Shown here piece after piece: positions 1 to 64,000 of a stretch of DNA of 64,000 nt. The position numbers were made by a program, and so were the translations under genes. The stretch is from Nitrospirota bacterium. Its GTDB lineage: Bacteria > Nitrospirota > Thermodesulfovibrionia > Thermodesulfovibrionales > Dissulfurispiraceae. The first letter of the stretch is position 1. Each line of letters starts with the position of its first letter. The stretch covers positions 124,001-188,000 of the forward strand of contig SCQE01000021.1 in the NCBI GenBank assembly GCA_004321915.1, in the 5' to 3' direction. The notes beneath the pieces were generated by a model. The model searched no databases and was not told the origin of the DNA. It saw only the letters and a list, made by a program, of their open reading frames with translations.

Positions 1-352
1 GGGGACCGACCCTTTTCAAAGGCGCCTTCAGGCGATATTTGTTGTACAGCATGTTCACACTGTTCTGTCCTTTAGGGCAGAGTCTGCCGTTTGTCACCGG
101 ATCATCAGGGTTTCCGTGAATATTGACGATCCTTCCTCCTTGAACATGGACCTTCATGCTGCACCCGGTCTGGCACCATGGACATCCTGCCGTTATCACC
201 TTTTCAGGTACAGGCGCTGTTCCTTCATCCGTATAGGGTTTATGCGCTTTCGGGTCACCCGCGCCTTTGGCGGTTGAGGCCGCGCCAATAACGGCTGCAG
301 CGGCCCCTGCAGCTTTTAGAAACGACCGTCTTGAGAGTTTCATTTCACTCAT
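1..352 (-). CDS. Molybdopterin oxidoreductase, N-terminal part (cut by window edge)
   Basis: About 117 N-terminal residues of a complex iron-sulfur molybdoenzyme catalytic subunit are visible; the rest lies beyond the left edge. The protein starts with a twin-arginine signal (SRRSFLK near residues 5-11 plus an Ala-rich hydrophobic stretch), so it is exported folded to the periplasm. A CPWCQTGC motif (Cx2Cx3C) followed about 30 residues later by LCPKG provides the four Cys of the FS0 [4Fe-4S] cluster typical of the DMSO-reductase superfamily. A strong AGGAGG at about 358-363 supports the ATG at 352; an in-frame ATG at 343 is possible. The stop of the FecR/PKD gene lies 13 bp upstream, so this is the last visible gene of the minus-strand respiratory operon. 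The substrate cannot be told from this fragment. Confidence 0.88.
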   Translation of the reverse strand, partial: MSEMKLSRRSFLKAAGAAAAVIGAASTAKGAGDPKAHKPYTDEGTAPVPEKVITAGCPWCQTGCSMKVHVQGGRIVNIHGNPDDPVTNGRLCPKGQNSVNMLYNKYRLKAPLKRVGP

Positions 353-365
353 TGCCTCCTCCTGC

Positions 366-1313
366 CTAACATCCGCAGTCTGCTTCCACGGATATATTGA
401 TTTGCGCCGTGGCCTTCTGGCCGTTCTCATCCTCCACTTGGACAATGACCACATAAACTCCTTGGGTAAAGGTATGCCCCACTTCTCTGCCTGCAGCGCT
501 TTCGCCGTCTCCGAAGCTCCAGTTGATCGCCTTAATCTTTCCGCTGCCACCCCTTGTAAGCGCCTTGAATTTAACTGCATAAGGAGTGTTGCCTCTCCTG
601 TTCTTCACGCCGCCGATCTTTACGCTTAGGGCTCTCCCGGCAGATCCCGTATCCTCTTCTATCAGGAGACTCCCACCCAATCTCTTTGAGGTCTTGTTCA
701 ATGCCTCCTTTATCTTATCGGGCATCGGCGCGGGGTTTTCGGGTTTAGTCCCTGTTTTTAACACCGCCTGCCCGCCGTCCTCAATCCTGACACGCTGGAC
801 GCCCGTATCGGCAATTACGGTCCCGAGGATAGACCATATGGTGGTCTTTTTTTCCGTTTCTTCGTATTTAACGGCGAACTCGGCTCCTTGTGTCATTATC
901 GCGGCCCCTCCCGCGCTTAACTCGAAATGGCTGAACAGATGTTCGGGCACTTGCGCCTTGGCGAAGATTCTGCCTTTTTCGAGTACGAGAAGGGATTTTT
1001 CGAGTTTCCTGTCGCTTTCAAAAATTATTCCGTTTAAGATCAGGGTTGTTTCAGGATACAGCTCCACTATGCTGCCGTTCGACCATGTAAGCACAACCGC
1101 CGAGTTCGCCTTTGTCGCTATTTTTTCGTCCCTTTCGATGATATCTCCTTCCTTTAACGGAACTCCGTTTCTGGTGACAGCGCCGTCAACTCGTGTTGCG
1201 CGCACTGTTGAGGCGTCTTCCGCATAGACAGCGCCCTTGCCGATCTGTAAGAAAAGAGAAAGCATACAGATAAAAGCGCTAACCGATAAAACTTTTTTAG
1301 TTGAGCAGATCAT
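366..1313 (-). CDS. Secreted FecR-domain protein with C-terminal PKD domain
   Basis: The 315-residue protein has an N-terminal signal peptide (hydrophobic residues 8-30, AYA-like cleavage region before EDAS). Residues about 35-200 resemble a FecR domain (G-x-V-x-R-N-G-x-x-L-x-x-G-D-x-I pattern, then ELYPETTL and a beta-rich stretch). Residues about 235-310 form a PKD domain (WSFGDGESA, then HTFTQGVYVV). It ends in a CGC tripeptide. FecR-type domains in other bacteria occur in periplasmic sensors or surface proteins, and PKD folds are usually extracellular. It sits between a second small PKD protein and a second molybdoenzyme. A clear AGGAGG lies 9 bases before the ATG. The exact function is unknown; a role in periplasmic assembly or sensing is only inferred from the neighbours. 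Confidence 0.75.
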   Translation of the reverse strand: MICSTKKVLSVSAFICMLSLFLQIGKGAVYAEDASTVRATRVDGAVTRNGVPLKEGDIIERDEKIATKANSAVVLTWSNGSIVELYPETTLILNGIIFESDRKLEKSLLVLEKGRIFAKAQVPEHLFSHFELSAGGAAIMTQGAEFAVKYEETEKKTTIWSILGTVIADTGVQRVRIEDGGQAVLKTGTKPENPAPMPDKIKEALNKTSKRLGGSLLIEEDTGSAGRALSVKIGGVKNRRGNTPYAVKFKALTRGGSGKIKAINWSFGDGESAAGREVGHTFTQGVYVVIVQVEDENGQKATAQINISVEADCGC

Positions 1314-1411
1314 TTTCTAAAACCTCCTTATCTTTTGGCTGGACGCAGGGAGGAATCCGCACGTCCCGTTTATTTTTGGTCTCCTTCAGACCGAAGGCGG
1401 CATGATGAGGA

Positions 1412-1765
1412 TCAGCCGGGCAAGGCCGCATCGATACTGATTCCGGCGGTGTATAACTTCCCGTCTCCGGCAGTTACCTCCAACACTAAATTGTATTTCC
1501 CGAATTCATAATAATGGGGCTTCGGGGTAGCATCAGTACTCTCCTGCCCGTCTCCGAAATACCACCGATACTTTAGCGGTTTCTTCAGGTTATTCACCTG
1601 CGGCTCCAAATAGACCCACATAGGACCTTTGCCGGACTTCGGAATCGCGAATATTTCGATCTGCGTATCTTTCCGTTCCTCCGCAAATACTCTTCCCGCG
1701 CTTGTATCGGTAAAAGTAATCATTACAACAAAAAAAATAATAATGCATAGTAGTTTCAAAGTCAT
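1412..1765 (-). CDS. Small secreted PKD-domain protein
   Basis: About 117 residues. A hydrophobic signal segment (residues 4-20) is followed by one PKD-like domain with YRWYFGDGQES and a Y-x-F-G-K-Y-N-L-V-L-E-V strand. The start was placed at the ATG at 1765, just before the signal segment; the frame stays open further upstream into the kinase gene, but that would give a long non-conserved leader. A GGAG lies rather far (about 16 bases) upstream. Its domain is of the same type as the C-terminal domain of the next gene, so the two may act together at the cell surface. Function unknown. Confidence 0.65.
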   Translation of the reverse strand: MTLKLLCIIIFFVVMITFTDTSAGRVFAEERKDTQIEIFAIPKSGKGPMWVYLEPQVNNLKKPLKYRWYFGDGQESTDATPKPHYYEFGKYNLVLEVTAGDGKLYTAGISIDAALPG

Positions 1766-1791
1766 TGTTAAAACCCAAACTCTCCTTTCTT

Positions 1792-3774
1792 TTATGCCCG
1801 TTGTAGTGTGGCCTGCTTGAGAACGGCATGTTTTTTCACACAACGATTGATTGTCTCTTGCAATTGTCCGGCATGGATAGGCTTGCTGATATAATCATCC
1901 ATACCGGCTTCGATACAGCGTTGCCTGTCGCCGTTCATGTCATTGGCTGTCATAGCAATAACAGGCACCCCAAAATTAATATGGGAATTCTGAAAACGCT
2001 TTATTATGCCGGTTGCTTCAAAACCATCTATTTCAGGCATCCGAACATCCATAAGCACAATGTCAAACTTTTGATTATTTATCGCTTCAAGCGCTTCCAT
2101 ACCGTTGGCAGCGCATACTACGGAATGCCCCTGCCTAGCCAGCAAGATCAGGGCCAATTCCTGATTCATAATGTTATCTTCGACCAATAGTATATCGAGT
2201 TCCTTTATGTCCTCGATCGGCTTTTGCAAATATGTTCTCCCTTCATCGCTTCCACTAGGCGGCGTTGCTGTTTTGCCGGTTCCAAAACAGGCCGTGAATT
2301 TAAAAACACTGCCCTTTCCTGGTTCACTTTCAACCCAGATGCGCCCTTTCATTAACCGCACAATCTCCCTGCATATGGCGAGCCCGAGCCCTGTCCCGCC
2401 GTACTTTCTGCCGGTAGAAATCTCGGCTTGTGCAAAGGTATCGAATATCAAGCTCTGTTTGCTTTCGGGAATTCCTACACCGGTGTCTTTAACAGAGAAA
2501 AGCAGACAAACGACATTATTTGACAAAGAATCTAGAGAGGCGTCTTTTCTCACCTCGACAGTCACTTCACCGTCTGCAGTAAATTTGATGGCGTTGGACA
2601 CCAGATTTGTAAGCACCTGACTGAGACGTCCGGGGTCGCCTGTCAATGTCGCACATACATCCGGAGAGATGTAATAGCTAAGCTTGTTCTTTTTCTTCCC
2701 TGCCTCAATCGTATAAAGACCGAGAGTATCAGCAAGCAGCGCATTCAAATTCATTTCAACATTTTCCAGTTCCAGTTTGCCTGACTCTATCTTTGACAGA
2801 TCGAGGATATTATTTAGGAGCGCCATGAGAGAATTGGACGCTTGCTGCACAGTCTTAAGGTAATCCCGTTGCCTGTCGGAAACGCCCATATCAAGAACGA
2901 TTCCGGTCATGCCGATTATCGCGTTCATGGGTGTTCTGATATCATGGCTCATCATGGACAAGAAACTGCTCTTTGCACGGTTTGCAGTCTCTGCAGAGTC
3001 GCGGGCACGCTCGACCTCTTCTGTTTTTTGAACAATTTTTTTCCCGCCAAAAACAATAAGAGATATGACTGCCATCCATACTGAAACGTGCGCCGCGCTC
3101 ATAAGCGAGATGAACATGTTCATTGCGCTAAGGTATGGCTTCATAGGGACCGATACGCTGATGCCTCCGCGCACGTCGCCTGTATTGTAACCTTGGGAAG
3201 CATGGCATTTCAGGCAGCTCTGTGATACAAACAGAGGCTTTATAAGACGCATGAAAGGTTCACCCCCGACTTCCACTCTTGAACTAAATTCCCCTGAGCC
3301 CTGTTCAAAAGATCGAAGGGCTTTTGTTTCCAACGGATCAGGGGTATTTTCCGGGTTTAACGGTTTGAGGCTGGTAATGCGGCTCACTATTCCCATATCT
3401 TTTTTTGTCAGTTCAAAAACCTGCCTTGTCATATAGGAGGGATTCATAAGTGTTAATGTTTTTCCTCCAGCAGTGCTTATGTCCCTTTCGGGCAGGTTAG
3501 ATAGATACGGGTTAGGCCGAGTTTTATCCGTAACGGGTACATACACCCCTCCATGCATAGCGTTCCAGTCGCGGTAAATTTTGTCTTTTTTAAACGATGT
3601 TCTCGCCTCGACCCGCGCAAGCTCGGAGAACTCCTCCTCCAACTTATACCGTGTCAACAAAAAAGATGCGCTTACGACAGCTGTCCATACAACCAATAAA
3701 ATGGTTATATAATTTTTCAGCCGTACAGTATTGTTGCTCGTCCTGTCCGGACGAAGAATTTTATTCAGAAGCAT
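1792..3774 (-). CDS. Hybrid sensor histidine kinase with a haem-binding (Tll0287/DUF3365-like) sensor
   Basis: 660 residues. A membrane segment at about 20-40 and a second at about 222-245 enclose a periplasmic domain that contains SCLKCH at 186-191, a c-type haem attachment motif as in Tll0287/DUF3365 sensor domains. After the second membrane segment come a HisKA domain (MMSHDIRTPMNAI, phospho-accepting His about 277), an HATPase domain with N-box (NLVSNAIKF), G1 (DTGVGIP) and G2 (GTGLGLAI), and a C-terminal receiver (ILLVEDN, VLMDVRMP, SKPI). It is a membrane redox or gas sensor by family analogy. The ATG overlaps the TAA of the porin gene by one base. A kinase inside a respiratory operon implies feedback between electron flow and signalling. 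No cognate output protein lies next to it. Confidence 0.88.
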   Translation of the reverse strand: MLLNKILRPDRTSNNTVRLKNYITILLVVWTAVVSASFLLTRYKLEEEFSELARVEARTSFKKDKIYRDWNAMHGGVYVPVTDKTRPNPYLSNLPERDISTAGGKTLTLMNPSYMTRQVFELTKKDMGIVSRITSLKPLNPENTPDPLETKALRSFEQGSGEFSSRVEVGGEPFMRLIKPLFVSQSCLKCHASQGYNTGDVRGGISVSVPMKPYLSAMNMFISLMSAAHVSVWMAVISLIVFGGKKIVQKTEEVERARDSAETANRAKSSFLSMMSHDIRTPMNAIIGMTGIVLDMGVSDRQRDYLKTVQQASNSLMALLNNILDLSKIESGKLELENVEMNLNALLADTLGLYTIEAGKKKNKLSYYISPDVCATLTGDPGRLSQVLTNLVSNAIKFTADGEVTVEVRKDASLDSLSNNVVCLLFSVKDTGVGIPESKQSLIFDTFAQAEISTGRKYGGTGLGLAICREIVRLMKGRIWVESEPGKGSVFKFTACFGTGKTATPPSGSDEGRTYLQKPIEDIKELDILLVEDNIMNQELALILLARQGHSVVCAANGMEALEAINNQKFDIVLMDVRMPEIDGFEATGIIKRFQNSHINFGVPVIAMTANDMNGDRQRCIEAGMDDYISKPIHAGQLQETINRCVKKHAVLKQATLQRA

Positions 3775-5630
3775 TAAAATTCGAGTTCCGCACCCAGAAC
3801 GCCCCCCGAAGCAGGAGATGCCTTCCGTCCGTCCGCCAAGCGGTAAACATTTCCGGGGACAAAATATCCTGTCTCGACAAAACCTCTCAGGCGCTTATAT
3901 ATCGGGAAGCCGAGGTTTGCATCGAGTTCCCATCCGATATCGTTTGTCTTATCTGTGGAAAGAGACATGCCGCGACTCCAGTCACCGACAGGCCCTCGGC
4001 CCTTGTAAACGGGTTCTGTTGTCCATAGCTTTACAAGAGAGATATTCGTCTTTAATTTCTTCACCGGCTCGAAGTCTGTCAGCGCTCTGACAAAGGTCAC
4101 ATTAGCAAGGGCGCTGTCTGCAAAGAAGTAACCGGCCCTCAGGTCCTGACTGAAGATGTTCCCGAACTTCCTGCGCTCTTTGCAGAGGAAAAGCCCTGCG
4201 AAATCGTTTACGTCCCCTGCGCCCGAGACTTTCTTTTCCGCAGAATTCCCCGATCCGCGTCCAACCTCCAACCCTATTGAGAAATCCTGCTTCAACGAGT
4301 AGTCACTTCTCAGTAGAACCGCGTAAGCATTAAAGTCTCTGGTGTTTGAGTATGAGCCTGAGAGATAGACAAAATCACCCTTAAAAGAGATCTTGTCATT
4401 TTTCCCTGCGATTGCAACCCCGGTCCACAAAGGCTCAAAAGCTCCGTCACGCGGCGTTGTGTTTGCATTAAAATCTTTATCGAGATTCAGATCGGGATCG
4501 CCAAAATGCCCTTTGTCGAAGACCTTGAGAATATACGGTTCAATAGTCAAATCCTTATGCGGCTTGATCTCAAAACTGAGCAAATATCCGTCAAGCCTGT
4601 TGGCCATTCCCAGCACGGCGCTCCTGTCGCCCGCCGGATAAGTGAAATTATTGTAACTCCTCCAGCCCCCGGCTACCGCAATATATGATGCTGTGATGGA
4701 GACCCTGCCGATAGGTGTTTTTTCGAGAGGGTAGGTAAATTTTAGCGCATCTGCGGGACCTTCAAAAACTATGCCTCCGTTGCCGACAATCAGGCTATGT
4801 CTGCCCGCCTTAACTACGACGTTGCCGGTATATTGCACATACAGTTCTCTTACCAAGGCCGAACTGACGGTCTGGAATTCACCCCATCTGTCGAGGGTCC
4901 CTTGGCTGCCTTCCTTCCAGTCGAATACGAAGTTGCCTTTATCGAGGACCAGTACGGTAGAGAACGGACCGTATTCGGCGTCTATTTTTAACTGGAATCT
5001 CTGGTCAAAATAGGGGTTATTGTCAAACTGCCAATACTGCAGCGGGTTGTCGAGATTCAGGTTGTTTTTAGCATTAAAACGGAGTTTGTATTTTCCTGAA
5101 AAAGCGAACTTGACCTTGTCCGCCGCTTCTTCAGACTCCTTTGCTGTTTTGGCTTCCTGTTTTTTCTTCCAAGTTTCGAGTTCCGATAGGCGACGCCTCG
5201 CTTCCTCGTCCCTGCCTTTTGCAGTCTCTACTCCCACAACCGGCTCTCCCCATTCATCGCCTTTTACGACAGTTTCAGGTTTTGAGTTCGGAGCTTTGGG
5301 TTCAGAGTTTTGAGTCTGTGTTTCCGATCCCCGCCCCTTGTCTTTTGCCTCCTGCTTGTCTTTAAGGAGTCTGTCAACCAGTGTTTCGAGGTCTGAGATG
5401 CGCCTTTCCAGCTTCCGGATGTAATCATGCGTTTGTTCATATTCGGTTTGTGTTGCCCGCTTGCCCTTTTCAGCGCCGTACGCCTTAATGGTAAGACAAT
5501 AGGTTGCGAGCAGGACGCTTACACAAACAATGCAGAGATAAAAAAGAGGGGAGACCCCCTCCCTTTTTATGGGGGTTTGCGGGAGGGGGTCGGGGAGAGT
5601 TAAAGAAAGTTTTTTATCGGTTGTCCTCAT
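3774..5630 (-). CDS. Outer-membrane porin-like beta-barrel with N-terminal coiled coil
   Basis: About 618 residues from the ATG at 5630, which overlaps the end of the cytochrome gene by 17 bases. A hydrophobic signal or anchor segment (FYLCIVCVSVLLATYCL) is followed by a predicted coiled coil (RKLERRISDLETLVDRLL) and then a long, aromatic-rich beta-barrel region with alternating polar and hydrophobic strands that ends in Phe (ELEF), the classical outer-membrane targeting terminus. It likely forms a channel across the outer membrane, perhaps for the substrate of the molybdoenzyme. The N-terminal part is odd: the first 30 residues and the linker after the coiled coil are encoded by dispersed repeat DNA (5548-5600 and 5276-5360). 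The true start is therefore less certain than the barrel. Confidence 0.75.
   Translation of the reverse strand: MRTTDKKLSLTLPDPLPQTPIKREGVSPLFYLCIVCVSVLLATYCLTIKAYGAEKGKRATQTEYEQTHDYIRKLERRISDLETLVDRLLKDKQEAKDKGRGSETQTQNSEPKAPNSKPETVVKGDEWGEPVVGVETAKGRDEEARRRLSELETWKKKQEAKTAKESEEAADKVKFAFSGKYKLRFNAKNNLNLDNPLQYWQFDNNPYFDQRFQLKIDAEYGPFSTVLVLDKGNFVFDWKEGSQGTLDRWGEFQTVSSALVRELYVQYTGNVVVKAGRHSLIVGNGGIVFEGPADALKFTYPLEKTPIGRVSITASYIAVAGGWRSYNNFTYPAGDRSAVLGMANRLDGYLLSFEIKPHKDLTIEPYILKVFDKGHFGDPDLNLDKDFNANTTPRDGAFEPLWTGVAIAGKNDKISFKGDFVYLSGSYSNTRDFNAYAVLLRSDYSLKQDFSIGLEVGRGSGNSAEKKVSGAGDVNDFAGLFLCKERRKFGNIFSQDLRAGYFFADSALANVTFVRALTDFEPVKKLKTNISLVKLWTTEPVYKGRGPVGDWSRGMSLSTDKTNDIGWELDANLGFPIYKRLRGFVETGYFVPGNVYRLADGRKASPASGGVLGAELEF
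5276..5360. repeat. Dispersed repeat segment inside the porin gene
   Basis: On the minus strand this stretch encodes the low-complexity linker around QTQNSEPKAPNSKPET. The DNA has the GAGTT/TTCAG repeat character also seen at 52624-52661 (cbiP) and 63104-63138 (cbiD), next to a CCCCTTG/GCCTCCTG run like that at 55847-55895 (cbiA). It keeps the reading frame. A further C/T-rich dispersed sequence at about 5548-5600 covers the region of the start codon and signal segment. Confidence 0.55.
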
Positions 5631-6519
5631 CGGTTTTCTCTTTTGCCTTTTCTCTAAATCCATAACCGTAAAAAACTGGTATCTTTTTGGTCTTCCCATC
5701 ACGGGCTTTGATCTTATCGATCTTTCTCTCCTGACCGTGACATTCGATGCATACAAGCCGCTTGAGGAGAGGTTTGTATGTGTAGGGCTCTTCGGGATGG
5801 AGCGCGACCAAGAAGGGGATATCTCCTTCAAGAACATTTTTTTGTATAACGTTCCTCAGCGGGCCATAGGGTTGTATTCGTGATTTTTTAAGTGTGTCGG
5901 CCATTTTAAGGCAGTCTTCCATTGACTCTTTTCCTTCTGTTTTTCCTGATATCACATTAGAAAAACAGTCCAGCACCATCTTTTCATCCACCTTGTTTTT
6001 TTCAGCATTCTTTTCGGTTTGGGCGTACGCCTCATGACAGGAGGCGCAGGTAATTTTCTTCAATCCCTTGCCCTTTTCCTTGCGCGATATATGCGGGAAG
6101 AGAGCGGCTATGACGTTTCTGTTCACCCATTTAAGATCCTCTGTATTTTGGGTTTTGCCTTTAATCCCTGCTACGGTTTTGTCCCTGAGGAGCCTGTTCA
6201 ACTCGCTGACAAGCATCGCCTTATCGTCACTGCTTAGCGAATCCGGTTTAAGATCGTTTATGGCCATACGCCCTTCCTGACTGAAGGGCAGGGTGGAGGT
6301 TTTTTTCTGAAGGGAACGTACGAAATCAGGCCAGTCCCCGATCTCGTCCGAAGAGAAATCCGCGGGCCCCTGCTCCATGACCTCCATGTGCAGCGTATGG
6401 GGATGAGGATATTTCTTGCCTTGTTTAGATACCGCATCTTCCGCCCACGCAGGGATGCTCATGAACAGAAGGGCGGAGACCAATATTATTAAGCCCTTTA
6501 ATTTTTCGCTGTTCCGCAT
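5614..6519 (-). CDS. Periplasmic dihaem c-type cytochrome
   Basis: About 301 residues with a clear signal peptide (LKGLIILVSALLFMSIPAWA, cleavage before EDAV). Two haem c motifs are present, CASCH near the middle and CIECH near the C-terminus, so it binds two covalent haems in the periplasm. The ATG at 6519 has a well-placed AGGAG seven bases upstream and overlaps the TorD gene by 22 bases. It probably carries electrons to or from the molybdoenzyme encoded upstream in the same operon. The rest of the protein is Lys/Glu-rich, and I recognise no specific family. Confidence 0.75.
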   Translation of the reverse strand: MRNSEKLKGLIILVSALLFMSIPAWAEDAVSKQGKKYPHPHTLHMEVMEQGPADFSSDEIGDWPDFVRSLQKKTSTLPFSQEGRMAINDLKPDSLSSDDKAMLVSELNRLLRDKTVAGIKGKTQNTEDLKWVNRNVIAALFPHISRKEKGKGLKKITCASCHEAYAQTEKNAEKNKVDEKMVLDCFSNVISGKTEGKESMEDCLKMADTLKKSRIQPYGPLRNVIQKNVLEGDIPFLVALHPEEPYTYKPLLKRLVCIECHGQERKIDKIKARDGKTKKIPVFYGYGFREKAKEKTDEDNR

Positions 6520-7172
6520 AGTTGTTCTCCTTCTCCGCATACCTTTTCATATAGCGCTGAAACGTACTCTTCTTCGTTTTTCAGAAACTCGATAGTGAAA
6601 TGGGCAACAGCCTTGTAGAATCCGTAGGTTGCGTGCTTAATGACTTCTTCACAGCACAGGTACGCCCAGCGCGAGATATGCTCGTCCAGAAAAGTCTTTT
6701 GTAACTCGACGCATTTTTGCAGCGAGGAGGAGTCTGTACCTTCACGCAGCTCTTGTTCAAGTTTGCAAAGAAGTCCCATAAACTCCAGCTCCATCCCTAA
6801 ATGGTCGGGCATTTCGATGCAATCTTCCGAAATATCCGTTCCAGCCCTTTCATAGAATTGCCTGACCCCCATAGTTATTTTGCCGCCCAGCCGCTTGTCT
6901 CTGTCGAGATACACGGCTTCATGGGGGAGCACCCCGGAGGGAAGCACGAACAGAGAGGCATGCTCGGCCTCAAGCTCGTCCTTAATATTGCTTATTCCTA
7001 CTGCAACTTTGACAAATGCAGACATTTCGTCATTGCCTTGAAATACCTTAGATATGCTCCCGTCCCGTATGACTTCGATCAATGAGTCCGAAGGCGGCCT
7101 CAAGTAGAGCCCTGCCAAAAACCTGTATACATCTTCACGTTCACCGGCGGCAACCGTTTCGAACTCATCCAT
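6498..7172 (-). CDS. TorD/DmsD-family molybdoenzyme maturation chaperone
   Basis: About 224 residues, mostly helical. The pattern REDVYRFLAGLYLRPPSDSL near the N-terminus and a central EYLDRD/DHLGMELEFMGLLCKLE-like segment (here DHLGMELEF) are typical of TorD-family chaperones. These bind the Tat signal of a molybdoenzyme and hold it until the cofactor is inserted; they act in the cytoplasm. AGGAGG five bases before the ATG at 7172 fixes the start (a GTG at 7178 would overlap the ribosome site). The operon encodes two Tat-dependent molybdoenzymes (9265-12192 and 1-352), either of which could be its client. Confidence 0.85.
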   Translation of the reverse strand: MDEFETVAAGEREDVYRFLAGLYLRPPSDSLIEVIRDGSISKVFQGNDEMSAFVKVAVGISNIKDELEAEHASLFVLPSGVLPHEAVYLDRDKRLGGKITMGVRQFYERAGTDISEDCIEMPDHLGMELEFMGLLCKLEQELREGTDSSSLQKCVELQKTFLDEHISRWAYLCCEEVIKHATYGFYKAVAHFTIEFLKNEEEYVSALYEKVCGEGEQLCGTAKN

Positions 7173-7184
7173 AAACACCTCCTG

Positions 7185-8342
7185 TTATTTGAACAACTCC
7201 TGAAAAGCAACGGTCTGTTTCTTATTCCTGTCTAAGCACAAGGGGCAAACATTCAGCTCTTCTCCTATAAAAGCCATTCGACAAGAAATGCAGGTCTTTC
7301 TTTCCGCTTCAAAAAGCAATGTCTTTTTTTGTTCGAGCAAAAGATTAAGAGAAACCGTTTCTTTTATGTTGAGGGCTTTGTGCATGCAGGTTTTTTCGCA
7401 TATCCTGCAATTGGTGCATAAATCGGGACTGAAGCTAAGGGAGAAGGCCTGTTCTGTCCATTGCTTGCTTATTGCCCCTGTCGGACAAAGAGAAGCACAG
7501 ACACCGCAGGCTGTGCAGCCGGTACCAACCGCGATATCCGCTGTCATAGCATTCTCTGAAGAGACGCAGGTTTGGTTGACTTTGGCCTTTGCGCCCAGTT
7601 CCACGATGCTCTTTATGAGCGCTGATCGCTTGCGGTTTTCACGCCTGTCTCGGATAACATTTCTGAATGCTTCCTGTTTGTCATCGTCATTGCTTTCAAT
7701 GTCAGGGACAGCGGCAGCCGCTATTTTTGTCGCCTTTGCCCTAAAGGCCGAGAAGAACTCACGCCTTGATACGGATTTCTCCGGGGGCTTTGCCTGACTC
7801 TGCAGCGGGATTTCTATTATGCTTATGCGGTTTCGGTCTATTCCCAGCATATCACAGAGGTGCTGAGTCCTAAGAATAATCGTATTCAGATGAAATGCCG
7901 CCTTGACCAAAGGGCAGTTTTCGCATAGGGGCTTTGCTATCTCTATGGCCGGGGCTTCCCTGAGCATCGTTTCCAGAAACAATGCTTCGGTAAGGCGGCT
8001 GAGGCAAGGCAAAATAATATCCGCAGCGGCATCGCCCCTCTCGCAGGAAATGCGCAGAGCAGAGCTGTGCGGAAAAGAAATTTCCTTCATGATCTTTTCA
8101 TCAGTCCTTTCCATGGGACTGAACGCTCCGTTCGGACAGGCAGAATAACAGACGCCGCAGTCAATGCAGCGCTCATTAATCTCGGCGCTGCCCCCGGAAA
8201 CACTGATCGCATTTGCAGGGCAGGCATCAGCGCAAAGCGAACAATCCGACTTGGGCGTTCTGAAGCGTGAACATAGTGATGCCTCGATCAGAATGTGATG
8301 ATCTTTCATAAGTTTGTCCGCTACGTTTTCAGCGATTGACAT
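7185..8342 (-). CDS. Cytoplasmic polyferredoxin (multiple [4Fe-4S] domains)
   Basis: About 385 residues without a signal peptide. Two ferredoxin modules lie near the N-terminus (CSLCADACP and CIDCGVCYSACP) and two more near residues 285-340 (CTACGVCASLCP and CTNCRICEKTC). A CxxC pair and a rubredoxin-like CPLC follow at the C-terminus. The middle (residues about 95-185) has scattered Cys (CENCPL) and no clear family. An internal SRREFFSAF looks like a Tat motif but is not N-terminal; such an arrangement is known in some NapF/TorD-linked ferredoxins. It precedes the TorD gene by 12 bases. It may supply electrons for maturation or link the cytoplasm to the complex. Start chosen at the ATG at 8342 with GAGGTG upstream. 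Confidence 0.7.
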   Translation of the reverse strand: MSIAENVADKLMKDHHILIEASLCSRFRTPKSDCSLCADACPANAISVSGGSAEINERCIDCGVCYSACPNGAFSPMERTDEKIMKEISFPHSSALRISCERGDAAADIILPCLSRLTEALFLETMLREAPAIEIAKPLCENCPLVKAAFHLNTIILRTQHLCDMLGIDRNRISIIEIPLQSQAKPPEKSVSRREFFSAFRAKATKIAAAAVPDIESNDDDKQEAFRNVIRDRRENRKRSALIKSIVELGAKAKVNQTCVSSENAMTADIAVGTGCTACGVCASLCPTGAISKQWTEQAFSLSFSPDLCTNCRICEKTCMHKALNIKETVSLNLLLEQKKTLLFEAERKTCISCRMAFIGEELNVCPLCLDRNKKQTVAFQELFK

Positions 8343-8354
8343 ATCTTTAAACAC

Positions 8355-8445
8355 CTCAGGCTATGGGCAATAGGCTATAGATAAGGTAAAAATGTCCGGA
8401 TTCCGGAAACCTATAGTCTATAACCTACCGCCTCCGGCCGGTTTT
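8355..8445. repeat. Intergenic dispersed repeat (GGCTATAG type)
   Basis: Between the polyferredoxin and the iron-sulfur subunit the DNA contains repeated GCAATAGGCTATAG-like words and their inverted counterpart (CCTATAGTCTATAACC), around a TCCGGA-T-TCCGGA palindromic centre. A related word, GAGGCAATAGGCGATAGGC, occurs in frame inside cbiD at 63024-63042. No gene is visible here. Confidence 0.5.
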
Positions 8446-8481
8446 AGTTAGAGTCTGTCCACAAACCCCGTTCTCTCGTCT

Positions 8482-8580
8482 GTCATTCCCGAATCCAGCC
8501 CTTCGACAAGCTCAGGGTGACACTACCTGTCATGGTGAGCCTGTCGAACCATGTACCCCCGGGTCAAGCCCGAGGATGAC
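8482..8580. repeat. Nested palindromic dispersed element
   Basis: Outer arms GTCATTCC (8482) and GGATGAC (8574-8580) enclose inner arms TTCGACAAGCTCA (8502-8514) and TGAGCCTGTCGAA (8536-8548), which are inverted with one mismatch. This 99-bp nested palindrome resembles the widespread REP-like 'TTCGACAAGCTCAGG' elements. It separates two genes of the same operon and could form a stable RNA hairpin that modulates expression of the downstream genes. No coding sequence is seen in 8355-8608. Confidence 0.65.
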
Positions 8581-8608
8581 GACTGCTTGCTTTATGGACA
8601 GACAATAG

Positions 8609-9235
8609 TTATTTTGTATATAGCACCGACGGATCGGTCGTGGTCTTTCCTCCGATAAATCCGAGGGAGACCCTTTCTGCCCGTTTTTCCCTGATGAGTT
8701 TTATAAGGTCATTCACATCGCCGAAGAACCTCGTTCTCGCTATGCAGGTGTCCACGCATGCAGGTTTCAATCCCTTCTCAACGCGATGGACGCAAAGAGT
8801 GCATTTCTCCATTACTTTGGCTTCTGCGTTAAACTGCGGGTGGCCGTAAGGACAGGCCCACGCGCAGTATCTGCAGCCGATACATTTGTCTTTGTTGATA
8901 AGGACTATCCCGTCTTCCTTTCTCTTCGTGATCGCACCGACCGGGCATGCGGCCATGCAGGCCGGCTTTCCACAATGCATGCAGGGCATGGGCACGAAGT
9001 ACACCATAACTCCGGGTTTTTCACGGGGGTCTTTGAATTCCCCCACCTCCACTTCGGTCACGCGGTTATAATCCACGCCGACCGGCGTATTGTTCTCCGC
9101 CTTGCACGCCATAGTACACGCATTGCAACCTACGCAATACTCAAGATCAACCCAGATGGTGTATTGCTTCGGACCTTTTTTCTTTATGCTCGATTCTATA
9201 AGCTCATCCTCTATAAACGCTCCCAACTCAGGCAT
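8609..9235 (-). CDS. 4x[4Fe-4S] electron-transfer subunit (DmsB/PsrB/TtrB type)
   Basis: 208 residues with four Cys clusters in the order typical of the family: CVGCNACTMAC near residue 35, CMHCGKPACMAACP near 85, CIGCRYCAWACP near 117, and CTLC...CVDTC near 145-160. No Tat motif, so it would travel with the Tat-carrying catalytic subunit. It passes electrons between the membrane anchor and the molybdenum subunit encoded 29 bp upstream. Having two such subunits (see 13460-14371) flanking one catalytic subunit and one NrfD is unusual; one may serve the second molybdoenzyme. Confidence 0.9.
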   Translation of the reverse strand: MPELGAFIEDELIESSIKKKGPKQYTIWVDLEYCVGCNACTMACKAENNTPVGVDYNRVTEVEVGEFKDPREKPGVMVYFVPMPCMHCGKPACMAACPVGAITKRKEDGIVLINKDKCIGCRYCAWACPYGHPQFNAEAKVMEKCTLCVHRVEKGLKPACVDTCIARTRFFGDVNDLIKLIREKRAERVSLGFIGGKTTTDPSVLYTK

Positions 9236-9264
9236 AACTTTATCCTCCTTCCTTTATATTTTTC

Positions 9265-12192
9265 CTATAATCTTTCGATCCTGACAGGTGTTCCGTAACT
9301 CTGTGTCCCTCCGCCCACCGGGTCTATCATCACAACATTCTTCAGCACCGGGTCGGTCATATAAAGAGGATTTATGTGAAAACCGGCGCCTATTCTTTCA
9401 TCACTGGGCTGTTCCTTGCCGTTCATATACCACTTCTTCGCTCCTGCGCCGAATCTTCCGTATGACTGGCAGATGGAAAACAACCCCGGTCTGATCCTGC
9501 TCGTTACACGCACCTGAAATTTGTACCAGCCGTCACCGAGAGAGTTGTTGTACAGATGAATGTGCTTGCTGGAAGGCGATTTTGCCTTTACCCAATCGCC
9601 GGTCTTCACTTCCAGCCTTTCGGCATCCGCAGGGTTGATCTCAGCATAGTTCTGGGGCTTGATTGAGGCAAGCCACAAATTGTTCATGGTCCTTGACTGA
9701 GTGTGGATCGCGTCTTTGTACGTATGGAGCTGGAACGGGTATTCCTTCCATACTGCGGGATCGAGGGGCTGTTCCTTGCAGTCTATGATGGTCCTATACT
9801 GGGGGAGACCATCAAAGTACTTACCCGTCATGCTGTTTTTATTGAGAGCTGTGCTCTGCTGATACGTATATAGCGCCCGGACAGGCCTGCCTCCGGGGAA
9901 GCTAACATAGTCGCCTGAATACTGGTATTTGGGTGAAGGGTTTTGGAACTTGCCGCCCATTTTTGCAAAACTGCTTTTCGGATCCAGTCCCTCTTTGAAG
10001 TCGTAGTGCTTATAGTATTCGTTCCAATAATCCCATGAATTATTGATGTTGACACCCGGCCCACCGCCATTCTTGCCGAAGCCCGGAAGCCCGCACTCCA
10101 TGGCAATATCCATGAGCATATCGTCGGCCATTTTTGTATCCGGACGTATGGGTTTATACACATGGGTTTTAGGGTCAAAGGAGCCTACCACCGGCTGTCT
10201 CAAGCCCCACACCTGTGTTTTTACAGGAGGGTATGTCTTAAAGCCTCCGAGACGCTCAAGATACTCTGTGTCGGGCAGGATGTAATCACAGAGCATACTG
10301 GTCTCACCCATATAGGCGTCTATCGAGAAGGAAAGCGGTATGGCGTCCGGATCAAGAAGCGCGTCTATGACCGATGCATTGTACGGCATTGTATAAACAG
10401 GGTCATTATAATAATTGAGATATGCTTTTGTTTTGTACGGATATCCCATCTTTACCGAGGCAAAGAACTCCGGGGTCACAGTCCTCCTTGCAAGCGGAAA
10501 CCACGGTCTCGTCGCAGTAGGCTTTTTGCCTTGATATTTCGACTTATGCCGGCATACGGAAACGCCTGAGGCTTTGCGCAACTCACCCTTTACCCCGCCT
10601 TTGTAAGCGGCGTGTCCGGGTATGAAGCCGCCCTTTCTGTCTATGTTGTCCACGAGGATGTTGACTATGCAAAGGGCCTGACCGTTCCAGTACCCGTTTG
10701 ACTGCTGAACGGGACCACGGAACATCTCTATCACCGGATGCTTTGCAGAGGAAAATTCCATAGCGATCCGTGCAATGCTTCCGGCCGGAATATCGCATAC
10801 AGCATCGCATTCTTCTACTGTATGTTCCTGCGACCGTTCCTTCAGCATCCTGAATACAGTCTTGTATTCGACTCCGTTTATCATATGACCCGCGTCGAGG
10901 TCCGCAAGTCCGTCCGCCTCCTGAAACATTGTAGGCTTGCCATTTATTAGAACGACGAAATCACTCTGTCCAAGCCCTGCATCCTTGCCGGTCAAATAGG
11001 TCTTCGGTTCTTTTGTGCTTACGAGGTAGGTCATGTCCGTCCAGTTGCGGTGTCCCTTCTTTTTCGCGACCTTTTCATTCGGTATCGAGAGGTATTCTTT
11101 TTTGTAGCCGTTGTTTTCGATCATCCACCGGATCATGCCGAGGAGAAAAAAGGCGTCCGTCGTCGGTTTTAGAGGTATCCATTCTCCGGTTCCGTTGTGC
11201 GTGGCCTTTGCGGCGCCGTTGGAAAAGCGCGGATCCACCACGACATGCTTAAATTCCTTTGCGTAAGGGCCCACGCGTTTGCCGAACTTCTGGAGGTAGC
11301 GCGCCCTCGTCTGCATCGGATAATCCGCAGCAGTAATGTTGGAGCCGAGGCTTATAAGGTAATCGCAGTATTCGTAATCGGCATAAGCCCCGATCTCATA
11401 CGGAGGAAGGTTCAACACATCTTCGATCACATTATAAAAGGTGCCGGCACAGCGACTGCAGTGATTAAGCATGTTCGGAACGCCTGCGGATTCAACTACA
11501 AAGCGAGGGGTCAGCGGCGACTGCTCGTTGCGACCATGCGCCCACACGAACTGGTTCCTCTTCGGACCATAACCTCCGGGCGGGGCCTCATCAAGATAGT
11601 CCGACTCGTCTTTTCCTATAGGGTCGTTGTTGTTCAAGATCGACTTCAGCCCTTCGATCTTGCGGTTTTCTTCTCCGGGCACGTTTTTGAACAGGTATCC
11701 GCCGTGGCATATCTCTTTTATCGCCTGTTCCCATGAAATGGTTTTCCACTTCCCCGCTCCCCTCGGCCCGACACGCTTAATCGGATGCTGTAGTCTGAAG
11801 GGACTGTAAAGGGCATATATTCCTGCCTGCCCCTTGGCACAGAGAGAGCCGACATCCTTGCCTGCCGCGCCTGCGTCGAGGTCCGATTCTTCCACGATAT
11901 TGCCTTTTGCGGTGTAGTCGTAAGTGTTGGGATGATAGGGGTTTCCGGTAAGCCGCGTAAGTTCGCCGTTTACTATTTTGGCCTGTATCCCGCACCCGCC
12001 GTGGCACATAAGGCATACGCTTCTGACGATTTTTACGTCTTTGTCCACAGGATCAGGCTGAGAGCCTGATTTGCCTATCTGTTTTCTCCATTCAGCGGCG
12101 TCCGCGTCTTTAAAATTCGACGCTACTGCAACGGCGGCGACAGCGGCCGTAGAGACCTTTAAAAAAGTCCTTCGCTTCATTTCTCCGATCAT
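9265..12192 (-). CDS. Periplasmic molybdopterin oxidoreductase (tetrathionate/arsenate/polysulfide reductase-like)
   Basis: 975 residues. A Tat signal (KRRTFLKVS, Ala-rich hydrophobic stretch) is followed by a [4Fe-4S] motif CLMCHGGC plus a later LCAKGQAG, then the molybdopterin-binding fold and a C-terminal molydopterin dinucleotide-binding domain. Around residue 235 NHCSRCAGT offers candidate Cys ligands for Mo. Length and sequence style best fit the TtrA/SrrA/ArrA clade, known to reduce tetrathionate, selenate or arsenate, with the thiosulfate/polysulfide enzymes as the alternative. The nearby sulfur locus and a TtrS-like sensing module favour a sulfur oxyanion, but this is inference. GGAGG lies seven bases before the ATG at 12192. 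Electrons would come from NrfD through the iron-sulfur proteins. Confidence 0.88.
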   Translation of the reverse strand: MIGEMKRRTFLKVSTAAVAAVAVASNFKDADAAEWRKQIGKSGSQPDPVDKDVKIVRSVCLMCHGGCGIQAKIVNGELTRLTGNPYHPNTYDYTAKGNIVEESDLDAGAAGKDVGSLCAKGQAGIYALYSPFRLQHPIKRVGPRGAGKWKTISWEQAIKEICHGGYLFKNVPGEENRKIEGLKSILNNNDPIGKDESDYLDEAPPGGYGPKRNQFVWAHGRNEQSPLTPRFVVESAGVPNMLNHCSRCAGTFYNVIEDVLNLPPYEIGAYADYEYCDYLISLGSNITAADYPMQTRARYLQKFGKRVGPYAKEFKHVVVDPRFSNGAAKATHNGTGEWIPLKPTTDAFFLLGMIRWMIENNGYKKEYLSIPNEKVAKKKGHRNWTDMTYLVSTKEPKTYLTGKDAGLGQSDFVVLINGKPTMFQEADGLADLDAGHMINGVEYKTVFRMLKERSQEHTVEECDAVCDIPAGSIARIAMEFSSAKHPVIEMFRGPVQQSNGYWNGQALCIVNILVDNIDRKGGFIPGHAAYKGGVKGELRKASGVSVCRHKSKYQGKKPTATRPWFPLARRTVTPEFFASVKMGYPYKTKAYLNYYNDPVYTMPYNASVIDALLDPDAIPLSFSIDAYMGETSMLCDYILPDTEYLERLGGFKTYPPVKTQVWGLRQPVVGSFDPKTHVYKPIRPDTKMADDMLMDIAMECGLPGFGKNGGGPGVNINNSWDYWNEYYKHYDFKEGLDPKSSFAKMGGKFQNPSPKYQYSGDYVSFPGGRPVRALYTYQQSTALNKNSMTGKYFDGLPQYRTIIDCKEQPLDPAVWKEYPFQLHTYKDAIHTQSRTMNNLWLASIKPQNYAEINPADAERLEVKTGDWVKAKSPSSKHIHLYNNSLGDGWYKFQVRVTSRIRPGLFSICQSYGRFGAGAKKWYMNGKEQPSDERIGAGFHINPLYMTDPVLKNVVMIDPVGGGTQSYGTPVRIERL

Positions 12193-12212
12193 CGTACTCC
12201 CTCCTTGCCGTG

Positions 12213-13433
12213 TTATGCTTTAATTTGAGAATGCTTGTTCTCGTCGAGCAACTCCCCCGTGTACAGGGGGATGCTGAACTTCACCATTAAGGTATAAATA
12301 AGCGCGCCTGCAGCCCAGATCGCCGCTGTAATAATCCCCTCGGACCCTGTAGGCCAGTACTCATAAATTTCTCCGAGCGTATCAGGGATAAAACCGGGCA
12401 CGACAAGCCCCAGTCCCTTCTCGATATATATCCCTGCGATTATCAGGGCCGCGCCGAGATTGAGCGTCAGGAAGCTCTCGCGCAATTTCGGGACTAGGAA
12501 AATTACAAACGCCGTTATATTGAATAGCAGAGCAGTCCACATCCAAGGCGTCAGCAGGCTTTTGCCGTGCAGCCCTAGGTACAGATATTCGAGCGGAGCC
12601 TTATGCACGCTGCCTGAATAGAACTCTTTGAATACTTCGGCGCCAAGCAGGAAAAGGTTTATGGCCATGGTATAGGCGATAAGCTCGGCGATCTTGAATA
12701 TGGCTTTGTTGTCTATTTCGATCTTCGAGAATTTTCTTATAAGCTGTAGAAGTATCAGCATCAATGCGGGACCTGAACAAAAGGCCGACGCAAGGAACCT
12801 CGGCGCAAGGATAGAAGCGTTCCAGAAAGGCCGGGAAGAAAGTCCGTTATAAAGGAACGCCGTAACCGTGTGGATGCTCACCGCCCAAGGAATAGAGAGG
12901 AGTATCAACGGAAAGATCAGGGAAAGCTTGTACTCTCTGCCAGAAGCCAATCTGGAGAGGGTATAAACTACGAGCGCTATATTTATGAAAAGATAGCCGT
13001 TCAATGCTATCACATCCCATGCTAGGATAGAGGCCGGGAAATTCATGGTTCCCAACAACGGCAGGAGGTGCCATGCCCTTAGGGGCTGCCCCATATCTGC
13101 AATTATAAAAAGCAGGCACATGATAATAGCGGTTATGGCGAGCATCTCGCCGAAAAGCACGATCTCCTTGATGGGCTTGAAATGGTACAGGTATGCGGGA
13201 ATTACCAAAAGTACCGCAGCAGCGGCCACGCCCACCAAAAAGGTGAAATTGGAGATATAAAATCCCCACGACACCTGATCTCTCATGGCTGTTGTAATAA
13301 GCCCCTTGTCGAGTTGATTCAGATAGGCATTTGAGCCCAGTCCGATCACAACAAAAAGGAAGGCCAGCCACGCGTAAAATTTCGTATCGCCTTTTACCAT
13401 GCGCCCTAATGCGATGAGAAACACTTTAATCAT
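12213..13433 (-). CDS. NrfD/PsrC-family quinone-interacting membrane anchor
   Basis: 406 residues with about nine to ten hydrophobic segments spread over the whole length and short loops, as in NrfD, PsrC, DsrP and TtrC. These proteins sit in the inner membrane, exchange electrons with quinones and dock to a 4x[4Fe-4S] subunit. The motif region DMGQPLRAWHLL is typical of the family. It lies between the Tat iron-sulfur protein and the catalytic subunit, with 20-30-bp spacings, indicating one transcript. Confidence 0.9.
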   Translation of the reverse strand: MIKVFLIALGRMVKGDTKFYAWLAFLFVVIGLGSNAYLNQLDKGLITTAMRDQVSWGFYISNFTFLVGVAAAAVLLVIPAYLYHFKPIKEIVLFGEMLAITAIIMCLLFIIADMGQPLRAWHLLPLLGTMNFPASILAWDVIALNGYLFINIALVVYTLSRLASGREYKLSLIFPLILLSIPWAVSIHTVTAFLYNGLSSRPFWNASILAPRFLASAFCSGPALMLILLQLIRKFSKIEIDNKAIFKIAELIAYTMAINLFLLGAEVFKEFYSGSVHKAPLEYLYLGLHGKSLLTPWMWTALLFNITAFVIFLVPKLRESFLTLNLGAALIIAGIYIEKGLGLVVPGFIPDTLGEIYEYWPTGSEGIITAAIWAAGALIYTLMVKFSIPLYTGELLDENKHSQIKA

Positions 13434-13459
13434 GGTTTTTAAATCCTCCCTGAATGTGC

Positions 13460-14371
13460 TTACGTTGCAAAGAAGTAATAGAATTTCGGCTCCGTATTCA
13501 GGTCCTCTTTAAGTCTGAAGACCCGCTTGTTTTCGATCAGATATCTGATCTCGCTTTGAGGATCAAGCAGGTTGCCGAATTTTCTTGCTCCTACCGGACA
13601 TATCTCCACGCATGCCGGATACTTGCCGGTTCGCGTCCTTTGTATGCAGAATGTGCATTTCTCAACCACGCCTTTATATCGGGGCCGGTTTCCGAGATAA
13701 TGGGTTTCGGGGTTCAAATCCTGCGTAGGGATTGAAGGTTTTGCCCAGTTAAAACGCCTCGCGCCGTAAGGGCATGCCGCCATGCAATACCTGCACCCGA
13801 TACACCAGTTGTAATCCACTACGACAATGCCGTCCGGCTCCTTCCATGTGGCCTTTGTCGGACAAACCTTTACGCACGGAGGGTTCTCGCATTGCTGACA
13901 CTGGACAGGCATGTAGAAGAAATCCTTTTCCGGAACTTCCTTGGGATTGTAATATTTTTCGGAGTTTTCGAGGTCTATCCACTTTTCGCCCTTTTTGAAA
14001 CGAAGAACAGTTATCCATTGAACCTGAGGCGTCCGGGACTGGTTGTTCTCTTCTACGCAGGCATGAACGCATTTTCTGCATCCGATGCAGCGGGAAAGGT
14101 CAAGGCCGTAACCGAATTTGACGTTGGGCAGGGCTTTTGTCGCCGCTATATGAATTTTTTTCTTCCAGTCGAATGCGGCCTCTCTTTCAAGGCGTTCGAT
14201 AACTTTCTTAATCTCTTCATCGGTCATTTCCTTGAAATGTTTTTGCAAAAAAGCGTCCCAGTCAAACGCCTCCGCAATGCCCCCCGGCAAGACGGCGCCT
14301 GCCAGACCCGCGGCTATTCCCTTCATGAAGGTCCTTCTATCGACACTTGCCTTTTCTATTTCTTTTGACAT
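13460..14371 (-). CDS. Tat-exported 4x[4Fe-4S] protein (TtrB/HybA/DsrO type)
   Basis: 303 residues. A Tat motif DRRTFMKG (residues 11-18) and a hydrophobic stretch target it to the periplasm. Four Cys clusters follow: CIGCRKCVHAC, CQQCENPPCVKVCP, CIGCRYCMAACP and CTFC...CVEICP. It is predicted to link the NrfD quinone site to the catalytic subunit or to the tetrahaem cytochrome. The order cytochrome, Tat iron-sulfur protein, NrfD also resembles DsrJ-O-P, but no DsrM/K is present in the window and the molybdoenzyme follows directly. Confidence 0.9.
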   Translation of the reverse strand: MSKEIEKASVDRRTFMKGIAAGLAGAVLPGGIAEAFDWDAFLQKHFKEMTDEEIKKVIERLEREAAFDWKKKIHIAATKALPNVKFGYGLDLSRCIGCRKCVHACVEENNQSRTPQVQWITVLRFKKGEKWIDLENSEKYYNPKEVPEKDFFYMPVQCQQCENPPCVKVCPTKATWKEPDGIVVVDYNWCIGCRYCMAACPYGARRFNWAKPSIPTQDLNPETHYLGNRPRYKGVVEKCTFCIQRTRTGKYPACVEICPVGARKFGNLLDPQSEIRYLIENKRVFRLKEDLNTEPKFYYFFAT

Positions 14372-14382
14372 GGCAGACCCCT

Positions 14383-14910
14383 CTATTTAATGTCCGCAGG
14401 CTTTAGCGGCTGCTGCTTAGGCTCGATCGGCCTGTACTTCGGTTTGTGGGGATCATGGCAGCTTACGCATAAACGGTAGAGTTTCTCGCCGTCCCACGAA
14501 CCGGTTCTTTTGCCGTGCAGGCCGGCCTTCCAGTCCCTGAAGATGGTCCCATGACATTGACCGCATAGCTGATAAGACTTATCGAAGTTTATCAACTGAC
14601 CGTTTTGCAGTCTTAATTTATTTCCCTCGTGACAGTCGTAACACCAGCGCTGCTCTTCGGCGTGCTTCAATTCGACGGCAGTGTGGTATTCGTGAAGTTT
14701 GCGTTTAGTTTTATTCGTGGCCCTAAATTGATGGCACTTCGAGCATGGAAAATTCTCGGAGGATGGCGGCTTGGGGGCAAAAAATTTAGGGATATTGTCT
14801 TTCAGAGCCTCCGCAGGTTTTTCTTCAGCCCCAGCGCCGGGCAAAAATGCCAAAAAGGAAAACAGTGCGGCTACTATTATGTCTAAAAAAACTTTGCACT
14901 TTCCTTGCAT
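14383..14910 (-). CDS. Periplasmic tetrahaem c-type cytochrome
   Basis: About 175 residues with a signal peptide ending near GAGA-EEKP. Four haem motifs are visible: CSKCH, CYDCH, CGQCH and CVSCH. His residues between them could act as distal ligands. It is the first gene of the molybdoenzyme operon and probably exchanges electrons with the complex in the periplasm. The ATG at 14910 has GGAGG six bases upstream; the open frame extends 18 codons further, but those overlap the promoter. The sigma-54-like promoter gives a leader of about 28 nt. Confidence 0.87.
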   Translation of the reverse strand: MQGKCKVFLDIIVAALFSFLAFLPGAGAEEKPAEALKDNIPKFFAPKPPSSENFPCSKCHQFRATNKTKRKLHEYHTAVELKHAEEQRWCYDCHEGNKLRLQNGQLINFDKSYQLCGQCHGTIFRDWKAGLHGKRTGSWDGEKLYRLCVSCHDPHKPKYRPIEPKQQPLKPADIK

Positions 14911-14948
14911 AGCGACCCTCCCATTGAATGATTGCCTTTCAGATAAAA

Positions 14949-14963
14949 GCAATATAAATGCCA
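14949..14963 (-). promoter_or_regulatory. Sigma-54 type -24/-12 promoter of the molybdoenzyme operon
   Basis: On the minus strand the sequence TGGCATTTATATTGC matches the sigma-54 pattern TGGCAy-N5-TTGC, with GG and GC separated by exactly 10 nt. Transcription would start near 14938, about 28 nt before the ATG of the tetrahaem cytochrome. The NtrC-type regulator at 17113-18498 is the obvious candidate activator. Confidence 0.7.
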
Positions 14964-15057
14964 TGCAATAAAAGCCTTTCAGATCAAAGTATATCCTCTT
15001 CGGAGGGGTCGTAAGGCCGGTGTTGAGGTCTCAGTAATGGAACTTATAAAGACAGGA

Positions 15058-15075
15058 CGTTCAAGCAATTGAACG
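15058..15075. promoter_or_regulatory. Perfect dyad, candidate activator-binding site (UAS)
   Basis: CGTTCAA-GCAA-TTGAACG is a perfect 7-bp inverted repeat with a 4-bp spacer. Its centre lies about 105 bp upstream of the -24 element, the usual position of an enhancer for a sigma-54 activator. No T-run follows it, so it does not look like a terminator for the gene ending at 15085. Confidence 0.55.
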
Positions 15076-15084
15076 CGGTATCGG

Positions 15085-16161
15085 TTATTTCCCGAAAGGA
15101 CAGACAGGGTATCTGCATTCCTTGCAGTTCAGACATAATCCTCCGTGTCCCAACTCCGCAAGCTCCCTTCTGCCGATGATTTCCCCTGCGAGCACACGCG
15201 GAAGCATTAAATCAAAAACCGTTGTCTTGTGATACATACCGCAGGCGGGAATGCCGAGAACAGGAATGCAACCCTGTCCGGTCTCAAGATAGGCAACCAA
15301 AAACATTGCACCCGGAAGCACAGCAGAACCGTAAGTTATATCGGCTGCGCCTAAATTCCTTATGGCAAAACGGGTTACATCGTCCGGATCAACGGACATG
15401 CCGCCCGTTGTTATGAGCAGGTCTGCGCCCGCATCCAGCAGTTCCTTTAAACGTGTTTCGATAAATGCTTCATCATCGGGCGCGTAATATGTCCCGACAA
15501 TTTCTCCATTAAACTCTTCAATCTTTTTTGTAATGACCGGACCAAAAGCATCCTTTATTTTTCCATAATAAACCTCATTGCCCGTAATAACAATGCCCGC
15601 CTTTGGTTTCTTCATCTCCTTGACTTCGATTACATTGCCGTCGCACTTTGCGATTGCAACGGCTTCTTCGACCAAATTCTTTTTTACCACGAGAGGAATG
15701 GCCCTTGTTCCGGCTACAATCTGATCCTTCTTAACTATAGTATTGTTATGGAGTGTTGCGCACATTACGTCACCAAGCATATTGAAATGCGCCAGAGAAT
15801 TTGCTCTGACCTTCAGAAGACCGCCCCTGTCAGCGATGATATTTATCTTCCCTTCTTTAGGCTCTCCTTTAATTCTCACGCCATCCCCCATAAGAGCGCT
15901 GGCAAGTGCGTATGCTGCGTCGTCTTCGTGCATCTCATCATCACCGATATTTAATACAAACAGGCGCTCCTTCCCGAGCCGCTGAAGATAACAGATGTCT
16001 TCCTCTTGGACTATGTGGCCTTTTTTGAAGGCCCTGCCCTTGAATTCGTCTTTGCGTATCTCAGTAATGTCGTGTGCCAGCACCGTCCCCACCGCGTCTT
16101 CAACAGGGAGTGTTTTTACGCCGACTCCATTTTGGGGTTCATGACCGTTAACATCACACAT
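15085..16161 (-). CDS. MoeA-like molybdopterin-binding protein with C-terminal Cys cluster
   Basis: 358 residues. The N-terminal third resembles the MoeA N-terminal domain (LPVEDAVGTVLAHDITEI, then FKGRAFKKGH). Residues about 190-330 form a MoCF_biosynth domain (IVITGNEVYYGKI, LLITTGGMSVDPDDVT, LPGAMFLVAY). The last 20 residues add CLNCKECRYPVCPFG, a possible metal or cluster site not found in standard MoeA. The protein probably binds molybdopterin or adenylated precursor in cofactor delivery for the nearby molybdoenzymes. AAGGAGG seven bases upstream supports the ATG at 16161. It is shorter than canonical MoeA (about 400 residues) and fits the 'molybdopterin-binding protein' subgroup common in strict anaerobes. 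Confidence 0.78.
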   Translation of the reverse strand: MCDVNGHEPQNGVGVKTLPVEDAVGTVLAHDITEIRKDEFKGRAFKKGHIVQEEDICYLQRLGKERLFVLNIGDDEMHEDDAAYALASALMGDGVRIKGEPKEGKINIIADRGGLLKVRANSLAHFNMLGDVMCATLHNNTIVKKDQIVAGTRAIPLVVKKNLVEEAVAIAKCDGNVIEVKEMKKPKAGIVITGNEVYYGKIKDAFGPVITKKIEEFNGEIVGTYYAPDDEAFIETRLKELLDAGADLLITTGGMSVDPDDVTRFAIRNLGAADITYGSAVLPGAMFLVAYLETGQGCIPVLGIPACGMYHKTTVFDLMLPRVLAGEIIGRRELAELGHGGLCLNCKECRYPVCPFGK

Positions 16162-16227
16162 GTCAGGCCTCCTTGTTCACATGGAAAGCGATATGCACTA
16201 TTCGCATAACGAGGACAAATAAAAACC

Positions 16228-16548
16228 TTACTTTCTATCGCCGACAGCAGCCTGCTTGTGGGTCTTCCGGCTCGAAATGGTAATGTTCTCAAGCCACAGC
16301 ACCCCCTTCAGCGGAGACAGCATGCCCTTTATCGTGTTATGTATCAATTGCCTTGAAAAATCCTTCCGTAGTTTTAGCGGCCCCCTGTCGGTTCCAATGG
16401 AAAGGATGCCTGCATCTATGATCAGGTTTATTTCTTTTGCGTCAGGACCGAAAGAGCGTACTATTCCAAAGAGAACATTCGCGATATATTCCTGTGTGAA
16501 GACATTCAGCGGAATGTCGGAACTATTGACCCTCAAGCTGGTCTTCAC
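16228..16548 (-). CDS. Conserved-looking small protein of unknown function
   Basis: 106 residues, no signal peptide or membrane segment. The start overlaps the receiver gene by four bases, so it is translationally coupled to it. The sequence (FTQEYIANVLFGIVRSFG, then alternating strands) looks like a compact alpha/beta fold, but I do not recognise the family. Its coupling suggests that it is the partner or output of the stand-alone receiver. Confidence 0.55.
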   Translation of the reverse strand: MKTSLRVNSSDIPLNVFTQEYIANVLFGIVRSFGPDAKEINLIIDAGILSIGTDRGPLKLRKDFSRQLIHNTIKGMLSPLKGVLWLENITISSRKTHKQAAVGDRK

Positions 16549-16949
16549 CCGATAACACCCTCTAAAAGCGCAGACGATTCAAAACACCCATCCTGATTTC
16601 CCAATTCCTTCAACTTGCCGGTAACAGAATTCAAGTCGAAGGGTTTCTCAAGGAACGCATCTATACTCAGCGCCTTAATATCTATTTCGTCTTCCCTGCA
16701 AAAACCTGTCATTAGAATAACCTTCCCGGTGTACCCGTTGCTTCTCAAATGGCTGACAAAAGCGATCCCTCCGACAGGCGACATTATCAGGTCGGTAATA
16801 ACCACATCAAATCTGTCCCAATCCGCCAGCGGAAGTATCGTTTCCGGTGAGTTAACAGCAGTAACGTTATGCCCTTTCGCAGATAGGTACTGCGACAGCA
16901 TCGATGTAATAATCAACTCATCATCAACGATTAAGATGTTCATTACCAT
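16545..16949 (-). CDS. Single-domain response regulator (CheY-like receiver)
   Basis: About 134 residues covering one receiver domain: acidic pocket DDE near residue 10-12, phospho-acceptor Asp in VVITDL near residue 55, Thr in ILMTGF and Lys in LEKPF. No output domain. Start either ATG at 16949 or ATG at 16943; neither has a clear ribosome site and both lie within a few bases of the predicted sigma-54 transcription start. It may be phosphorylated by one of the nearby kinases, such as the hybrid kinase at 1792-3774 or the kinase at 18505-20001. Confidence 0.8.
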   Translation of the reverse strand: MVMNILIVDDELIITSMLSQYLSAKGHNVTAVNSPETILPLADWDRFDVVITDLIMSPVGGIAFVSHLRSNGYTGKVILMTGFCREDEIDIKALSIDAFLEKPFDLNSVTGKLKELGNQDGCFESSALLEGVIG

Positions 16950-16961
16950 TGCATTTTGTAA

Positions 16962-16976
16962 GCAATATCAATGCCG
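16962..16976 (-). promoter_or_regulatory. Second sigma-54-like promoter, upstream of the receiver gene
   Basis: The minus-strand sequence CGGCATTGATATTGC keeps the GG-N10-GC spacing and is nearly the same as the promoter at 14949-14963 (differences at the first base and in the spacer). The start site would fall at about 16950, leaving almost no leader before the ATG at 16949 or 16943. The 163-bp gap 16950-17112 also has two CTTGAA words near 17041-17060 that could belong to an activator site. Confidence 0.5.
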
Positions 16977-17112
16977 GCAACAATACCACTTGAGAAACAA
17001 GCTATTGGCAGGTATATTCGGTCCTTTTGCTGCAAAGGACGTCTTGAAAATGTGACTTGAAAAGCACGGTGTTTAGAAAATTGAACATTCAGGCATCGGA
17101 GTCGAAGCGGGG

Positions 17113-18498
17113 TCACTCATCAATGTCCGCATCCGCCACGGGGAAGCCGTGCTCCTTCAGTTTTCTCCACAAGGTGCCCCTGCTGATGCCGAGTTTTTTT
17201 GCGGTCTCTTTTTTTCTGCCGCCCGTCTCTTCAAGCGCGCGGGCTATCAATTCTTTTTCAAACGCTTTTACCCTCTCCGTTACGGGCAAGCTTTCGCATA
17301 TTGCGCCCTTAATGTTTTTTTGAAAAATGACTTCTCTGAGTTCGGGGGGCAGGCAGTGAGGCTCGATAACATTTTCCTTGCAGAAAGTCACAGCCATTTC
17401 GATGGCGTGTTTCAATTCTCTGACGTTGCCCGGATAATCATACGCCAACAGCATATCCATTGCAACAGGCGTTACGACAATATCGGGTTTGCCGATTTTC
17501 TTGCAGAAAAAATTCAGGAAATATTTAATGAGCAAGGGGATATCTTCTTTTCTTTCGCGCAGGGCCGGAATAGTCATAGGCAGGACATTGAGCCTGTAAT
17601 AGAGGTCTTCCCTGAAGCGATGGGCCTTCATCTCATCCTTCAGGTTCTTGCCGGTCGCGTAAATGGTCCTTACATCCACGGTCACCGATTCATTGCCGCC
17701 GAGACGTTCAAAGGTGCGGCTTTCAAGTACCCGTAAGAGTTTGGTCTGAAGAGAAAGGGGCATGTCTCCGATCTCGTCCATAAAAATAGTGCCTCCGTGG
17801 GCTGCCTCGAATTTTCCCTTTCGCCTCTGCACCGCGCCTGTAAAGGCGCCTTTCTCATGCCCGAACAGTTCTGATTCCAGCAGTGTGTCAGGTATTGCGG
17901 CGCAGTTTATCTTGATGAAAGCCATGTCTCTTCTCGGACTCAGATTATGTATTGCGTTTGCCACCAATTCCTTGCCGGTGCCGCTTTCACCGTATATCAT
18001 CACCGCTGAATCCGTTTTCGCGACAACGCCGATTTTTTCGAAGATTTGCTTTATCGCCGGACTGTCGCCTACTATGTTTTCGAATTGCCGGCACTCCCTT
18101 ACGGTTTCCTTCAACCTGATATTTTCGCTTTCAAGCTCCCTGTGTTTGATAAATCTCTCTATCACCATAAGTAGTTCATCAGGGTCGAACGGTTTGGAGA
18201 TGTAATCGTAAGCGCCTTCCCTCATGGCCTCAACCGCCGTCTTTATCTCCGCGAAAGCGGTCATTATAATTACACCGGTATCAGGGGAGATATTCCGGAG
18301 CGACTTTAATATATCCAGACCATCTGTATCAGGAAGTCTGAGGTCCGTTACCACAGCATCGAAACTTTCCGTTTTTGCAAGTTTCAGACCCTCTTCTCCT
18401 CTTTCTGCGGATTTGACGGCATATCCTGCAGTTTTAAGCGCATGCACAAGGCCGAGACGCAGAGAGCGCTCGTCTTCTATAATGAGTATCGTATTCAT
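17113..18498 (-). CDS. NtrC-family sigma-54 response regulator
   Basis: 461 residues: receiver (IIEDERS, VVTDLRLP, SKPF) at about 1-120; AAA+ ATPase at about 140-375 with Walker A GESGTGKE, the sigma-54 contact loop GAFTGA, Walker B-like GGTIFMDEIGD and sensor RLNV; and a Fis-type helix-turn-helix at about 420-455 (GGRKKETAKKLGISRGTLWRKL). It follows the kinase gene by six bases and is the last gene of the long sulfur operon. It probably activates the sigma-54 promoter at 14949-14963 through the dyad at 15058-15075. Confidence 0.92.
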   Translation of the reverse strand: MNTILIIEDERSLRLGLVHALKTAGYAVKSAERGEEGLKLAKTESFDAVVTDLRLPDTDGLDILKSLRNISPDTGVIIMTAFAEIKTAVEAMREGAYDYISKPFDPDELLMVIERFIKHRELESENIRLKETVRECRQFENIVGDSPAIKQIFEKIGVVAKTDSAVMIYGESGTGKELVANAIHNLSPRRDMAFIKINCAAIPDTLLESELFGHEKGAFTGAVQRRKGKFEAAHGGTIFMDEIGDMPLSLQTKLLRVLESRTFERLGGNESVTVDVRTIYATGKNLKDEMKAHRFREDLYYRLNVLPMTIPALRERKEDIPLLIKYFLNFFCKKIGKPDIVVTPVAMDMLLAYDYPGNVRELKHAIEMAVTFCKENVIEPHCLPPELREVIFQKNIKGAICESLPVTERVKAFEKELIARALEETGGRKKETAKKLGISRGTLWRKLKEHGFPVADADIDE

Positions 18499-18504
18499 AG
18501 TCTC

Positions 18505-20001
18505 CTACATGTCCGGCAACTTTATCCTGAATTTAGTTCCGACATTTACCGCACTCTCTACTTCTATTATACCGCCGTGCTGCTCCACTATCCCTCTGCT
18601 CACCGAAAGGCCGAGGCCGGTGCCTTCTCCGACGGTCTTTGTCGTAAAGAACGGATCGAAAATATTGCCCATTATATCGACCGGTATGCCTTTGCCGGTG
18701 TCTTCAACTTCGATTTCGCACGAGTCCTTGTTTTGCCGGGTCCTGACCGTCATTACGCCGCCGTTATCCATGGCTTGTATGGCATTGATCATAATGTTCA
18801 TTATCACCTGTCCCATTTTATTTTCATCAAGCGCAATTACGGACATTTGTTCGAAAAATTCACGGACTACTTTGATTTTTTTCTCTGAAAGGTAGTAGTT
18901 CAACAAAAGAAGCTGACGGGTTATAAGGCTGTTAAGATCAGCCGGCGACTTTTCGGTGACGGCCATTTTTGAGAAGTTGAGCAGCTGCTCGACTATGTTT
19001 TTTATCCGCAGCAGGCCGTCGTTAACCACCTCGATGTGTTCCTGCTTCGTCGCTTCGTCCATATCGGTTTTCATCAGATTTTTAAAGCAGACCGTAATGC
19101 CTCCGAGGGGGTTGTTTATCTCATGCGCCACGCCTGAGGCCAGCTTCCCTATCGCCGCCATTTTTTCGGACTGACCGAGCAGTTCCAAGGTCTTTTTATG
19201 TTCCCTGTCGGCGTCCCTTAGCCGCTGTATCATCCACAGAAAACTTTTCTTTAGTTTGCCTATCTCATCGCGCCGGTCTTTGAATTCAATATTATACTGT
19301 TCGAGATCCACCTTGGTCTTGATGTTGTCCATGATGCTGGAAAGCTTTATTACCGGCTTGGCAAGAACTTTTGCGCCGATGCTTATAATTAGCAGCGAGA
19401 TGGTCGAGAAAATAAGGGTAATATACACGATTTCTTTTTTGAGGATATTGACGGCTTTTTGCATTTCTTCCGTTGACAGTCCGATTGCCAAGCCGCCCCA
19501 TTTTTTGGTGCTTATATTTAACGGCGTCGCTATGCTGATCACCGGTTTGTTTTCAAAATATTCCTCGGCAATCAAGGGTTGGAGAGTTTTCATGGCCAGC
19601 AGCATGGCATTGTCTCTATACTGAGTCCCGTATCCGAAATCCGCTATATTGCTGTGGGCGACAACTTTCCCGTCATTGTCGACAACCGCCACGTATTTTA
19701 TCCTCCTGTCTCGCTCCATAAGGTTCATTATGAAGTAGTCAAGATAGTCTATCGTGTCCTGTCTGTCCATTATTCCGAGGTCGTTATATATCATGACGTT
19801 TGTGAGCATGACACGGCTTATTTCCGCAAAGACTTTTCCCTGATTTACTATGTCCAGTTTGTACAGGTTCTTTTCTCTCTCCAGTATGATAAAACTTCCT
19901 ACGGTAGTAAAAATAAGTATGCATACCGATGCCGTAAGTATGAATTTGCCCTGAAGGCTGAAGGTCCATTCTTTTAGCTTTTCCAATAGATGCAGTGTCA
20001 C
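18505..20001 (-). CDS. Membrane sensor histidine kinase
   Basis: 498 residues. Transmembrane helices at about 18-38 and 195-220 enclose a periplasmic sensor of about 155 residues (single-CACHE-like: VAVVDNDGKVVAHS). A HAMP-like linker follows, then HisKA (GVAHEINNPLGG, phospho-His) and HATPase (NIMINAIQAM, DTGKGIP, GTGLGLS). The GTG start overlaps the TGA of the binding-protein gene by four bases. With the PhnD-like protein before it and the NtrC-type regulator after it, the three genes look like a three-component version of the tetrathionate sensor TtrS, where the PhnD-like domain is fused to the kinase. Confidence 0.9.
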   Translation of the reverse strand: MTLHLLEKLKEWTFSLQGKFILTASVCILIFTTVGSFIILEREKNLYKLDIVNQGKVFAEISRVMLTNVMIYNDLGIMDRQDTIDYLDYFIMNLMERDRRIKYVAVVDNDGKVVAHSNIADFGYGTQYRDNAMLLAMKTLQPLIAEEYFENKPVISIATPLNISTKKWGGLAIGLSTEEMQKAVNILKKEIVYITLIFSTISLLIISIGAKVLAKPVIKLSSIMDNIKTKVDLEQYNIEFKDRRDEIGKLKKSFLWMIQRLRDADREHKKTLELLGQSEKMAAIGKLASGVAHEINNPLGGITVCFKNLMKTDMDEATKQEHIEVVNDGLLRIKNIVEQLLNFSKMAVTEKSPADLNSLITRQLLLLNYYLSEKKIKVVREFFEQMSVIALDENKMGQVIMNIMINAIQAMDNGGVMTVRTRQNKDSCEIEVEDTGKGIPVDIMGNIFDPFFTTKTVGEGTGLGLSVSRGIVEQHGGIIEVESAVNVGTKFRIKLPDM

Positions 20002-20888
20002 GGTATTCTCACGCCCTTCTCACGAAGGTAGCCGATCATCATGCGTATGGGCTTGTAATCGTCGTCAGTGGCCTCGGCAAACCCGTACCTGAACTCTTCG
20101 TCCCATTTTTCCATAAGTCTGCGGTGTTCATTATTGTTGTAGTCGAGAGAAAGAAGCGCTTTTTTTATTGCAGAGATAAGCTCCGGTGAAGCGTCTCCTC
20201 TTACCACTATAGGCAGTCCCGGTATAGGTTCTGTAACATCTATAGTCTTCAGCCCCCTGCTCTTGAATCTGTTCGCCACTGAATCTATGACCGCCCCCGC
20301 ATCGTAGTTGCCCCTTAAAACCTCTCTTGCAACCGAGTCATGATATTTGAAATTCACATAGCGTATACGGTCCTTGTTCCCTATGCCTGCCCTTGTGTAG
20401 AGGTGATAGAGAGGGGCTAAATTGCCGGACGTCGAGAGCTTTGATGCAAAGGCTACGGACTTGCCTTTCAGGTCGGAAATGCTGTTTATTTTTGCATTGT
20501 CGGCTTTAGCGATGAATACGCTTCTGTAATATGGCTTGCCGTCATGTCCCAAGGGTTTGAGGATTGGAATGACGTTAAACTGTTTTTTAGCCTCGAGATA
20601 GGTCACTCCGCCGAGCACTGCAACATGGACTTCGTTTTTCTTGAGAAATTTTATTATATCTCTGTAATCCTGACTGAGCTTCAGTTCAAACCGATAGGGA
20701 GTATGTTCGGTCAAATAATTCATGAGGGGCTGATATCTTTGATACATAACAATGGGGTGGTAAAGGGTTATGGCGCTGAAGTAAATAACTTTCTTAGGGT
20801 GTTTATTATCTCCGGCATGGGATTGTGCTTGCTGTCCTGCTAAGATAAAGGTAATCAAGAAAAGGAATAGTGCTCGCTTAAAACTCAT
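19998..20888 (-). CDS. PhnD-like periplasmic substrate-binding protein (sensor partner)
   Basis: 296 residues with a signal peptide (LFLFLITFILAGQQAQSHA). The rest has the two-lobed binding fold of phosphate/phosphonate-type proteins: YQRYQPLMNYLTEHT, VHVAVLGGVTYLEA, SVFIAKAD, LKGKSVAFASKLSTSG and the later IDSVANRF. No ABC permease or ATPase gene is near. Instead a histidine kinase follows with a 4-base overlap, so it is more likely to present a ligand to the kinase than to feed a transporter. The ligand is unknown; a sulfur oxyanion is suggested by context and by TtrS. Confidence 0.82.
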   Translation of the reverse strand: MSFKRALFLFLITFILAGQQAQSHAGDNKHPKKVIYFSAITLYHPIVMYQRYQPLMNYLTEHTPYRFELKLSQDYRDIIKFLKKNEVHVAVLGGVTYLEAKKQFNVIPILKPLGHDGKPYYRSVFIAKADNAKINSISDLKGKSVAFASKLSTSGNLAPLYHLYTRAGIGNKDRIRYVNFKYHDSVAREVLRGNYDAGAVIDSVANRFKSRGLKTIDVTEPIPGLPIVVRGDASPELISAIKKALLSLDYNNNEHRRLMEKWDEEFRYGFAEATDDDYKPIRMMIGYLREKGVRIP

Positions 20889-22125
20889 ACCTCACCTGTA
20901 TATACGCATTGTCGTTTCTCGCCAGTTGCCCGAACTGGTTCCGGCGTTCGCCGCCGCCGAAGAAGTTCGCGCCGAGCGCGGCCCAGACATTGTCCGAGAA
21001 ATTATATTTAACCTCAGGGTTAAGCAGGTGATCGCCGTCCGAAGGGCTGTAGATCGAGAACAGCGAGAGCCTCAGCGTCTGGTGCATGAGCATTTGTGTC
21101 AGCCTGATGGTGGCTAACTCATGCACGCGCCGTTCTTTCGGGAATCCGGCAGGAAGATTTTTTACATACTCCTCGTAGCGGCGCATATATTCGGTGTAAT
21201 ATTGAAATCCCGCTGTAAAGTCTTCCCACAACTGCTTTTGGTAACCGATAAGAAACCTCGTCTGCGGATTCGGTATCATCGGGTCTGCGCCTTTTCTGTC
21301 CTGCCTCGAATCGTAATAACCTGCCTCCATGCTCAGAACGCCGTCGAACATCCTGCCCTGAGCGCTCGCGCCGAAGACCGAAAGCTTGGGATAAAAGTAG
21401 GTTATCCGCGCCGGGGCCGTAGGGTGGTCGGGCGTCATGGAAGGCTGCCTGTAAAAGCCCTTGTAATAATAGAGCGAGGTGTCAAAGCCTGCAATGTCGC
21501 GGTAGGCGCGAAGCGCTGTCTCCGTATTCTGCGTTTTGGCTGTGGGTTCAACATAAGACCTTGCCGTCACTGCAGGCATCGGGTCATAAGTCCAAAACCT
21601 CTTTGACGAAGGGAAATTGTTCGGTTCAAAAAAGGGGATGGCTATTAGTTCAAAAGAGGCGAAGTCAGGATAGACGCCGACTTTCAATCCGTCCACGCCC
21701 TTTTTCAGATACTCCATAGGCCTGCCTGAAAAGAACGCCTCATAGTCTTTGGGGAACACGTCGTTTATAAATATCATGTCGCCGAGTCCCCATGTGACCA
21801 CCTGTCTGCCGAGCCGCGCGTCCCACGATTTTGAGGTGTAGTCGAGATAGCCCTCCCTTATTTCAACATCTCCCTTGGGGTCAACATGGTCGAGGAGCGC
21901 ATCCGCTTTAATGAACAAACGGAACGGCTCCTTGGATGCGTCGAGTTTCAGCTGCACCCGTTCTTCCACCCATTTAAAGCCGCCGTCATTGGGGTTTTTC
22001 GAGGAGGTGTTCACGGAATAGTTGCCCTGAAAGAAGCCGTGCAGGCTTGTTTCGCCTGCATGGCTGTAAATTGGCATTAGAAGTGCCGGCATTAATATAA
22101 GTAAAAGCGATTTTCTTATTTCCAT
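20878..22125 (-). CDS. Outer-membrane beta-barrel protein (DUF1302-like)
   Basis: About 415 residues from the ATG at 22125, immediately before a signal peptide (LLLILMPALLMPIYSHA). The mature part is rich in aromatic, alternating strands and ends in the outer-membrane terminus RYEF. Motifs such as LKLDASKEPFRLFIKADALLD-like strands, RQVVTWGLGD and EAFFSGRP resemble DUF1302/porin-like proteins that often accompany RND-LolA-type export systems. It overlaps the binding-protein gene by 11 bases. The open frame extends 97 codons upstream, but that part overlaps the CcdA gene and lacks a signal. Confidence 0.78.
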   Translation of the reverse strand: MEIRKSLLLILMPALLMPIYSHAGETSLHGFFQGNYSVNTSSKNPNDGGFKWVEERVQLKLDASKEPFRLFIKADALLDHVDPKGDVEIREGYLDYTSKSWDARLGRQVVTWGLGDMIFINDVFPKDYEAFFSGRPMEYLKKGVDGLKVGVYPDFASFELIAIPFFEPNNFPSSKRFWTYDPMPAVTARSYVEPTAKTQNTETALRAYRDIAGFDTSLYYYKGFYRQPSMTPDHPTAPARITYFYPKLSVFGASAQGRMFDGVLSMEAGYYDSRQDRKGADPMIPNPQTRFLIGYQKQLWEDFTAGFQYYTEYMRRYEEYVKNLPAGFPKERRVHELATIRLTQMLMHQTLRLSLFSIYSPSDGDHLLNPEVKYNFSDNVWAALGANFFGGGERRNQFGQLARNDNAYIQVRYEF

Positions 22126-22130
22126 GCCGA

Positions 22131-22841
22131 TCAATAACTCACAAGATCGGGGAACAGCGGAGTCAGTTGCCGGAGATTGTCCGTAATCAAAATTAAGCCA
22201 CCGACGATCAGAAGCGCGCCGCTGAACGCCATTATCGCTTTCAGAAGCGTTTTGTTCTTCTTCACTTTGTTCAGTCCGGCGGTCAGCAAAGCAGTTAAAA
22301 TCATGAAGGGTATGATAAGTCCCGCCGAATACCCGATAAGCATTATGAACCCGTAGGCCGCAGTTCCCTGAATGCTTGCGCTGATAAGTATCTTCCCGAG
22401 CGTATGACCGATGCATGGAGTCCAGCCCGAAGCGAATCCTGCGCCCATCAGAAAAACCAGCGGATAGACGACCGCGTCTGCGTTATAAAGCTGACTGCTT
22501 TTTTGTAAAAGCGGAGCTGAAGCCAAAACACCTATAATAAAAATACCGATCATTATTGTCAGTCCTCCGCCCAGTCCCCGCAGATATGCCTGATAATTCG
22601 ACAGCCAAATGCCGGGGGATGAGGGTGATGCCGTCAGTGTAAAGATCAGAACAAGTCCTGAGAGAAAAACGAGCGCAAGCAGCGAGAGGCGACAGCCGCC
22701 AGCGTTTTGTTCATCGCTGACTCCGGATAACCCGGCGACGAGCGCGCTGCAAATAAATATCAGCGGCGGGACGCAGGGCGAGATGAAAGAGATCGCGCCG
22801 GCTGCTACGGCCTGATAGATAGTAACGTCGCTTATATTCAC
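22131..22841 (-). CDS. CcdA-type thiol/disulfide electron-transfer membrane protein
   Basis: 236 residues with six hydrophobic helices. The two CcdA/DsbD-beta Cys motifs are present: SPCVPPLIF in helix 1 and GWTPCIGHTLG in helix 4; each motif deviates slightly from the usual SPCVLPLIP and TPCIGP. CcdA proteins move reducing equivalents from cytoplasmic thioredoxin to periplasmic thioredoxin-like proteins. It is the second such protein in the operon (see 24168-24854), which suggests two periplasmic redox clients. It starts 15 bp after the LolA-like gene. Confidence 0.87.
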   Translation of the reverse strand: MNISDVTIYQAVAAGAISFISPCVPPLIFICSALVAGLSGVSDEQNAGGCRLSLLALVFLSGLVLIFTLTASPSSPGIWLSNYQAYLRGLGGGLTIMIGIFIIGVLASAPLLQKSSQLYNADAVVYPLVFLMGAGFASGWTPCIGHTLGKILISASIQGTAAYGFIMLIGYSAGLIIPFMILTALLTAGLNKVKKNKTLLKAIMAFSGALLIVGGLILITDNLRQLTPLFPDLVSY

Positions 22842-22856
22842 CGTCTGTCCGCCCCT

Positions 22857-23642
22857 TTAGTCCGTCCATTTCTTCGGCGGTTGTTTCAGGTAGCGCTCGG
22901 AAAATAATGAGTCCTCAACGCCGGTGTTGTAATCCGCCTTTATGTATGAGACCTCTGTCCTGTGTCCGCTCTGGAGGTTCTTCATAGTTCTTTTGGTTGC
23001 GGTCGGAAGGCCTTTTATATCTTTTATCTCATCGGCCGTGAATACCCGGTAGAGTTCGCCTTTTCTATCGTAATATTCTTCTTTCAGCGGAAGGTAATTG
23101 TTCTTATTTATCCATGAAAGTTTGTGGCTGTAGTCCACATCAGCGGCCTTAGGTGTGCTTTTTATGACATAGCAGTCTTTGCCGCCGAGTTTTTCTTCCT
23201 TGACCAGCGCATGAGCGTCGTCCTGAAGGTCCCTGCCTGAAACATCCTCATATGTGAAATCGGAGCCGACAAAGCTCGAACTCTTGTCCTTGGCTGCAAT
23301 GCGTCTCATCATATTGACGGCAGGAACGAACAACCATCTGTCGTCGTCTTTCGCGGGATACTTATAGACCATGAAGGTCATGTCCTTGACATCCGCAGGC
23401 TGGAAAAAATACATAAAATATTTCTGGTCGCCTCCGGCTTCGCCGTAATTCTTTCTGAGCATGGTCAGCTCTCTCGTTCTTTCCTGACCGCTTTTGTTTA
23501 TGAGTTTCATGACCACGCGCGCCTTGAAGTCCCTGCCCTGATAGTGAAAGGCCGCCTGCGATTTCTTTATCACATCCTCGGCGGAAAGCGCAAATGCTTC
23601 CAAAGGCATAATCAGCGCAAGCAAAACAAATAAAAGTCTCAT
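22857..23642 (-). CDS. LolA-like outer-membrane lipoprotein-sorting protein
   Basis: About 261 residues. The signal peptide MRLLFVLLALIMPLEAFA starts at the ATG at 23642, which has AGGAGG six bases upstream. The body matches the LolA-like/'outer membrane lipoprotein-sorting' family (RELTMLRKNYGEAGGDQKY, MYFFQPADVKDMTFMVYKY, DDDRWLFVPAVNMMRRI, KSSSFVGSDFTYED). These proteins commonly pair with RND/MMPL transporters, and one lies in the same operon (27625-29994), together with an outer-membrane barrel (20878-22125). A transport role across the periplasm is inferred. Confidence 0.82.
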   Translation of the reverse strand: MRLLFVLLALIMPLEAFALSAEDVIKKSQAAFHYQGRDFKARVVMKLINKSGQERTRELTMLRKNYGEAGGDQKYFMYFFQPADVKDMTFMVYKYPAKDDDRWLFVPAVNMMRRIAAKDKSSSFVGSDFTYEDVSGRDLQDDAHALVKEEKLGGKDCYVIKSTPKAADVDYSHKLSWINKNNYLPLKEEYYDRKGELYRVFTADEIKDIKGLPTATKRTMKNLQSGHRTEVSYIKADYNTGVEDSLFSERYLKQPPKKWTD

Positions 23643-23694
23643 GATTGACCTCCTGATATTGTTTCTATTTTTCTTAGTGAAGCGCCCCATCAAT

Positions 23695-24171
23695 TTACTT
23701 TATAAACTCATCCACACGCTTTTCTATATTTTCAAACGCCTCTGTTCCGATATATCGAATTATTCCTTTTCTATCCACAATAATGTGCATGGGAATTCCT
23801 GAGATGCCGAAGGCCTTGCCTATCTCCCTGTTAGTATCAAAAACAATCTGGAAGTTCCAACCTTTTGATTTGACATAACGTTTTACGCCGTCAATTTTGT
23901 CATTTACTCCGGCGTTAACAGCTACAAACTCAAGTTTGTTCCCCAGTTGTTTAGAACGAGTCTTCCACACGGGAAGTTCTTTTTCACAAATCGGTCACCA
24001 CGTTGCCCAGAATTCGATATAAACCGCCTTTTCACCCTTCTTCCCTGTAAAATAGTTTAGTTGCTTTCCATCCAGAGTTGCCGCATTAAATGCAGGCGCG
24101 CGGTCTCCCACAGTAAGGGCATACCCGATGGAAGGGAAGACTAACAATAATGCTATCAGGATTTTTTTCAT
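23695..24171 (-). CDS. TlpA/ResA-like thioredoxin selenoprotein (UGA = Sec59)
   Basis: Read through one in-frame UGA, the gene gives 158 residues: a signal peptide (KKILIALLLVFPSIGYA), the TlpA/ResA start (VGDRAPAFNAATLDGK), the active-site segment FWATW-U-PIC and the rest of the thioredoxin fold (FDTNREIGKAFGISGIPMHIIVDRKG, with the cis-Pro). The UGA (23997-23995) replaces the first Cys of CxxC. The ATG at 24171 overlaps the TGA of the CcdA/DsbD gene in an ATGA, showing coupled translation of the whole frame. Sequence on both sides of the UGA is conserved, arguing against a pseudogene. The protein is probably a periplasmic disulfide reductase recharged by the coupled membrane protein. A normal Cys-to-stop mutation remains the alternative. 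Confidence 0.85.
23962..23976 (-). other. Candidate bacterial SECIS hairpin of the thioredoxin gene
   Basis: Downstream of the UGA the mRNA folds as CUUCC-CGUGU-GGAAG: a 5-bp stem with a 5-nt loop. The loop begins 24 nt after the UGA and has G at its second position. Those three features (upper stem, G among the first two loop bases, 16-37 nt distance) are the known requirements of bacterial SECIS elements recognised by SelB. Confidence 0.65.
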
Positions 24172-24854
24172 ATCAACAGGCCTCCGGCTTTAATTATGAA
24201 ATATTCAGCGGTTATAAATAGAATCAGCGCCAGACCTCTTTTCATCCATATCATCCACCGGCCCGGCTGCGGCAGGGACTTAAGAACGCCGGAGAACGCG
24301 CCTATTATGACAAGTAGCGTAGTCATCCCAAATGAAAAGGCCAGCAGCATCAGGCCTCCCCAAAGGATATCCTTTGTCTGGGAGACATAAAGCAGCAGAC
24401 CGGCAAGCACGGGTGATGTGCATGGCGCTGCTACAAGACCGGATATGGCGCCGGTAAACAGTGCGCCGACATGCCCTTTTTTGTTGATAGTCCGTGGCGA
24501 TGAAAAGAAGGGGACATTTATCCAATCCATCATCCATGCGGCCAGAACAATACAGAAATTCCCGAATACCAGATAACTCCACGGACTTGTTGAAATATCA
24601 CCGAAGAAGCGGCCTGTCATGGAAGCGAAGATCCCCAGCGCCCCGTACACCGCCGCCAGACCGGCGGCATATGAAAGGGAAAGTGTTATCCCCTCGATCT
24701 TTGTATCAACTCTTGAAGCTCCTATCACACCGAGTATTATCGGCACCATCGGGTAAACGCACGGAGTAAGGGAAGCAAGAACTCCTCCCAGATAAGCAAA
24801 GAAGACGGACGACAGGAAAGAGGCGTCTGCGTTGTTTGCGACAAAGTTCGTCAT
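24168..24854 (-). CDS. CcdA/DsbD-beta type membrane electron transporter
   Basis: 228 residues, six to eight hydrophobic helices. It carries the DsbD-like motifs LTPCVYPMVP (helix 1) and AAPCTSPVLAG (helix 4), closer to the DsbD membrane domain than the other CcdA in this operon. It would carry electrons from cytoplasmic thioredoxin across the membrane. Its stop codon overlaps the start of the selenocysteine thioredoxin gene (ATGA), so the two are translated together and the thioredoxin is its likely periplasmic partner, replacing the C-terminal domain that full DsbD has in one chain. Confidence 0.88.
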   Translation of the reverse strand: MTNFVANNADASFLSSVFFAYLGGVLASLTPCVYPMVPIILGVIGASRVDTKIEGITLSLSYAAGLAAVYGALGIFASMTGRFFGDISTSPWSYLVFGNFCIVLAAWMMDWINVPFFSSPRTINKKGHVGALFTGAISGLVAAPCTSPVLAGLLLYVSQTKDILWGGLMLLAFSFGMTTLLVIIGAFSGVLKSLPQPGRWMIWMKRGLALILFITAEYFIIKAGGLLI

Positions 24855-24862
24855 GCTTGCGC

Positions 24863-25273
24863 CTAACAGCCCATTTTGCGGAACGCTTTTATTCTTTTAA
24901 GCACCTTTTCAAGGCCGACTCCCAATGATTCCGCTATTTTATCGCATCCCATGCCGGACTTTTTCATGGCAATTATCTCTTCATCGGTTTTTTCGGCAAC
25001 TCTCATGCAGACTACTATTGCGAGCGCTTCACCCGGTGTAAATTCGCGAATCACCTTTCTGATTGTGGCCGGCGGAACAGCGTGCCCATAATTATCTATA
25101 ACCTTCTCTTCGAAATCACTCAGTTGTTCGGGGGTAGAGCGTTTTTCGGTTATATTCTTCATGAGTTTATTCAAGGCATCAAGTTCATTTTCGGCAAAAG
25201 CAGCATAGGGCATAATGAATATAAGCAGAACAGCAAAACCTGTTATGCCTCTTACTATTTTTTCCTCCATCAT
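24863..25273 (-). CDS. Small secreted protein of unknown function, paralogue A
   Basis: About 136 residues with a signal peptide (IVRGITGFAVLLIFIMPYAAFA). The mature part is charged and helical: a Glu/Lys-rich first half, the pattern PPATIRKVIREFTPGEALAI, and the conserved-looking core IAMKKSGMGCDKIAESLGV. It is clearly related to the protein at 27225-27623 (same layout and the shared MKKSGMG core). The two copies flank the thiosulfate transporter and rhodanese genes. The C-terminal part (SLGVGLEKVLKRIKAFRKMGC) has the length of a helix-turn-helix-like unit but lies outside the cytoplasm. AGGAGG six bases before the ATG at 25273; the YeeE gene overlaps it by four bases. I do not know the function. 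Confidence 0.72.
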   Translation of the reverse strand: MMEEKIVRGITGFAVLLIFIMPYAAFAENELDALNKLMKNITEKRSTPEQLSDFEEKVIDNYGHAVPPATIRKVIREFTPGEALAIVVCMRVAEKTDEEIIAMKKSGMGCDKIAESLGVGLEKVLKRIKAFRKMGC

Positions 25274-26661
25274 CGTACACCTCCTAAGTTTTCTTCCTGC
25301 AGTTCTTTTAAAAAGATTTCGTCCGTGGATTTTGTAATATACTCGGTTTTCGACACCTTTGCTATCTGCGAGCCTTTTCTTATGGTCCAGACAAGAAGCC
25401 ATATCAACAGGGCTGTATAAGCGAGCGCAAAGCCGTACCGGATGTAGTCGTTCTCCGGCAGGAGTTCGAGCATGTTCTTTTCCTTCATGAACCCGACCGA
25501 GAAAAAGACCTCATCTATTTCGTCTTTGTAGAGCGAGTAGGGGAGATATCCGAGCATGAAGCCCGGCAGCGCCGCCAGACCGGTTAGGTATCCCATTCCA
25601 AGCCGCGCATACGTCCGTATTTCGCAGCCGAGCATCATTACACTCCCGATGCCGAGCATCGGCCCGCCGATTAAATGGCCGAGATGAAAGCCGTACTTGT
25701 ATTTGCCCGCTTCCACAACCACAGGCACGTCCCAGCCGAGGACTATCCATGTAAAAAGGATGGCAAGATTAAACATGATGACAGCAACAAGGAGACCGGC
25801 AAAGGGCATCATTCCGGTGAACATGGTCTGTGTAATCTTTGCAACTTTCATGGCATCGAAATGCTGCGGTTTCATAAGGAGAGACTTCGGCGACATCACA
25901 GCGCATTCCGTGCCGAAACCTGATTTGCCTATGCCGATACCCACGAGCAGGCCGACGAGGCTTTTTAAACCGATCTCCACCCACGGCAGCCCTCCGATGC
26001 TGTTCGGGGATTCCCCCTTGAAAGCCGTCCATACTGACGATACGAACAAGACAATCAGAAAAACATTCAGGACAAGTCTGACAGGGTCTTTATACGGCTT
26101 GTGTCCGGGGTTGTAGCTCAGCGTCTCTGTCAGGTACTCAAACTCCACGCACTTCTCGACGGTTGCCCTTACTTCGTGGTGTTTCATAAAACCGCCGGCG
26201 TTAAGTTTCGCCATAAGCATAAACGCAAGGTATGCAAAAGGGATGCTCACTATTGCCACGACGATAGAGGTCAGGCTCATGGCCGGTATGCCGCCGAGAT
26301 AGTGCCAAGCCGTGCAGCCCTGAGCCAGCCTCGTGCCGAAGCCGAAGATCATGGCGCCGAAGAAGGCAAGCGCGATGACGCGCGGAGGGTACTTTACCCA
26401 AGACTTCCGCTCACGCTCGAGGAGCGTTACGAAGAAACCGCCGGAGATCATCCCCATCAGCACCCAGTGGATATCTCCGCTGTAAGTCCTCGTGATGAAG
26501 TCCGTCTTTGTGATATTTTCTTCGAGGGTGCCGAACATTTTAGCGAGGCCGGTCGTGATCGGAATGGGCGTTTCGTATTTGAGAAAATACAACACCTCCG
26601 CGAGCCCTACCAGAAAGCCGCCCCATATGAAGGACCAAGGCTTTGTGAGTATATTCCGCAT
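25270..26661 (-). CDS. YeeE/YedE-family thiosulfate (sulfur) transporter
   Basis: 463 residues and about ten to twelve hydrophobic helices arranged as a duplicated Sulf_transp unit. Each half has a Cys-containing re-entrant motif: GFGTRLAQGCTAWH in the first, GFGTECAVMSPKSLL in the second, plus LGCEIRTYARLG. In characterised members such motifs pass thiosulfate through the membrane by Cys-S hydrogen bonding. The next gene upstream is a secreted rhodanese, spaced by three bases, so thiosulfate or persulfide sulfur is the probable cargo. YedE-type genes near dsrE have been reported as part of a cluster in sulfur-disproportionating bacteria; this locus is similar but not identical, since no tusA is seen. 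Confidence 0.88.
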   Translation of the reverse strand: MRNILTKPWSFIWGGFLVGLAEVLYFLKYETPIPITTGLAKMFGTLEENITKTDFITRTYSGDIHWVLMGMISGGFFVTLLERERKSWVKYPPRVIALAFFGAMIFGFGTRLAQGCTAWHYLGGIPAMSLTSIVVAIVSIPFAYLAFMLMAKLNAGGFMKHHEVRATVEKCVEFEYLTETLSYNPGHKPYKDPVRLVLNVFLIVLFVSSVWTAFKGESPNSIGGLPWVEIGLKSLVGLLVGIGIGKSGFGTECAVMSPKSLLMKPQHFDAMKVAKITQTMFTGMMPFAGLLVAVIMFNLAILFTWIVLGWDVPVVVEAGKYKYGFHLGHLIGGPMLGIGSVMMLGCEIRTYARLGMGYLTGLAALPGFMLGYLPYSLYKDEIDEVFFSVGFMKEKNMLELLPENDYIRYGFALAYTALLIWLLVWTIRKGSQIAKVSKTEYITKSTDEIFLKELQEENLGGVR

Positions 26662-26664
26662 CCC

Positions 26665-27165
26665 TTATTTTTCCATCGGGTATTTTTTTGTATTCGCCTT
26701 GTCTATCGCCGCTTTCATCTGCTCTCCGCCCTGAGAGCCCTTCTGCCATGCGGCATAGCCGAAGGCCATTGTATAAGCGTCATAGCCGAGGAGTCTGAGA
26801 GGCATAAGCGGGATGTTCTGCAGCTGCCCTGTGGCGCAGATGAGGATTATCTTTTTGTCCTTCGGCAGTTTTTTCAGGTTGTCGGCCTGAAGCATCTCAT
26901 TATACGGGATGTGTATCGCTCCCGGGATATGTCCGGCTTTATAAGCTTTTGCCGCAGGCCTTACGTCCACGACGAGAAAGTCGGCCTGCTTTGTCTTTAG
27001 CCACATATAGACTTCATTTGCGCTCACCTGCCAGTGGCCTTCATTTGCAGCTTTGCTCAACACCTCATTCATTTTCTTTGCACTATTTTCGTCCTGCGCA
27101 TACAGGGGCAAGGACATGCTTATTACAAAAATTGCGGCGATTAAAAGTTTTTCAACCCTGTTCAT
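26665..27165 (-). CDS. Secreted rhodanese-domain protein
   Basis: 166 residues: signal peptide (KLLIAAIFVISMSLPLYA) and one rhodanese domain (DFLVVDVRPAAKAYKAGHIPGAIHIPYNEM, active-site loop ICATGQLQN with the catalytic Cys, then GYAAWQKG). Rhodaneses carry sulfane sulfur as a Cys persulfide. Being exported and next to the YeeE transporter, it probably handles thiosulfate or persulfide in the periplasm before or after transport. Confidence 0.88.
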   Translation of the reverse strand: MNRVEKLLIAAIFVISMSLPLYAQDENSAKKMNEVLSKAANEGHWQVSANEVYMWLKTKQADFLVVDVRPAAKAYKAGHIPGAIHIPYNEMLQADNLKKLPKDKKIILICATGQLQNIPLMPLRLLGYDAYTMAFGYAAWQKGSQGGEQMKAAIDKANTKKYPMEK

Positions 27166-27224
27166 TGGTATTCTCCTGTTTTTTAGTTTTGGTGCAGGGG
27201 CACGCCCTGCTTTGCGTTTTAGTC

Positions 27225-27623
27225 TCAGCCTATGCCGAGCCTGAAGTCTTTGACCTCCTTAACCGCGGCCTTGAGGTTTATCTTCAGTTTCCCGGCCATG
27301 TCCGGCCAGCCCATGCCGGATTTTTTCATTGCGACTATGTCTTTGGCCGGTTTCTTCGACAGATTCGAAAAGACGATTATGGTCACTGTATCACCGGGCG
27401 GAAATTCCTTGATCAGCATTTCGACAGTCTCAGGCTTCTGCGCTTCGAAAAAATACGCCTTGGTCTTTTTTTCGAAGGTCTTGAGGTTCTTCGCCTGTCG
27501 CTCGCTTATTTTTTTTATCAGCTTGTCCAGTTCCTCGGGCTCGGACAGCCTTGCAGCAAAGGAAACAATAGGCAGAAGAAAAGCGAATACCACGGCCATA
27601 GCTAAAAAATTTTGCCTATTCAT
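27225..27623 (-). CDS. Small secreted protein of unknown function, paralogue B
   Basis: 132 residues with a signal peptide (FLAMAVVFAFLLPIVSFA). It shares layout and sequence with the protein at 24863-25273: a Lys/Glu-rich helical first half (EELDKLIKKISERQAKN), then a segment with FPPGDTVTIIV, and the core IVAMKKSGMGWPDMAGKL. Position A of the pair has Cys after MKKSGMG while this copy has Trp. It starts one base after the RND gene stop. The pair flanks rhodanese and YeeE. Function unknown; a periplasmic sulfur-binding or carrier role is a guess from context. Confidence 0.72.
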   Translation of the reverse strand: MNRQNFLAMAVVFAFLLPIVSFAARLSEPEELDKLIKKISERQAKNLKTFEKKTKAYFFEAQKPETVEMLIKEFPPGDTVTIIVFSNLSKKPAKDIVAMKKSGMGWPDMAGKLKINLKAAVKEVKDFRLGIG

Positions 27624-27624
27624 T

Positions 27625-29994
27625 CTATCGAACCCCTCCTTTGAACAGCCTGCCCTGCATAAGAGTTATGAGGGCGGGCAGATAGATTATGGTCATGACA
27701 GCGCTCAGGAGCATCATGCTCACAATGAACGCGCCTACGGTGATGTAAGGCGTTAAGGGCGCGAACATCATTACCGCAAACGACGCTGCGAACAATACGG
27801 CATTGCGCATGATGCCTTTGCCGGGTCTAGCTGCGGTCCATAGTAACGCCTCAGTCAAGAGGCCGGTCGGCAGTCGATAGTCGTCAGTCGTTCTTGCTGT
27901 TGTCGTTTGTTTTTGACTGCTGACTGCCGACTGCTGACTGTCGACTATCTTTTGTCTGAACCTGTTCACGAAATGTATTGCGAAGTCCACGGCCATGCCG
28001 AGCGACAGGCACGAGAGCACGGATATGGGCATGTCGAACCGCTTGCCGCTGAAGCCTATAACGCCGTAAATGAGCAGGACGGTGAAGACCAGCGGCACAT
28101 AGGCTATCGCGGCCCATTTTAAAGAGCGGAAGTTGACGGCCAGTATCGCATATACGACTATGAGAGCCATAATGAAGCCTTTGACCATGTCCCACAGGAC
28201 TTCGTGGTTCCAGATAAGATTGAAATAAGCGATGCCCGCGGGCTTCAAATCTATCGCTATCGGATGCGTTTTTTTATACTCATCCGCTGCTTTGATCACC
28301 TCCTGCATGGCCCCTGCGTCCCATGTTTTGAGCTGGACCCAGATATTCGCTTTTTTAAACACAGGGTCCACCACATTGTCGAGGTCCGAAGGCTTGGCCG
28401 ACATGCTGAATAAAAATAGATACTGGCCGACGGCTTCCTTTGTGTCCGGAATTATGTCGAATTTCGGATCGTCGTCGTGGAGCACCCGGTTTATCCTCTT
28501 TACATAGTCTGCTACGGAAAAGGTCTTCCCTACGACGGCGAGTTTTTCGAGGCGCCTCTGCAACCCCTCGATGTAGCGCATTGTCTCCGGGGCCTTGATG
28601 AAGTCCTCTTTGTCCGAGAGCGCGACAACGTAGCCCAATGAGGTGCCGCCGAGGGCCTTGTTTATCTCCCTGTCAGCAGTGCGCACCTCGCTGCCCTCTT
28701 TGAACCATTCGACCATGTTATTGTTGACCGTAATCTTCGATATGCCGACAGCCGCGATAACAAAAAGCGCAAGTCCGGCGAGCGCCGTGGCCTTGGGTTG
28801 ATGTGCGCCGATGCCGGACAGCCTCCTTAAAAACCGTGATGCGCCGCCCGCTTCCTCGTCTTCATCACCGGACGCTCTTTCTATGTGTTCGTCCTTTACA
28901 AAGGTGAACATGGCCGGTATGAAGCTGAAGCTCAACACACGCAAGGCTATTGTGCCGAAGGCGATGAGGCCGCCGAAGACCTTCACAGGGATTATGTTCA
29001 TAAATAAGAGCACCGCAAAACCCGCTGCTGTCGCCAGCGCCGTATAACGCACCGGACGGCCGACCGCACGCATCGTTTCGATTATCGCGGCCTTTTTGTC
29101 TTTTCTTTCCCTGTAGCGGAAATAGAATTCATTGAAGATATGGATGCTGTCCGTTGCAATCGCCATCAGGAACACCGGGGCCATCGAACTCATGATATGA
29201 ACAGGGAAGCCGAGGGCTATCAGAAGCCCCATGCTCCAGACTATGCTGATCATCGCGTCCATCATCAGCGTTACGGACAGGAAAAGGTCTCTGAACATCA
29301 GGTATCTGACGAGGAGCATGACCATTCCCGCAATAGGGGCGAAGAGCGCCATCAACTTGAACATCTCGGAGCCGAAGGTGTCGCGCGCCACAGGGTCTCC
29401 GGCAATATAATATTTTTCATCCCCTTTTTCTTTCCCGACGATCCCGCGTATCCGGTCCGCCACTTCTTTGCCGTTGCTCCCTTTTTCGAGCGGCACATAA
29501 ATGGCGGTGGTCTTCTCGTCTTTCGATATGATGCGATTGAGAAAGAGCGGATTTTCGAGCAGGTCTTTCTGCAGAGTTTTTATTCCGGCTTCGTCCTTGG
29601 GCGACTCCGTCATAAGGGGCGCTACCCTGAGCGTTCCGGCCTCGGCCGTTACATTGGTTATGGTCGGAAAGCTGTTTACGTCCCGCGAGGCCACGCCTTT
29701 GATCCTGAGTATTCCATCGGTTATCCTGACGATCTTTTCGAGGGTCTCTTTATTGAGTACGCCTTTTTCGTTGGAGACGCCGACCACTATCATGTCTTCG
29801 TACAAGCCGAAGGTCTTGTCCACTTCGTCGTTCCAGACCCTTACATCCGATGTGGCAGGGAGCATGTTCTTGGGATTGGTGTCGAGCTTGACCTTCGGGA
29901 ACTGGGTCATGAAAATGAGCGTGATGATAATCGTCAGGGCAACGACGAGCTTAGGCCGCTCCACCGAGAATTCAACGAGAGAGAATTTTTCCAT
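27625..29994 (-). CDS. RND/MMPL-type membrane transporter
   Basis: 789 residues with the duplicated RND layout: helix 1 (KLVVALTIIITLIFM), a large periplasmic domain, a bundle of helices with the conserved SSMAPVFLMAIATDSIHIFNEF-like segment (here IATDSIHIFNEF), then a second periplasmic domain and second bundle (LSLGMAVDFAIHFVNRF). Such proteins of the MMPL/HpnN kind export lipids or hydrophobic compounds; the LolA-like protein and outer-membrane barrel of the same operon are likely partners. A dispersed repeat (27864-27950) adds a low-complexity loop (VDSQQSAVSS...) just after the DFAIHFVNRF helix, on the cytoplasmic side, without breaking the frame. Confidence 0.85.
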   Translation of the reverse strand: MEKFSLVEFSVERPKLVVALTIIITLIFMTQFPKVKLDTNPKNMLPATSDVRVWNDEVDKTFGLYEDMIVVGVSNEKGVLNKETLEKIVRITDGILRIKGVASRDVNSFPTITNVTAEAGTLRVAPLMTESPKDEAGIKTLQKDLLENPLFLNRIISKDEKTTAIYVPLEKGSNGKEVADRIRGIVGKEKGDEKYYIAGDPVARDTFGSEMFKLMALFAPIAGMVMLLVRYLMFRDLFLSVTLMMDAMISIVWSMGLLIALGFPVHIMSSMAPVFLMAIATDSIHIFNEFYFRYRERKDKKAAIIETMRAVGRPVRYTALATAAGFAVLLFMNIIPVKVFGGLIAFGTIALRVLSFSFIPAMFTFVKDEHIERASGDEDEEAGGASRFLRRLSGIGAHQPKATALAGLALFVIAAVGISKITVNNNMVEWFKEGSEVRTADREINKALGGTSLGYVVALSDKEDFIKAPETMRYIEGLQRRLEKLAVVGKTFSVADYVKRINRVLHDDDPKFDIIPDTKEAVGQYLFLFSMSAKPSDLDNVVDPVFKKANIWVQLKTWDAGAMQEVIKAADEYKKTHPIAIDLKPAGIAYFNLIWNHEVLWDMVKGFIMALIVVYAILAVNFRSLKWAAIAYVPLVFTVLLIYGVIGFSGKRFDMPISVLSCLSLGMAVDFAIHFVNRFRQKIVDSQQSAVSSQKQTTTARTTDDYRLPTGLLTEALLWTAARPGKGIMRNAVLFAASFAVMMFAPLTPYITVGAFIVSMMLLSAVMTIIYLPALITLMQGRLFKGGVR
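27864..27950. repeat. In-frame CAGTCAGCAGTC-type repeat in the RND gene
   Basis: Words of GACTGCTGACTGC (the reverse of CAGTCAGCAGTC) at 27915-27948 and related CAGTCGATAGTCGTCAGTCG at 27870-27889 are translated on the minus strand as SQQSAVSSQ and a TTDDYRLPTG-like tail. The same DNA words occur in frame in cbiP, cbiA, cbiM, cbiN and cbiD. Confidence 0.75.
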
Positions 29995-30009
29995 TAAATT
30001 TAAAACCTC

Positions 30010-31188
30010 CTATGGCAGATTGCTCAGGCCGTGTTTGATTTTCCAGAGGAAATATTTTTCGAACCATATCTTGCTCCATTTGAAGATGACGCCTGCCTTG
30101 AGCGCTGATGCCTGCCTCGGAGGGAGCAGAGGTTCCGCCTTCATATAAGCCGCTGTATCGCCCATGTCCATAATGCATATCACCGACATCTCGGCCGGAG
30201 TGGGCGGGGTTTCGTTCCTGACATCAGCCGCAATCGTTGCCGCTGCGGTCTTAGCCATCCTGACGGTCATGTATCCGGTCTTCGGCACGCCTGTCGGCAC
30301 AGGGGTTTGTTCGGGCGGGGCGATCGCAACAGCCACCCCGATCACGAAGATATTGCGATGTTTTGTGTGCCTGTAGTTTTTATCGACCGGGACAAATCCG
30401 CGCGGATTGCCCAAGTGGGCGACAGCCGGAACACCCTTCATCGCAGGCGCGAACATGGCGAGTTTGTGAGGTATCTTCGTGCCGTCTTTCAGGCGGAGTT
30501 CATCGGGCGCGAATTCTTCGATAGCGGCGTTTGTTATGACCTTGATGTCCCTCTTGGCGAACTCGTTCTCCATTATTGTCTTTGAGTTCCGCAAGCCTCC
30601 TATGCCGAAATGGCCTATGTACGGCTCCGAGGTCACAAAGATAATAGGCGCTTTATGCCGTATCTTCCCCTTGCGCAATTCAGAGTCCAACTCAAAGGCA
30701 TATTCATAAGGAGGTCCGAAGCAGCTTACGCCCTGTACAGAGCCTGTCACGATAGCGCCCGGCTCTTCGAGGAACCTTCTCCACGCAATATTTGTCTTCT
30801 CGGCCTGTTCTAGCGTGAATATGCATTCGCTGTGTCCTGTAAAGCCCGGCACTTCTTCGAATGCAAGGTGCGGGCCGGTCGATATAACGAGGTGGTCATA
30901 CTCATAATCACCCTTTTCTGTTTTGACAACGCACTTATCGGCATCAACCGTTTGAGCGGCGGCATGTATGAAATTGATCCCCTTTGGCGCCAAAATATCT
31001 TTCAGCGGAAGAGTTATGTCGCTCCCCCGCCTCCAGCCCATCGCAACCCACGGAAGGGATGGTATGAATACGAATTTGTCCATGTCCGATATCACCGAGA
31101 TATCCGCTTTTGCGCCGAGCAGCCGCTTAAGTTCAAAGGCTGCGGTCAGTCCGCCGAATGATCCGCCTATGATGACTATTTTTTCCAT
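30010..31188 (-). CDS. sqr: Sulfide:quinone oxidoreductase-like flavoprotein
   Basis: 392 residues. FAD-binding Rossmann motif IIGGSFGGLTAA at the N-terminus, then HLVISTGPHL, the Cys-containing GVSCFGPPYEYAFEL characteristic of SQR-type enzymes, and a second Cys in VICIMDMGD near the C-terminus. The C-terminal amphipathic part could anchor it to the membrane surface. SQR oxidises sulfide to polysulfide or sulfane sulfur and passes electrons to quinone. It starts 10 bases after dsrH and precedes the RND gene by 15. The exact SQR type is not decided here. Confidence 0.85.
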   Translation of the reverse strand: MEKIVIIGGSFGGLTAAFELKRLLGAKADISVISDMDKFVFIPSLPWVAMGWRRGSDITLPLKDILAPKGINFIHAAAQTVDADKCVVKTEKGDYEYDHLVISTGPHLAFEEVPGFTGHSECIFTLEQAEKTNIAWRRFLEEPGAIVTGSVQGVSCFGPPYEYAFELDSELRKGKIRHKAPIIFVTSEPYIGHFGIGGLRNSKTIMENEFAKRDIKVITNAAIEEFAPDELRLKDGTKIPHKLAMFAPAMKGVPAVAHLGNPRGFVPVDKNYRHTKHRNIFVIGVAVAIAPPEQTPVPTGVPKTGYMTVRMAKTAAATIAADVRNETPPTPAEMSVICIMDMGDTAAYMKAEPLLPPRQASALKAGVIFKWSKIWFEKYFLWKIKHGLSNLP

Positions 31189-31198
31189 AGCTCCCCCC

Positions 31199-31480
31199 TT
31201 AAAATATTCCTGCTACCTTGTCCGCGCTGTCCATAATATCCACGAGGCCGTCGTAATCGAGAGGCAGGATATCTTTTTCCATTTCGTCGGCGTTCAAGCC
31301 TCTCAGGCGCTTGTCCTCTTCAAGCACATAGACCTTGCCGCAAACCCCCTCAAGCCTTTCCTTCTGCGCGAAATAGACCGCATTCTGCAAAAGACAGATA
31401 TCGGCGCACATATCGAGCGCAAGCTGCAGCCCCCTTTTACCTTCGGGGGTATCCGGTCCGTTTTTAATCAATATAAGCAT
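31199..31480 (-). CDS. DsrH/TusB-like small sulfur-carrier protein
   Basis: 93 residues. The start LILIKNGPDTPEGKRGLQLALDM and the later CGKVYVLEEDKRLRGL fit the DsrH/TusB fold, although the usual DsrH Cys near the C-terminus is not evident. It completes a DsrE-DsrF-DsrH set with the two genes upstream (spacing 14 bases). In other bacteria this trimeric complex relays sulfur from carriers such as TusA to downstream enzymes. Confidence 0.72.
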   Translation of the reverse strand: MLILIKNGPDTPEGKRGLQLALDMCADICLLQNAVYFAQKERLEGVCGKVYVLEEDKRLRGLNADEMEKDILPLDYDGLVDIMDSADKVAGIF

Positions 31481-31494
31481 TTTGTCCTCCTCGT

Positions 31495-31848
31495 TTAAAA
31501 GACCATTGTCGTGTCGGATGCGGCTATGATCCCTGCGATCTCCCTGCTGTCCAGCGCTGTTATTCCCTCTATCATTTTGTCTTCCCCAAGGTTGTTTTCG
31601 GCCAGAGAGACCTTGTTCGCATATACGGACACCCCCATATCTATGCAGTCTTTGATGCCTGTTTCAAGGTTCGAGTATTCCGTGCCGGACGGGTCCTGCC
31701 CCTTTCTTGCCGCATTGACCCCCGCGTCTACCAGAAGCAGTTTTACGTCCACGTCTTCGATTGCGCCGCCGAGCGCGTGGCGCACGGCTTCCGGCGCATC
31801 AACACTGCCGTAAGGCGCTTTTCTCAATACAATGGCTATGCTGTTCAT
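31495..31848 (-). CDS. DsrF/TusC-like sulfur-relay protein
   Basis: 117 residues. The opening IAIVLRKAPYGSVDAPEAVRHALGG is typical of the DsrE/F superfamily (TusC/DsrF branch), followed by the DVKLLLVDAGVN strand. One Cys lies at IKDCIDMG. It starts seven bases after the DsrE stop and is followed by the DsrH-like gene. Expected to be cytoplasmic, in a heteromer with DsrE and DsrH. Confidence 0.78.
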   Translation of the reverse strand: MNSIAIVLRKAPYGSVDAPEAVRHALGGAIEDVDVKLLLVDAGVNAARKGQDPSGTEYSNLETGIKDCIDMGVSVYANKVSLAENNLGEDKMIEGITALDSREIAGIIAASDTTMVF

Positions 31849-31855
31849 AGTCCCC

Positions 31856-32200
31856 CTATATGCCGAAACTCAAAAATATCGGCTTTGCTTTGATTACATT
31901 AAAAAGGCCTTTCAGCGAACTCATCTCTCCGCCCTCAATCGAATCCTCTCCCGCAAGACCGCGGGTCTTCATGCAGCCGGTTCATATATCTACTTTAAGC
32001 CCTCTGCCGACAAGGTCTTCCATGACCGAAAGGGAGGGGGGCAACTGCCCTTTGACTATCGAAAAAACCCCGTCCCCCGAAGCGACCAGTCTGGCCTTCC
32101 ACCCCTTGCGCAACGCGGCGTCGGCAAGCTTGAAGACAGTATGCGTATTTTCGAAGCTGTACGGCGTGGTTGAAAGAAACATGACGAACTCTTTGTCCAT
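31856..32200 (-). CDS. DsrE-like selenoprotein (UGA = Sec73)
   Basis: Translating one in-frame UGA gives 114 residues: MDKEFVMFLSTTPYSFENT, then ALRKGWKARLVASGDGVF, GLKVDI-U-TGCMKTRGL and a C-terminal half that ends in KPIFLSFGI. The UGA (31984-31982) stands where DsrE-like proteins have the first Cys of CTGC; frame and sequence style continue beyond it to the TAG at 31856, seven bases before dsrF. DsrE-like selenoproteins are known from surveys of bacterial selenoproteomes. A Sec here would make the sulfur- or selenium-accepting site more nucleophilic. The ATG at 32200 has a strong AGGAGG. First gene of the sulfur operon. A degraded gene is unlikely given intact ends and the SECIS-like hairpin. 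Confidence 0.87.
31955..31969 (-). other. Candidate bacterial SECIS hairpin of the dsrE gene
   Basis: The mRNA after the UGA can fold as AAGACC-CGC-GGUCUU, a perfect 6-bp stem with a 3-nt loop starting 19 nt after the UGA. The loop has G at its second position. Distance, stem length and loop G fit the accepted rules for bacterial SECIS elements. Confidence 0.68.
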
Positions 32201-32221
32201 AATGCGCCTCCTCTCTTTAAT

Positions 32222-32233
32222 ATATTCGAATAT
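32222..32233. promoter_or_regulatory. Palindromic operator candidate over the -10/start region
   Basis: ATATTCGAATAT is a perfect 12-bp palindrome that overlaps the -10 box and the expected start site of the sulfur operon. Its AT-rich ATTC/GAAT layout resembles sites of ArsR-family repressors, some of which (BigR/SqrR/YgaV type) sense persulfide. A further GAAT at 32243-32246 lies next to it. No regulator gene of that family is in the window. Confidence 0.45.
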
Positions 32234-32258
32234 TATTATGTTTGAATGTATTTGTCAA
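32230..32258 (-). promoter_or_regulatory. Sigma-70 type promoter of the sulfur operon
   Basis: On the minus strand a perfect TTGACA (32258-32253) is followed after 17 nt by TAATAT (32235-32230). The start would lie near 32223, about 23 nt before the dsrE ATG, with AGGAGG in the leader. Confidence 0.62.
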
Positions 32259-32300
32259 TAGATGATGAATTTTTGGTTGTTCCATTTGCTATAATACCGC

Positions 32301-33314
32301 ATGTCTTTTGTGATTAAGCCTTTCTCGACGACCGGAATAGGAAGCCTTCCGCATCGCAATGTTGACGACGCCTGCGAACTGGTGTTGAAAACCCTCGATA
32401 TCCCTTTCTGGCCGCAGTTGCCGCAGCGTTCGTTCAAGGAGCTTATGATTCCTCAGTACTCCGAAGGGTTCCCCTTTGTCCGCCTGAACGACAAAGAGCA
32501 GAACATATGGGTTCTAAGGGATGACAGCGATGAACTCGACAGGTTTTACGAGTCCTGTACCGAAGAGAGCAAAATAGCCATATCCGAAGACTATGCCTTC
32601 GGCCTGCATGCTTTTTTGAGAAAGATAAAGGGCAGAAGGTTCAACACGCTTAAAGGACATGTGACCGGTCCTGTAACTTTTACGCTCGGACTAAAAGATA
32701 ATTTCGGAAGATACATATATTTTGACGAGGAGTTGAGGGAGATCGCCTGTATGCTGCTTAAGGCAAAGGTCAGGTGGCAGATAGACCTACTTAAGCAGCA
32801 CGCCGAGCAGGTTATTATTTTTATTGATGAACCTATACTTTCGGCCCTCGGGAGTTCTACCTATCTCGGCGTGGATGCAGGTGAAGCGGCGAGGCTTTTG
32901 CGTGAAGTCGCTTTGACGGTCGAAAATTGCGGAGGGGTCCCCGGAATACATTGCTGCGGTCGCGCTGATTGGCCTATGGTCATGAATGCAGGATTCAAGA
33001 TACTTAATTTCGATTCCTGCGAGTATTTCGATACCCTCGCCATATATCATGCCGAGATAAAGGGTTTTCTCGAAAACGGGGGTTGTCTTGCGTGGGGCGC
33101 GGTGCCCACTTCCGACGCCGTAATCACAGCGCAGGAGGATGCGCTCGCGGGGATGCTTCGCAGAAATATCGATGCGCTTTGTAAATACCTGCCTGAAGAT
33201 TTGGTGAAAACGAGGATTATTCTCACCCCTGCGTGCGGCGCAGGGTCCAGAACCGTTGAAGAAAGCATAAAGATTTTTCAACTGCTTTTGAGGCTTAAAG
33301 AAAGCGTTTCCTGA
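32301..33314 (+). CDS. MetE/UroD-fold zinc methyltransferase (core-MetE-like)
   Basis: 337 residues, single-domain, about half the length of cobalamin-independent MetE. The N-terminal TTGIGSLPH matches the MetE C-terminal domain family; FIDEPIL near residue 175, IHCCGRADW near 215 and TPACGAGSRT near 310 supply the expected Zn ligands (His, Cys, Cys). 'Core-MetE' proteins of this size in anaerobes are known to take the methyl group from methylcobalamin bound to a corrinoid protein, which would fit the adjacent B12 operon. The ATG is only a few bases after a TGCTATAAT extended -10 (32287-32295), so transcription may be leaderless or start elsewhere. It is divergent from the sulfur operon. Confidence 0.75.
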   Translation: MSFVIKPFSTTGIGSLPHRNVDDACELVLKTLDIPFWPQLPQRSFKELMIPQYSEGFPFVRLNDKEQNIWVLRDDSDELDRFYESCTEESKIAISEDYAFGLHAFLRKIKGRRFNTLKGHVTGPVTFTLGLKDNFGRYIYFDEELREIACMLLKAKVRWQIDLLKQHAEQVIIFIDEPILSALGSSTYLGVDAGEAARLLREVALTVENCGGVPGIHCCGRADWPMVMNAGFKILNFDSCEYFDTLAIYHAEIKGFLENGGCLAWGAVPTSDAVITAQEDALAGMLRRNIDALCKYLPEDLVKTRIILTPACGAGSRTVEESIKIFQLLLRLKESVS

Positions 33315-33330
33315 CATTTCACTCAAGACC

Positions 33331-35145
33331 ATGATCGAAAAAGAATCACAGCTAAAAGGAATCGTTCGCTCTCTAGGACTTGTGTTCGGCGATATAGGAA
33401 CGAGCCCCATCTATACGCTTACCGTTATATTTCTTATGCTCAAACCGACAGAGGACCATATTATGGGCGTGTTGTCCCTGATATTCTGGACGCTCATAAT
33501 CCTTGTTACCGTCGAGTACGCTTGGCTCGCTATGAGTCTCGGGAAAAAGGGCGAGGGCGGGACTATCGTGCTCAAGGAGCTTCTCGTTCCTCTTCTCAAA
33601 TCAGGCAGGCAGGCCGCTTTTGTTGCCATGCTTTCTTTTATCGGCATATCTCTGCTTGTCGGCGACGGCGTAATAACGCCAGCCATAAGTATCCTGAGTG
33701 CGGTCGAAGGTATGCTGCTTATCCCCGGCCTTGAAAAGACAAACCAGACGACCCTCATTCTGATTGCGGGCATGATAGCAATAGTGCTCTTTTATTTTCA
33801 GAGGAAGGGCACGGAAAAGGTGGCTGAGGCCTTCGGCCCCCTGATGATATTATGGTTTGTGAGCCTTTCTGCTTTCGGCCTGATCTCTATAATGCAGGCG
33901 CCTAAAGTGGTTATGGCCATAAGCCCGTACTATGCGATCAGTTTCTTGATCAACAACGGTCTGGCCGGTTTTTTCGTTCTGTCGGAGGTCATTCTCTGCG
34001 CAACGGGGGGCGAGGCGCTTTATGCCGATATGGGACATCTGGGCAGGCAGCCTATTATTAAAGCGTGGTACTTTGTGTTTGTTGCGCTGATCCTGAACTA
34101 CTTGGGTCAGGGCGCCTTTTTGATGCAGCACCCGGACGCAAAGAATGTGCTTTTCGAGATGGTGTTCAGTCAGTCGGGAATGCTCTATATACCCTTTTTA
34201 GTGCTCAGCATAACGGCTACGGTCATTGCTTCTCAGGCGATGATAAGCGGGATGTTCTCGATTGTTTATCAGGGCATAACTACGCATGTTATGCCGCTGT
34301 TCAAGGTGGATTACACTTCTACCGAGTTGAGGTCTCAAATCTATATCGGCGCGGTGAACTGGTTTTTGCTTGCCGCAGTCCTGTTCATAATGTTCGAGTT
34401 CAGGGAGTCGAGCAAGCTTGCGGCCGCGTACGGTCTTGCGGTCACGGGGACCATGACGCTTACCGGCATAATGATGACATGGATCTTTACCCTTAAAGGG
34501 ATGAAATTCAAGGCCGCGATTTCGCTGCTCGTCACCTTTGTAGATATCGCTTACCTGCTTTCGAACACTTACAAAATACCTCACGGAGGTTACTGGTCCC
34601 TTATCATTGCGGCGATACCTTTCGCGGTTATTTTGCTTTATACAAAGGGGCAAAAGAAGCTTTACAGTTCCATGCAGCCTATGCCCCTCAAAGAGTTTCT
34701 ATCCAAGTACAACCACACCTACCGCTTTATGAACAAAATAAGGGGGACGGCGCTTTTCTTTGCCCGTGACATAAACAGGGTGCCTCCGTATATCACGAGC
34801 ATTATGTTCTCGAACAACATAATCTATGAGGAAAACATTATTGTTTCGATAATAAGGCGGGACGATCCGTTCGGCGTTGCAGGCTTCTTCAAGGAAGAGA
34901 TAGCTGAAGGGCTCAAGACCTTTGAGATACAGCTGGGCTACATGGAAGTCGTTGACGTGGAGGAGATACTGAAAGAAGCGAGGATAGACGAAAAGACGAT
35001 ATTCTACGGACTTGAAGACATATCGACCACGAATGTAATCTGGAAAATGTTTTCGATATTCAAGCGGCTCACGCCTTCGTATGTCCAGTTCTACCGGCTT
35101 CCTTCGCATAAGATGCACGGCGTTGTAACACGCGTAGAGATGTAA
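33331..35145 (+). CDS. kup: Kup-family potassium uptake protein
   Basis: 604 residues, about twelve hydrophobic helices followed by a 150-residue cytoplasmic tail. The family signature GLVFGDIGTSPIYTL is near the N-terminus, followed by KKGEGGTIVLKELL and VGDGVITPAISILSAVEG. Kup proteins import K+ with protons. It lies 16 bp after the methyltransferase gene and 3 bp before a histidine kinase, so K+ uptake may be co-transcribed with that two-component pair. Confidence 0.95.
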   Translation: MIEKESQLKGIVRSLGLVFGDIGTSPIYTLTVIFLMLKPTEDHIMGVLSLIFWTLIILVTVEYAWLAMSLGKKGEGGTIVLKELLVPLLKSGRQAAFVAMLSFIGISLLVGDGVITPAISILSAVEGMLLIPGLEKTNQTTLILIAGMIAIVLFYFQRKGTEKVAEAFGPLMILWFVSLSAFGLISIMQAPKVVMAISPYYAISFLINNGLAGFFVLSEVILCATGGEALYADMGHLGRQPIIKAWYFVFVALILNYLGQGAFLMQHPDAKNVLFEMVFSQSGMLYIPFLVLSITATVIASQAMISGMFSIVYQGITTHVMPLFKVDYTSTELRSQIYIGAVNWFLLAAVLFIMFEFRESSKLAAAYGLAVTGTMTLTGIMMTWIFTLKGMKFKAAISLLVTFVDIAYLLSNTYKIPHGGYWSLIIAAIPFAVILLYTKGQKKLYSSMQPMPLKEFLSKYNHTYRFMNKIRGTALFFARDINRVPPYITSIMFSNNIIYEENIIVSIIRRDDPFGVAGFFKEEIAEGLKTFEIQLGYMEVVDVEEILKEARIDEKTIFYGLEDISTTNVIWKMFSIFKRLTPSYVQFYRLPSHKMHGVVTRVEM

Positions 35146-35148
35146 GCT

Positions 35149-36324
35149 GTGTTAGGCCGCATATCAAAGTTTATCGCGTATCTCTTGATTTCCATGGCCG
35201 TAGGCGGCATGCTGTCTGTTCTTGTGTATTATGTGGCCAGCATTTCGGATGAAACCAAACTTAAAAAAACGGTAAAGAAAGAAATAAATGATGCCGTAAA
35301 ATCGTTCAACGACGCTGCTCCTCACTCTGCTCCGGCACAAACGTTACTGTTTCTTAAGCTGTTCTGCAATACGGCGATGGACAGCAAGGTCTTGGCAGTA
35401 GATCCGTCTTCAGAAACTCCGCCGCCGCCTGATCAGGCGGCGCATCTATTCGCTTTTAGTGCCGGCAACAGGCAGATCGATATTTATATCAGGAAGGCGT
35501 ATATCAAGGAAGAGGTTTTTGATCTGGATGTTCCCGAAGTATTTGTCGGAATAATAGTAACTATCCTTGTTTTCGCAGGGTTGGTGGTATATTCCGAAAA
35601 GAAGAGGCAGTCGCTTGTGGTGCAGGAACAGCTCGAAACCAGACATGCAGAGTTGAAGAAGGCGTATGAAGAGCACGAGGCCCTTGCCCTGCTCGGACGC
35701 ATGACAGCCACCTTGGCGCACGAATTGAAAACACCTGTGGCCACAATATCAAACCTTGTGCAGGCATTGCCTTCCCGAATATCGGATAAAAAATTTACAA
35801 GCCGTTTTGTCGTGCTCGCAAGAGAGGAGCTTAACCGCACTCAACAGTTGATCGACAATCTGCTCGCTTACGGCAAAGAGATATCGATCAACAATGAAGA
35901 ATGGATACCTTTAAACTCTTTTATCGACGAATTATCGCTCAAGGCCGGGATAACAGTTAAAAAATGTTCGAAATTCGAGATATCAGGCGACCTGTTTTAT
36001 TTAAAACTGCTTTTTGAGAACCTTATCAGGAATAGTGTTCAGGCAGACTCGGACCAGATTTCGATCGTAGTACAGACCCCTTCGTCCGAAGGGGCTTATG
36101 CCGAAATATTTTATGAAGACAACGGCGTAGGCTTGCCTGCCGATGTTGCGCCCGATGAGCTCATAAACCCTTTTGTGACGAGCCGCTCACGCGGCGCCGG
36201 TCTTGGGCTCTTTCTGGCGCAGAAGATTGCGGTTGCCCATGGAGGTAATATATCCTTATACAGCCCTCCCAAAGGGGCCGGGGTCAAGATTTCGTTACCC
36301 CAAAAGAGGATAAGGCAGGCATGA
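35149..36324 (+). CDS. Membrane sensor histidine kinase
   Basis: 391 residues from a GTG start three bases after kup. Helices at about 10-28 and 130-148 enclose a sensor of about 100 residues with a Pro/Ser-rich stretch. A coiled coil (EQLETRHAELKKAYEEHEAL) leads to the HisKA box (TATLAHELKTPVATI) and an HATPase domain (FENLIRNSVQAD, DNGVGLP, GAGLGLFLA). It overlaps the response regulator gene by four bases and forms a pair with it. The signal is unknown. Confidence 0.88.
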   Translation: MLGRISKFIAYLLISMAVGGMLSVLVYYVASISDETKLKKTVKKEINDAVKSFNDAAPHSAPAQTLLFLKLFCNTAMDSKVLAVDPSSETPPPPDQAAHLFAFSAGNRQIDIYIRKAYIKEEVFDLDVPEVFVGIIVTILVFAGLVVYSEKKRQSLVVQEQLETRHAELKKAYEEHEALALLGRMTATLAHELKTPVATISNLVQALPSRISDKKFTSRFVVLAREELNRTQQLIDNLLAYGKEISINNEEWIPLNSFIDELSLKAGITVKKCSKFEISGDLFYLKLLFENLIRNSVQADSDQISIVVQTPSSEGAYAEIFYEDNGVGLPADVAPDELINPFVTSRSRGAGLGLFLAQKIAVAHGGNISLYSPPKGAGVKISLPQKRIRQA

Positions 36325-37664
36325 GTTTAAATAAGGACAGCAGACCTCGGGTTGCCATTGTTGATGATGAGCCGAATTTCAGCGAATCTCTCCAGATGGC
36401 GCTTGAGGACAGTTTTGGCGTGTCTATCGCGCATTCATTAAAGAGCGCGCGGGAGATGCTTAAAAAGTCCATGCCGGACGCGATCCTCCTCGACATTCGG
36501 CTTTCCGATGGAAACGGCATCGATCTTCTGCGTGAGCTCAGGGCGTTAAATCCTATGCCAATAGTGATAATAATGACGGCGCACGGGGCTGTCGACAATG
36601 CGGTTGCCGCGATAAAGGAGGGCGCTGCCGATTATTTCACCAAGCCCCTCGATATAGAAAAACTTAAAAGGGAATTGAATGTTTATCTCGAAAACAGGTT
36701 CCTGCTCGAAAAAGTCACATTTCTCGACAGGGAACTAAACAGGATAAAGCCTTCGTTCGTAACATCGGGCTCGGGCATAATGAAGGACATAGCGGACAAA
36801 GCCCGGATGGTGGCTTCGCTGAACATCCCCGTGCTGATTAAAGGGGAAACAGGCACTGGCAAAGAAAAGCTTGCCGAGTGGATACACGCCCTTTCCGGGC
36901 TATCCGGGGAACTGGTGGCAATCAATTGTTCAGCAGTACCTAAGGATATTTTCGAGAGCGAGTTCTTCGGTCACACTAAGGGGGCGTTCTCAGGGGCGGT
37001 GGCAAACAAAGAGGGTCTGATCGAACGGGCTGAAGGCGGAACGCTTTTTCTGGATGAGATCGGCGAACTTACTGAATCGGTGCAGGCGAAGTTTCTCAGA
37101 GTGTTAGAGGAAGGGGTTTATTACAAGGTCGGAGAGACGCGGGAGCGCAAGGCCGTTTTCAGACTTATCTCCGCCACAAACAGCAATCTGGAGGAACCGT
37201 CGAAGAATTTCAGGCAGGACCTCTTCTTCAGGATAAACGGTATAACATTCGAACTGCCGCCTCTGATAGAGCGAAGAGAAGACATTGCGCTTCTCACCTC
37301 CGTGTTTATAAAGGAGGCGAACAGTTCGTACAACAAAAATGTGTCCGGGGTCTCGAAAAAGGTCATGGACTATTTCATGAGATACGATTGGCCGGGGAAT
37401 ATAAGGGAACTTAAGTGGGCCGTACACCGAGCTGTCGCAATAGCTACGGGAGATATCATAGACATGGAGGACATATCGGCCAAGAAGCCCGGCCATCCTG
37501 CGGCTGACGAGTCGCTCTCTTTTCATGATGCCATGACAGGGCTCGAAAAGCGGTATATAGAGAAAGCCCTTGCAGAGGCCAATAATAACAAAACGGAAGC
37601 GGCCAAGATTTTAGGGATCTCGGTCAGGGTGCTTCATTACAAGATAAAGCAGTACGGGTTGTAG
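36321..37664 (+). CDS. NtrC-family sigma-54 response regulator with GAFSGA loop
   Basis: 447 residues: receiver (VAIVDDEPN, ILLDIRLSDG, TKPL), AAA+ domain with Walker A GETGTGKE, GGTLFLDEIGE and RINGI, and a Fis-type helix-turn-helix (NNKTEAAKILGISVRVLHYKI). The loop that contacts sigma-54 reads GAFSGA instead of GAFTGA, a Thr-to-Ser change at the critical position, which is conservative but uncommon. ATGA overlap with the kinase. Its targets are not evident; no -24/-12 promoter is obvious directly downstream. Confidence 0.9.
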   Translation: MSLNKDSRPRVAIVDDEPNFSESLQMALEDSFGVSIAHSLKSAREMLKKSMPDAILLDIRLSDGNGIDLLRELRALNPMPIVIIMTAHGAVDNAVAAIKEGAADYFTKPLDIEKLKRELNVYLENRFLLEKVTFLDRELNRIKPSFVTSGSGIMKDIADKARMVASLNIPVLIKGETGTGKEKLAEWIHALSGLSGELVAINCSAVPKDIFESEFFGHTKGAFSGAVANKEGLIERAEGGTLFLDEIGELTESVQAKFLRVLEEGVYYKVGETRERKAVFRLISATNSNLEEPSKNFRQDLFFRINGITFELPPLIERREDIALLTSVFIKEANSSYNKNVSGVSKKVMDYFMRYDWPGNIRELKWAVHRAVAIATGDIIDMEDISAKKPGHPAADESLSFHDAMTGLEKRYIEKALAEANNNKTEAAKILGISVRVLHYKIKQYGL

Positions 37665-37674
37665 AAACCCTTAT

Positions 37675-37854
37675 AACCATGAGGATAAATTTCTTTCGTT
37701 CAGAGCTTCGTTCTGAACAGTTCTAAATGCTTGTTACGCTACAGCCGCAAAACTCGCCCTATGGGCTCAGACACTTGCGACTGTTTAACGCTGCACTTCG
37801 CAAAGAACTGTTGCCAAAACTCCGCATTCACTTCAGAAACCTATCCTCATGGTT
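37675..37854. mobile_element. MITE-like 180-bp element with 19-bp terminal inverted repeats
   Basis: The left end AACCATGAGGATA...TTTC (37675-37693) and the right end GAAA...TATCCTCATGGTT (37836-37854) are inverted copies, 17 of 19 bases matching. Inside are a hairpin GTTCAGA-gcttcg-TCTGAAC (37699-37719) and other short inverted words, but no gene. It lies between the sigma-54 regulator stop and the cobalamin riboswitch. It may be a non-autonomous transposon or a large transcribed stem-loop ending the upstream operon. Confidence 0.55.
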
Positions 37855-37923
37855 GAGCTGTGGTATATGCATTCATTTTCTTAGTCTTGACTTTTCTCGC
37901 AGGTATCGGTCTAAATAGCAAAT

Positions 37924-38083
37924 CAAGGCGCCGAAAGGCGTAAAAGGGAATCCCGTGAGACGCATCGTTAAATCGGGAGCGGTCCCGCCGCTGTAACCGG
38001 GGACAAAAACCGACTAAGCCACTGGAAGAAATTCCGGGAAGGCCGGTGAATAGGAAGATCCGGAAGCCAGAAGACCTGCCTTG
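37924..38083 (+). promoter_or_regulatory. Cobalamin riboswitch aptamer
   Basis: P1 is formed by CAAGGC (37924-37929) and GCCTTG (38078-38083). In between are the class hallmarks: TAAAAGGGAATCCCGTGAG, GGAGCGGTCCCGCCGCTGTAACCGGG, the B12-box GCCACTGG (38018-38025), CCGGGAAGGCCGG and GGAAGCCAGAAGACCTGCC. AdoCbl or related corrinoids would bind the nascent RNA and turn off the downstream bza/cob/cbi operon. Confidence 0.96.
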
Positions 38084-38176
38084 GTAGCTGTCGGTTGAGA
38101 AGGAAAACTCGACCGCATAGCTTTTTTTCAAACTTCCCGAGGAAGGAAGCTCAGAGGATGAAGTGAATCAGGGTGC

Positions 38177-38210
38177 AATCCTCAAGGCATTTTGCCTTGG
38201 GGATTTTTTT
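38177..38210 (+). terminator. Riboswitch-controlled intrinsic terminator
   Basis: AATCCTCAAGGC-ATTTT-GCCTTGGGGATT forms a 12-bp stem (one G-T pair) followed by a run of T, 94 nt after the aptamer and 11 nt before the first ATG. GAGGAT at 38154-38159 is complementary to ATCCTC (38178-38183) in the left arm, which could be the antiterminator. The stretch 38084-38176 is the expression platform, with no gene. Confidence 0.85.
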
Positions 38211-38220
38211 ATTTTTTGGG

Positions 38221-39774
38221 ATGGATATGAGAAATATTTTGCCTTTTACAAACAGCGATCCTCATACGAACGGGGCCCAGTATATTGAAGACCTCGCAAC
38301 CGCGTACTGGTTTTCCGGGGCGCTTTTTAGTGCGGTAGAGTTGGATATATTCGGCAAGCTGGGACCTGACGGGATGGCAATTGACAGGCTTGCTGAGGCT
38401 GTCGGAGTTGAAACTCAGTTGCTGGGCCGTTTCGTGGATGCGTTATGCGCCCTCGGTCTTGTCGGCCGCTATGGGGACCAGCTCTTCAATATGCCGGTAG
38501 CAAAGAAATATCTTGTTGCCGGAAAAGAAGGCTATCAGGGCGATTCTATAATGTGGCGGAAATATATCGCGCCGTCATGGCAAAACTTGACCGCCTGCCT
38601 GAAGGCGGGTGGAAGGATTGATTACCCTGAACAGGAAGAAAACAGGACAGACAGGATTCGGCAGTATGTATCGGCAATGGACAATGTTGCAAGGGCAAAG
38701 TCAAAAGAGCTTGTCTGTTTTTTTGAAGGTGTGGGGCTTAAGGGTGAAATCCTAGATGCGGGCGCGGGCTCAGGGGCTGTTGCTGCCGCTTTACTTAAGG
38801 CTTTCCCTGATACAACCGCTGTGCTGATGGACCTTCCTGAAGTCGTGGAGCAAACGCGCAGCTTTTTCTCAGGGGCCATGCTGAAAGACAGAGTGAAATT
38901 TCATCCGGCAAACATGCTTGAAGAATGGGATCTGGATAATAATTTTTTTGATATAGTTATTCTTTCAAACATAGTGCATGCCTATTCTGAAGCCGAAATA
39001 ACGGACCTTCTCAGAAAAGCGGCACTGGCCTTGAAGCCGGAGGGTATGCTGCTGATACACGATTTTTTCTTTGAGCATTATCCCCAGAAGGCTGCGCTTT
39101 TTGATATCAATATGCTGATAAACACATACAACGGCAGGGTCTTTTCCTCAGAGAGCATGGCTAGAATCCTGTCTGAGGAAGGTTTTTATATTGCACCGCT
39201 TGCGCCGCTTTCAACAGACACCGCAGTTCTTTTTGCCTCAAAGAGCGCAGCAGCGCTAAATTCCCTGACATTGGACATGACCGCCTCACTTGTTCCGAAA
39301 ATGAGGAGCATCGGTTTTAAAAATGCTTATAGGATTTCTGTTGAAGATATTTGTGTGGCTGACTGGACAGCCGAAAAATGCAGGTTCGGCTGCGGACATT
39401 ACGGTAGTCCGCAATGTCCGCCTAACAGCGATATTCCGCAAAAAACGCGAGAGCTTCTTCGCGGCTATAAGACCGCGCTTCTGCTCGAAGGCGAGCCTCC
39501 GACAAGGGATTTTCAAGCTAAGGCGCTGAATGCGGAGAAGGCCGCGTTCAGCGCGGGCTTTCACAAGGCGCTCGTTTACTGGGCGGGGCCGTGCTCGATG
39601 TGCGAAGCGTGTGTTCAGGACGGCGTGTGCAGGAATTCGGAAAACGCAAGGCCTTCGATGGAGGGCGCGGGGATCGATGTGTTCGGGACCGTGAGGCGTC
39701 TCGGCGTCGGGATCAAAACTCTCGAGGACAAAAACGAGTTTGTTAAATATTTTGCGCTGCTGCTCTTGGAGTGA
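38221..39774 (+). CDS. bzaC: BzaC-like O-methyltransferase fused to a DUF2284-like Cys-rich domain
   Basis: About 518 residues. Residues about 1-345 form a class I SAM-dependent O-methyltransferase with N-terminal dimerisation/winged-helix domain (YWFSGALFSAVELDIFGKL) and SAM motif ILDAGAGSGAVAAALL. From about residue 360 a separate domain has CRFGCGHYGSPQCPP and, later, GPCSMCEACVQDGVCRN, the pattern of DUF2284-type predicted metal-binding proteins. First gene after the cobalamin riboswitch and terminator, followed by two B12-binding radical SAM genes and a ThiC paralogue, exactly the bza set; BzaC methylates 5-hydroxybenzimidazole to 5-methoxybenzimidazole. Starts at ATG 38221 (38227 also possible). 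The fusion with the Cys-rich domain is unusual; its role is unknown. Confidence 0.8.
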   Translation: MDMRNILPFTNSDPHTNGAQYIEDLATAYWFSGALFSAVELDIFGKLGPDGMAIDRLAEAVGVETQLLGRFVDALCALGLVGRYGDQLFNMPVAKKYLVAGKEGYQGDSIMWRKYIAPSWQNLTACLKAGGRIDYPEQEENRTDRIRQYVSAMDNVARAKSKELVCFFEGVGLKGEILDAGAGSGAVAAALLKAFPDTTAVLMDLPEVVEQTRSFFSGAMLKDRVKFHPANMLEEWDLDNNFFDIVILSNIVHAYSEAEITDLLRKAALALKPEGMLLIHDFFFEHYPQKAALFDINMLINTYNGRVFSSESMARILSEEGFYIAPLAPLSTDTAVLFASKSAAALNSLTLDMTASLVPKMRSIGFKNAYRISVEDICVADWTAEKCRFGCGHYGSPQCPPNSDIPQKTRELLRGYKTALLLEGEPPTRDFQAKALNAEKAAFSAGFHKALVYWAGPCSMCEACVQDGVCRNSENARPSMEGAGIDVFGTVRRLGVGIKTLEDKNEFVKYFALLLLE

Positions 39775-39780
39775 AATGAA

Positions 39781-41103
39781 ATGCGTGTGATGCTTGTGCA
39801 GTCCATATCCGTAGAATCGTCCGTAAACGAAAGGGTTTATCCCATAGGCATAGTTGCGCTCGCCGGTGTTCTGAGACGGGCGGGACATGAGGTCGGTATT
39901 CTGGATATGAACATGAGCAGCGACCCCTTTAGCGCGCTGAAAAAACTGCTTTTGGAATTTGCCCCGGACGCTGTAGGGCTTTCGCTGAGAAACATCGACC
40001 CCCTCGGCAATAAGACAACCTCATTTGCGCCTCATTTCATTACTGCGGTCAAGGTAGTCGCAGACCTTCTGCCTGACGCATGGATAATTGCGGGGGGCAC
40101 AGGTTTTTCGCTTTTTCCCGAAAGGCTGATGAGAGAGCTGCCCGAGATTGATTTCGGAATAGTCGGCGAGGCAGAAGAGTCTTTGCCTGCGCTGCTTTCA
40201 TCACCCGGGAATCCGCCTGCTGTCAAAGGATTATGTGTAAGAAAAAAGAGCGGCATATCCGTTGCGGCGCCATCGGCTGATTTTGATATGGCAGAATATG
40301 GAACGCATGATTACTCGCTGCTTCAGCCGTCCCTCTATCAGGGTATAAACTCCTATGTCCCTGCCGTGGGAATAGAGACCAAGCGCGGTTGTCCGTATTC
40401 CTGCGCCTACTGTGTTTATCCCGCGCTTCAGGGCAGGCGGCCCCGCTGCAGGCCGCCGCAGAAGGTTGTGGACGAGATGGAATTTTTGCATAAGGAATAC
40501 GGCATAGAGAGTTTTCATTTTACCGATCCGGTTGCGAATATCCCCGAAAACCATCTTGAAGATATATGCGATGAGATTATTCTCAGGAAATTGAAGATAA
40601 AGTGGGACGGCTTCATGAGGGAAGACCGTCTGAACGAAAAGAATATCGCTTTGTTCGAAAAGGCGGGCTGCGAATGTTTTTCTTTTTCCCCTGACGGTCT
40701 GAGCGGAAAGGCGCTCGAAGCTTTGAACAAAGGGCTCTCGTATTCGGACATTTTGAAAGCGTCCAAACTTGCTTCAAAAACGGACGTTATAAGTGTTTAT
40801 CATTTTATGGTGAATGTGCCGGGCGAGACCGCAGGCAGTCGCAGTCAAGCCTTGCGCACTATCGAGACCATCTACAACATGCACAGCGCCAAGCGGAATC
40901 TGGGGACAGTGGTCTTGAACAATATCAGGATACTGCCGGGCACCCGTATAGAAGGGCTTGCGAGGGCTGAAGGCGCGATAGGTGCGGATACCGACCTGCT
41001 GTACCCTGTTTACTATAATCCCCGGCCTTTTGACGCGATGCGCCATGAGCTCGAAACCTTACATCATTGCAGGAACACTTTTATGTGGCAGGGGATCCTG
41101 TGA
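39781..41103 (+). CDS. bzaD: B12-binding radical SAM protein, BzaD-like
   Basis: 440 residues. The N-terminal 150 residues have a cobalamin-binding fold (VALAGVLRRAGHEVGILDMNM, then VGLSLRNID and IIAGGTGFS). The radical SAM domain follows with ETKRGCPYSCAYC, the CxxxCxxC that binds the [4Fe-4S]-SAM cluster. BzaD and BzaE are the two methylases that add C-methyl groups in the anaerobic route to 5,6-dimethylbenzimidazole; which of the two this is was assigned by gene order only. Six bases separate it from the bzaC-like gene and it overlaps the next by four bases. Confidence 0.78.
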   Translation: MRVMLVQSISVESSVNERVYPIGIVALAGVLRRAGHEVGILDMNMSSDPFSALKKLLLEFAPDAVGLSLRNIDPLGNKTTSFAPHFITAVKVVADLLPDAWIIAGGTGFSLFPERLMRELPEIDFGIVGEAEESLPALLSSPGNPPAVKGLCVRKKSGISVAAPSADFDMAEYGTHDYSLLQPSLYQGINSYVPAVGIETKRGCPYSCAYCVYPALQGRRPRCRPPQKVVDEMEFLHKEYGIESFHFTDPVANIPENHLEDICDEIILRKLKIKWDGFMREDRLNEKNIALFEKAGCECFSFSPDGLSGKALEALNKGLSYSDILKASKLASKTDVISVYHFMVNVPGETAGSRSQALRTIETIYNMHSAKRNLGTVVLNNIRILPGTRIEGLARAEGAIGADTDLLYPVYYNPRPFDAMRHELETLHHCRNTFMWQGIL

Positions 41104-42620
41104 AAATATTATTGATAGAACATCCGAGAGACTTCAAGCCCGAACGGTGCAACGATATAGCAAATACGCCGCTTTCGTCATGCCTTGTTTCGGGGTATGC
41201 GGCAGGAATGCTCCAAAGCAGAGGTCATGAGGTTGAGATCGTCGAAGGCTATCTTGAGAAGCTTCAATACAGCGACATCTTGGCAATAGCAGTCTCTTTC
41301 AGGCCGGACATCGTAGGCGTGCATATGGTCTATCAGTGGGGAAGAGATATTAAACTCTCCGGGTTCCTTTTAAGCATGAAGGACAGCGGCCTTTGCAGGC
41401 ATATTACGGCTTACGGCTTCTATCCGACAGTCGCTTTCCGCTCTGTGCTGAATAATTTCAGCGCGCTTGATTCTATAGTTTTAGGCGAGCCGGAAAATCC
41501 ATTTGCCGAACTTGCCGAAACCGTATCATCCGGTAAGTCGGTTGCCGGTATTGCCGGTGTTGCTGTCAGGAGCGGCGACGGTGAGGTTTTATACAACAGA
41601 CCGGATGTTCCCCAAAATCCCGACACTCTTCCGTTCCCGGTGCGCACAGAGGCGCTGTACCGCTTAAACGAAGTGAATCTGCTAGGCAGCCGGGGATGCT
41701 ATGGCAGCTGCACCTTCTGCTATATCAATAAATATTACGGAGGCGCTCAGCGTTGGCGTGGAAGGGGGCCTGAAAACATTACCGGCGAGATAAACGAAAT
41801 AATTGCAGAGACAGGGAAGAGGGAGTTTTATTTCACAGACCCGAACTTTTTCGGGCCCGGGAGGCATGGGCAGGAGAGGGCCTTGCGCCTTGCATCGCTC
41901 CTGAAGCCCTTGAAAATAAAGTTCGGCATCGAAGGCCGCGTAAACGATATTCACGACAAAACCATAGAGGCGTTGGTGGATGCCGGTCTGAGAAATATTC
42001 TAATCGGGCTTGAGAGCGGCAGGAACGAGTCCCTCAGGCGGATGAACAAGATGACGACAGTAGAGCAGAACGAGCAGGCGCTCCGGACACTCAGGAAGCA
42101 CGGGATTGAACCCAATGTGGGTTTTATAATGTTCGAGCCTGACTCATCTCTTGAAGATGTAAGGACCAATTTTGAATTTTTAAAGAGAAACAACCTGCTT
42201 AATAACTTGCCTGTCACCGCCAATGTGCTTTATCACCACCAGATCATATTGGAAGGCACGCAGGCTTACAGCGAACTCGCAGGCGGCGGACGGCTGAATC
42301 TGCTGAACGACACAGGCTATGAGGGGAGCGCGTATTTTAAGGCCGGAAGTGTATCCTGTCTGTCCGGAATTATGCGGCGGATAACAAACCATCTCTTTCA
42401 AAAAATGGACGGCGTATGGAGCGGAAGGGTCATTGCTCCGCCGGATTCCGGTAGGCTTTACGAGGATGTAAACAATCTGCTTGTCCGGACTTTTGACGAT
42501 GCGCTCTGCGGCCTTGAGGCTGAGGGCACTTTTTCTGCAGTGCAGGAGGACGAGATTGTCGAAAGAACAAACAGACAGATTTCCGAAATGCTGGCAGTAA
42601 GAATAAAAAAGCAAGAATAA
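41100..42620 (+). CDS. bzaE: B12-binding radical SAM protein, BzaE-like
   Basis: About 506 residues from GTG at 41100, which overlaps the previous stop (GTGA). The N-terminal part has the B12-binding fold (CLVSGYAAGMLQSRGHEVEIV), although the classical DxHxxG motif is not obvious in either protein. The radical SAM site is GSRGCYGSCTFCYINK. The C-terminal 120 residues are not shared with the BzaD-like protein. Predicted to install a methyl group on the benzimidazole ring, making 5,6-dimethylbenzimidazole together with BzaD and BzaC. Confidence 0.77.
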   Translation: MKILLIEHPRDFKPERCNDIANTPLSSCLVSGYAAGMLQSRGHEVEIVEGYLEKLQYSDILAIAVSFRPDIVGVHMVYQWGRDIKLSGFLLSMKDSGLCRHITAYGFYPTVAFRSVLNNFSALDSIVLGEPENPFAELAETVSSGKSVAGIAGVAVRSGDGEVLYNRPDVPQNPDTLPFPVRTEALYRLNEVNLLGSRGCYGSCTFCYINKYYGGAQRWRGRGPENITGEINEIIAETGKREFYFTDPNFFGPGRHGQERALRLASLLKPLKIKFGIEGRVNDIHDKTIEALVDAGLRNILIGLESGRNESLRRMNKMTTVEQNEQALRTLRKHGIEPNVGFIMFEPDSSLEDVRTNFEFLKRNNLLNNLPVTANVLYHHQIILEGTQAYSELAGGGRLNLLNDTGYEGSAYFKAGSVSCLSGIMRRITNHLFQKMDGVWSGRVIAPPDSGRLYEDVNNLLVRTFDDALCGLEAEGTFSAVQEDEIVERTNRQISEMLAVRIKKQE

Positions 42621-42654
42621 AAAAACAGGGGGATGGGGTGAGCGGGTGTGGAAG

Positions 42655-42683
42655 AATTACTTCCTACTTCCCACTTCCCAACT
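42655..42683. repeat. ACTTCCCACTTCCCAAC-type dispersed repeat
   Basis: In the 81-bp gap between the bzaE-like and bzaF-like genes, ACTTCCTACTTCCCACTTCCCAAC belongs to the CACTTCCCACTTCTCAC repeat family found in frame in cbiN, cbiQ and cbiD. AAGGAGG for the next gene follows directly after. Confidence 0.6.
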
Positions 42684-42701
42684 AATCTAAGGAGGAATTA
42701 A

Positions 42702-44003
42702 ATGACACAGCTTGAAAAGGCCGCAAAGGGAGAGTTTACAAAAGAGGTGATGACTGTTGCCCGGGAAGAAGGCATTGACCCGGAGGTCGTGAGAAGAAGG
42801 GTCGCGAAAGGCAGGATAGTCATTCCCGCCAACGGCAACAGGGCCCAAAGAGAGGTCGGCATCGGCAAGGGGTTGCGTACGAAGATCAACGCATCCATAG
42901 GTTCCTCTACGGATATTGCCGATATTGCGATGGAGGTCGAAAAGGCCAAGATTGCCGAGAAATACGGCGCGGACACGCTTATGGACCTCAGCGTAGGCGG
43001 AGACATAGAAGGCATAAGAAAGGCTGTGATGGGCGCTATAAGCCTGCCCATAGGCACGGTGCCGCTCTATGAAGCCTTCTCCCTCGCGATCGAGAAATAT
43101 GGAGCGGCGGTGAACATGCCTGCGGAGATGCTTTTTGAGATTACCGAGAAGCAGTGCGAGGAAGGCGTTGCGTTCATGGCAATACATTGCGGCATCAACA
43201 GAAAGACGGTCGAGATGCTCAGGAAACAGCATTACCGTTACGGCGGACTTGTTTCGAAGGGCGGTTCGTACATGGTCGCATGGATGGAGCACAACAACAA
43301 AGAAAACCCGCTCTATGAGCACTTTGACAGGGTGGTCGAGATACTCAAAAAACATGATACGGTTTTAAGCCTCGGCAATGGTTTTCGTGCAGGGGCGATA
43401 CACGACGCTACAGACAGAGTGCAGATTCAGGAACTGCTTATCAACTGCGAACTGGCGGAACTCGGAAGGGAGGCTGGATGCCAGACTATGGTCGAAGGCC
43501 CCGGTCATGTGCCGATAAACGAGATAGAAGCGAACATAATAATGGAAAAAAAGATGAGCGGCGAGTCGCCGTTTTACATGCTCGGACCTATAACGACCGA
43601 CATTGCTCCGGGATACGATCATATTACGGCCGCTATCGGCGCGTCGCTCTCATCTGCATACGGCGCGGATTTCATCTGTTATGTGACGCCGTCCGAACAC
43701 CTTGGATTGCCTTTTCCCGAGGATGTCAGAGAGGGAGTTATTGCATCGAGAATAGCGGCGCACATAGGCGACATGATAAAGCACAAGAATACGGGCGCTG
43801 ACAAGGCCATGGCCAAGGCCCGGCGCGACATGCAGTGGCAGAACCAGTTTTCTCTATGTATAGATGCCGAAAGGGCCAGAGAGATAAAGGCCAAGAGGGG
43901 CAACGGCAGCGACAATTCCTGTACCATGTGCGGCAAGTTTTGCGCGAATGATATACTAAAAGGCATGTTCAAAGCCGATATGGTCGGTTCGGACAAGCAC
44001 TAA
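42702..44003 (+). CDS. bzaF: 5-hydroxybenzimidazole synthase BzaF (ThiC paralogue)
   Basis: 433 residues over the full ThiC fold: MTVAREEGIDPEVVRRRVAKGRIVIPAN, DLSVGGDIEGIR, PIGTVPLYEA, VSKGGSYMVAWM, EGPGHVP, YMLGPITTDIAPGYDHI, and the C-terminal cluster motif CTMCGKFC (Cx2Cx4C-like) for the SAM-cleaving [4Fe-4S]. ThiC makes the thiamin pyrimidine from AIR; the paralogue BzaF turns the same substrate into 5-hydroxybenzimidazole. The position between bzaC-D-E and cobU-cobT under a B12 riboswitch supports BzaF. Sequence alone does not exclude ThiC, but a thiamin gene in this place would be odd. Confidence 0.85.
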   Translation: MTQLEKAAKGEFTKEVMTVAREEGIDPEVVRRRVAKGRIVIPANGNRAQREVGIGKGLRTKINASIGSSTDIADIAMEVEKAKIAEKYGADTLMDLSVGGDIEGIRKAVMGAISLPIGTVPLYEAFSLAIEKYGAAVNMPAEMLFEITEKQCEEGVAFMAIHCGINRKTVEMLRKQHYRYGGLVSKGGSYMVAWMEHNNKENPLYEHFDRVVEILKKHDTVLSLGNGFRAGAIHDATDRVQIQELLINCELAELGREAGCQTMVEGPGHVPINEIEANIIMEKKMSGESPFYMLGPITTDIAPGYDHITAAIGASLSSAYGADFICYVTPSEHLGLPFPEDVREGVIASRIAAHIGDMIKHKNTGADKAMAKARRDMQWQNQFSLCIDAERAREIKAKRGNGSDNSCTMCGKFCANDILKGMFKADMVGSDKH

Positions 44004-44010
44004 GGCGGTC

Positions 44011-44520
44011 ATGTCAGGAATTACTTTCATAATAGGCGGAGCAAGGAGCGGTAAGAGTTCTCTTGCACTTAAAAAAGCGTCCGATAAGCAGGGTAAAAAG
44101 GCTTATATAGCCACTGCTCAGGCCTTTGACGACGAGATGAAGGCCCGGATCGAGAAGCACAAAAAAGAAAGGTCTGCCGAGTGGGACTGCTTTGAGGAGC
44201 CTTTGGAACTGGCGCGTCTTTTAAGCGGCCTTCAGGGTAAATACGAAGTGCTGCTTATCGATTGTTTGACTCTTTGGCTTTCGAATATTATGTTGGCCGA
44301 AAAGAGCATCGAAGATGAAATAGATTCTCTTATCGTATCGCTGAATGGCATCGACTCATCTTTATTTTTGGTTTCGAACGAAGTCGGCCTCGGCATTGTG
44401 CCGGACAATCCTCTTGGCCGCAGGTTCAGGGACCTTGCGGGAACGCTTAACCAAAGGGTTGCGGCTGCGGCAGACGACGTCTATCTTGTAGCAGCCGGGA
44501 TACCTGTAAAGATTAAATGA
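44011..44520 (+). CDS. cobU: Adenosylcobinamide kinase/guanylyltransferase
   Basis: 169 residues. P-loop GGARSGKSS at the N-terminus, the guanylylation-region His in [10 protein letters not shown], and the Walker B-like [12 protein letters not shown]. CobU phosphorylates adenosylcobinamide and then transfers GMP, giving adenosylcobinamide-GDP for CobS. It lies seven bases after bzaF and 13 before cobT in the nucleotide-loop assembly block. Confidence 0.95.
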
Positions 44521-44533
44521 TCGGGAGGAGAGT

Positions 44534-45595
44534 GTGAATCTTTTGGAAGATACCGCAAAAAAAAATGTGGCTGTAAATGAGGATTGGTATGCAAAGGCGC
44601 AGAAGCGTCTCGACAATCTCACAAAGCCGCCCGGAAGCTTGGGCAGGCTCGAAGAGTTCGCAAGAAGGCTTGTGGCGATAAATCAAAATGCAATGCCCTC
44701 GCTCGACAAGAAGGTGGTCTTCACCTTTGCGGCAGACCACGGCATAACCGCGGAGGGTGTGTCTGCATATCCCAAAGAGGTCACGCCCCAGATGGTCTTT
44801 AATTTTCTGCGCGGCGGGGCCGGGATAAATGTTCTGGCGCGCCATGCCGGAGCCGAGGTCGTGGTGGTGGATATCGGAGTTGATTATGACTTTGAGAATG
44901 CAGAAGGTCTGCGGGCCCACAAGGTAGTGCGCGGCACAAAGAACTTTGCAAAAGGCCCTGCAATGACGAGGGAAGAGGCGCTCAAATGCATAGAGGTCGG
45001 GATAAATCTCGCCGATGAGTTTGCGGAAAAAGGATATAAGCTTTTCGGCACCGGCGATATGGGAATCGGCAATACAACGCCTTCGAGCGCTATTGCAGCG
45101 GTTTTGACAGGCCGGCCCGTTGCGGAGGTCACAGGCAAGGGCACCGGCATTTCGGACGATTCGTTGAAAGGCAAGATAAAGACGATAGAAAGTGCGATAA
45201 AGCTTAACTCCCCTGATCCAAAAGACGCGCTCGATGTTTTGGCCAAGGTCGGCGGGGCCGAGATAGGCGGTATTGCAGGGCTTGTTCTGGGCGCTGCCGC
45301 CAACAGGATACCGGTAGTGATTGACGGCTTCATTTCAACCGCAGGAGCATTGATAGCCTACTGTATAGAGCCTAAGGCCGCAGACTATATGTTCGCCGCG
45401 CATAATTCGGTTGAAATTGGCCACAAGGCAATGCTCGAAAAGATGGGCTTAAGCCCGATACTCGATTTGAACCTGAGGCTTGGAGAGGGCACAGGCGCCG
45501 CGCTTGCGATGACCCTGATAGAAGCTGGACTGAAAATATACAAAGAAATGGCGACCTTCGGCGAAGCAGGCGTATCGGATGAGATAATAAATTAA
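44534..45595 (+). CDS. cobT: Nicotinate-nucleotide:benzimidazole phosphoribosyltransferase
   Basis: 353 residues, full length, GTG start. Motifs: [54 protein letters not shown], and the C-terminal [11 protein letters not shown] with the catalytic Glu. CobT activates the lower-ligand base as alpha-ribotide; here it would use the benzimidazole made by the upstream bza genes. Linking of bza and cobT is a known pattern. Confidence 0.96.
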
Positions 45596-45660
45596 GGGAC
45601 TGTCCCACTGTTGATTTGAAATCTCAAATTTGAAATTTAAAATTCGGAAGGGACTGTCCC
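45596..45660. repeat. 65-bp intergenic repeat bounded by GGGACTGTCCC
   Basis: The gap between cobT and cobS is bounded by two copies of the palindrome GGGACTGTCCC (45596-45606 and 45650-45660). Between them are ATTTGAAATCTCAAATTTGAAATTT words of the same family that is translated in the cbiX-cbiC fusion and in the four-helix-bundle protein. The palindromes also occur in cbiD near 63517. Confidence 0.7.
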
Positions 45661-45672
45661 TAATGCGGATAT

Positions 45673-46485
45673 ATGAAGAGTCTATTGCTTGCGATACAGT
45701 TTTTGACCATAATCCCTGTAAGGGTAAAGGGCGATCTTTCCGAAAAAGATATTGCCGGGTCGGCCCGGTTCTTTCCGGTTGCCGGGGCTGTGCAGGGATT
45801 TTGTATCGCTGCCGCAGCCTTTTTATTGAAAGATTTTTTCGGTGCCGAAATAACGGCCGGATTCGTTCTGCTTGCGCTGCTGCTTACCAACGGCGGTTTT
45901 GATATGGACGGGTTGATGGACACCTTTGACGCGCTTGCGGTCAAATCTTCCGGCGACCGCAGTAAGGATGTTGAAAAGCGGCTCACGGTGATGAGGGACA
46001 GCGCAGTAGGGGCCACCGGAGCAATGGCAATGGCGATCGTACTGCTGCTTAAGTTTCTGCTTATCAGCCGCCTGCTGAATTTTGCGCCTTTTCCAAGCGC
46101 TATAACTCTTCTTTTTCTTATGCCTGTTTTTTCAAAATGGGTCACTGTTCCCGCAATGTACCATGCCAAATCAGCGCGTAAAGACGGGCTCGGCCGCATA
46201 TTTATCGAAAATACAAATGCTCCGGCAGCGCTGTTTTCGACGGCAGTGTTTTTTATGATAGCAGTGATAGCCGGGCATTTTGGGTTTTCGATGTTGGGCG
46301 CTGAAAATTACGCGCTCTTTTTTGCTTCGTCGGTGTTTGTACTTTATCTCTTCTGCCTCGGCTCGGTAAGGTTTTTCGACAACAGGTTCGGAGGCCTTAC
46401 AGGCGACCACTGCGGGGCTATAAGTGAAATATCGGAACTGATTTTTATGACCTTGGGGTATGCATGGTTACGACCCTGTATCTGA
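45673..46485 (+). CDS. cobS: Adenosylcobinamide-GDP ribazoletransferase (cobalamin synthase)
   Basis: 270 residues with six or more membrane helices. The start LLAIQFLTIIPV and the acidic, metal-binding motif GGFDMDGLMDTFDALA are diagnostic. CobS joins adenosylcobinamide-GDP to the alpha-ribazole (phosphate) in the membrane. Its end overlaps cobC by 22 bases. Confidence 0.95.
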   Translation: MKSLLLAIQFLTIIPVRVKGDLSEKDIAGSARFFPVAGAVQGFCIAAAAFLLKDFFGAEITAGFVLLALLLTNGGFDMDGLMDTFDALAVKSSGDRSKDVEKRLTVMRDSAVGATGAMAMAIVLLLKFLLISRLLNFAPFPSAITLLFLMPVFSKWVTVPAMYHAKSARKDGLGRIFIENTNAPAALFSTAVFFMIAVIAGHFGFSMLGAENYALFFASSVFVLYLFCLGSVRFFDNRFGGLTGDHCGAISEISELIFMTLGYAWLRPCI

Positions 46486-47147
46486 TCAGGCACGGCGAGA
46501 CCGAAGGCGCGGATGTAAAACGCTACAAAGGCAGCATTGATGTGCCTCTGTCCGACAACGGCATAATCCAGATACAGAAGACTGCCGATTTTGTTTTCCG
46601 TTATCTTAAACTGTCCGAAGCGGCAAAGAAGAAAAGTTATCTTAACGATATTCATAACCCTCATGTGAACAGCAGCGAGGAACCCGCGCTAAGCTCGGTT
46701 TATTGCTCCGACCTCGGCAGGGCCATAAAGAGCGCAGAAATAGTGGCCGAACCTTACGGACTCTCGCCTGTCGCTAATCCGGCCTTCAGAGAGAGAAATT
46801 TCGGGGTATGGGAAGGAATGTCTTTTCCGGAGATAAAAGAAAAATATCCCTCCGAGTTCGAAGCGTGGGCATCAGACCCTGTAACATTCAGTCCCGTAGG
46901 CGGCGAAAGCACTGCCGACATGAACGACAGGGTCATGCCGGCCCTGGACATGATATTGGAAAAGCATCAGGGAGAATCAATAGCTCTTGTTGCCCACGGA
47001 GGAGTGAACCGCATTATCCTCTGCAATATAATGGGTGTTCCCCTCGAAAATGTTTTCAGGGTGGAGCAGGACTTTGCTGCGGTGAATGTCATCGAATTCT
47101 GGGACAAATATCCTGTGGTAAAACTGGTCAACGGGGTGTTTCATTGA
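46464..47147 (+). CDS. cobC: Alpha-ribazole phosphatase-like histidine phosphatase
   Basis: 227 residues. The phosphatase motif LIRHGETEG (catalytic His) is at residues 7-15, VYCSDLGRAIKSAEI in the middle, ERNFGVWEGMSFPEI, and the second His in VAHGGVNR. It probably removes the phosphate from adenosylcobalamin-5'-phosphate or alpha-ribazole phosphate after CobS. An insertion of about 20 residues (EAAKKKSYLNDIHNPHVNSS) after the first helix makes it longer than the usual 200 residues. Confidence 0.88.
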   Translation: MVTTLYLIRHGETEGADVKRYKGSIDVPLSDNGIIQIQKTADFVFRYLKLSEAAKKKSYLNDIHNPHVNSSEEPALSSVYCSDLGRAIKSAEIVAEPYGLSPVANPAFRERNFGVWEGMSFPEIKEKYPSEFEAWASDPVTFSPVGGESTADMNDRVMPALDMILEKHQGESIALVAHGGVNRIILCNIMGVPLENVFRVEQDFAAVNVIEFWDKYPVVKLVNGVFH

Positions 47148-47161
47148 CAAGAGGAAAAGAA

Positions 47162-47410
47162 ATGGATAGCACGGTAACGGCTAAAGGACAGACAGCAATT
47201 CCTGTGGCAATCCGCAGGAGGTATAACATCAAGCCCAAGACAAAGCTTGAATGGATAGACGACGGACATACTATTACGGTATTGCCTATTCCGAATGACC
47301 CCATTGGCGCTATTAAAGGCAGGTTTAAGAATACCGACCTGCTTAAGGCCTTGTTGAAGTCCCGGAAGATAGACAAGAATGCCGTTCAAGAAATTAAAGG
47401 CAGGCGGTAA
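47162..47410 (+). CDS. AbrB/MazE-type DNA-binding antitoxin-like protein
   Basis: 82 residues. The N-terminal half is a SpoVT-AbrB domain (STVTAKGQTAIPVAIRRRYNIKPKTKLEW). The tail (KGRFKNTDLLKALLKSRKIDK) is the kind of helix that neutralises a toxin. No complete PIN or MazF toxin follows; only a 52-57 codon frame and the BRO gene do. First gene of an accessory island between cobC and cbiP. Confidence 0.78.
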   Translation: MDSTVTAKGQTAIPVAIRRRYNIKPKTKLEWIDDGHTITVLPIPNDPIGAIKGRFKNTDLLKALLKSRKIDKNAVQEIKGRR

Positions 47411-47427
47411 TTTTGAGCGTAAAAAAC

Positions 47428-47586
47428 ATGAAGACATCCGTGGAAGACGAGACGGTTAAAAAATTGCTGTCGGTTTTCGGTATCTGCAACGGGGGGCCGA
47501 AAGACCTTGCGGACAACCATGACAAGTATTTGTATAGGATGGAAAGGAAATGCGGAAGGTATTTTGAGGAGGCAAACAATGAGTAA
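47428..47586 (+). CDS. Short unknown reading frame after the antitoxin
   Basis: 52 residues from ATG (57 from a TTG at 47413). It overlaps the start of the BRO gene by eight bases. The sequence has a charged C-terminal half (NHDKYLYRMERKCGRYFEEANNE) and no known domain. It may be a remnant of a partner gene of the AbrB antitoxin: a shorter version of its tail (DKYLYGTQRK, stop) recurs 964 bp downstream at 48485-48517. Confidence 0.4.
   Translation: MKTSVEDETVKKLLSVFGICNGGPKDLADNHDKYLYRMERKCGRYFEEANNE
47521..47535. repeat. Direct repeat flanking the BRO gene, left copy
   Basis: GACAAGTATTTGTAT here and at 48485-48499 is identical over 15 bp, and similarity continues (GGA, then AAAGGAAAT). 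The two copies bracket the BRO gene (964 bp apart), as expected from insertion or duplication of a cassette. The right copy is inside a 20-codon frame starting at 48455. Confidence 0.6.
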
Positions 47587-48421
47587 CGAACAAGCTCTTG
47601 CTGTTTTTGAAAATTATAAAATTCGTAGGGTATATGATGAAAAAGCAGAAACATGGTATTTTTCTGTAGTTGATATTATTGCTGCGCTTATTCAGCAGCC
47701 TGATTTTCAGATTGCCCGGAAGTACTGGAATAAACTCAAAGAACGCCTCAAAAAAGAGGGAAGTCAGTCGGTGACAAATTGTCACCAACTGAAACTTGAA
47801 GCAACTGACGGAAAGAAATATATGACGGATGTTGCAACCTCCGAGACTTTGCTGCGCCTTATACAGTCAGTTCCCAGCCCCAAAGCAGAGCCGATTAAAC
47901 TCTGGCTTGCCAAAGTGGGTTATGAACGAATTCAGGATATGGCGGACCCTGCACGCTCTCTTGACCGCGCCCGTGAATACTGGAAGCAACACGGCAGAAG
48001 CGAGAAGTGGATCCAGCAGAGAATGATGGGACAGGAGACCCGCAACAAGCTCACCGATTACTGGAAGAACCATGACATCAAGGGCGAAGATGAATATGCT
48101 ATCCTGACCAATATAATTCATCAGGAATGGAGCGGAGTTTCGGTCAAGAAGCATAAGGACATCAAGGGACTCAAAACCCAGAACCTCCGCGACCACATGA
48201 GCGAGGCTGAACTTATTTTTACCGCCCTTGCAGAACTCTCTACCCGTCAGATTGCCGAAAGCGTTGATGCAACGGGTATGACCGAGAACTCTGAAGCAGG
48301 CAAAAAAGGCGGGCGAATCGCCAAAAAAGCCCGCCTTGAACTTGAACATAAAACCGGCAAAAAAATAGTAACCGGTGAAAATTTCCTACCTCCGGCGGGA
48401 TCGAGGAAAAAACTAAAGTGA
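47579..48421 (+). CDS. BRO-N/DinD-like protein (phage antirepressor family)
   Basis: 280 residues. Residues 10-120 match the BRO N-terminal domain (VYDEKAETWYFSVVDIIAALIQQPDFQIARKYWNKLKERLKKEG-like pattern, given here in short form as WYFSVVDI and YWNKLKERL), with the C-terminal region seen in DinD-like proteins (ARSLDRAREYWKQHGRSEKWIQQRM, HKDIKGLKTQNLRDHMSEAEL, GGRIAKKARLELE). DinD is SOS-induced and acts on RecA in E. coli; related BRO proteins bind DNA in phages. GAGGAGG lies six bases before the ATG. Its place within a B12 operon is accidental to B12 synthesis. Confidence 0.85.
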   Translation: MSNEQALAVFENYKIRRVYDEKAETWYFSVVDIIAALIQQPDFQIARKYWNKLKERLKKEGSQSVTNCHQLKLEATDGKKYMTDVATSETLLRLIQSVPSPKAEPIKLWLAKVGYERIQDMADPARSLDRAREYWKQHGRSEKWIQQRMMGQETRNKLTDYWKNHDIKGEDEYAILTNIIHQEWSGVSVKKHKDIKGLKTQNLRDHMSEAELIFTALAELSTRQIAESVDATGMTENSEAGKKGGRIAKKARLELEHKTGKKIVTGENFLPPAGSRKKLK

Positions 48422-48696
48422 TAATCCCGTGAGTGAAGAAGAGTTCTTTATAAAATGCCAAGAATAAATGAGGCGATATTAACCGACAAGTATTTGTATG
48501 GGACACAAAGGAAATAAAGAAAGTTTATGTGTATTGCTGACAGGCATTTTTAAGAAATTATACACAGCGACAAAACAATTGCCGCATAACGTGGCTATAT
48601 ACAAGGCTTTCCAAGACAATAATGCGGCAAAATATATGACGTTATGTATAGAACGGAGTTTAGGAAATTGTTTTAAGAGGTCGAGGAACAATCGTT
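48422..48696. other. Intergenic region with nested inverted repeats (no convincing gene)
   Basis: It contains the right copy of the direct repeat (48485-48499) and a set of inverted words: AAAACAATT (48572-48580) with AATTGTTTT (48666-48674), TTGCCGCAT (48579-48587) with ATGCGGCAA (48622-48630), and CATAACGT (48585-48592) with ACGTTATG (48639-48646). The GCATAAC...GTTATGT pair about 60 bp apart recalls integron attC ends, but the match to RYYYAAC/GTTRRRY is imperfect. A 69-codon frame at 48498-48707 overlaps these repeats and looks non-coding. Confidence 0.5.
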
Positions 48697-50952
48697 ATGG
48701 ATACTAAAAAACAAAGTAAAGAAACAGGAATTGACGCTGCATTAGAAACCCCGGAGTGTGATTCTCTCGACAGAGCTGTTTTTGCCGAAAGGATTTTTAA
48801 AATAATTGACGGCACTTCGCAAGATACAAAAATGACAATAGGCATTTATGGTGCTTGGGGTAGCGGTAAAACCACGGTTATGAACTTTATTAAATATTGT
48901 TGCAAGGAGGCTGGGCATCCTGTCGCAGTTTATAATCCTTGGCAGTTTCACAATAGAGAAAATGCATGGAAGGGCTTTGTTTCGAGCGTTGATAAGGGGA
49001 TAGCACAATGGCAAGAGAAGAAAATAGGCACGCTTAAAAGACAAGATGCCGTAAAGAAGGCCTCTGCGAAAGTTAGGGAAGTAACAGAAATTACTACTGT
49101 TGGCAAAGTAATAGGTGATTTGGTTTTAAAGCCATTAGAGGGCTTATTGGAACAAACAAAACATAAGGTTCAAGAAGAGTTAGACAAGATATTAGATGAC
49201 AAACGACTATTTGTGTTTATTGATGACCTAGATAGGGCCGAGCCTGATATCTTATATGATCATCTAATGTTATTGAATGAAATAGTAGATTTAAACAGAT
49301 GCGTCTATATTATCGGGCTGGATACCGAAGTTGCTTCGCAGATAATTGAAAACAAAACCGGAATAAAAGAAGGGAAGAAGTTTCTTGAAAAGATAATAAA
49401 CTGGCATTTTAATCTGCCGGAACCGACAGATTTTGATTGGCAGGAGTTTTTCGAAAGGGAGATTGAAAAAGCAGATAGCAATGTCAAGAAAGAGTCATTG
49501 CGAGCTATATTTGTTTGTCTTCCGAGAAATCCACGCAAGCTTAAATATTTTCTAAGGTACATTGAAGGACTGCATAAGAGTTTTCTTTCAAGGTTCGGCG
49601 ACGATGAACTTGATTGGAAAGTCCTCTATTTGATACTGCTTCTGAATTTTGAGGCGCCTAAAACACTCAAAAAAATTTCAGCGTATAAACACTTGGTTAG
49701 CGATTTGGAAACCTATTTATTTGCAGGCGAGGAGAAAACTGCGGATGGACAACTAACAGCATGGCAGAAAACATTAAGGGAAATCTCAGAAAAGGAAGCA
49801 GAGCAAACGCCGGAACGAGTTGAATTAATATACAGAGAATTGAGAAATGCCATTGAGCTTGAATTAAAAAAAGAAATAAAAGAGTATTTCCTTATTCTTG
49901 AAAATCCCGAATTGCTTACTTGGAAGGAATATGCTGCATTAAAACAAAGGTTACGTTTGTTAGAGAGAGAAAAAATAAAAAATGAATTAACAAATTTTAT
50001 AAACGATTCTAACAATAAAAAACATATTGAAAGAGTCCGGGAGTTTCTTAAGAAATTGTTTGAAGAGAGGCATAACCTTTTAATGCTGGAACGTGATGTT
50101 GAGATTGACGAGGAGAGAACTCCTATATTTGATGAAGCAATGTTCTTACTTGATATATGTTTTGCCTCCATCGAGATAGAAGGACTTTTTCAAGGCAACA
50201 ATCCAATCTTCAATGATAAGGTTTTTGAATCGTGGTACAAAAGCCTTGCAAAGTGGTTCAAATATAAGTCTACGCCTCAAGATGAGCTAATAAGAGGCAG
50301 AGAGATAGAACTGCTTAATGCACTTGCATCTAAACTTAAGCGGCAAGCTTTGCCGATACTAAGTGTGATATATAACCATTCTCATGCATCCGATCCCGAC
50401 CTGCGAAATGAATTAAGGGAATTCAGGCAGATTTACAAGGATGCACAAGATGAATTAGAGACCGCATTAGCAGAACAAATTCTTGATAAATTTCGAGAAC
50501 CCGAAGGCATTGTAATTCTAACGAGTAAATATAACAAACCCATAGCAAGTTTCTTGTTTAGCGAGCATCCTGCCTTCCATAACGAAAAGATATTCTGTCG
50601 ATTAAAAAAACTTGCCTGTGAAGCTAAAAGCGACATCCGGATTCAAAAGAATTTTATTGCTTACGTCAAGAAACTTTTTTATGAAGCTGTGGATAAAAAA
50701 GAACTTTTCCCTATATCTGAAGCGACGGTAAAACTGTTAAAGAAGCAAGATTTTTTGGATGTTCTTTGGAGCGCTGTTACTGTAAATCCACTGACTCGAC
50801 TAACAATTTATTCGCTGGAAGAGCAACGACAAAAAGTAATTAGAGAAGTTTTAGATAATGATGAAACGCGTCTTTCTGTGCCGTCGTGGTGGTTTGAGCT
50901 ATTAGGGGATTGGAAAGATAAAATTGGCCATAATCCCCAATTTAAGATTTGA
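48697..50952 (+). CDS. KAP-family P-loop NTPase
   Basis: 751 residues. Near the N-terminus are Walker A GIYGAWGSGKTTVM, the KAP-type YNPWQFHNRENAW, and Walker B FVFIDDLDRAEPD, then LNEIVDLNRCVYIIGLD and LPRNPRKLKYFLRYIEGL. KAP NTPases are often found in phage-defence or plasmid loci. Many have a membrane insertion after Walker A; here that region (KKIGTLKRQDAVKKASAKV...) is charged, so the protein appears soluble. The C-terminal 450 residues are helical with no recognised effector domain. Base use is clearly more A/T-rich than in the cob genes, a sign of transfer. Confidence 0.87.
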   Translation: MDTKKQSKETGIDAALETPECDSLDRAVFAERIFKIIDGTSQDTKMTIGIYGAWGSGKTTVMNFIKYCCKEAGHPVAVYNPWQFHNRENAWKGFVSSVDKGIAQWQEKKIGTLKRQDAVKKASAKVREVTEITTVGKVIGDLVLKPLEGLLEQTKHKVQEELDKILDDKRLFVFIDDLDRAEPDILYDHLMLLNEIVDLNRCVYIIGLDTEVASQIIENKTGIKEGKKFLEKIINWHFNLPEPTDFDWQEFFEREIEKADSNVKKESLRAIFVCLPRNPRKLKYFLRYIEGLHKSFLSRFGDDELDWKVLYLILLLNFEAPKTLKKISAYKHLVSDLETYLFAGEEKTADGQLTAWQKTLREISEKEAEQTPERVELIYRELRNAIELELKKEIKEYFLILENPELLTWKEYAALKQRLRLLEREKIKNELTNFINDSNNKKHIERVREFLKKLFEERHNLLMLERDVEIDEERTPIFDEAMFLLDICFASIEIEGLFQGNNPIFNDKVFESWYKSLAKWFKYKSTPQDELIRGREIELLNALASKLKRQALPILSVIYNHSHASDPDLRNELREFRQIYKDAQDELETALAEQILDKFREPEGIVILTSKYNKPIASFLFSEHPAFHNEKIFCRLKKLACEAKSDIRIQKNFIAYVKKLFYEAVDKKELFPISEATVKLLKKQDFLDVLWSAVTVNPLTRLTIYSLEEQRQKVIREVLDNDETRLSVPSWWFELLGDWKDKIGHNPQFKI

Positions 50953-50964
50953 AATCTGAAATTG
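50940..50964. repeat. TTTGAAATCTGAAATT-type dispersed repeat after the KAP gene
   Basis: TTTAAGATTTGAAATCTGAAATTGC covers the stop codon of the KAP gene and the gap before the four-helix-bundle gene. It belongs to the same family as 45613-45640, 51264-51294 and 57336-57375. Confidence 0.6.
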
Positions 50965-50986
50965 CGAAGCACGGATTGGAGAATGC

Positions 50987-51472
50987 ATGACTTACGAGAG
51001 GTTTGAGGATTTGCCGGTTTGGAAGGCCGCCATCGAGCTTGCCGAAAGGGTATATGCTTTGACCGAGAAGACACCTTTCAGGCGCAAATATAGTTTGCGC
51101 GATCAACTGGAACGGGCGACTCTGTCTATATCCAACAATATCGCAGAAGGTTTTGAACGCGGCACTACTCAGGAGCTTTTGACTTTTCTGTATATCGCCA
51201 GAGGCTCTGCAGGAGAAGTGCGTTCAATGCTATGTTTTCTTGAAAAGGTTGAGGCTTTTAAGGATTTGAGATCTGAAATCTCAAATTTGAAATTATCCGT
51301 GGAGGGTATTTCGAGACAATTGCGGGCTTGGGCCGATTCTCTCCAAAACAGCGAGGTAAAAGGACAGAGATATTTGAATGACAAAGATAGAAAACGCACT
51401 CAGAACAAGAAAGAGCGTGATGAGTTTCTTGCGATGCTTGCGCAGATTCAGAAAAACAGGGGAAGCGCTTAA
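50987..51472 (+). CDS. Four-helix-bundle protein (S23/IVS family)
   Basis: 161 residues. The pattern YERFEDLPVWKAAIELAERVYALTEK, FPxx-like FRRKYSLRDQLERATLSISNNIAEGFERGT and FLYIARGSAGEVRSML is that of the four-helix-bundle family first known from 23S rRNA intervening sequences. No rRNA is nearby. A dispersed repeat (51264-51294) supplies the segment DLRSEISNLKLS between helices 3 and 4 in frame. Four bases before cbiP. The function is unknown; the family is frequent in accessory regions. Confidence 0.85.
   Translation: MTYERFEDLPVWKAAIELAERVYALTEKTPFRRKYSLRDQLERATLSISNNIAEGFERGTTQELLTFLYIARGSAGEVRSMLCFLEKVEAFKDLRSEISNLKLSVEGISRQLRAWADSLQNSEVKGQRYLNDKDRKRTQNKKERDEFLAMLAQIQKNRGSA
51264..51294. 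repeat. In-frame TTTGAAATCTCAAATTTGAAATT-type repeat in the four-helix-bundle gene
   Basis: The segment is translated as DLRSEISNLKLS. It preserves the frame and lies in a turn of the predicted bundle. The same DNA word occurs in three other places in the window. Confidence 0.65.
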
Positions 51473-51475
51473 ATA

Positions 51476-52993
51476 ATGGCTAAATCTTTAATGATAACCG
51501 GCACAGGTTCCGGCGCGGGCAAGAGCCTGATAGTCACAGGCCTATGCAGGATATTCAGCGACATGGGTATGAATGTCGCGCCGTTCAAGGCGCAGAACAT
51601 GGCGCTAAATTCGTATATCACCGCAGACGGCGGAGAGATCGGCCGCGCACAGGCGTTGCAGGCCGAAGGCGCGCGGATACCTGTGACGGTCGAGATGAAT
51701 CCGGTCCTGCTCAAAGCCTCTGGCGAGATGGGCTCTCAGGTGATGCTGATGGGCAGGCCGCTGCGCCACATGAAGGCGCAGGAATACTATGCCTTTAAGA
51801 AAGAGGCATGGGAGGTGGTTACCTCCGCTTATGACAGCCTTTCTTCAAAGCACGATCTGATCGTGATGGAGGGCGCAGGCAGTCCGGCAGAGATAAACCT
51901 GATGGACGTGGATATCGTAAATATGTCTGCTGCGCGTTACGCTAAAGCTCCTGTATTGCTTGTGGGCGATATCGATAAGGGGGGTGTGTTCGCGTCCCTT
52001 TTCGGCACGGTGAAACTGCTCGGCCGCGAAGGTAGGAATATCAAGGGTTTCATCATAAATAAATTCAGGGGGGACATCGAGATACTCAGACCGGGCCTTG
52101 ATATGATAAAAGAAAAGACCGGCAAGCCTGTTTTGGGAGTGCTGCCTTACATCACGGATATAGGACTGCCTGAGGAGGATGGGCTATTTTTTAGTCAGCA
52201 GTCAGCAGTCAGCAGTCAGCAGTCAAAAGGCGAAAGCATAAAAATAGTCATAGTGAAATTGAAGTATATTTCCAACTTCACGGACTTTGATCCGCTCGCT
52301 CATGAGCCTGATGTGGATATGGTTTATTCGACCAATCCTACGGATATCGAGAATGCTGATATCGTAATAGTCCCCGGCTCGAAAAATACGGTCAAAGACC
52401 TTCTTTATCTGCGCGAACGCAAGCTCGATCAAAGCATCAAAACCGCATACGCAAACGGGATACAGATAATCGGAATGTGCGGCGGGTACCAGATGCTCGG
52501 CAGAAAAATATATGACGCTGACGGAGTGGAGAGCGGGCATAAAGAGATCGATGGGATCGGTCTTCTCGACATAGAGACGACATTCAAAAATACCAAGACT
52601 ACCTGTCGTGTGGAGGCGGAAATAGTTCAGGGTCCGGAGTTCGGGGTTCAGAGTTCAGGGAACGTAATTTTAAAAGGCTATGAAATTCACATGGGAGAGA
52701 GTTCAGGCGATATCGGTTTATTTAAAATCAGCAGGCTGCCTGCTGCCGACTCTCAACTGACTTTTGACGGCTCGATGAAAGGCAACTGTTGGGGCACGTA
52801 CCTCCACGGTATTTTTGAAAACGACGATTTAAGAAGGGGTGTGCTGAATCTTGCGCGCAAGAAAAAAGGCTTGTCTCCGCTTGGGGTGGTTTTCACTTAC
52901 GCTGAGGCCAAAGACAGAGCAATAGACAGCTTGGCCCAAGCGCTAAAAGAGAACTTGGATATGGATTTTATCAAGAGGCTGCTTAAGCTATGA
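51476..52993 (+). CDS. cbiP: Cobyric acid synthase
   Basis: 505 residues. N-terminal ATP-binding domain (MITGTGSGAGKSLIVTGLC, FKAQNMALNSYIT, GRAQALQAEGA, VMEGAGSPAEINL) and C-terminal glutaminase with the nucleophile in IIGMCGGYQMLG and catalytic His in CWGTYLHGIFEND. It amidates four side chains of adenosylcobyrinic acid a,c-diamide. Two dispersed repeats are translated: SQQSAVSSQQSK between the two domains (52193-52224) and GPEFGVQSSG in the glutaminase (52624-52661). The family usually has only a short linker at the first place. Confidence 0.96.
   Translation: MAKSLMITGTGSGAGKSLIVTGLCRIFSDMGMNVAPFKAQNMALNSYITADGGEIGRAQALQAEGARIPVTVEMNPVLLKASGEMGSQVMLMGRPLRHMKAQEYYAFKKEAWEVVTSAYDSLSSKHDLIVMEGAGSPAEINLMDVDIVNMSAARYAKAPVLLVGDIDKGGVFASLFGTVKLLGREGRNIKGFIINKFRGDIEILRPGLDMIKEKTGKPVLGVLPYITDIGLPEEDGLFFSQQSAVSSQQSKGESIKIVIVKLKYISNFTDFDPLAHEPDVDMVYSTNPTDIENADIVIVPGSKNTVKDLLYLRERKLDQSIKTAYANGIQIIGMCGGYQMLGRKIYDADGVESGHKEIDGIGLLDIETTFKNTKTTCRVEAEIVQGPEFGVQSSGNVILKGYEIHMGESSGDIGLFKISRLPAADSQLTFDGSMKGNCWGTYLHGIFENDDLRRGVLNLARKKKGLSPLGVVFTYAEAKDRAIDSLAQALKENLDMDFIKRLLKL
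52193..52224. repeat. In-frame CAGTCAGCAGTC repeat in cbiP
   Basis: Four tandem AGTCAGC(agtc)-type heptamer/tetramer words are translated as SQQSAVSSQQS in the linker between the synthetase and glutaminase domains. A second, GGAGTTCGGGGTTCAGAGTTCAGG-like stretch is found at 52632-52660 in the same gene. Confidence 0.8.
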
Positions 52994-53973
52994 GCATACA
53001 TCCTGCCGAACTCCTGTTGGCCTGCATACTTGATCTTTTAATCGGGGACCCCCGCTGGCTGCCTCATCCTGTAAGGGGAATAGGAAAGGCGATCACATGG
53101 TTTGAAGGTATGCTTAGAAGGGCGGCCAGAACCGTTTCGTCAGAAAAAGCCGCCGGAATAATGCTTGTCTTATGCATTGTGCCACCGGCGTTCTTTTTTA
53201 CATACGTCTTGCGTGAAACCCTTTTGAGTTTTGAGCACCCTGTGATGAGAATGCTTGGCGCAATAGTGATTGTTTATCTAATATCGACCACAATTGCGGT
53301 GCGGGAGCTTATCGCTTCCGCCCGTGCGGTTATAGACAGCGTTAAGAACAGCGATATTGAAACTGCCCGTCAAAGCCTGAGCATGATAGTTGGCCGCGAT
53401 ACCCAAAACCTGTCCGAACAGGAGATATTGAAGGCCACGATGGAAACTCTCTCCGAGAACCTTTCGGATGGTATTATCGCGCCCCTGTTTTATCTGGTTA
53501 TAGGAGGTCTTCCGCTCGCCATTGCCTATAAAGCTGTAAATACCCTCGATTCCATGGTGGGCTATAGAAATGAAAGATATATCAACTTCGGATGGGCGTC
53601 CGCCCGGCTAGACGATATTGCAAACTACATACCGGCAAGGATATCCGGATTTCTTGTTGTGATCGCATCCGTTTTTGTTTTCGGGTCCCTCTCTGTCGGC
53701 CGTTCTTCCCTCCATACAATGCTTCGCGACGGCAGGAAACACCTTAGTCCGAACAGCGGCATGCCTGAAGCCGCTGTGGCAGGCGCGCTCGGCGTGAGTT
53801 TTGGAGGGCCTTCGATCTACGGCGGTATGCTCGTTGAAAAACCCTTTATAGGAGACAAGCGAGAGACGGATTACCTTAAAGCATCCGAAAAAACTATAAT
53901 TATAACGAGAGTAACCGCTCTCTTGGGCATAGTCCTTGTAGGCGGCATTCTTACTGTGAGGTGCCTTTTATGA
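52990..53973 (+). CDS. cbiB: Adenosylcobinamide-phosphate synthase
   Basis: 327 residues with four to five membrane helices. Family motifs: LACILDLLIGDPRWLPHPVRGIGK-like start (LDLLIGDPRWLPHPVR), IVGRDTQNLSEQEILKATMETLSEN, and YRNERYINFGWASARLDDIANYIPARI. CbiB joins aminopropanol phosphate (from CobD) to adenosylcobyric acid. It overlaps cbiP and cobD by four bases each. Confidence 0.96.
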   Translation: MSIHPAELLLACILDLLIGDPRWLPHPVRGIGKAITWFEGMLRRAARTVSSEKAAGIMLVLCIVPPAFFFTYVLRETLLSFEHPVMRMLGAIVIVYLISTTIAVRELIASARAVIDSVKNSDIETARQSLSMIVGRDTQNLSEQEILKATMETLSENLSDGIIAPLFYLVIGGLPLAIAYKAVNTLDSMVGYRNERYINFGWASARLDDIANYIPARISGFLVVIASVFVFGSLSVGRSSLHTMLRDGRKHLSPNSGMPEAAVAGALGVSFGGPSIYGGMLVEKPFIGDKRETDYLKASEKTIIITRVTALLGIVLVGGILTVRCLL

Positions 53974-55145
53974 TATGGCAGTACAAGCAACACGAAAAGC
54001 CTTTGGAGCAGGAGCAGCCTGAGCAGGAGCAACTTGAGAGTCGTCAGCCCGAGCCGCACGGAGGCAATATTTATAAGCTTGCGGAAGAACTCGGCATTTC
54101 CGAAGACGAAATTATCGATTTCAGCGCCTCGATAAATCCGCTAGGCGTGCCTAAGAGCGTGGTCTCGGCGATTAGAGACGGCATTAAAACCATTATCGAC
54201 TATCCCGACCCTGACGCGCGGCATCTGCGTTTGGAGATAGCGCGGCATCTGCATATGGATTCGCATTATGTACTCTGCGGAAACGGCAGCACAGAGCTTA
54301 TTTATCTTGCTGCAAGGGCGCTGAGGCCCGAAAAAGTCCTCATCCCCGCGCCCACCTTTTCGGAATACGAACGGGCCGTGAAAACGCTTCAGGCGGTCAA
54401 CCAGACGCCTTCTCAGATAAACTATTTTGTGACGCTGGAGAAGGACAATTTCGACCTGAACGCCGAAAGATTTATAGCAGCCATGAGCAAGGACACCAAG
54501 GCTTCGGCGCTTATGAACTCGGTTGACACTGTCTTTCTATGCAATCCGAATAACCCCACAGGCAGGGTCGTAAGCAGGAATAATATGCTGAAGATATGCA
54601 ACGCGGCCCTGAAGTTGAAGACCTATCTGGTTGTGGATGAGGCCTTCATAGATTTTTGTCCGGAAGAGTCGGTGGTCAAGGAGGTTGAAAAAAACCCTTA
54701 TCTGATAGTCCTGCGCTCCCTGACAAAGTTCTACGCGCTTTCCGGTCTCAGGATCGGGTATGCTGTGGCCCACCCGAAGACACTCGACCTCTTGGCAAGA
54801 TACAAAGAGCCGTGGACCGTGAACACGCTTGCGCAGTTCGCAGGCATTGCCGCGCTGAAAGATACCTCGTACCGCCTCGATTCGCTCAAGGTGATCGAAC
54901 ATGAAAGCGCGGTGATCGAAGACGGCCTCAAACTTTTGAACATCAGATATTTCGAATCGGACGCCAACTTCTATCTGTTAAAAATGCGAAACGCGCAGCA
55001 TGCTGCGCTCCAACTCCGCGATAAAGGCATAATGGTCAGGGATTGTTCGAACTTTATCGGGCTGGATGAAAACTATCTGCGCATTGCAGTGAAGGGGAAT
55101 AAAGACAATATGCGGTTGCTGAAGGAGCTTTCAAAAATCGTATGA
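53970..55145 (+). CDS. cobD: Threonine-phosphate decarboxylase-like aminotransferase
   Basis: About 391 residues, class I/II PLP fold. HGGNIYKLAEELGI near the N-terminus is typical of CobD; further motifs are DFSASINPLGVP, LCGNGSTELIYLAARAL, CNPNNPTGRVV, VVDEAFIDF and the PLP Lys in LRSLTKFYALSGLRIGY. It makes aminopropanol phosphate from threonine phosphate. The first 30 residues are a Glu/Gln/Pro-rich extension (KPLEQEQPEQEQLE) not expected in the family and encoded by GAGCAGGAGCAGCCT repeats. Start at ATG 53970, overlapping cbiB as ATGA. Confidence 0.93.
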   Translation: MIWQYKQHEKPLEQEQPEQEQLESRQPEPHGGNIYKLAEELGISEDEIIDFSASINPLGVPKSVVSAIRDGIKTIIDYPDPDARHLRLEIARHLHMDSHYVLCGNGSTELIYLAARALRPEKVLIPAPTFSEYERAVKTLQAVNQTPSQINYFVTLEKDNFDLNAERFIAAMSKDTKASALMNSVDTVFLCNPNNPTGRVVSRNNMLKICNAALKLKTYLVVDEAFIDFCPEESVVKEVEKNPYLIVLRSLTKFYALSGLRIGYAVAHPKTLDLLARYKEPWTVNTLAQFAGIAALKDTSYRLDSLKVIEHESAVIEDGLKLLNIRYFESDANFYLLKMRNAQHAALQLRDKGIMVRDCSNFIGLDENYLRIAVKGNKDNMRLLKELSKIV

Positions 55146-56545
55146 ACGGTGTGGTTATAGCGGGCACTCACAGCGGCTGCGGCAAGACGACCGCGGCCCT
55201 CGGCATTATGGCGGCGCTCAAGAAAAAGGGGCTGCAGGTGCAACCGTTCAAGGCCGGCCCCGATTTTATCGACTCGGGTCTTCACAGGCTTGCGGCAGGG
55301 CTGCCCTCACGAAATCTTGATCTCTGGATGTGCGGCGAAGAGTATGTAAAGGAGCTTTTTGATAAGTTGGCGTTAAATGCCGATATTTCGGTTGTCGAAG
55401 GCGTCATGGGACTATACGACGGACAGTTGAGCACAGCGAAACTGGCCTCCGTTCTTGACCTGCCGGTAATTCTTATCGTGGATGCTTACGGTATGGCCGA
55501 GAGCGCCGGGGCGGTGGTTAGAGGCTTTGCCTCTCACAGTCAGCAGTCAGCAGTCAGCAGTCAAAACAAAGACTGCCGACTTGGAACTGCCGACTATGGA
55601 CTGTCTTTTCTCGGCGTGATTTTTAATCGCGTCGCGTCCGACAGGCACTATGAAAGGCTTAAAGACAGTGTCAGGGACGTAAATGTCTTGGGGTATCTGC
55701 CGCGTGACATGGAATTTGAAATACCGCACCGCCATCTCGGACTTCATACCGCGGAGGAGGGACCTTTTAACGAGGAACAGCTCACCCATATTGCCGAGAC
55801 TGTGCTGGAGTTTGTGGATGTGGATGAATTAATAAGGTTGTCGAATCCTCCCTTGCCCCTTGCCCCTTCTGTTTCTAGCCCTTGCCCCTTGCCTCGTGCA
55901 TCTGATGTTAAAATTGCTGTGGCTTACGATAAGGCCTTTTGTTTTTACTATCAGGACAATCTCGACCTGCTGCGTGAAGCCGGCGCAGAAATCGTCATGT
56001 TCAGCCCGCTTGACGACGCCGATGTTCCTGAAGGGGCCGATGCCGTTTACTTCGGGGGCGGTTATCCCGAACTTTATGCCTCGCAGCTTTCTCAAAATAC
56101 GTTAATGCTGAGGTCTGTGTTTGAGCTTGCGGAGAAGGGCATGCCTTTATATGCCGAATGCGGAGGGCTTATGTATCTTTCGCAGGGCATCGAGGATTTC
56201 AACGGCAAATTTTTCAAAATGTCCGGGATATTCGATTTCAGGACCTGCATGACCAAAGGCAGGGCGCACCTCGGCTATAGACATGTTGTTTTGAAAAAAG
56301 ATTGCATGCTCGGCAAAAAGGATGAGGTGCTGAAAGGTCACGAATTTCATTATTCGGCGATCTCCGGTTTTCCAAAGACCGACACTATGTATTCGATCAA
56401 AGATTCCGCCGAATATGCCCTTGCAGATGAGGGATACTCGGCCGGAAACACGATCGCAAGTTATGTGCATCTGCATTTCGGCAGCAATAAAAACATTTCT
56501 CGAAGTTTTGTGGATTTTATAAAGGAGACCCGATGGAAAACATAA
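55142..56545 (+). CDS. cbiA: Cobyrinate a,c-diamide synthase
   Basis: 467 residues. ATP site GTHSGCGKTTAALG, FKAGPDFIDSGLH, VEGVMGLYDG; glutaminase part with YAECGGLMYLSQG and ASYVHLHFGSN. It amidates the a and c side chains of cobyrinic acid. Two dispersed repeats are kept in frame: SQQSAVSSQNKDCRLGTADYG after the first domain segment (55537-55603) and PPLPLAPSVSSPCPLPRA (55847-55895) at the border of the glutaminase domain. Both lie at places where other CbiA proteins have short loops. Confidence 0.95.
   Translation: MNGVVIAGTHSGCGKTTAALGIMAALKKKGLQVQPFKAGPDFIDSGLHRLAAGLPSRNLDLWMCGEEYVKELFDKLALNADISVVEGVMGLYDGQLSTAKLASVLDLPVILIVDAYGMAESAGAVVRGFASHSQQSAVSSQNKDCRLGTADYGLSFLGVIFNRVASDRHYERLKDSVRDVNVLGYLPRDMEFEIPHRHLGLHTAEEGPFNEEQLTHIAETVLEFVDVDELIRLSNPPLPLAPSVSSPCPLPRASDVKIAVAYDKAFCFYYQDNLDLLREAGAEIVMFSPLDDADVPEGADAVYFGGGYPELYASQLSQNTLMLRSVFELAEKGMPLYAECGGLMYLSQGIEDFNGKFFKMSGIFDFRTCMTKGRAHLGYRHVVLKKDCMLGKKDEVLKGHEFHYSAISGFPKTDTMYSIKDSAEYALADEGYSAGNTIASYVHLHFGSNKNISRSFVDFIKETRWKT
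55537..55603. repeat. In-frame CAGTCAGCAGTC/GACTGCCGAC repeat in cbiA
   Basis: CAGTCAGCAGTCAGCAGTC followed by GACTGCCGACTTGG and ACTGCCGACTATGG words, translated as SQQSAVSSQNKDCRLGTADYG. The second half has the same words as the tail of the RND-gene repeat (27864-27950). Confidence 0.8.
55847..55895. repeat. In-frame CCCCTTGCCCCTTG repeat in cbiA
   Basis: CCTCCCTTGCCCCTTGCCCC and GCCCTTGCCCCTTGCC words are translated as PPLPLAPSVSSPCPLPRA, a Pro-rich stretch just before the glutaminase domain (VKIAVAYDKAF). Confidence 0.7.
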
Positions 56546-57540
56546 TACTGATAGGGCACGGAAGCCCCAAGAAAGAGGCGAACAACATAGGCCTTGTGGC
56601 CTCGATGCTGCACGGCATGATACATCCGGGCTGCGGAAAGAACTGCGTTACGACGGCGTATCTCCAGTTTGCGGAGCCGGATATAATGTCCGCAATTAAA
56701 GATTCGGCGGATTCAGGGGCCAAAAAGGTAATACTTCATCCCTATTTTTTGAGTTCCGGAATGCATGTTACAAAAGATATCCCGGAATTGATCGAAGAGG
56801 CCAAGGGGCTTTATCCTGCGGTTGAATTTGTTTATACCGAACCTCTCGGAGTGCATGAAAAACTCGTTCAGGTGGTCCTCGACCGGATTCAAGCCGCTTG
56901 CGGGGGGGTGCCTGAGGATATAGAGAAGAAAAGTTTTGAGATACTTTCCGAGGAAGCGGATTTAAGCGGAATACCTGAAGAACGCCGTCCTATCGTTAAA
57001 CGCGTGATCCATGCTACCGCTGACTTTGAATTTGCAAAGACGCTCGTATTTCATCCCGACGCGGTGCAGGCGGGTATAAATGCTATAAAGTCCGGCAAGG
57101 ATATCCTCACCGATATAGAAATGGTCAAAACAGGGATTATCAAAAAATGGCTTGAACCTTTCGGCGGGAAGGTCACTTGCAATATCAACGATGAGGATGT
57201 GATAAAACTTTCAAACGAGACGGGGAAAACACGCTCCGAAATTGCAATTGAAAAGGCCTTGCACGGAAACAACAATATCGGCATAATCGCCATAGGCAAT
57301 GCGCCGACCGCACTTTTAAAGGCCGTAGAAATTTTTAATTCAAAATCTGAAATTTCAAATTTCAAATCTCAAATCCTCGTTGTCGGTGTGCCGGTCGGGT
57401 TTGTCAAAGCGTACGAATCAAAGGCCCTGCTCTCGGCGCAGAAATTTCCCTTTATAACCAATTTGAGCAGAAAAGGCGGAACTCCTGTGGCTGTAGCGAT
57501 CGTGAACGCGCTGCTGAAAATGGCGGGAGGTGAAAAGTGA
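56533..57540 (+). CDS. CbiX-CbiC fusion: cobaltochelatase plus precorrin-8X methylmutase
   Basis: 335 residues. Residues about 1-125 are a CbiX-type sirohydrochlorin cobaltochelatase (LIGHGSPKKEAN with one metal-binding His, HPYFLSSGMHVTKDIP with the second). Residues about 130-335 are CbiC (RRPIVKRVIHATADFEFAKTL with the catalytic His, then IKSGKDILTDIEMVKTGI, GVPVGFVKAYESK, TNLSRKGGTPVAVAIVNALL). So one chain inserts cobalt early and migrates the C-11 methyl late in the anaerobic pathway. A dispersed repeat (57336-57375) is translated in frame as FNSKSEISNFKSQ. It overlaps cbiA by 13 bases and cbiM by four. Confidence 0.93.
   Translation: MENIILIGHGSPKKEANNIGLVASMLHGMIHPGCGKNCVTTAYLQFAEPDIMSAIKDSADSGAKKVILHPYFLSSGMHVTKDIPELIEEAKGLYPAVEFVYTEPLGVHEKLVQVVLDRIQAACGGVPEDIEKKSFEILSEEADLSGIPEERRPIVKRVIHATADFEFAKTLVFHPDAVQAGINAIKSGKDILTDIEMVKTGIIKKWLEPFGGKVTCNINDEDVIKLSNETGKTRSEIAIEKALHGNNNIGIIAIGNAPTALLKAVEIFNSKSEISNFKSQILVVGVPVGFVKAYESKALLSAQKFPFITNLSRKGGTPVAVAIVNALLKMAGGEK
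57336..57375. repeat. In-frame AAATCTGAAATTTCAAATTTC repeat in the cbiX-cbiC gene
   Basis: Translated as NSKSEISNFKSQI between two beta strands of the CbiC domain, where other family members have only a short turn. Same family as the intergenic copies at 45613-45640 and 50940-50964. Confidence 0.7.
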
Positions 57541-58331
57541 AATATTATAAGTCAGCAGTCGGCAGTCAGCAGTCGGGAGGAGAAAAAGAAGTATTTCCTG
57601 TTTTTTTATTCACGATTTGCGGGGCGTTTTTTTTAGCATCCGACGCACATGCTATGCACATATCCGAGGGCATATTGCCCTTGAACTGGGCATTGTTATG
57701 GTCGCTTGTTGCAATCCCGTTTGTAGCGTGGGGGCTATACGAGCTGAAAAAGCTTTCGGCTGATGACCCTTCTTTCAAGCCGCTTGTAGGGCTCATGACC
57801 GCAGTTGTTTTCATCATCTCGTGTATGCCTATTCCGGTGCCTACTGCAGGCACATGTTCGCATCCCTGCGGGACCGGGATAGCAGGAATACTTGTCGGTC
57901 CTGCGATAAGCATTCTTATAACAGCGGTAGCGCTATTTATACAGGCTCTATTCCTTGCCCACGGAGGTCTGAGCACTTGGGGAGCGGATATCGTATCGAT
58001 GGGCGTTATGGGATCGTTTGCGGGTTTTTTTACTTTTAAGACATTGCGTGTATTCAGGGTCAATATGGCAGTATCCGCATTTATGGCCGGGCTCCTCGCA
58101 GACTGGGCGACCTATCTTACCACATCTGTCGAGCTTGCATCAGGCATAAAAGGAGACTCGGCCTTTATGCCCCTTTTCTGGAAAATAGCAATCGCTTTTG
58201 TGCCGACACAGCTTCCGCTCGGAATCCTCGAAGGCGCTATGACAGCAGGCATGGTTACGTTGCTTTATAAAAAGCGGCCCGATCTGCTTGTCAAAATGCG
58301 TGTGTTAAAACCGGAAGAGGTGGCGATATGA
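57537..58331 (+). CDS. cbiM: Cobalt ECF transporter substrate-binding component CbiM
   Basis: 264 residues, seven or so membrane helices. The mature N-terminus AHA-MHISEGIL, whose Met-His participates in Co2+ binding, follows a signal-like helix (FPVFLFTICGAFFLASDAHA). Ahead of it is an extra 20-residue segment (YKSAVGSQQSGGEKE) encoded by a CAGTCAGCAGTC repeat at 57551-57574. CPHPCG-like TCSHPCGTGIAG and the family pattern HGGLSTWGADIVSMGVMG are present. Together with CbiN, CbiQ and CbiO it imports cobalt for B12. Confidence 0.94.
   Translation: MKYYKSAVGSQQSGGEKEVFPVFLFTICGAFFLASDAHAMHISEGILPLNWALLWSLVAIPFVAWGLYELKKLSADDPSFKPLVGLMTAVVFIISCMPIPVPTAGTCSHPCGTGIAGILVGPAISILITAVALFIQALFLAHGGLSTWGADIVSMGVMGSFAGFFTFKTLRVFRVNMAVSAFMAGLLADWATYLTTSVELASGIKGDSAFMPLFWKIAIAFVPTQLPLGILEGAMTAGMVTLLYKKRPDLLVKMRVLKPEEVAI
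57551..57574. repeat. In-frame CAGTCAGCAGTC repeat at the start of cbiM
   Basis: GTCAGCAGTCGGCAGTCAGCAGTC is translated as SAVGSQQS immediately after the start codon, before the signal helix. Confidence 0.8.
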
Positions 58332-58702
58332 AAAGCAGTCAGCAGTCGGCAGTCAGCAGTCAGCAGTCAGAGGGCGGAAGTAAGAAGTTTGAAATCTTTA
58401 TATTTCTTTTTGTACTCTCATTTCTCACTTCTCACTTCTCACTTGTCCTTGCTTCCGACAAATGGCCGGGCGTAGATGAATCGGTCATAGAAAAGATCGC
58501 AAAAGAGCACGGCAGGGAAGCGCGCGAACCGTTTATAAACACGGACCAAGGCGATCTGTTGCTCTTTGTTTTTTTGGTTGCCGGCGCGGTCGGCGGGTTC
58601 GCGGCAGGATACTGCTGGAGAATGCTTACGGAGAGGAATACGAAAACCATAACGGATAAAGGGACGGAAGACCATAAACATGGCGATGCATCTGCTTTCT
58701 GA
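58328..58702 (+). CDS. cbiN: Cobalt transporter accessory subunit CbiN-like
   Basis: 124 residues: two membrane helices (IFIFLFVLSFLTSHFSLVL and LLLFVFLVAGAVGGFAAGY) around a short periplasmic loop (KWPGVDESVIEKI...FINTDQGD), the layout of CbiN. Position between cbiM and cbiQ supports the name. Two repeats are built in: SSQQSAVSSQQS after the start codon (58334-58369) and TSHFSLVL (58420-58446), which makes part of the first membrane helix. The C-terminal tail with HKHGDASAF might bind metal. Confidence 0.82.
   Translation: MKSSQQSAVSSQQSEGGSKKFEIFIFLFVLSFLTSHFSLVLASDKWPGVDESVIEKIAKEHGREAREPFINTDQGDLLLFVFLVAGAVGGFAAGYCWRMLTERNTKTITDKGTEDHKHGDASAF
58334..58446. repeat. Two in-frame dispersed repeats in cbiN
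   Basis: AGCAGTCAGCAGTCGGCAGTC-type repeat at 58334-58369 and TCTCACTTCTCACTTCTCACTT-type repeat at 58420-58446. Between them GAAGTAAGAAGTTTG (58377-58391) is an inverted relative of the second, so the mRNA could form a hairpin around the signal segment. Confidence 0.75.
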
Positions 58703-59453
58703 ACATTTCAGGAACGACCACAGCTTTTTCAGGATAGACGCGAGGGTGAAGCTTGTCTTCGCCCTTGCGCTGCTTGCAATGGTCCTCAGCTATAAGGGTT
58801 TCTTTTTCCCGCTCTTGGTTTTGTTCTGCTCCATCGCCTGCTGCGTGTATATCAAAGTGCCGGCGCGGGCATTTTTTTTGAGGTTTGCCGAACCATTGTT
58901 TATCGCGGCTGTTATAGTCCTTCTGAAGCTTTTTTTCTCGGGCAATGATGTTTTGTTTTCTATTTCACTTCCCACTTCCCACTTCTCACTTATTACTCTT
59001 ACAGGCTATTCCGACGGGTTAAAAGAGGGACTTCTGATAGCCTGCAGGATTTTGGGCGCGGTATCTGTTTTAACGCTCTTAGGCCTCTCGACCCCTTTTA
59101 CAGAACTCATAGCCGGGCTTGCATGGCTGCGATTTCCGAAGGGTTTTATAGAGGTGTTGATGTTTGCATACAGATACATCTTTCTGCTTTTTGAAGATGC
59201 GATGGTCATATATAATTCCCAAAAGAACCGGCTCGGTTACGCGTCTGTAAAACAGGGCCTGAGTTCTTTCGGAACGCTCGCAGGCTCGCTTACGCTGAAG
59301 GCGTTCGAGAACAGCCAGAACACCGCTTTAGCCATGACCCAAAGGGGATATGACGGCAGCATGCCGATGCTCAAGCATAAGCCCTTTAATCCTCCCGAAG
59401 TTGTTGTGTCTTTTTTTCTTATCTGCGTGATGGGTGTATTGTGGCAGATATGA
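58680..59453 (+). CDS. cbiQ: Cobalt ECF transporter transmembrane component CbiQ
   Basis: 257 residues with five to six helices. The family features are FRIDARVKLVFALALLAMVL at the N-terminus, FAYRYIFLLFEDA, the ATPase-coupling AMTQRGYDGSMP (Ala-Arg-Gly-like) motif, and the C-terminal membrane helix. A CACTTCCCACTTCCCACTTCTCACTT repeat (58964-58999) is translated as ISLPTSHFSLITL in the loop before the third helix. It overlaps cbiN by 23 bases and cbiO by four. Confidence 0.93.
   Translation: MAMHLLSEHFRNDHSFFRIDARVKLVFALALLAMVLSYKGFFFPLLVLFCSIACCVYIKVPARAFFLRFAEPLFIAAVIVLLKLFFSGNDVLFSISLPTSHFSLITLTGYSDGLKEGLLIACRILGAVSVLTLLGLSTPFTELIAGLAWLRFPKGFIEVLMFAYRYIFLLFEDAMVIYNSQKNRLGYASVKQGLSSFGTLAGSLTLKAFENSQNTALAMTQRGYDGSMPMLKHKPFNPPEVVVSFFLICVMGVLWQI
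58964..58999. repeat. In-frame CACTTCCCACTTCTCAC repeat in cbiQ
   Basis: Three CACTTC(C/T)C words translated as SLPTSHFSLIT. Same family as 42655-42683, 58420-58446 and 63218-63300. Confidence 0.75.
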
Positions 59454-60292
59454 ACGCCAAAGAAACAAGACTTGCGGTCAGGATAGAATCCTTCAAATAT
59501 CCGGACGGGACGATCGCGCTTTCGGGAATAAGCTTCGATGTGAAAAGCGGGGACTTTGCAGGCATTCTCGGCAGCAACGGATCGGGCAAGACAACGCTTT
59601 TGAAGATAATGGACGGCCTGATAAAAAACTGCAACGGCAGTGTGCTGCTCGACGGAGCGGACATCAGGACCCTTTCTCCAAAAGAGATTTACAGAAAAGT
59701 TGGACTCGTATTTCAGAATCCGGATGATCAGCTTTTTGCGACTACGGTGTTTGAGGATGTGGCTTTCGGACCGATGAACATGGGTTTCGATGAAGCCGAA
59801 GTAACCCGCAGAGTGAACGCCGCGCTTAAAGATGTCGAGATGGAAGGCTACTCTAAGAAGGCGATACACAATCTGAGCTTCGGACAGAAAAAGAGGGTCT
59901 GCATCGCCGGTCTCCTTGCGATGGGACATGAGGTGCTTCTTCTCGACGAACCCACTGCGGGGCTGGATCCTATGGGCGAATATAAAATGATGAATTTGCT
60001 TACTGCCTTGAACAGGGAAAGAAACGTAACTATCGTAATGGCCACACACAGCGTGGACCTCGTTCCGATTTTTTTAGACCGGCTTTATATTTTGAGCAAA
60101 GGCCGGGTTGCCCGTGGAGGCTCTCCTGAAGAGGTCTTCACAGCGCCCGATGAAATGGCGAACGTAAAATTGAGGCTTCCCCAAATCGCAGAATTGATTT
60201 ACAAACTCAAGCATGAGGACAAGATACCTTTTGGGAAAGTCCCGCTTACGGTCGGTGAGGCGAGAAGGGAGATACTGAGGCTGGTTAAATAA
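59450..60292 (+). CDS. cbiO: Cobalt ECF transporter ATPase CbiO
   Basis: About 280 residues. Walker A LGSNGSGKTTLLK, Q-loop FQNPDDQLFATT, ABC signature LSFGQKKRVCIAG, Walker B VLLLDEPTAGLDP and switch ATHSVDLVP. It powers the CbiMNQO cobalt importer. Start chosen at ATG 59450 because it overlaps the cbiQ stop as ATGA; an in-frame GTG at 59441 is the alternative. Confidence 0.96.
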   Translation: MNAKETRLAVRIESFKYPDGTIALSGISFDVKSGDFAGILGSNGSGKTTLLKIMDGLIKNCNGSVLLDGADIRTLSPKEIYRKVGLVFQNPDDQLFATTVFEDVAFGPMNMGFDEAEVTRRVNAALKDVEMEGYSKKAIHNLSFGQKKRVCIAGLLAMGHEVLLLDEPTAGLDPMGEYKMMNLLTALNRERNVTIVMATHSVDLVPIFLDRLYILSKGRVARGGSPEEVFTAPDEMANVKLRLPQIAELIYKLKHEDKIPFGKVPLTVGEARREILRLVK

Positions 60293-60310
60293 GGCCGACA
60301 ACTAAATTTT

Positions 60311-60319
60311 TGATATAAT
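60311..60319 (+). promoter_or_regulatory. Extended -10 promoter before the MntA-HepT module
   Basis: TGATATAAT is an extended -10 (TG-n-TATAAT), 29 bases before the GTG of the nucleotidyltransferase gene. No good -35 is seen. The same TTTGATATAATA word precedes the second toxin-antitoxin module at 61469-61479. Confidence 0.5.
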
Positions 60320-60347
60320 AGAGTCGACAGAAGGGAGGCCGATCGCT

Positions 60348-60644
60348 GTGAAAAAATCGCTCGATGAAATCAAGAAAATCCTGAATATCCACAGGAGTGA
60401 ATTGCGGGACAAATATAAGATTACCGAAATAGGCGTATTCGGGTCCTATGTTCGCGGTGAACAGAAGAGGAAAAGCGACATAGATATTCTTGCTGAATTT
60501 GGCGAACCAATAAGCCTTCTTGATCTTGTGGGGGCGGAGCTTTATCTGAAGAAAATACTGAAAATGAAAGTGGATCTTGTTCCGAGAGAAGACTTGCGTC
60601 CTGAGCTAAAAGAAAGAATTATTCGGGAGACTGTTCCGGTATGA
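60348..60644 (+). CDS. MntA-like minimal nucleotidyltransferase (antitoxin)
   Basis: 98 residues. The nucleotidyltransferase signature GSYVRGEQKRKSDIDIL (GS-x10-DxD) is complete, with the third carboxylate likely in KVDLV. Proteins of this type add AMP residues to the HepT toxin and thereby block it (type VII toxin-antitoxin systems). GTG start with GGGAGG upstream; overlaps the HepT gene by four bases. Confidence 0.88.
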   Translation: MKKSLDEIKKILNIHRSELRDKYKITEIGVFGSYVRGEQKRKSDIDILAEFGEPISLLDLVGAELYLKKILKMKVDLVPREDLRPELKERIIRETVPV

Positions 60645-60985
60645 CACGGGACGTTACGTTATACCTTAAAGATATCCTTGATAACATGAACAAGGCGGTA
60701 CTGTTCACTGAAAATATGGTTTTTGATGGATTTGCCGAGGATGTTAAGACGTCATACGCAGTCGTTCGTTGTATTGAAATAATCGGTGAAGCTTCAAAAA
60801 ATGTCCCCTATGAGATAAGGCGTAAATATCCAGCAATACCTTGGCAGAAAATGGCTGGCATGAGAGACAAAATAAGTCACTTTTATTTTGGCATCAACCT
60901 CAAAAAGGTATGGCTTGTCGTTAAGGAAGACATTCCAAGATTGAAACCACTAATAGAACAAGTATTGAGCGATGTTAAATCTTAG
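60641..60985 (+). CDS. HepT-like ribonuclease toxin (DUF86)
   Basis: 114 residues, helical HEPN fold. The HEPN catalytic motif R-x4-H-x-Y reads RDKISHFY, with the Tyr that MntA modifies in known systems. ATGA overlap with the antitoxin gene. The pair sits between cbiO and cobA, inside the B12 operon. Confidence 0.9.
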   Translation: MTRDVTLYLKDILDNMNKAVLFTENMVFDGFAEDVKTSYAVVRCIEIIGEASKNVPYEIRRKYPAIPWQKMAGMRDKISHFYFGINLKKVWLVVKEDIPRLKPLIEQVLSDVKS

Positions 60986-60996
60986 AAACTAACATC

Positions 60997-61263
60997 ATGG
61001 TAGAAATTAACCATATGGAGAGTTTTAAGGAATTTATAGGCAATATAGAGTATGCTGATCAACCGGCAGTGCAATCACCGAATGCAACGGGTATACTGAA
61101 TACGATCTCAAATGGGAAGTTCCCCACGTTAGATGAGGCTGAGGACTTCTTGATCAAGGAAGCGCTTAATCTTGCCAAGGGCAATCAAGGAATAGCGGCT
61201 TCAATGTTGGGTATATCGAGACAGGCGTTAAATAAAAGAATAGCCCGTAATAAACATCAGTAA
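60997..61263 (+). CDS. Small Fis-type helix-turn-helix protein
   Basis: 88 residues. The last 45 (LDEAEDFLIKEALNLAKGNQGIAASMLGISRQALNKRIAR) are like the C-terminal DNA-binding domain of NtrC-type regulators. The first half has no known domain and no receiver or AAA+ part is present. It may be the surviving tail of a sigma-54 activator or an independent small DNA-binding protein. It begins 11 bp after hepT, with no clear ribosome site; ATG 61015 is a possible second start. Confidence 0.6.
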   Translation: MVEINHMESFKEFIGNIEYADQPAVQSPNATGILNTISNGKFPTLDEAEDFLIKEALNLAKGNQGIAASMLGISRQALNKRIARNKHQ

Positions 61264-61364
61264 AATCAAATTTGCGCACACAGAAGACAGCATTAGAATT
61301 AAGGCTCATTAAAAAACAAGACCCAACAGGAATCTTCTGGGGTTAAAAGAGAGGGCTGAGGCAA

Positions 61365-61472
61365 ATGCGTAAAGGCTACGTTCAAGCTTACACAGGCAAC
61401 GGCAAGGGGAAAACCAATGCCTACCAATGCATTCTTATTAAAAGAGAATCGGATTCATGCGAAGATGTTTGA
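61365..61472 (+). pseudogene. Truncated duplicate of the cobA 5' end
   Basis: The first 16 codons (MRKGYVQAYTGNGKGK) match the start of cobA at 62425 (MRKGYIQVYTGNGKGK); about 48 of 54 DNA bases agree with differences mostly at third codon positions. After the P-loop the similarity stops and the frame ends at 61472 after 35 codons. It lacks everything else. The second toxin-antitoxin module follows directly. The surrounding stretch 61264-61510 has no other gene. Confidence 0.8.
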
Positions 61473-61478
61473 TATAAT
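61470..61478 (+). promoter_or_regulatory. Extended -10 promoter before the UPF0175-PIN module
   Basis: TGATATAAT, identical to the element at 60311-60319, 33 bases before the ATG at 61511. Confidence 0.5.
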
Positions 61479-61510
61479 ACGATAATAAAATGGGTCTATC
61501 AGGGGGTAAA

Positions 61511-61792
61511 ATGAGAGCGGTAAAAGTGAATGACACTCTTTTCAAAGAAGCTGAGAAAATGTCTAAAGCTTACGGCATAAAAGTTGATGAACTTATACCG
61601 GCGGCATTAAGACAGGGACTGTTCACCTTGAATGAAAGGACGGTGCTCGAATTGTATAGGGTTAGAAAGATAACCCTTCAGAAGGCGGCCGAAATGCTTT
61701 CCATAGATATATGGGAAATGATAGAAAGAATAAAAAACGCCGATTTGCATATAGATTACTCAGCGGAAGAACTCGCAGAGGATTTGAGGTAA
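61511..61792 (+). CDS. UPF0175-family antitoxin
   Basis: About 93 residues. The N-terminal VKVNDTLFKEAEKMSKAYGIKVDELIPAALRQGLF and LELYRVRKITLQKAAEMLSIDIWEMIERI form the UPF0175 helix-turn-helix pattern; the tail (YSAEELAEDLR) is typical. It would repress the operon and neutralise the PIN-like toxin encoded next, with which it shares one base (TAATG). Start at 61511, after GGGGG four bases upstream. Confidence 0.85.
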   Translation: MRAVKVNDTLFKEAEKMSKAYGIKVDELIPAALRQGLFTLNERTVLELYRVRKITLQKAAEMLSIDIWEMIERIKNADLHIDYSAEELAEDLR

Positions 61793-62283
61793 TGCCTGAA
61801 AAGGTTGTCTGCAATACCTCTCCTTTAATCTTCCTGTCTAAGATAAACAAACTCAATTTGCTTGAAACTTACAATCTTTATGTGCCCCATCAGGTTGAAG
61901 TCGAAATATCAAAAGGACTCAAACGTCACAAAGAAGACGCTCAACAGATAATAAAATACCTTGGCGGAAAGAGTGTCAGCCGCACAAAAGTCGCACTCCT
62001 GAAAGATCTTCCCGCCTTCCTCGGCCCCGGAGAGAGGGCTGCCATAAGTCTTGCCGTTAAAGAAGGTATTGCAAAAGTTTTTATTGACGAGGCCAAGGCG
62101 CGCAGGGTTGCGAGGTTCAAGGGGCTTGAGCCTAAGGGCACGCTGGGAATATTGTGGGATGCGTATAAAAACAGGATTATCGACAGAAAAACTACGGAGC
62201 TTCTTGTCTTCGATCTTGTTCAGGAAGGCTACAGGATTAAAGAGGATATTTTTATTGAGTTCTTGAGAAAACTGAAGGGTTGA
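61792..62283 (+). CDS. PIN-like toxin (DUF3368 family)
   Basis: 163 residues. The DUF3368 start VVCNTSPLIFLSKINKLNLL is followed by GPGERAAISLAVKEG and FIDEAKARRVARFKGLEPKGTLGIL. PIN proteins are Mg-dependent RNases; the first acidic residue is Asn in this family, as usual for DUF3368. Forms a module with the UPF0175 antitoxin. From 62284 to 62424 no gene is seen. Confidence 0.87.
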   Translation: MPEKVVCNTSPLIFLSKINKLNLLETYNLYVPHQVEVEISKGLKRHKEDAQQIIKYLGGKSVSRTKVALLKDLPAFLGPGERAAISLAVKEGIAKVFIDEAKARRVARFKGLEPKGTLGILWDAYKNRIIDRKTTELLVFDLVQEGYRIKEDIFIEFLRKLKG

Positions 62284-62424
62284 ACAAAAAAAATACTTTG
62301 AGCTATTGAGGCATCTATGTCGCCAAGAGTTTTTTATGACGATTTCTTCCACCGGCAAAATATAGAACAATTACGGGCAACTATTGCAGTATGATTGAAA
62401 TTAAACAGAAGGCTGGAATATCGC

Positions 62425-62943
62425 ATGCGTAAAGGCTACATACAGGTTTACACAGGCAACGGCAAGGGCAAGACGACCGCCGCGCTCGGGCTTGCCTTGC
62501 GGGCTGCCGGCGCAGGTCATAAAGTCTTTATTGCGCAGTTTATCAAAAAACGCAGGTGCAGCGAGCATAAGGCGCTCGAAAGATTCAGCGATGTTATAAC
62601 CGTAAAACAGTACGGCAAGGGGTTTATCTTGAAAAAGAAACCCTCGGCTGCCGATATAGGCGCTGCGCAGAAGGCCGTCACGGAATTAAAGGCTATAGTG
62701 AAGTCAGGCGCTTATCATGTGGTAATACTAGATGAAGCCAATGTTGCGGTATACCACAAACTTATTTCGATAGAAGACCTTTTAGCTCTCATCGAATCCA
62801 AACACAAAAAAACCGAACTGGTAATCACAGGCAGGTACGCGGACGAAAAAATAATAGAGGCCGCAGACCTTGTCACCGAAATGAATCCGCTCAAACACTA
62901 TGTCTACAACGGGATCAAGGCAAGGGTCGGCATCGAAAAGTAG
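62425..62943 (+). CDS. cobO: Cob(I)yrinate a,c-diamide adenosyltransferase
   Basis: 172 residues. P-loop YTGNGKGKTTAALGLALRAAG, VVILDEANVAVYHKLIS and ELVITGRYADEKIIEAADLVTEM are the CobA/CobO/BtuR features. It attaches the adenosyl group to the cobalt. The start is ATG 62425, where homology begins; the open frame extends 10 codons upstream. Its first 50 bases are duplicated at 61365. Confidence 0.95.
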   Translation: MRKGYIQVYTGNGKGKTTAALGLALRAAGAGHKVFIAQFIKKRRCSEHKALERFSDVITVKQYGKGFILKKKPSAADIGAAQKAVTELKAIVKSGAYHVVILDEANVAVYHKLISIEDLLALIESKHKKTELVITGRYADEKIIEAADLVTEMNPLKHYVYNGIKARVGIEK

Positions 62944-64000
62944 GCTGCTCCGCTCCGGCTACACCACCGGCGCTTGCGCTGCTGCGGCTGCAAAGGCAGC
63001 GGCAATAATACTGCTCGAAGGACAAGAGGCAATAGGCGATAGGCAAGAAGTTGTTCATGTGGGCAGTGTTGAAATCCCCTTCCCCGACGGCAGCAGGCAT
63101 TCATTCAGGGTTCAGGGTTCAGGGTTCAGGGTTCAGGACAATGTCGCGTGGGCTTCTGTCATCAAAGACGCAGGCGACGATCCGGATGTTACCAACGGGG
63201 CGGAAATAATAGCTGAAGTGAGAAGTAAGAAGTTAGAAGTGGGAGCTGACAATTCTGAAAATAATACTTCTGTTTTCTCACTTCTGAGTTCCCACTTGAT
63301 CTCTATCAAAGGCGGCCCCGGTGTCGGGAGGATTACCAAGCCCGGACTTTCGATACCTGTCGGAGAACCTGCAATTAATCCTGTGCCGCGAGAGATGATA
63401 AGAACGGCAGTCAAGGAAGCAGTCAAGGAAGCAGTCAACAGTCGTCAGTCAACAGTCGTCAGTCAAGGGGAGACAAAGGGGGACTGTACCAGATTTATGG
63501 GCGAAGCCGTAGAATCGGGACTGTCCCCATCTATAGAAATAACCATTTCGGTGACTGACGGTGAAGAGCTTGCGAAGAGGACCCTTAACAGCAGACTCGG
63601 TATTATCGGCGGGATTTCTATACTCGGCACGACCGGTATAGTGCGTCCGCTTTCTGCAGAGGCATGGACGGCCTCGATAAAATCGGCTATGGACGTGGCC
63701 AAGGCCGTAGGCTGCGATGAGGTTGTTCTTTCGTCAGGCAGAACTTCCGAAAAAGCGCATATGAAGAAATTCGGTCTTCCCGAGGAATCCTATGTGATGA
63801 TGGGCGATTATCTTGAGTTTTCATTTAAGGAGGCTGCGACGCACGGGTTCAAAAGGATACATCTCTGCGCGCAATGGGCAAAGATGCTCAAGATCGCGAT
63901 GGGCACGCCGCAGACCCATGTGCGCCACGGGGTTATAGAACTCAGAAAATCGGTTGAGTTATTGAAAGGTCTCGGTATACAAATGCCTGACGGACGGGAG
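62900..64000 (+). CDS. cbiD: Cobalt-precorrin-5B C1-methyltransferase (cut by window edge)
   Basis: At least 367 residues are visible and the gene continues past the right edge. LLRSGYTTGACAAAAAKAAA is the CbiD N-terminal signature, followed by IKGGPGVGRITKPGLSIPVGEPAINPVPREMI and LGIIGGISILGTTGIVRPLS, HMKKFGLPEE. CbiD methylates C-1 in the anaerobic pathway. Start at ATG 62900 (overlapping cobA by 44 bases) is the only normal start codon before the signature; there is no clear ribosome site. The gene has at least four in-frame repeats: 63018-63048, 63104-63138, 63218-63300 and 63408-63527, adding FRVQGSGFRVQ, RSKKLEVG...SLLSSHL and VNSRQSTVVSQGE-like segments. Confidence 0.92.
   Translation, partial: MSTTGSRQGSASKSRLLRSGYTTGACAAAAAKAAAIILLEGQEAIGDRQEVVHVGSVEIPFPDGSRHSFRVQGSGFRVQDNVAWASVIKDAGDDPDVTNGAEIIAEVRSKKLEVGADNSENNTSVFSLLSSHLISIKGGPGVGRITKPGLSIPVGEPAINPVPREMIRTAVKEAVKEAVNSRQSTVVSQGETKGDCTRFMGEAVESGLSPSIEITISVTDGEELAKRTLNSRLGIIGGISILGTTGIVRPLSAEAWTASIKSAMDVAKAVGCDEVVLSSGRTSEKAHMKKFGLPEESYVMMGDYLEFSFKEAATHGFKRIHLCAQWAKMLKIAMGTPQTHVRHGVIELRKSVELLKGLGIQMPDGRE
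63104..63527. repeat. Cluster of in-frame dispersed repeats in cbiD
   Basis: Four families occur in one gene: GGTTCAGGGTTCAGG heptamers (63107-63138); GAAGTGAGAAGTAAGAAGTT with its inverted partner TCTCACTTCTGAGTTCCCACTT (63218-63300); CAGTCAACAGTCGTCAGTC (63408-63467); and two GGGACTGT[A/C]CC words (63479-63527). All keep the frame, with conserved CbiD blocks between them. Confidence 0.8.

Follow-up and report, generated by a model that had tools for sequence, protein, structure and literature searches.

In-frame UGA and a conserved SECIS-like hairpin in a TlpA/ResA-like thioredoxin gene from Thermodesulfovibrionia

Background

The thiol-disulfide oxidoreductase ResA has a CcdA/DsbD-type protein as its partner. 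Selenoproteins with a UxxC motif have been catalogued in several families: the published lists include cd02966 thiol-disulfide isomerase-like proteins, the PF08534 Redoxin family and PF00578 Prx-like thiol:disulfide oxidoreductases, as well as a selenocysteine (Sec)-containing thioredoxin (PF00085, UxxC), which is listed as experimentally verified (PMC13188914), and a "Trx-like 1" COG0526 type with UxxC (PMC2398784).

Here we describe a gene, termed Sec-TlpA, located in a 64,000-nt stretch of a Nitrospirota genome (hereafter "the window"). The gene appears to be split by an in-frame UGA, and we regard it as very probable that it is a selenoprotein gene, whose UGA would be decoded as Sec by SelB and tRNA-Sec, with a SECIS element located downstream within the coding sequence.

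Structure of the split gene and its product

The gene and its upstream region comprise the following features:

23695..24171, minus strand: TlpA/ResA-like, predicted secreted thioredoxin gene, 158 aa with UGA read as Sec
23995..23997, minus strand: in-frame TGA, putative Sec codon replacing the first Cys of CxxC; the same codon is TGA in 10 orthologues
24181..24185, minus strand: ribosome-binding site GGAGG, 9 nt upstream of the ATG, assigned from the sequence
24168..24854, minus strand: DsbD/CcdA-type membrane thiol transporter (Pfam DsbD_TM, 131.5 bits), overlapping Sec-TlpA by ATGA

The reading frame starts at ATG 24171-24169, which overlaps the stop of the DsbD-like gene (ATGA) and is preceded by the GGAGG, passes in frame through the TGA (23997-23995), and ends at a normal stop, TAA 23697-23695, with the thioredoxin fold continuing in the downstream part. 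In these respects the structure is as claimed in the original prediction, which was made from the same DNA and also held that automated calling would give a 91-residue protein only; indeed, the plain ORF list contains at this locus solely a 91-aa ORF starting with GTG (23695-23970). The read-through product, MKKILIALLLVFPSIGYA-LTVGDRAP...FWATW-U-PICEKELP...SGIPMHIIVD...EFIK, comprises a signal peptide-like N terminus (MKKILIALLLVFPSIGYA, which by eye has the appearance of a typical signal sequence), the WATW-U-PIC active site and a cis-Pro loop (GIPM), and it should be exported. The UGA is codon 59, with the start Met counted as 1. With U read as C, the matches to the Pfam families Redoxin (73.6 bits) and AhpC-TSA (67.6 bits) extend across the TGA, in agreement with the claim that the UGA replaces the first Cys of CxxC, and the coding bias persists past the TGA just as the protein family match does.

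ResA is the best match of the product both by sequence and by structure. The AlphaFold2 model (mean pLDDT 81) matches ResA in Foldseek with probability 1.00, a TM score of 0.72-0.78 by query length, and 26-32% identity, so that the proposed TlpA-like identity holds, with ResA structures as the closest solved ones. Against the curated ResA family NF002854, Sec-TlpA scores 80 bits, below the cut-off of 170, and all NCBIfam selenoprotein models stay below their cut-offs on this protein, the nearest being NF041054 WAxxUGC_long (49 of 300 bits). By sequence and fold, Sec-TlpA is a TlpA/ResA-type thiol-disulfide oxidoreductase, i.e. a member of the superfamily of ResA and not ResA itself.

Orthologues and the conserved TGA codon

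For comparison we used the genomes of the window's family (31), class (230), and phylum (396). Within the family, a Sec-TlpA orthologue is confined to the window genome; the search of the 31 genomes returned distant homologues only (at most 37% identity), and a search of a collection of genome contigs revealed only distant homologues (at most 34% identity) and no close relative. In the class, the best matches are 34-46% identical and nearly all contain one TGA, which always occupies the codon of the first Cys. Ten orthologues, from several families and orders, have TGA at the very codon of the UGA in Sec-TlpA.

A profile search of the phylum separates the Sec-TlpA group (at least 200 bits) from all other matches (at most about 110 bits) by a gap. 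A 67-protein tree recovers the group as a clade with 98/91 support; of its 13 members, 11 have TGA at the same codon (Sec) and 2 have Cys. A single Sec-to-Cys change would be the simplest reading of the Cys pair, since the two are sisters nested inside the Sec members. The same class contains other TlpA-like Sec lineages, one with TGA at WASW/WAPW-U-DTC (L089-L093, L096) and one with WASW-U-PFC/SYC (L075, L084); L089-L093 and L075/L084 lie apart in the tree and differ in their downstream hairpins.

The downstream hairpin

According to the bSECISearch criteria, a bacterial SECIS element is a stem-loop within the coding sequence just past the UGA, with the apical loop about 16-37 nt after the UGA and a G within the first two loop bases. 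Conservation of a loop G in bacterial SECIS elements has been described (PMC1794560). The candidate in the window is:

23962..23976, minus strand: bacterial SECIS-like hairpin CUUCC[CGUGU]GGAAG, with the motif CCCGUGUGG in 11/11 Sec orthologues and covariation in nine in-register orthologues

This hairpin has a 5-bp stem, starts at the 19th nt after the UGA (18 bases between) and exposes the loop CGUGU, with G at position 2, 23 nt past the UGA, in accordance with bacterial SECIS elements in both position and loop G. The original prediction had pointed to this very 5-bp/5-nt hairpin, which does exist but taken alone is no better than chance. Its folding energy equals that of shuffled sequences (z = 0.07), i.e. 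there is no stability excess, which for a SECIS hairpin would be supportive but is not required, and of the 2118 TGAs that the window contains, 10% have a comparable 5-bp hairpin with a loop G in range, as do 21% of codon-resampled versions. Because of this z value, and because 10-21% of the controls are equally good, the hairpin of the window on its own is no evidence for a SECIS element. The loop sequence CGUGU is rare (1/2118 TGAs in the window, 0.6% of codon-resampled versions). An Rfam search of the 64-kb window returned a cobalamin riboswitch only (37909-38096, plus strand, 120.5 bits).

In all 11 Sec copies the motif CCCGUGUGG is found at an equal place after the UGA, while both Cys orthologues are without it (CCC CAG ATT and CCC CTG GTC). 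Nine Sec orthologues encode the motif as CCC CGT GTG GAG (Pro-Arg-Val-Glu, PRVE), and in the window gene and its sister (L062) the motif is offset by one base from that frame and reads CCC GTG TGG AAG (Pro-Val-Trp-Lys, PVWK). It is apparently the RNA and not the peptide on which selection acts here, because the same RNA is obtained from different amino acids (PVWK versus PRVE). Among the nine in-register orthologues the Pro CCC, Arg CGT and Val GTG codons are invariant (9/9), whereas P1, C3, F23 and G25 are invariant as residues but not in their codons.

The stem is paired in 93.7% of cells of the nine-sequence alignment and includes 3 pairs with changes on both sides. Its pairing or covariation values are attained in 2/500 shuffles and its count of two-sided changes in 7/500, counts that are not to be read as probabilities, the nine sequences being few and related; versions of the stem slid along the alignment are at most 68% paired. 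RNAalifold independently yields the same hairpin for these nine sequences. The pattern of UGA, CxxC spacing and CCC(N)GUGUGG has 11 matches in the 230 genomes, all of them in the Sec-TlpA gene, and its reversed control has 0 matches in the same genomes. A covariance model built from the nine in-register orthologues finds the window hairpin as its best match in the window, although weakly (15.5 bits, E 0.08), because the motif of the window gene is in a different register.

The conservation of the TGA together with CCCGUGUGG across 11 genomes, as judged from the aligned sequences, rules out chance, and it is this comparison, not the single hairpin, that upholds the interpretation of the hairpin as a putative SECIS element. 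In this alignment, selection on a SECIS element would be unusually easy to tell apart from selection on the protein. We lean towards the view that the apical motif CCCGUGUGG, bound by SelB, is so strict that the protein yielded, one branch having shifted the motif by one base, from PRVE to PVWK or the reverse, with the RNA unchanged. If true, the gene would offer a natural experiment on the extent to which a SECIS element can determine the amino acids beside an active site, at a locus for sulfur handling that has both a TlpA-like and a DsrE-like Sec gene.

Selenocysteine machinery and other selenoprotein genes

We searched the window genome (145 contigs, 99.6% complete) for the Sec machinery, the presence of which had been proposed as a check, and found all of it: tRNA-Sec (71.2 bits; anticodon tca in ARAGORN), selA (616 bits), selB (357 bits) and selD (362 bits). 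The selD gene is located on the same contig, about 5 kb outside the window, and has its own in-frame TGA, followed by the hairpin CUGCUCCA[CGUGU]UGGGGCAG, whose pentaloop is identical to that of the Sec-TlpA hairpin. Co-occurrence with selA across the class was dropped as evidence: it discriminates poorly and carries little weight, since selA is present in 202/230 class genomes (88%).

In the same genome there are also two formate dehydrogenase-like genes (L121 and L122, on contigs C108 and C53) with in-frame TGA (ARI-U-HSATV and ARL-U-HSSTV) and strong hairpins after it, as well as a second, very divergent TlpA-like gene with an in-frame TGA (L094, C19:892-3308, frame 998-1477, FTSW-U-TRC). 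The window itself contains a second selenoprotein gene:

31859-32200, minus strand: DsrE-like selenoprotein gene with TGA at 31984-31982 (KVDI-U-TGC); Pfam DsrE, 38.7 bits across the TGA

This protein has homologues in 108/230 class genomes, nearly all matches having one TGA. In the 20 loci that were read out, the TGA occupies the same codon and is followed by the hairpin CCGC[GGUCUU]GCGG, with one loop base different in L142; the next pair outward of CCGC/GCGG changes on both sides. A DsrE-like UxxC protein is a listed selenoprotein type (PMC13188914).

Alternative explanations

What the computation shows is the gene structure, the conservation of the UGA, a conserved RNA hairpin with covariation, and a genome equipped with the machinery. 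Three other explanations of the split frame were considered. A Cys codon (TGC or TGT) that was mutated or misread to TGA in a dead gene is one base away, and the orthologue stands alone in the window genome among 31 of the family; yet ten further genomes, spread over several families and orders, have TGA at this codon, which excludes the sequencing error that the original prediction had named as a risk, the frame is intact to a normal stop, and both the downstream protein and the RNA motif are conserved. We consider this possibility already refuted, with a probability close to nil. A recoded genetic code or a suppressor tRNA inserting Trp or Cys would equally leave the frame open through the UGA, but 12/34 long stop-bounded frames (at least 300 codons) in the window end at TGA, as does the overlapping DsbD gene itself, and tRNA-Sec, SelA, SelB and SelD are all present; furthermore, the UGA lies at a redox Cys position with a conserved hairpin after it, and we find decoding as another residue very hard to credit.

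Deliberate termination would make the UGA the true stop of a short peptide, with GTG 23970 as the independent start codon of the 91-aa ORF; this reading agrees with the stop at UGA that is expected under selenium limitation and with the presence of that GTG. However, the thioredoxin fold would be incomplete in either half, no ribosome-binding site is seen by eye upstream of GTG 23970, and the three bases of this GTG form the G-U-G of the hairpin loop and are conserved along with the RNA motif, which makes termination highly improbable as well. From the sequence comparison we infer that Sec is actually inserted at the UGA of Sec-TlpA.

Gene neighborhood and possible function

Downstream of Sec-TlpA the window contains:

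22857..23642, minus strand: LolA-like outer-membrane lipoprotein-sorting protein, the next gene (PF17131, 220 bits)
22131..22841, minus strand: second CcdA-like membrane protein (weak DsbD_TM match, 19.7 bits, under the Pfam cut-off)

Analysis of the orthologous loci reveals LolA-like, MMPL-like, YeeE-like, methyltransferase and DUF1302-like neighbors in varying combinations, several of them recognized by similarity of frame ends and not by profile. A DsbD_TM gene lies directly upstream of the Sec gene also in L062; the LolA-like gene adjoins Sec-TlpA also at L065, with similar frames at L071 and L073; and the counterpart of the second CcdA-like protein in L068 is above the Pfam cut-off. In the window, the block around Sec-TlpA contains rhodanese, YeeE/YedE, DsrE-like and SQR-like genes. 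The presence of the rhodanese, SQR-like and DsrE-like genes in this block points to sulfur chemistry as a likely context of Sec-TlpA. Two similar small secreted-looking proteins with an IxAMKKSGMG-type stretch near the C terminus (24863-25402 and 27225-27623, minus strand) flank the YeeE-like and rhodanese genes.

We propose that the UGA at codon 59 would be translated as Sec by SelB and tRNA-Sec, guided by the hairpin just downstream, and that in the exported product the selenol of WUPIC would be the attacking residue and the Cys the resolving one. The DsbD-like protein is the probable electron donor, passing cytoplasmic electrons across the membrane to Sec-TlpA; this is suggested by the overlap of the two genes and by analogy with CcdA-ResA. 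Sec-TlpA may then reduce disulfides, persulfides or related oxidized sulfur species in the periplasm, given the rhodanese, YeeE/YedE, DsrE-like and SQR-like genes that share a block with its own.

Gene callers split this gene and thereby lose its active site, and the same gene is present in at least 11 genomes of the class. With Sec-TlpA, the selenoproteins of this class, nearly all of whose genomes have selA, would include an exported thiol oxidoreductase, and the gene content of the locus (DsbD-like, rhodanese, YeeE/YedE, SQR-like, Sec-DsrE) suggests that one step of sulfur redox chemistry in the periplasm depends on selenium.

Comparison with known systems

With ResA of Bacillus (PDB 4nmu, 1st9, 2f9s) and TlpA/CcmG/DsbE, Sec-TlpA shares the fold and a CxxC-type site, and to judge from its N terminus it may be exported as they are. 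ResA, however, has Cys at the active site where Sec-TlpA has UGA/Sec, and, unlike in ResA, the gene neighbors of Sec-TlpA are not cytochrome c maturation genes. The Sec-containing thioredoxin of PF00085 likewise has Sec at the N-terminal redox position of UxxC, but that family is the classical thioredoxin, whereas Sec-TlpA is a TlpA-like protein with a signal peptide-like N terminus. The motif of NF041054 WAxxUGC_long is UGC, in contrast to UPIC in Sec-TlpA. Closest in description are the catalogued UxxC TlpA/redoxin types, which, like Sec-TlpA, combine the TlpA/AhpC-TSA thioredoxin fold, Sec for the first Cys of CxxC, and UGA with a downstream hairpin. Such selenoproteins are already catalogued, and Sec-TlpA, set beside the listed families by description, would add a further well-supported one, which, to judge from its orthologues, is an unusually clean comparative case for a SECIS element.
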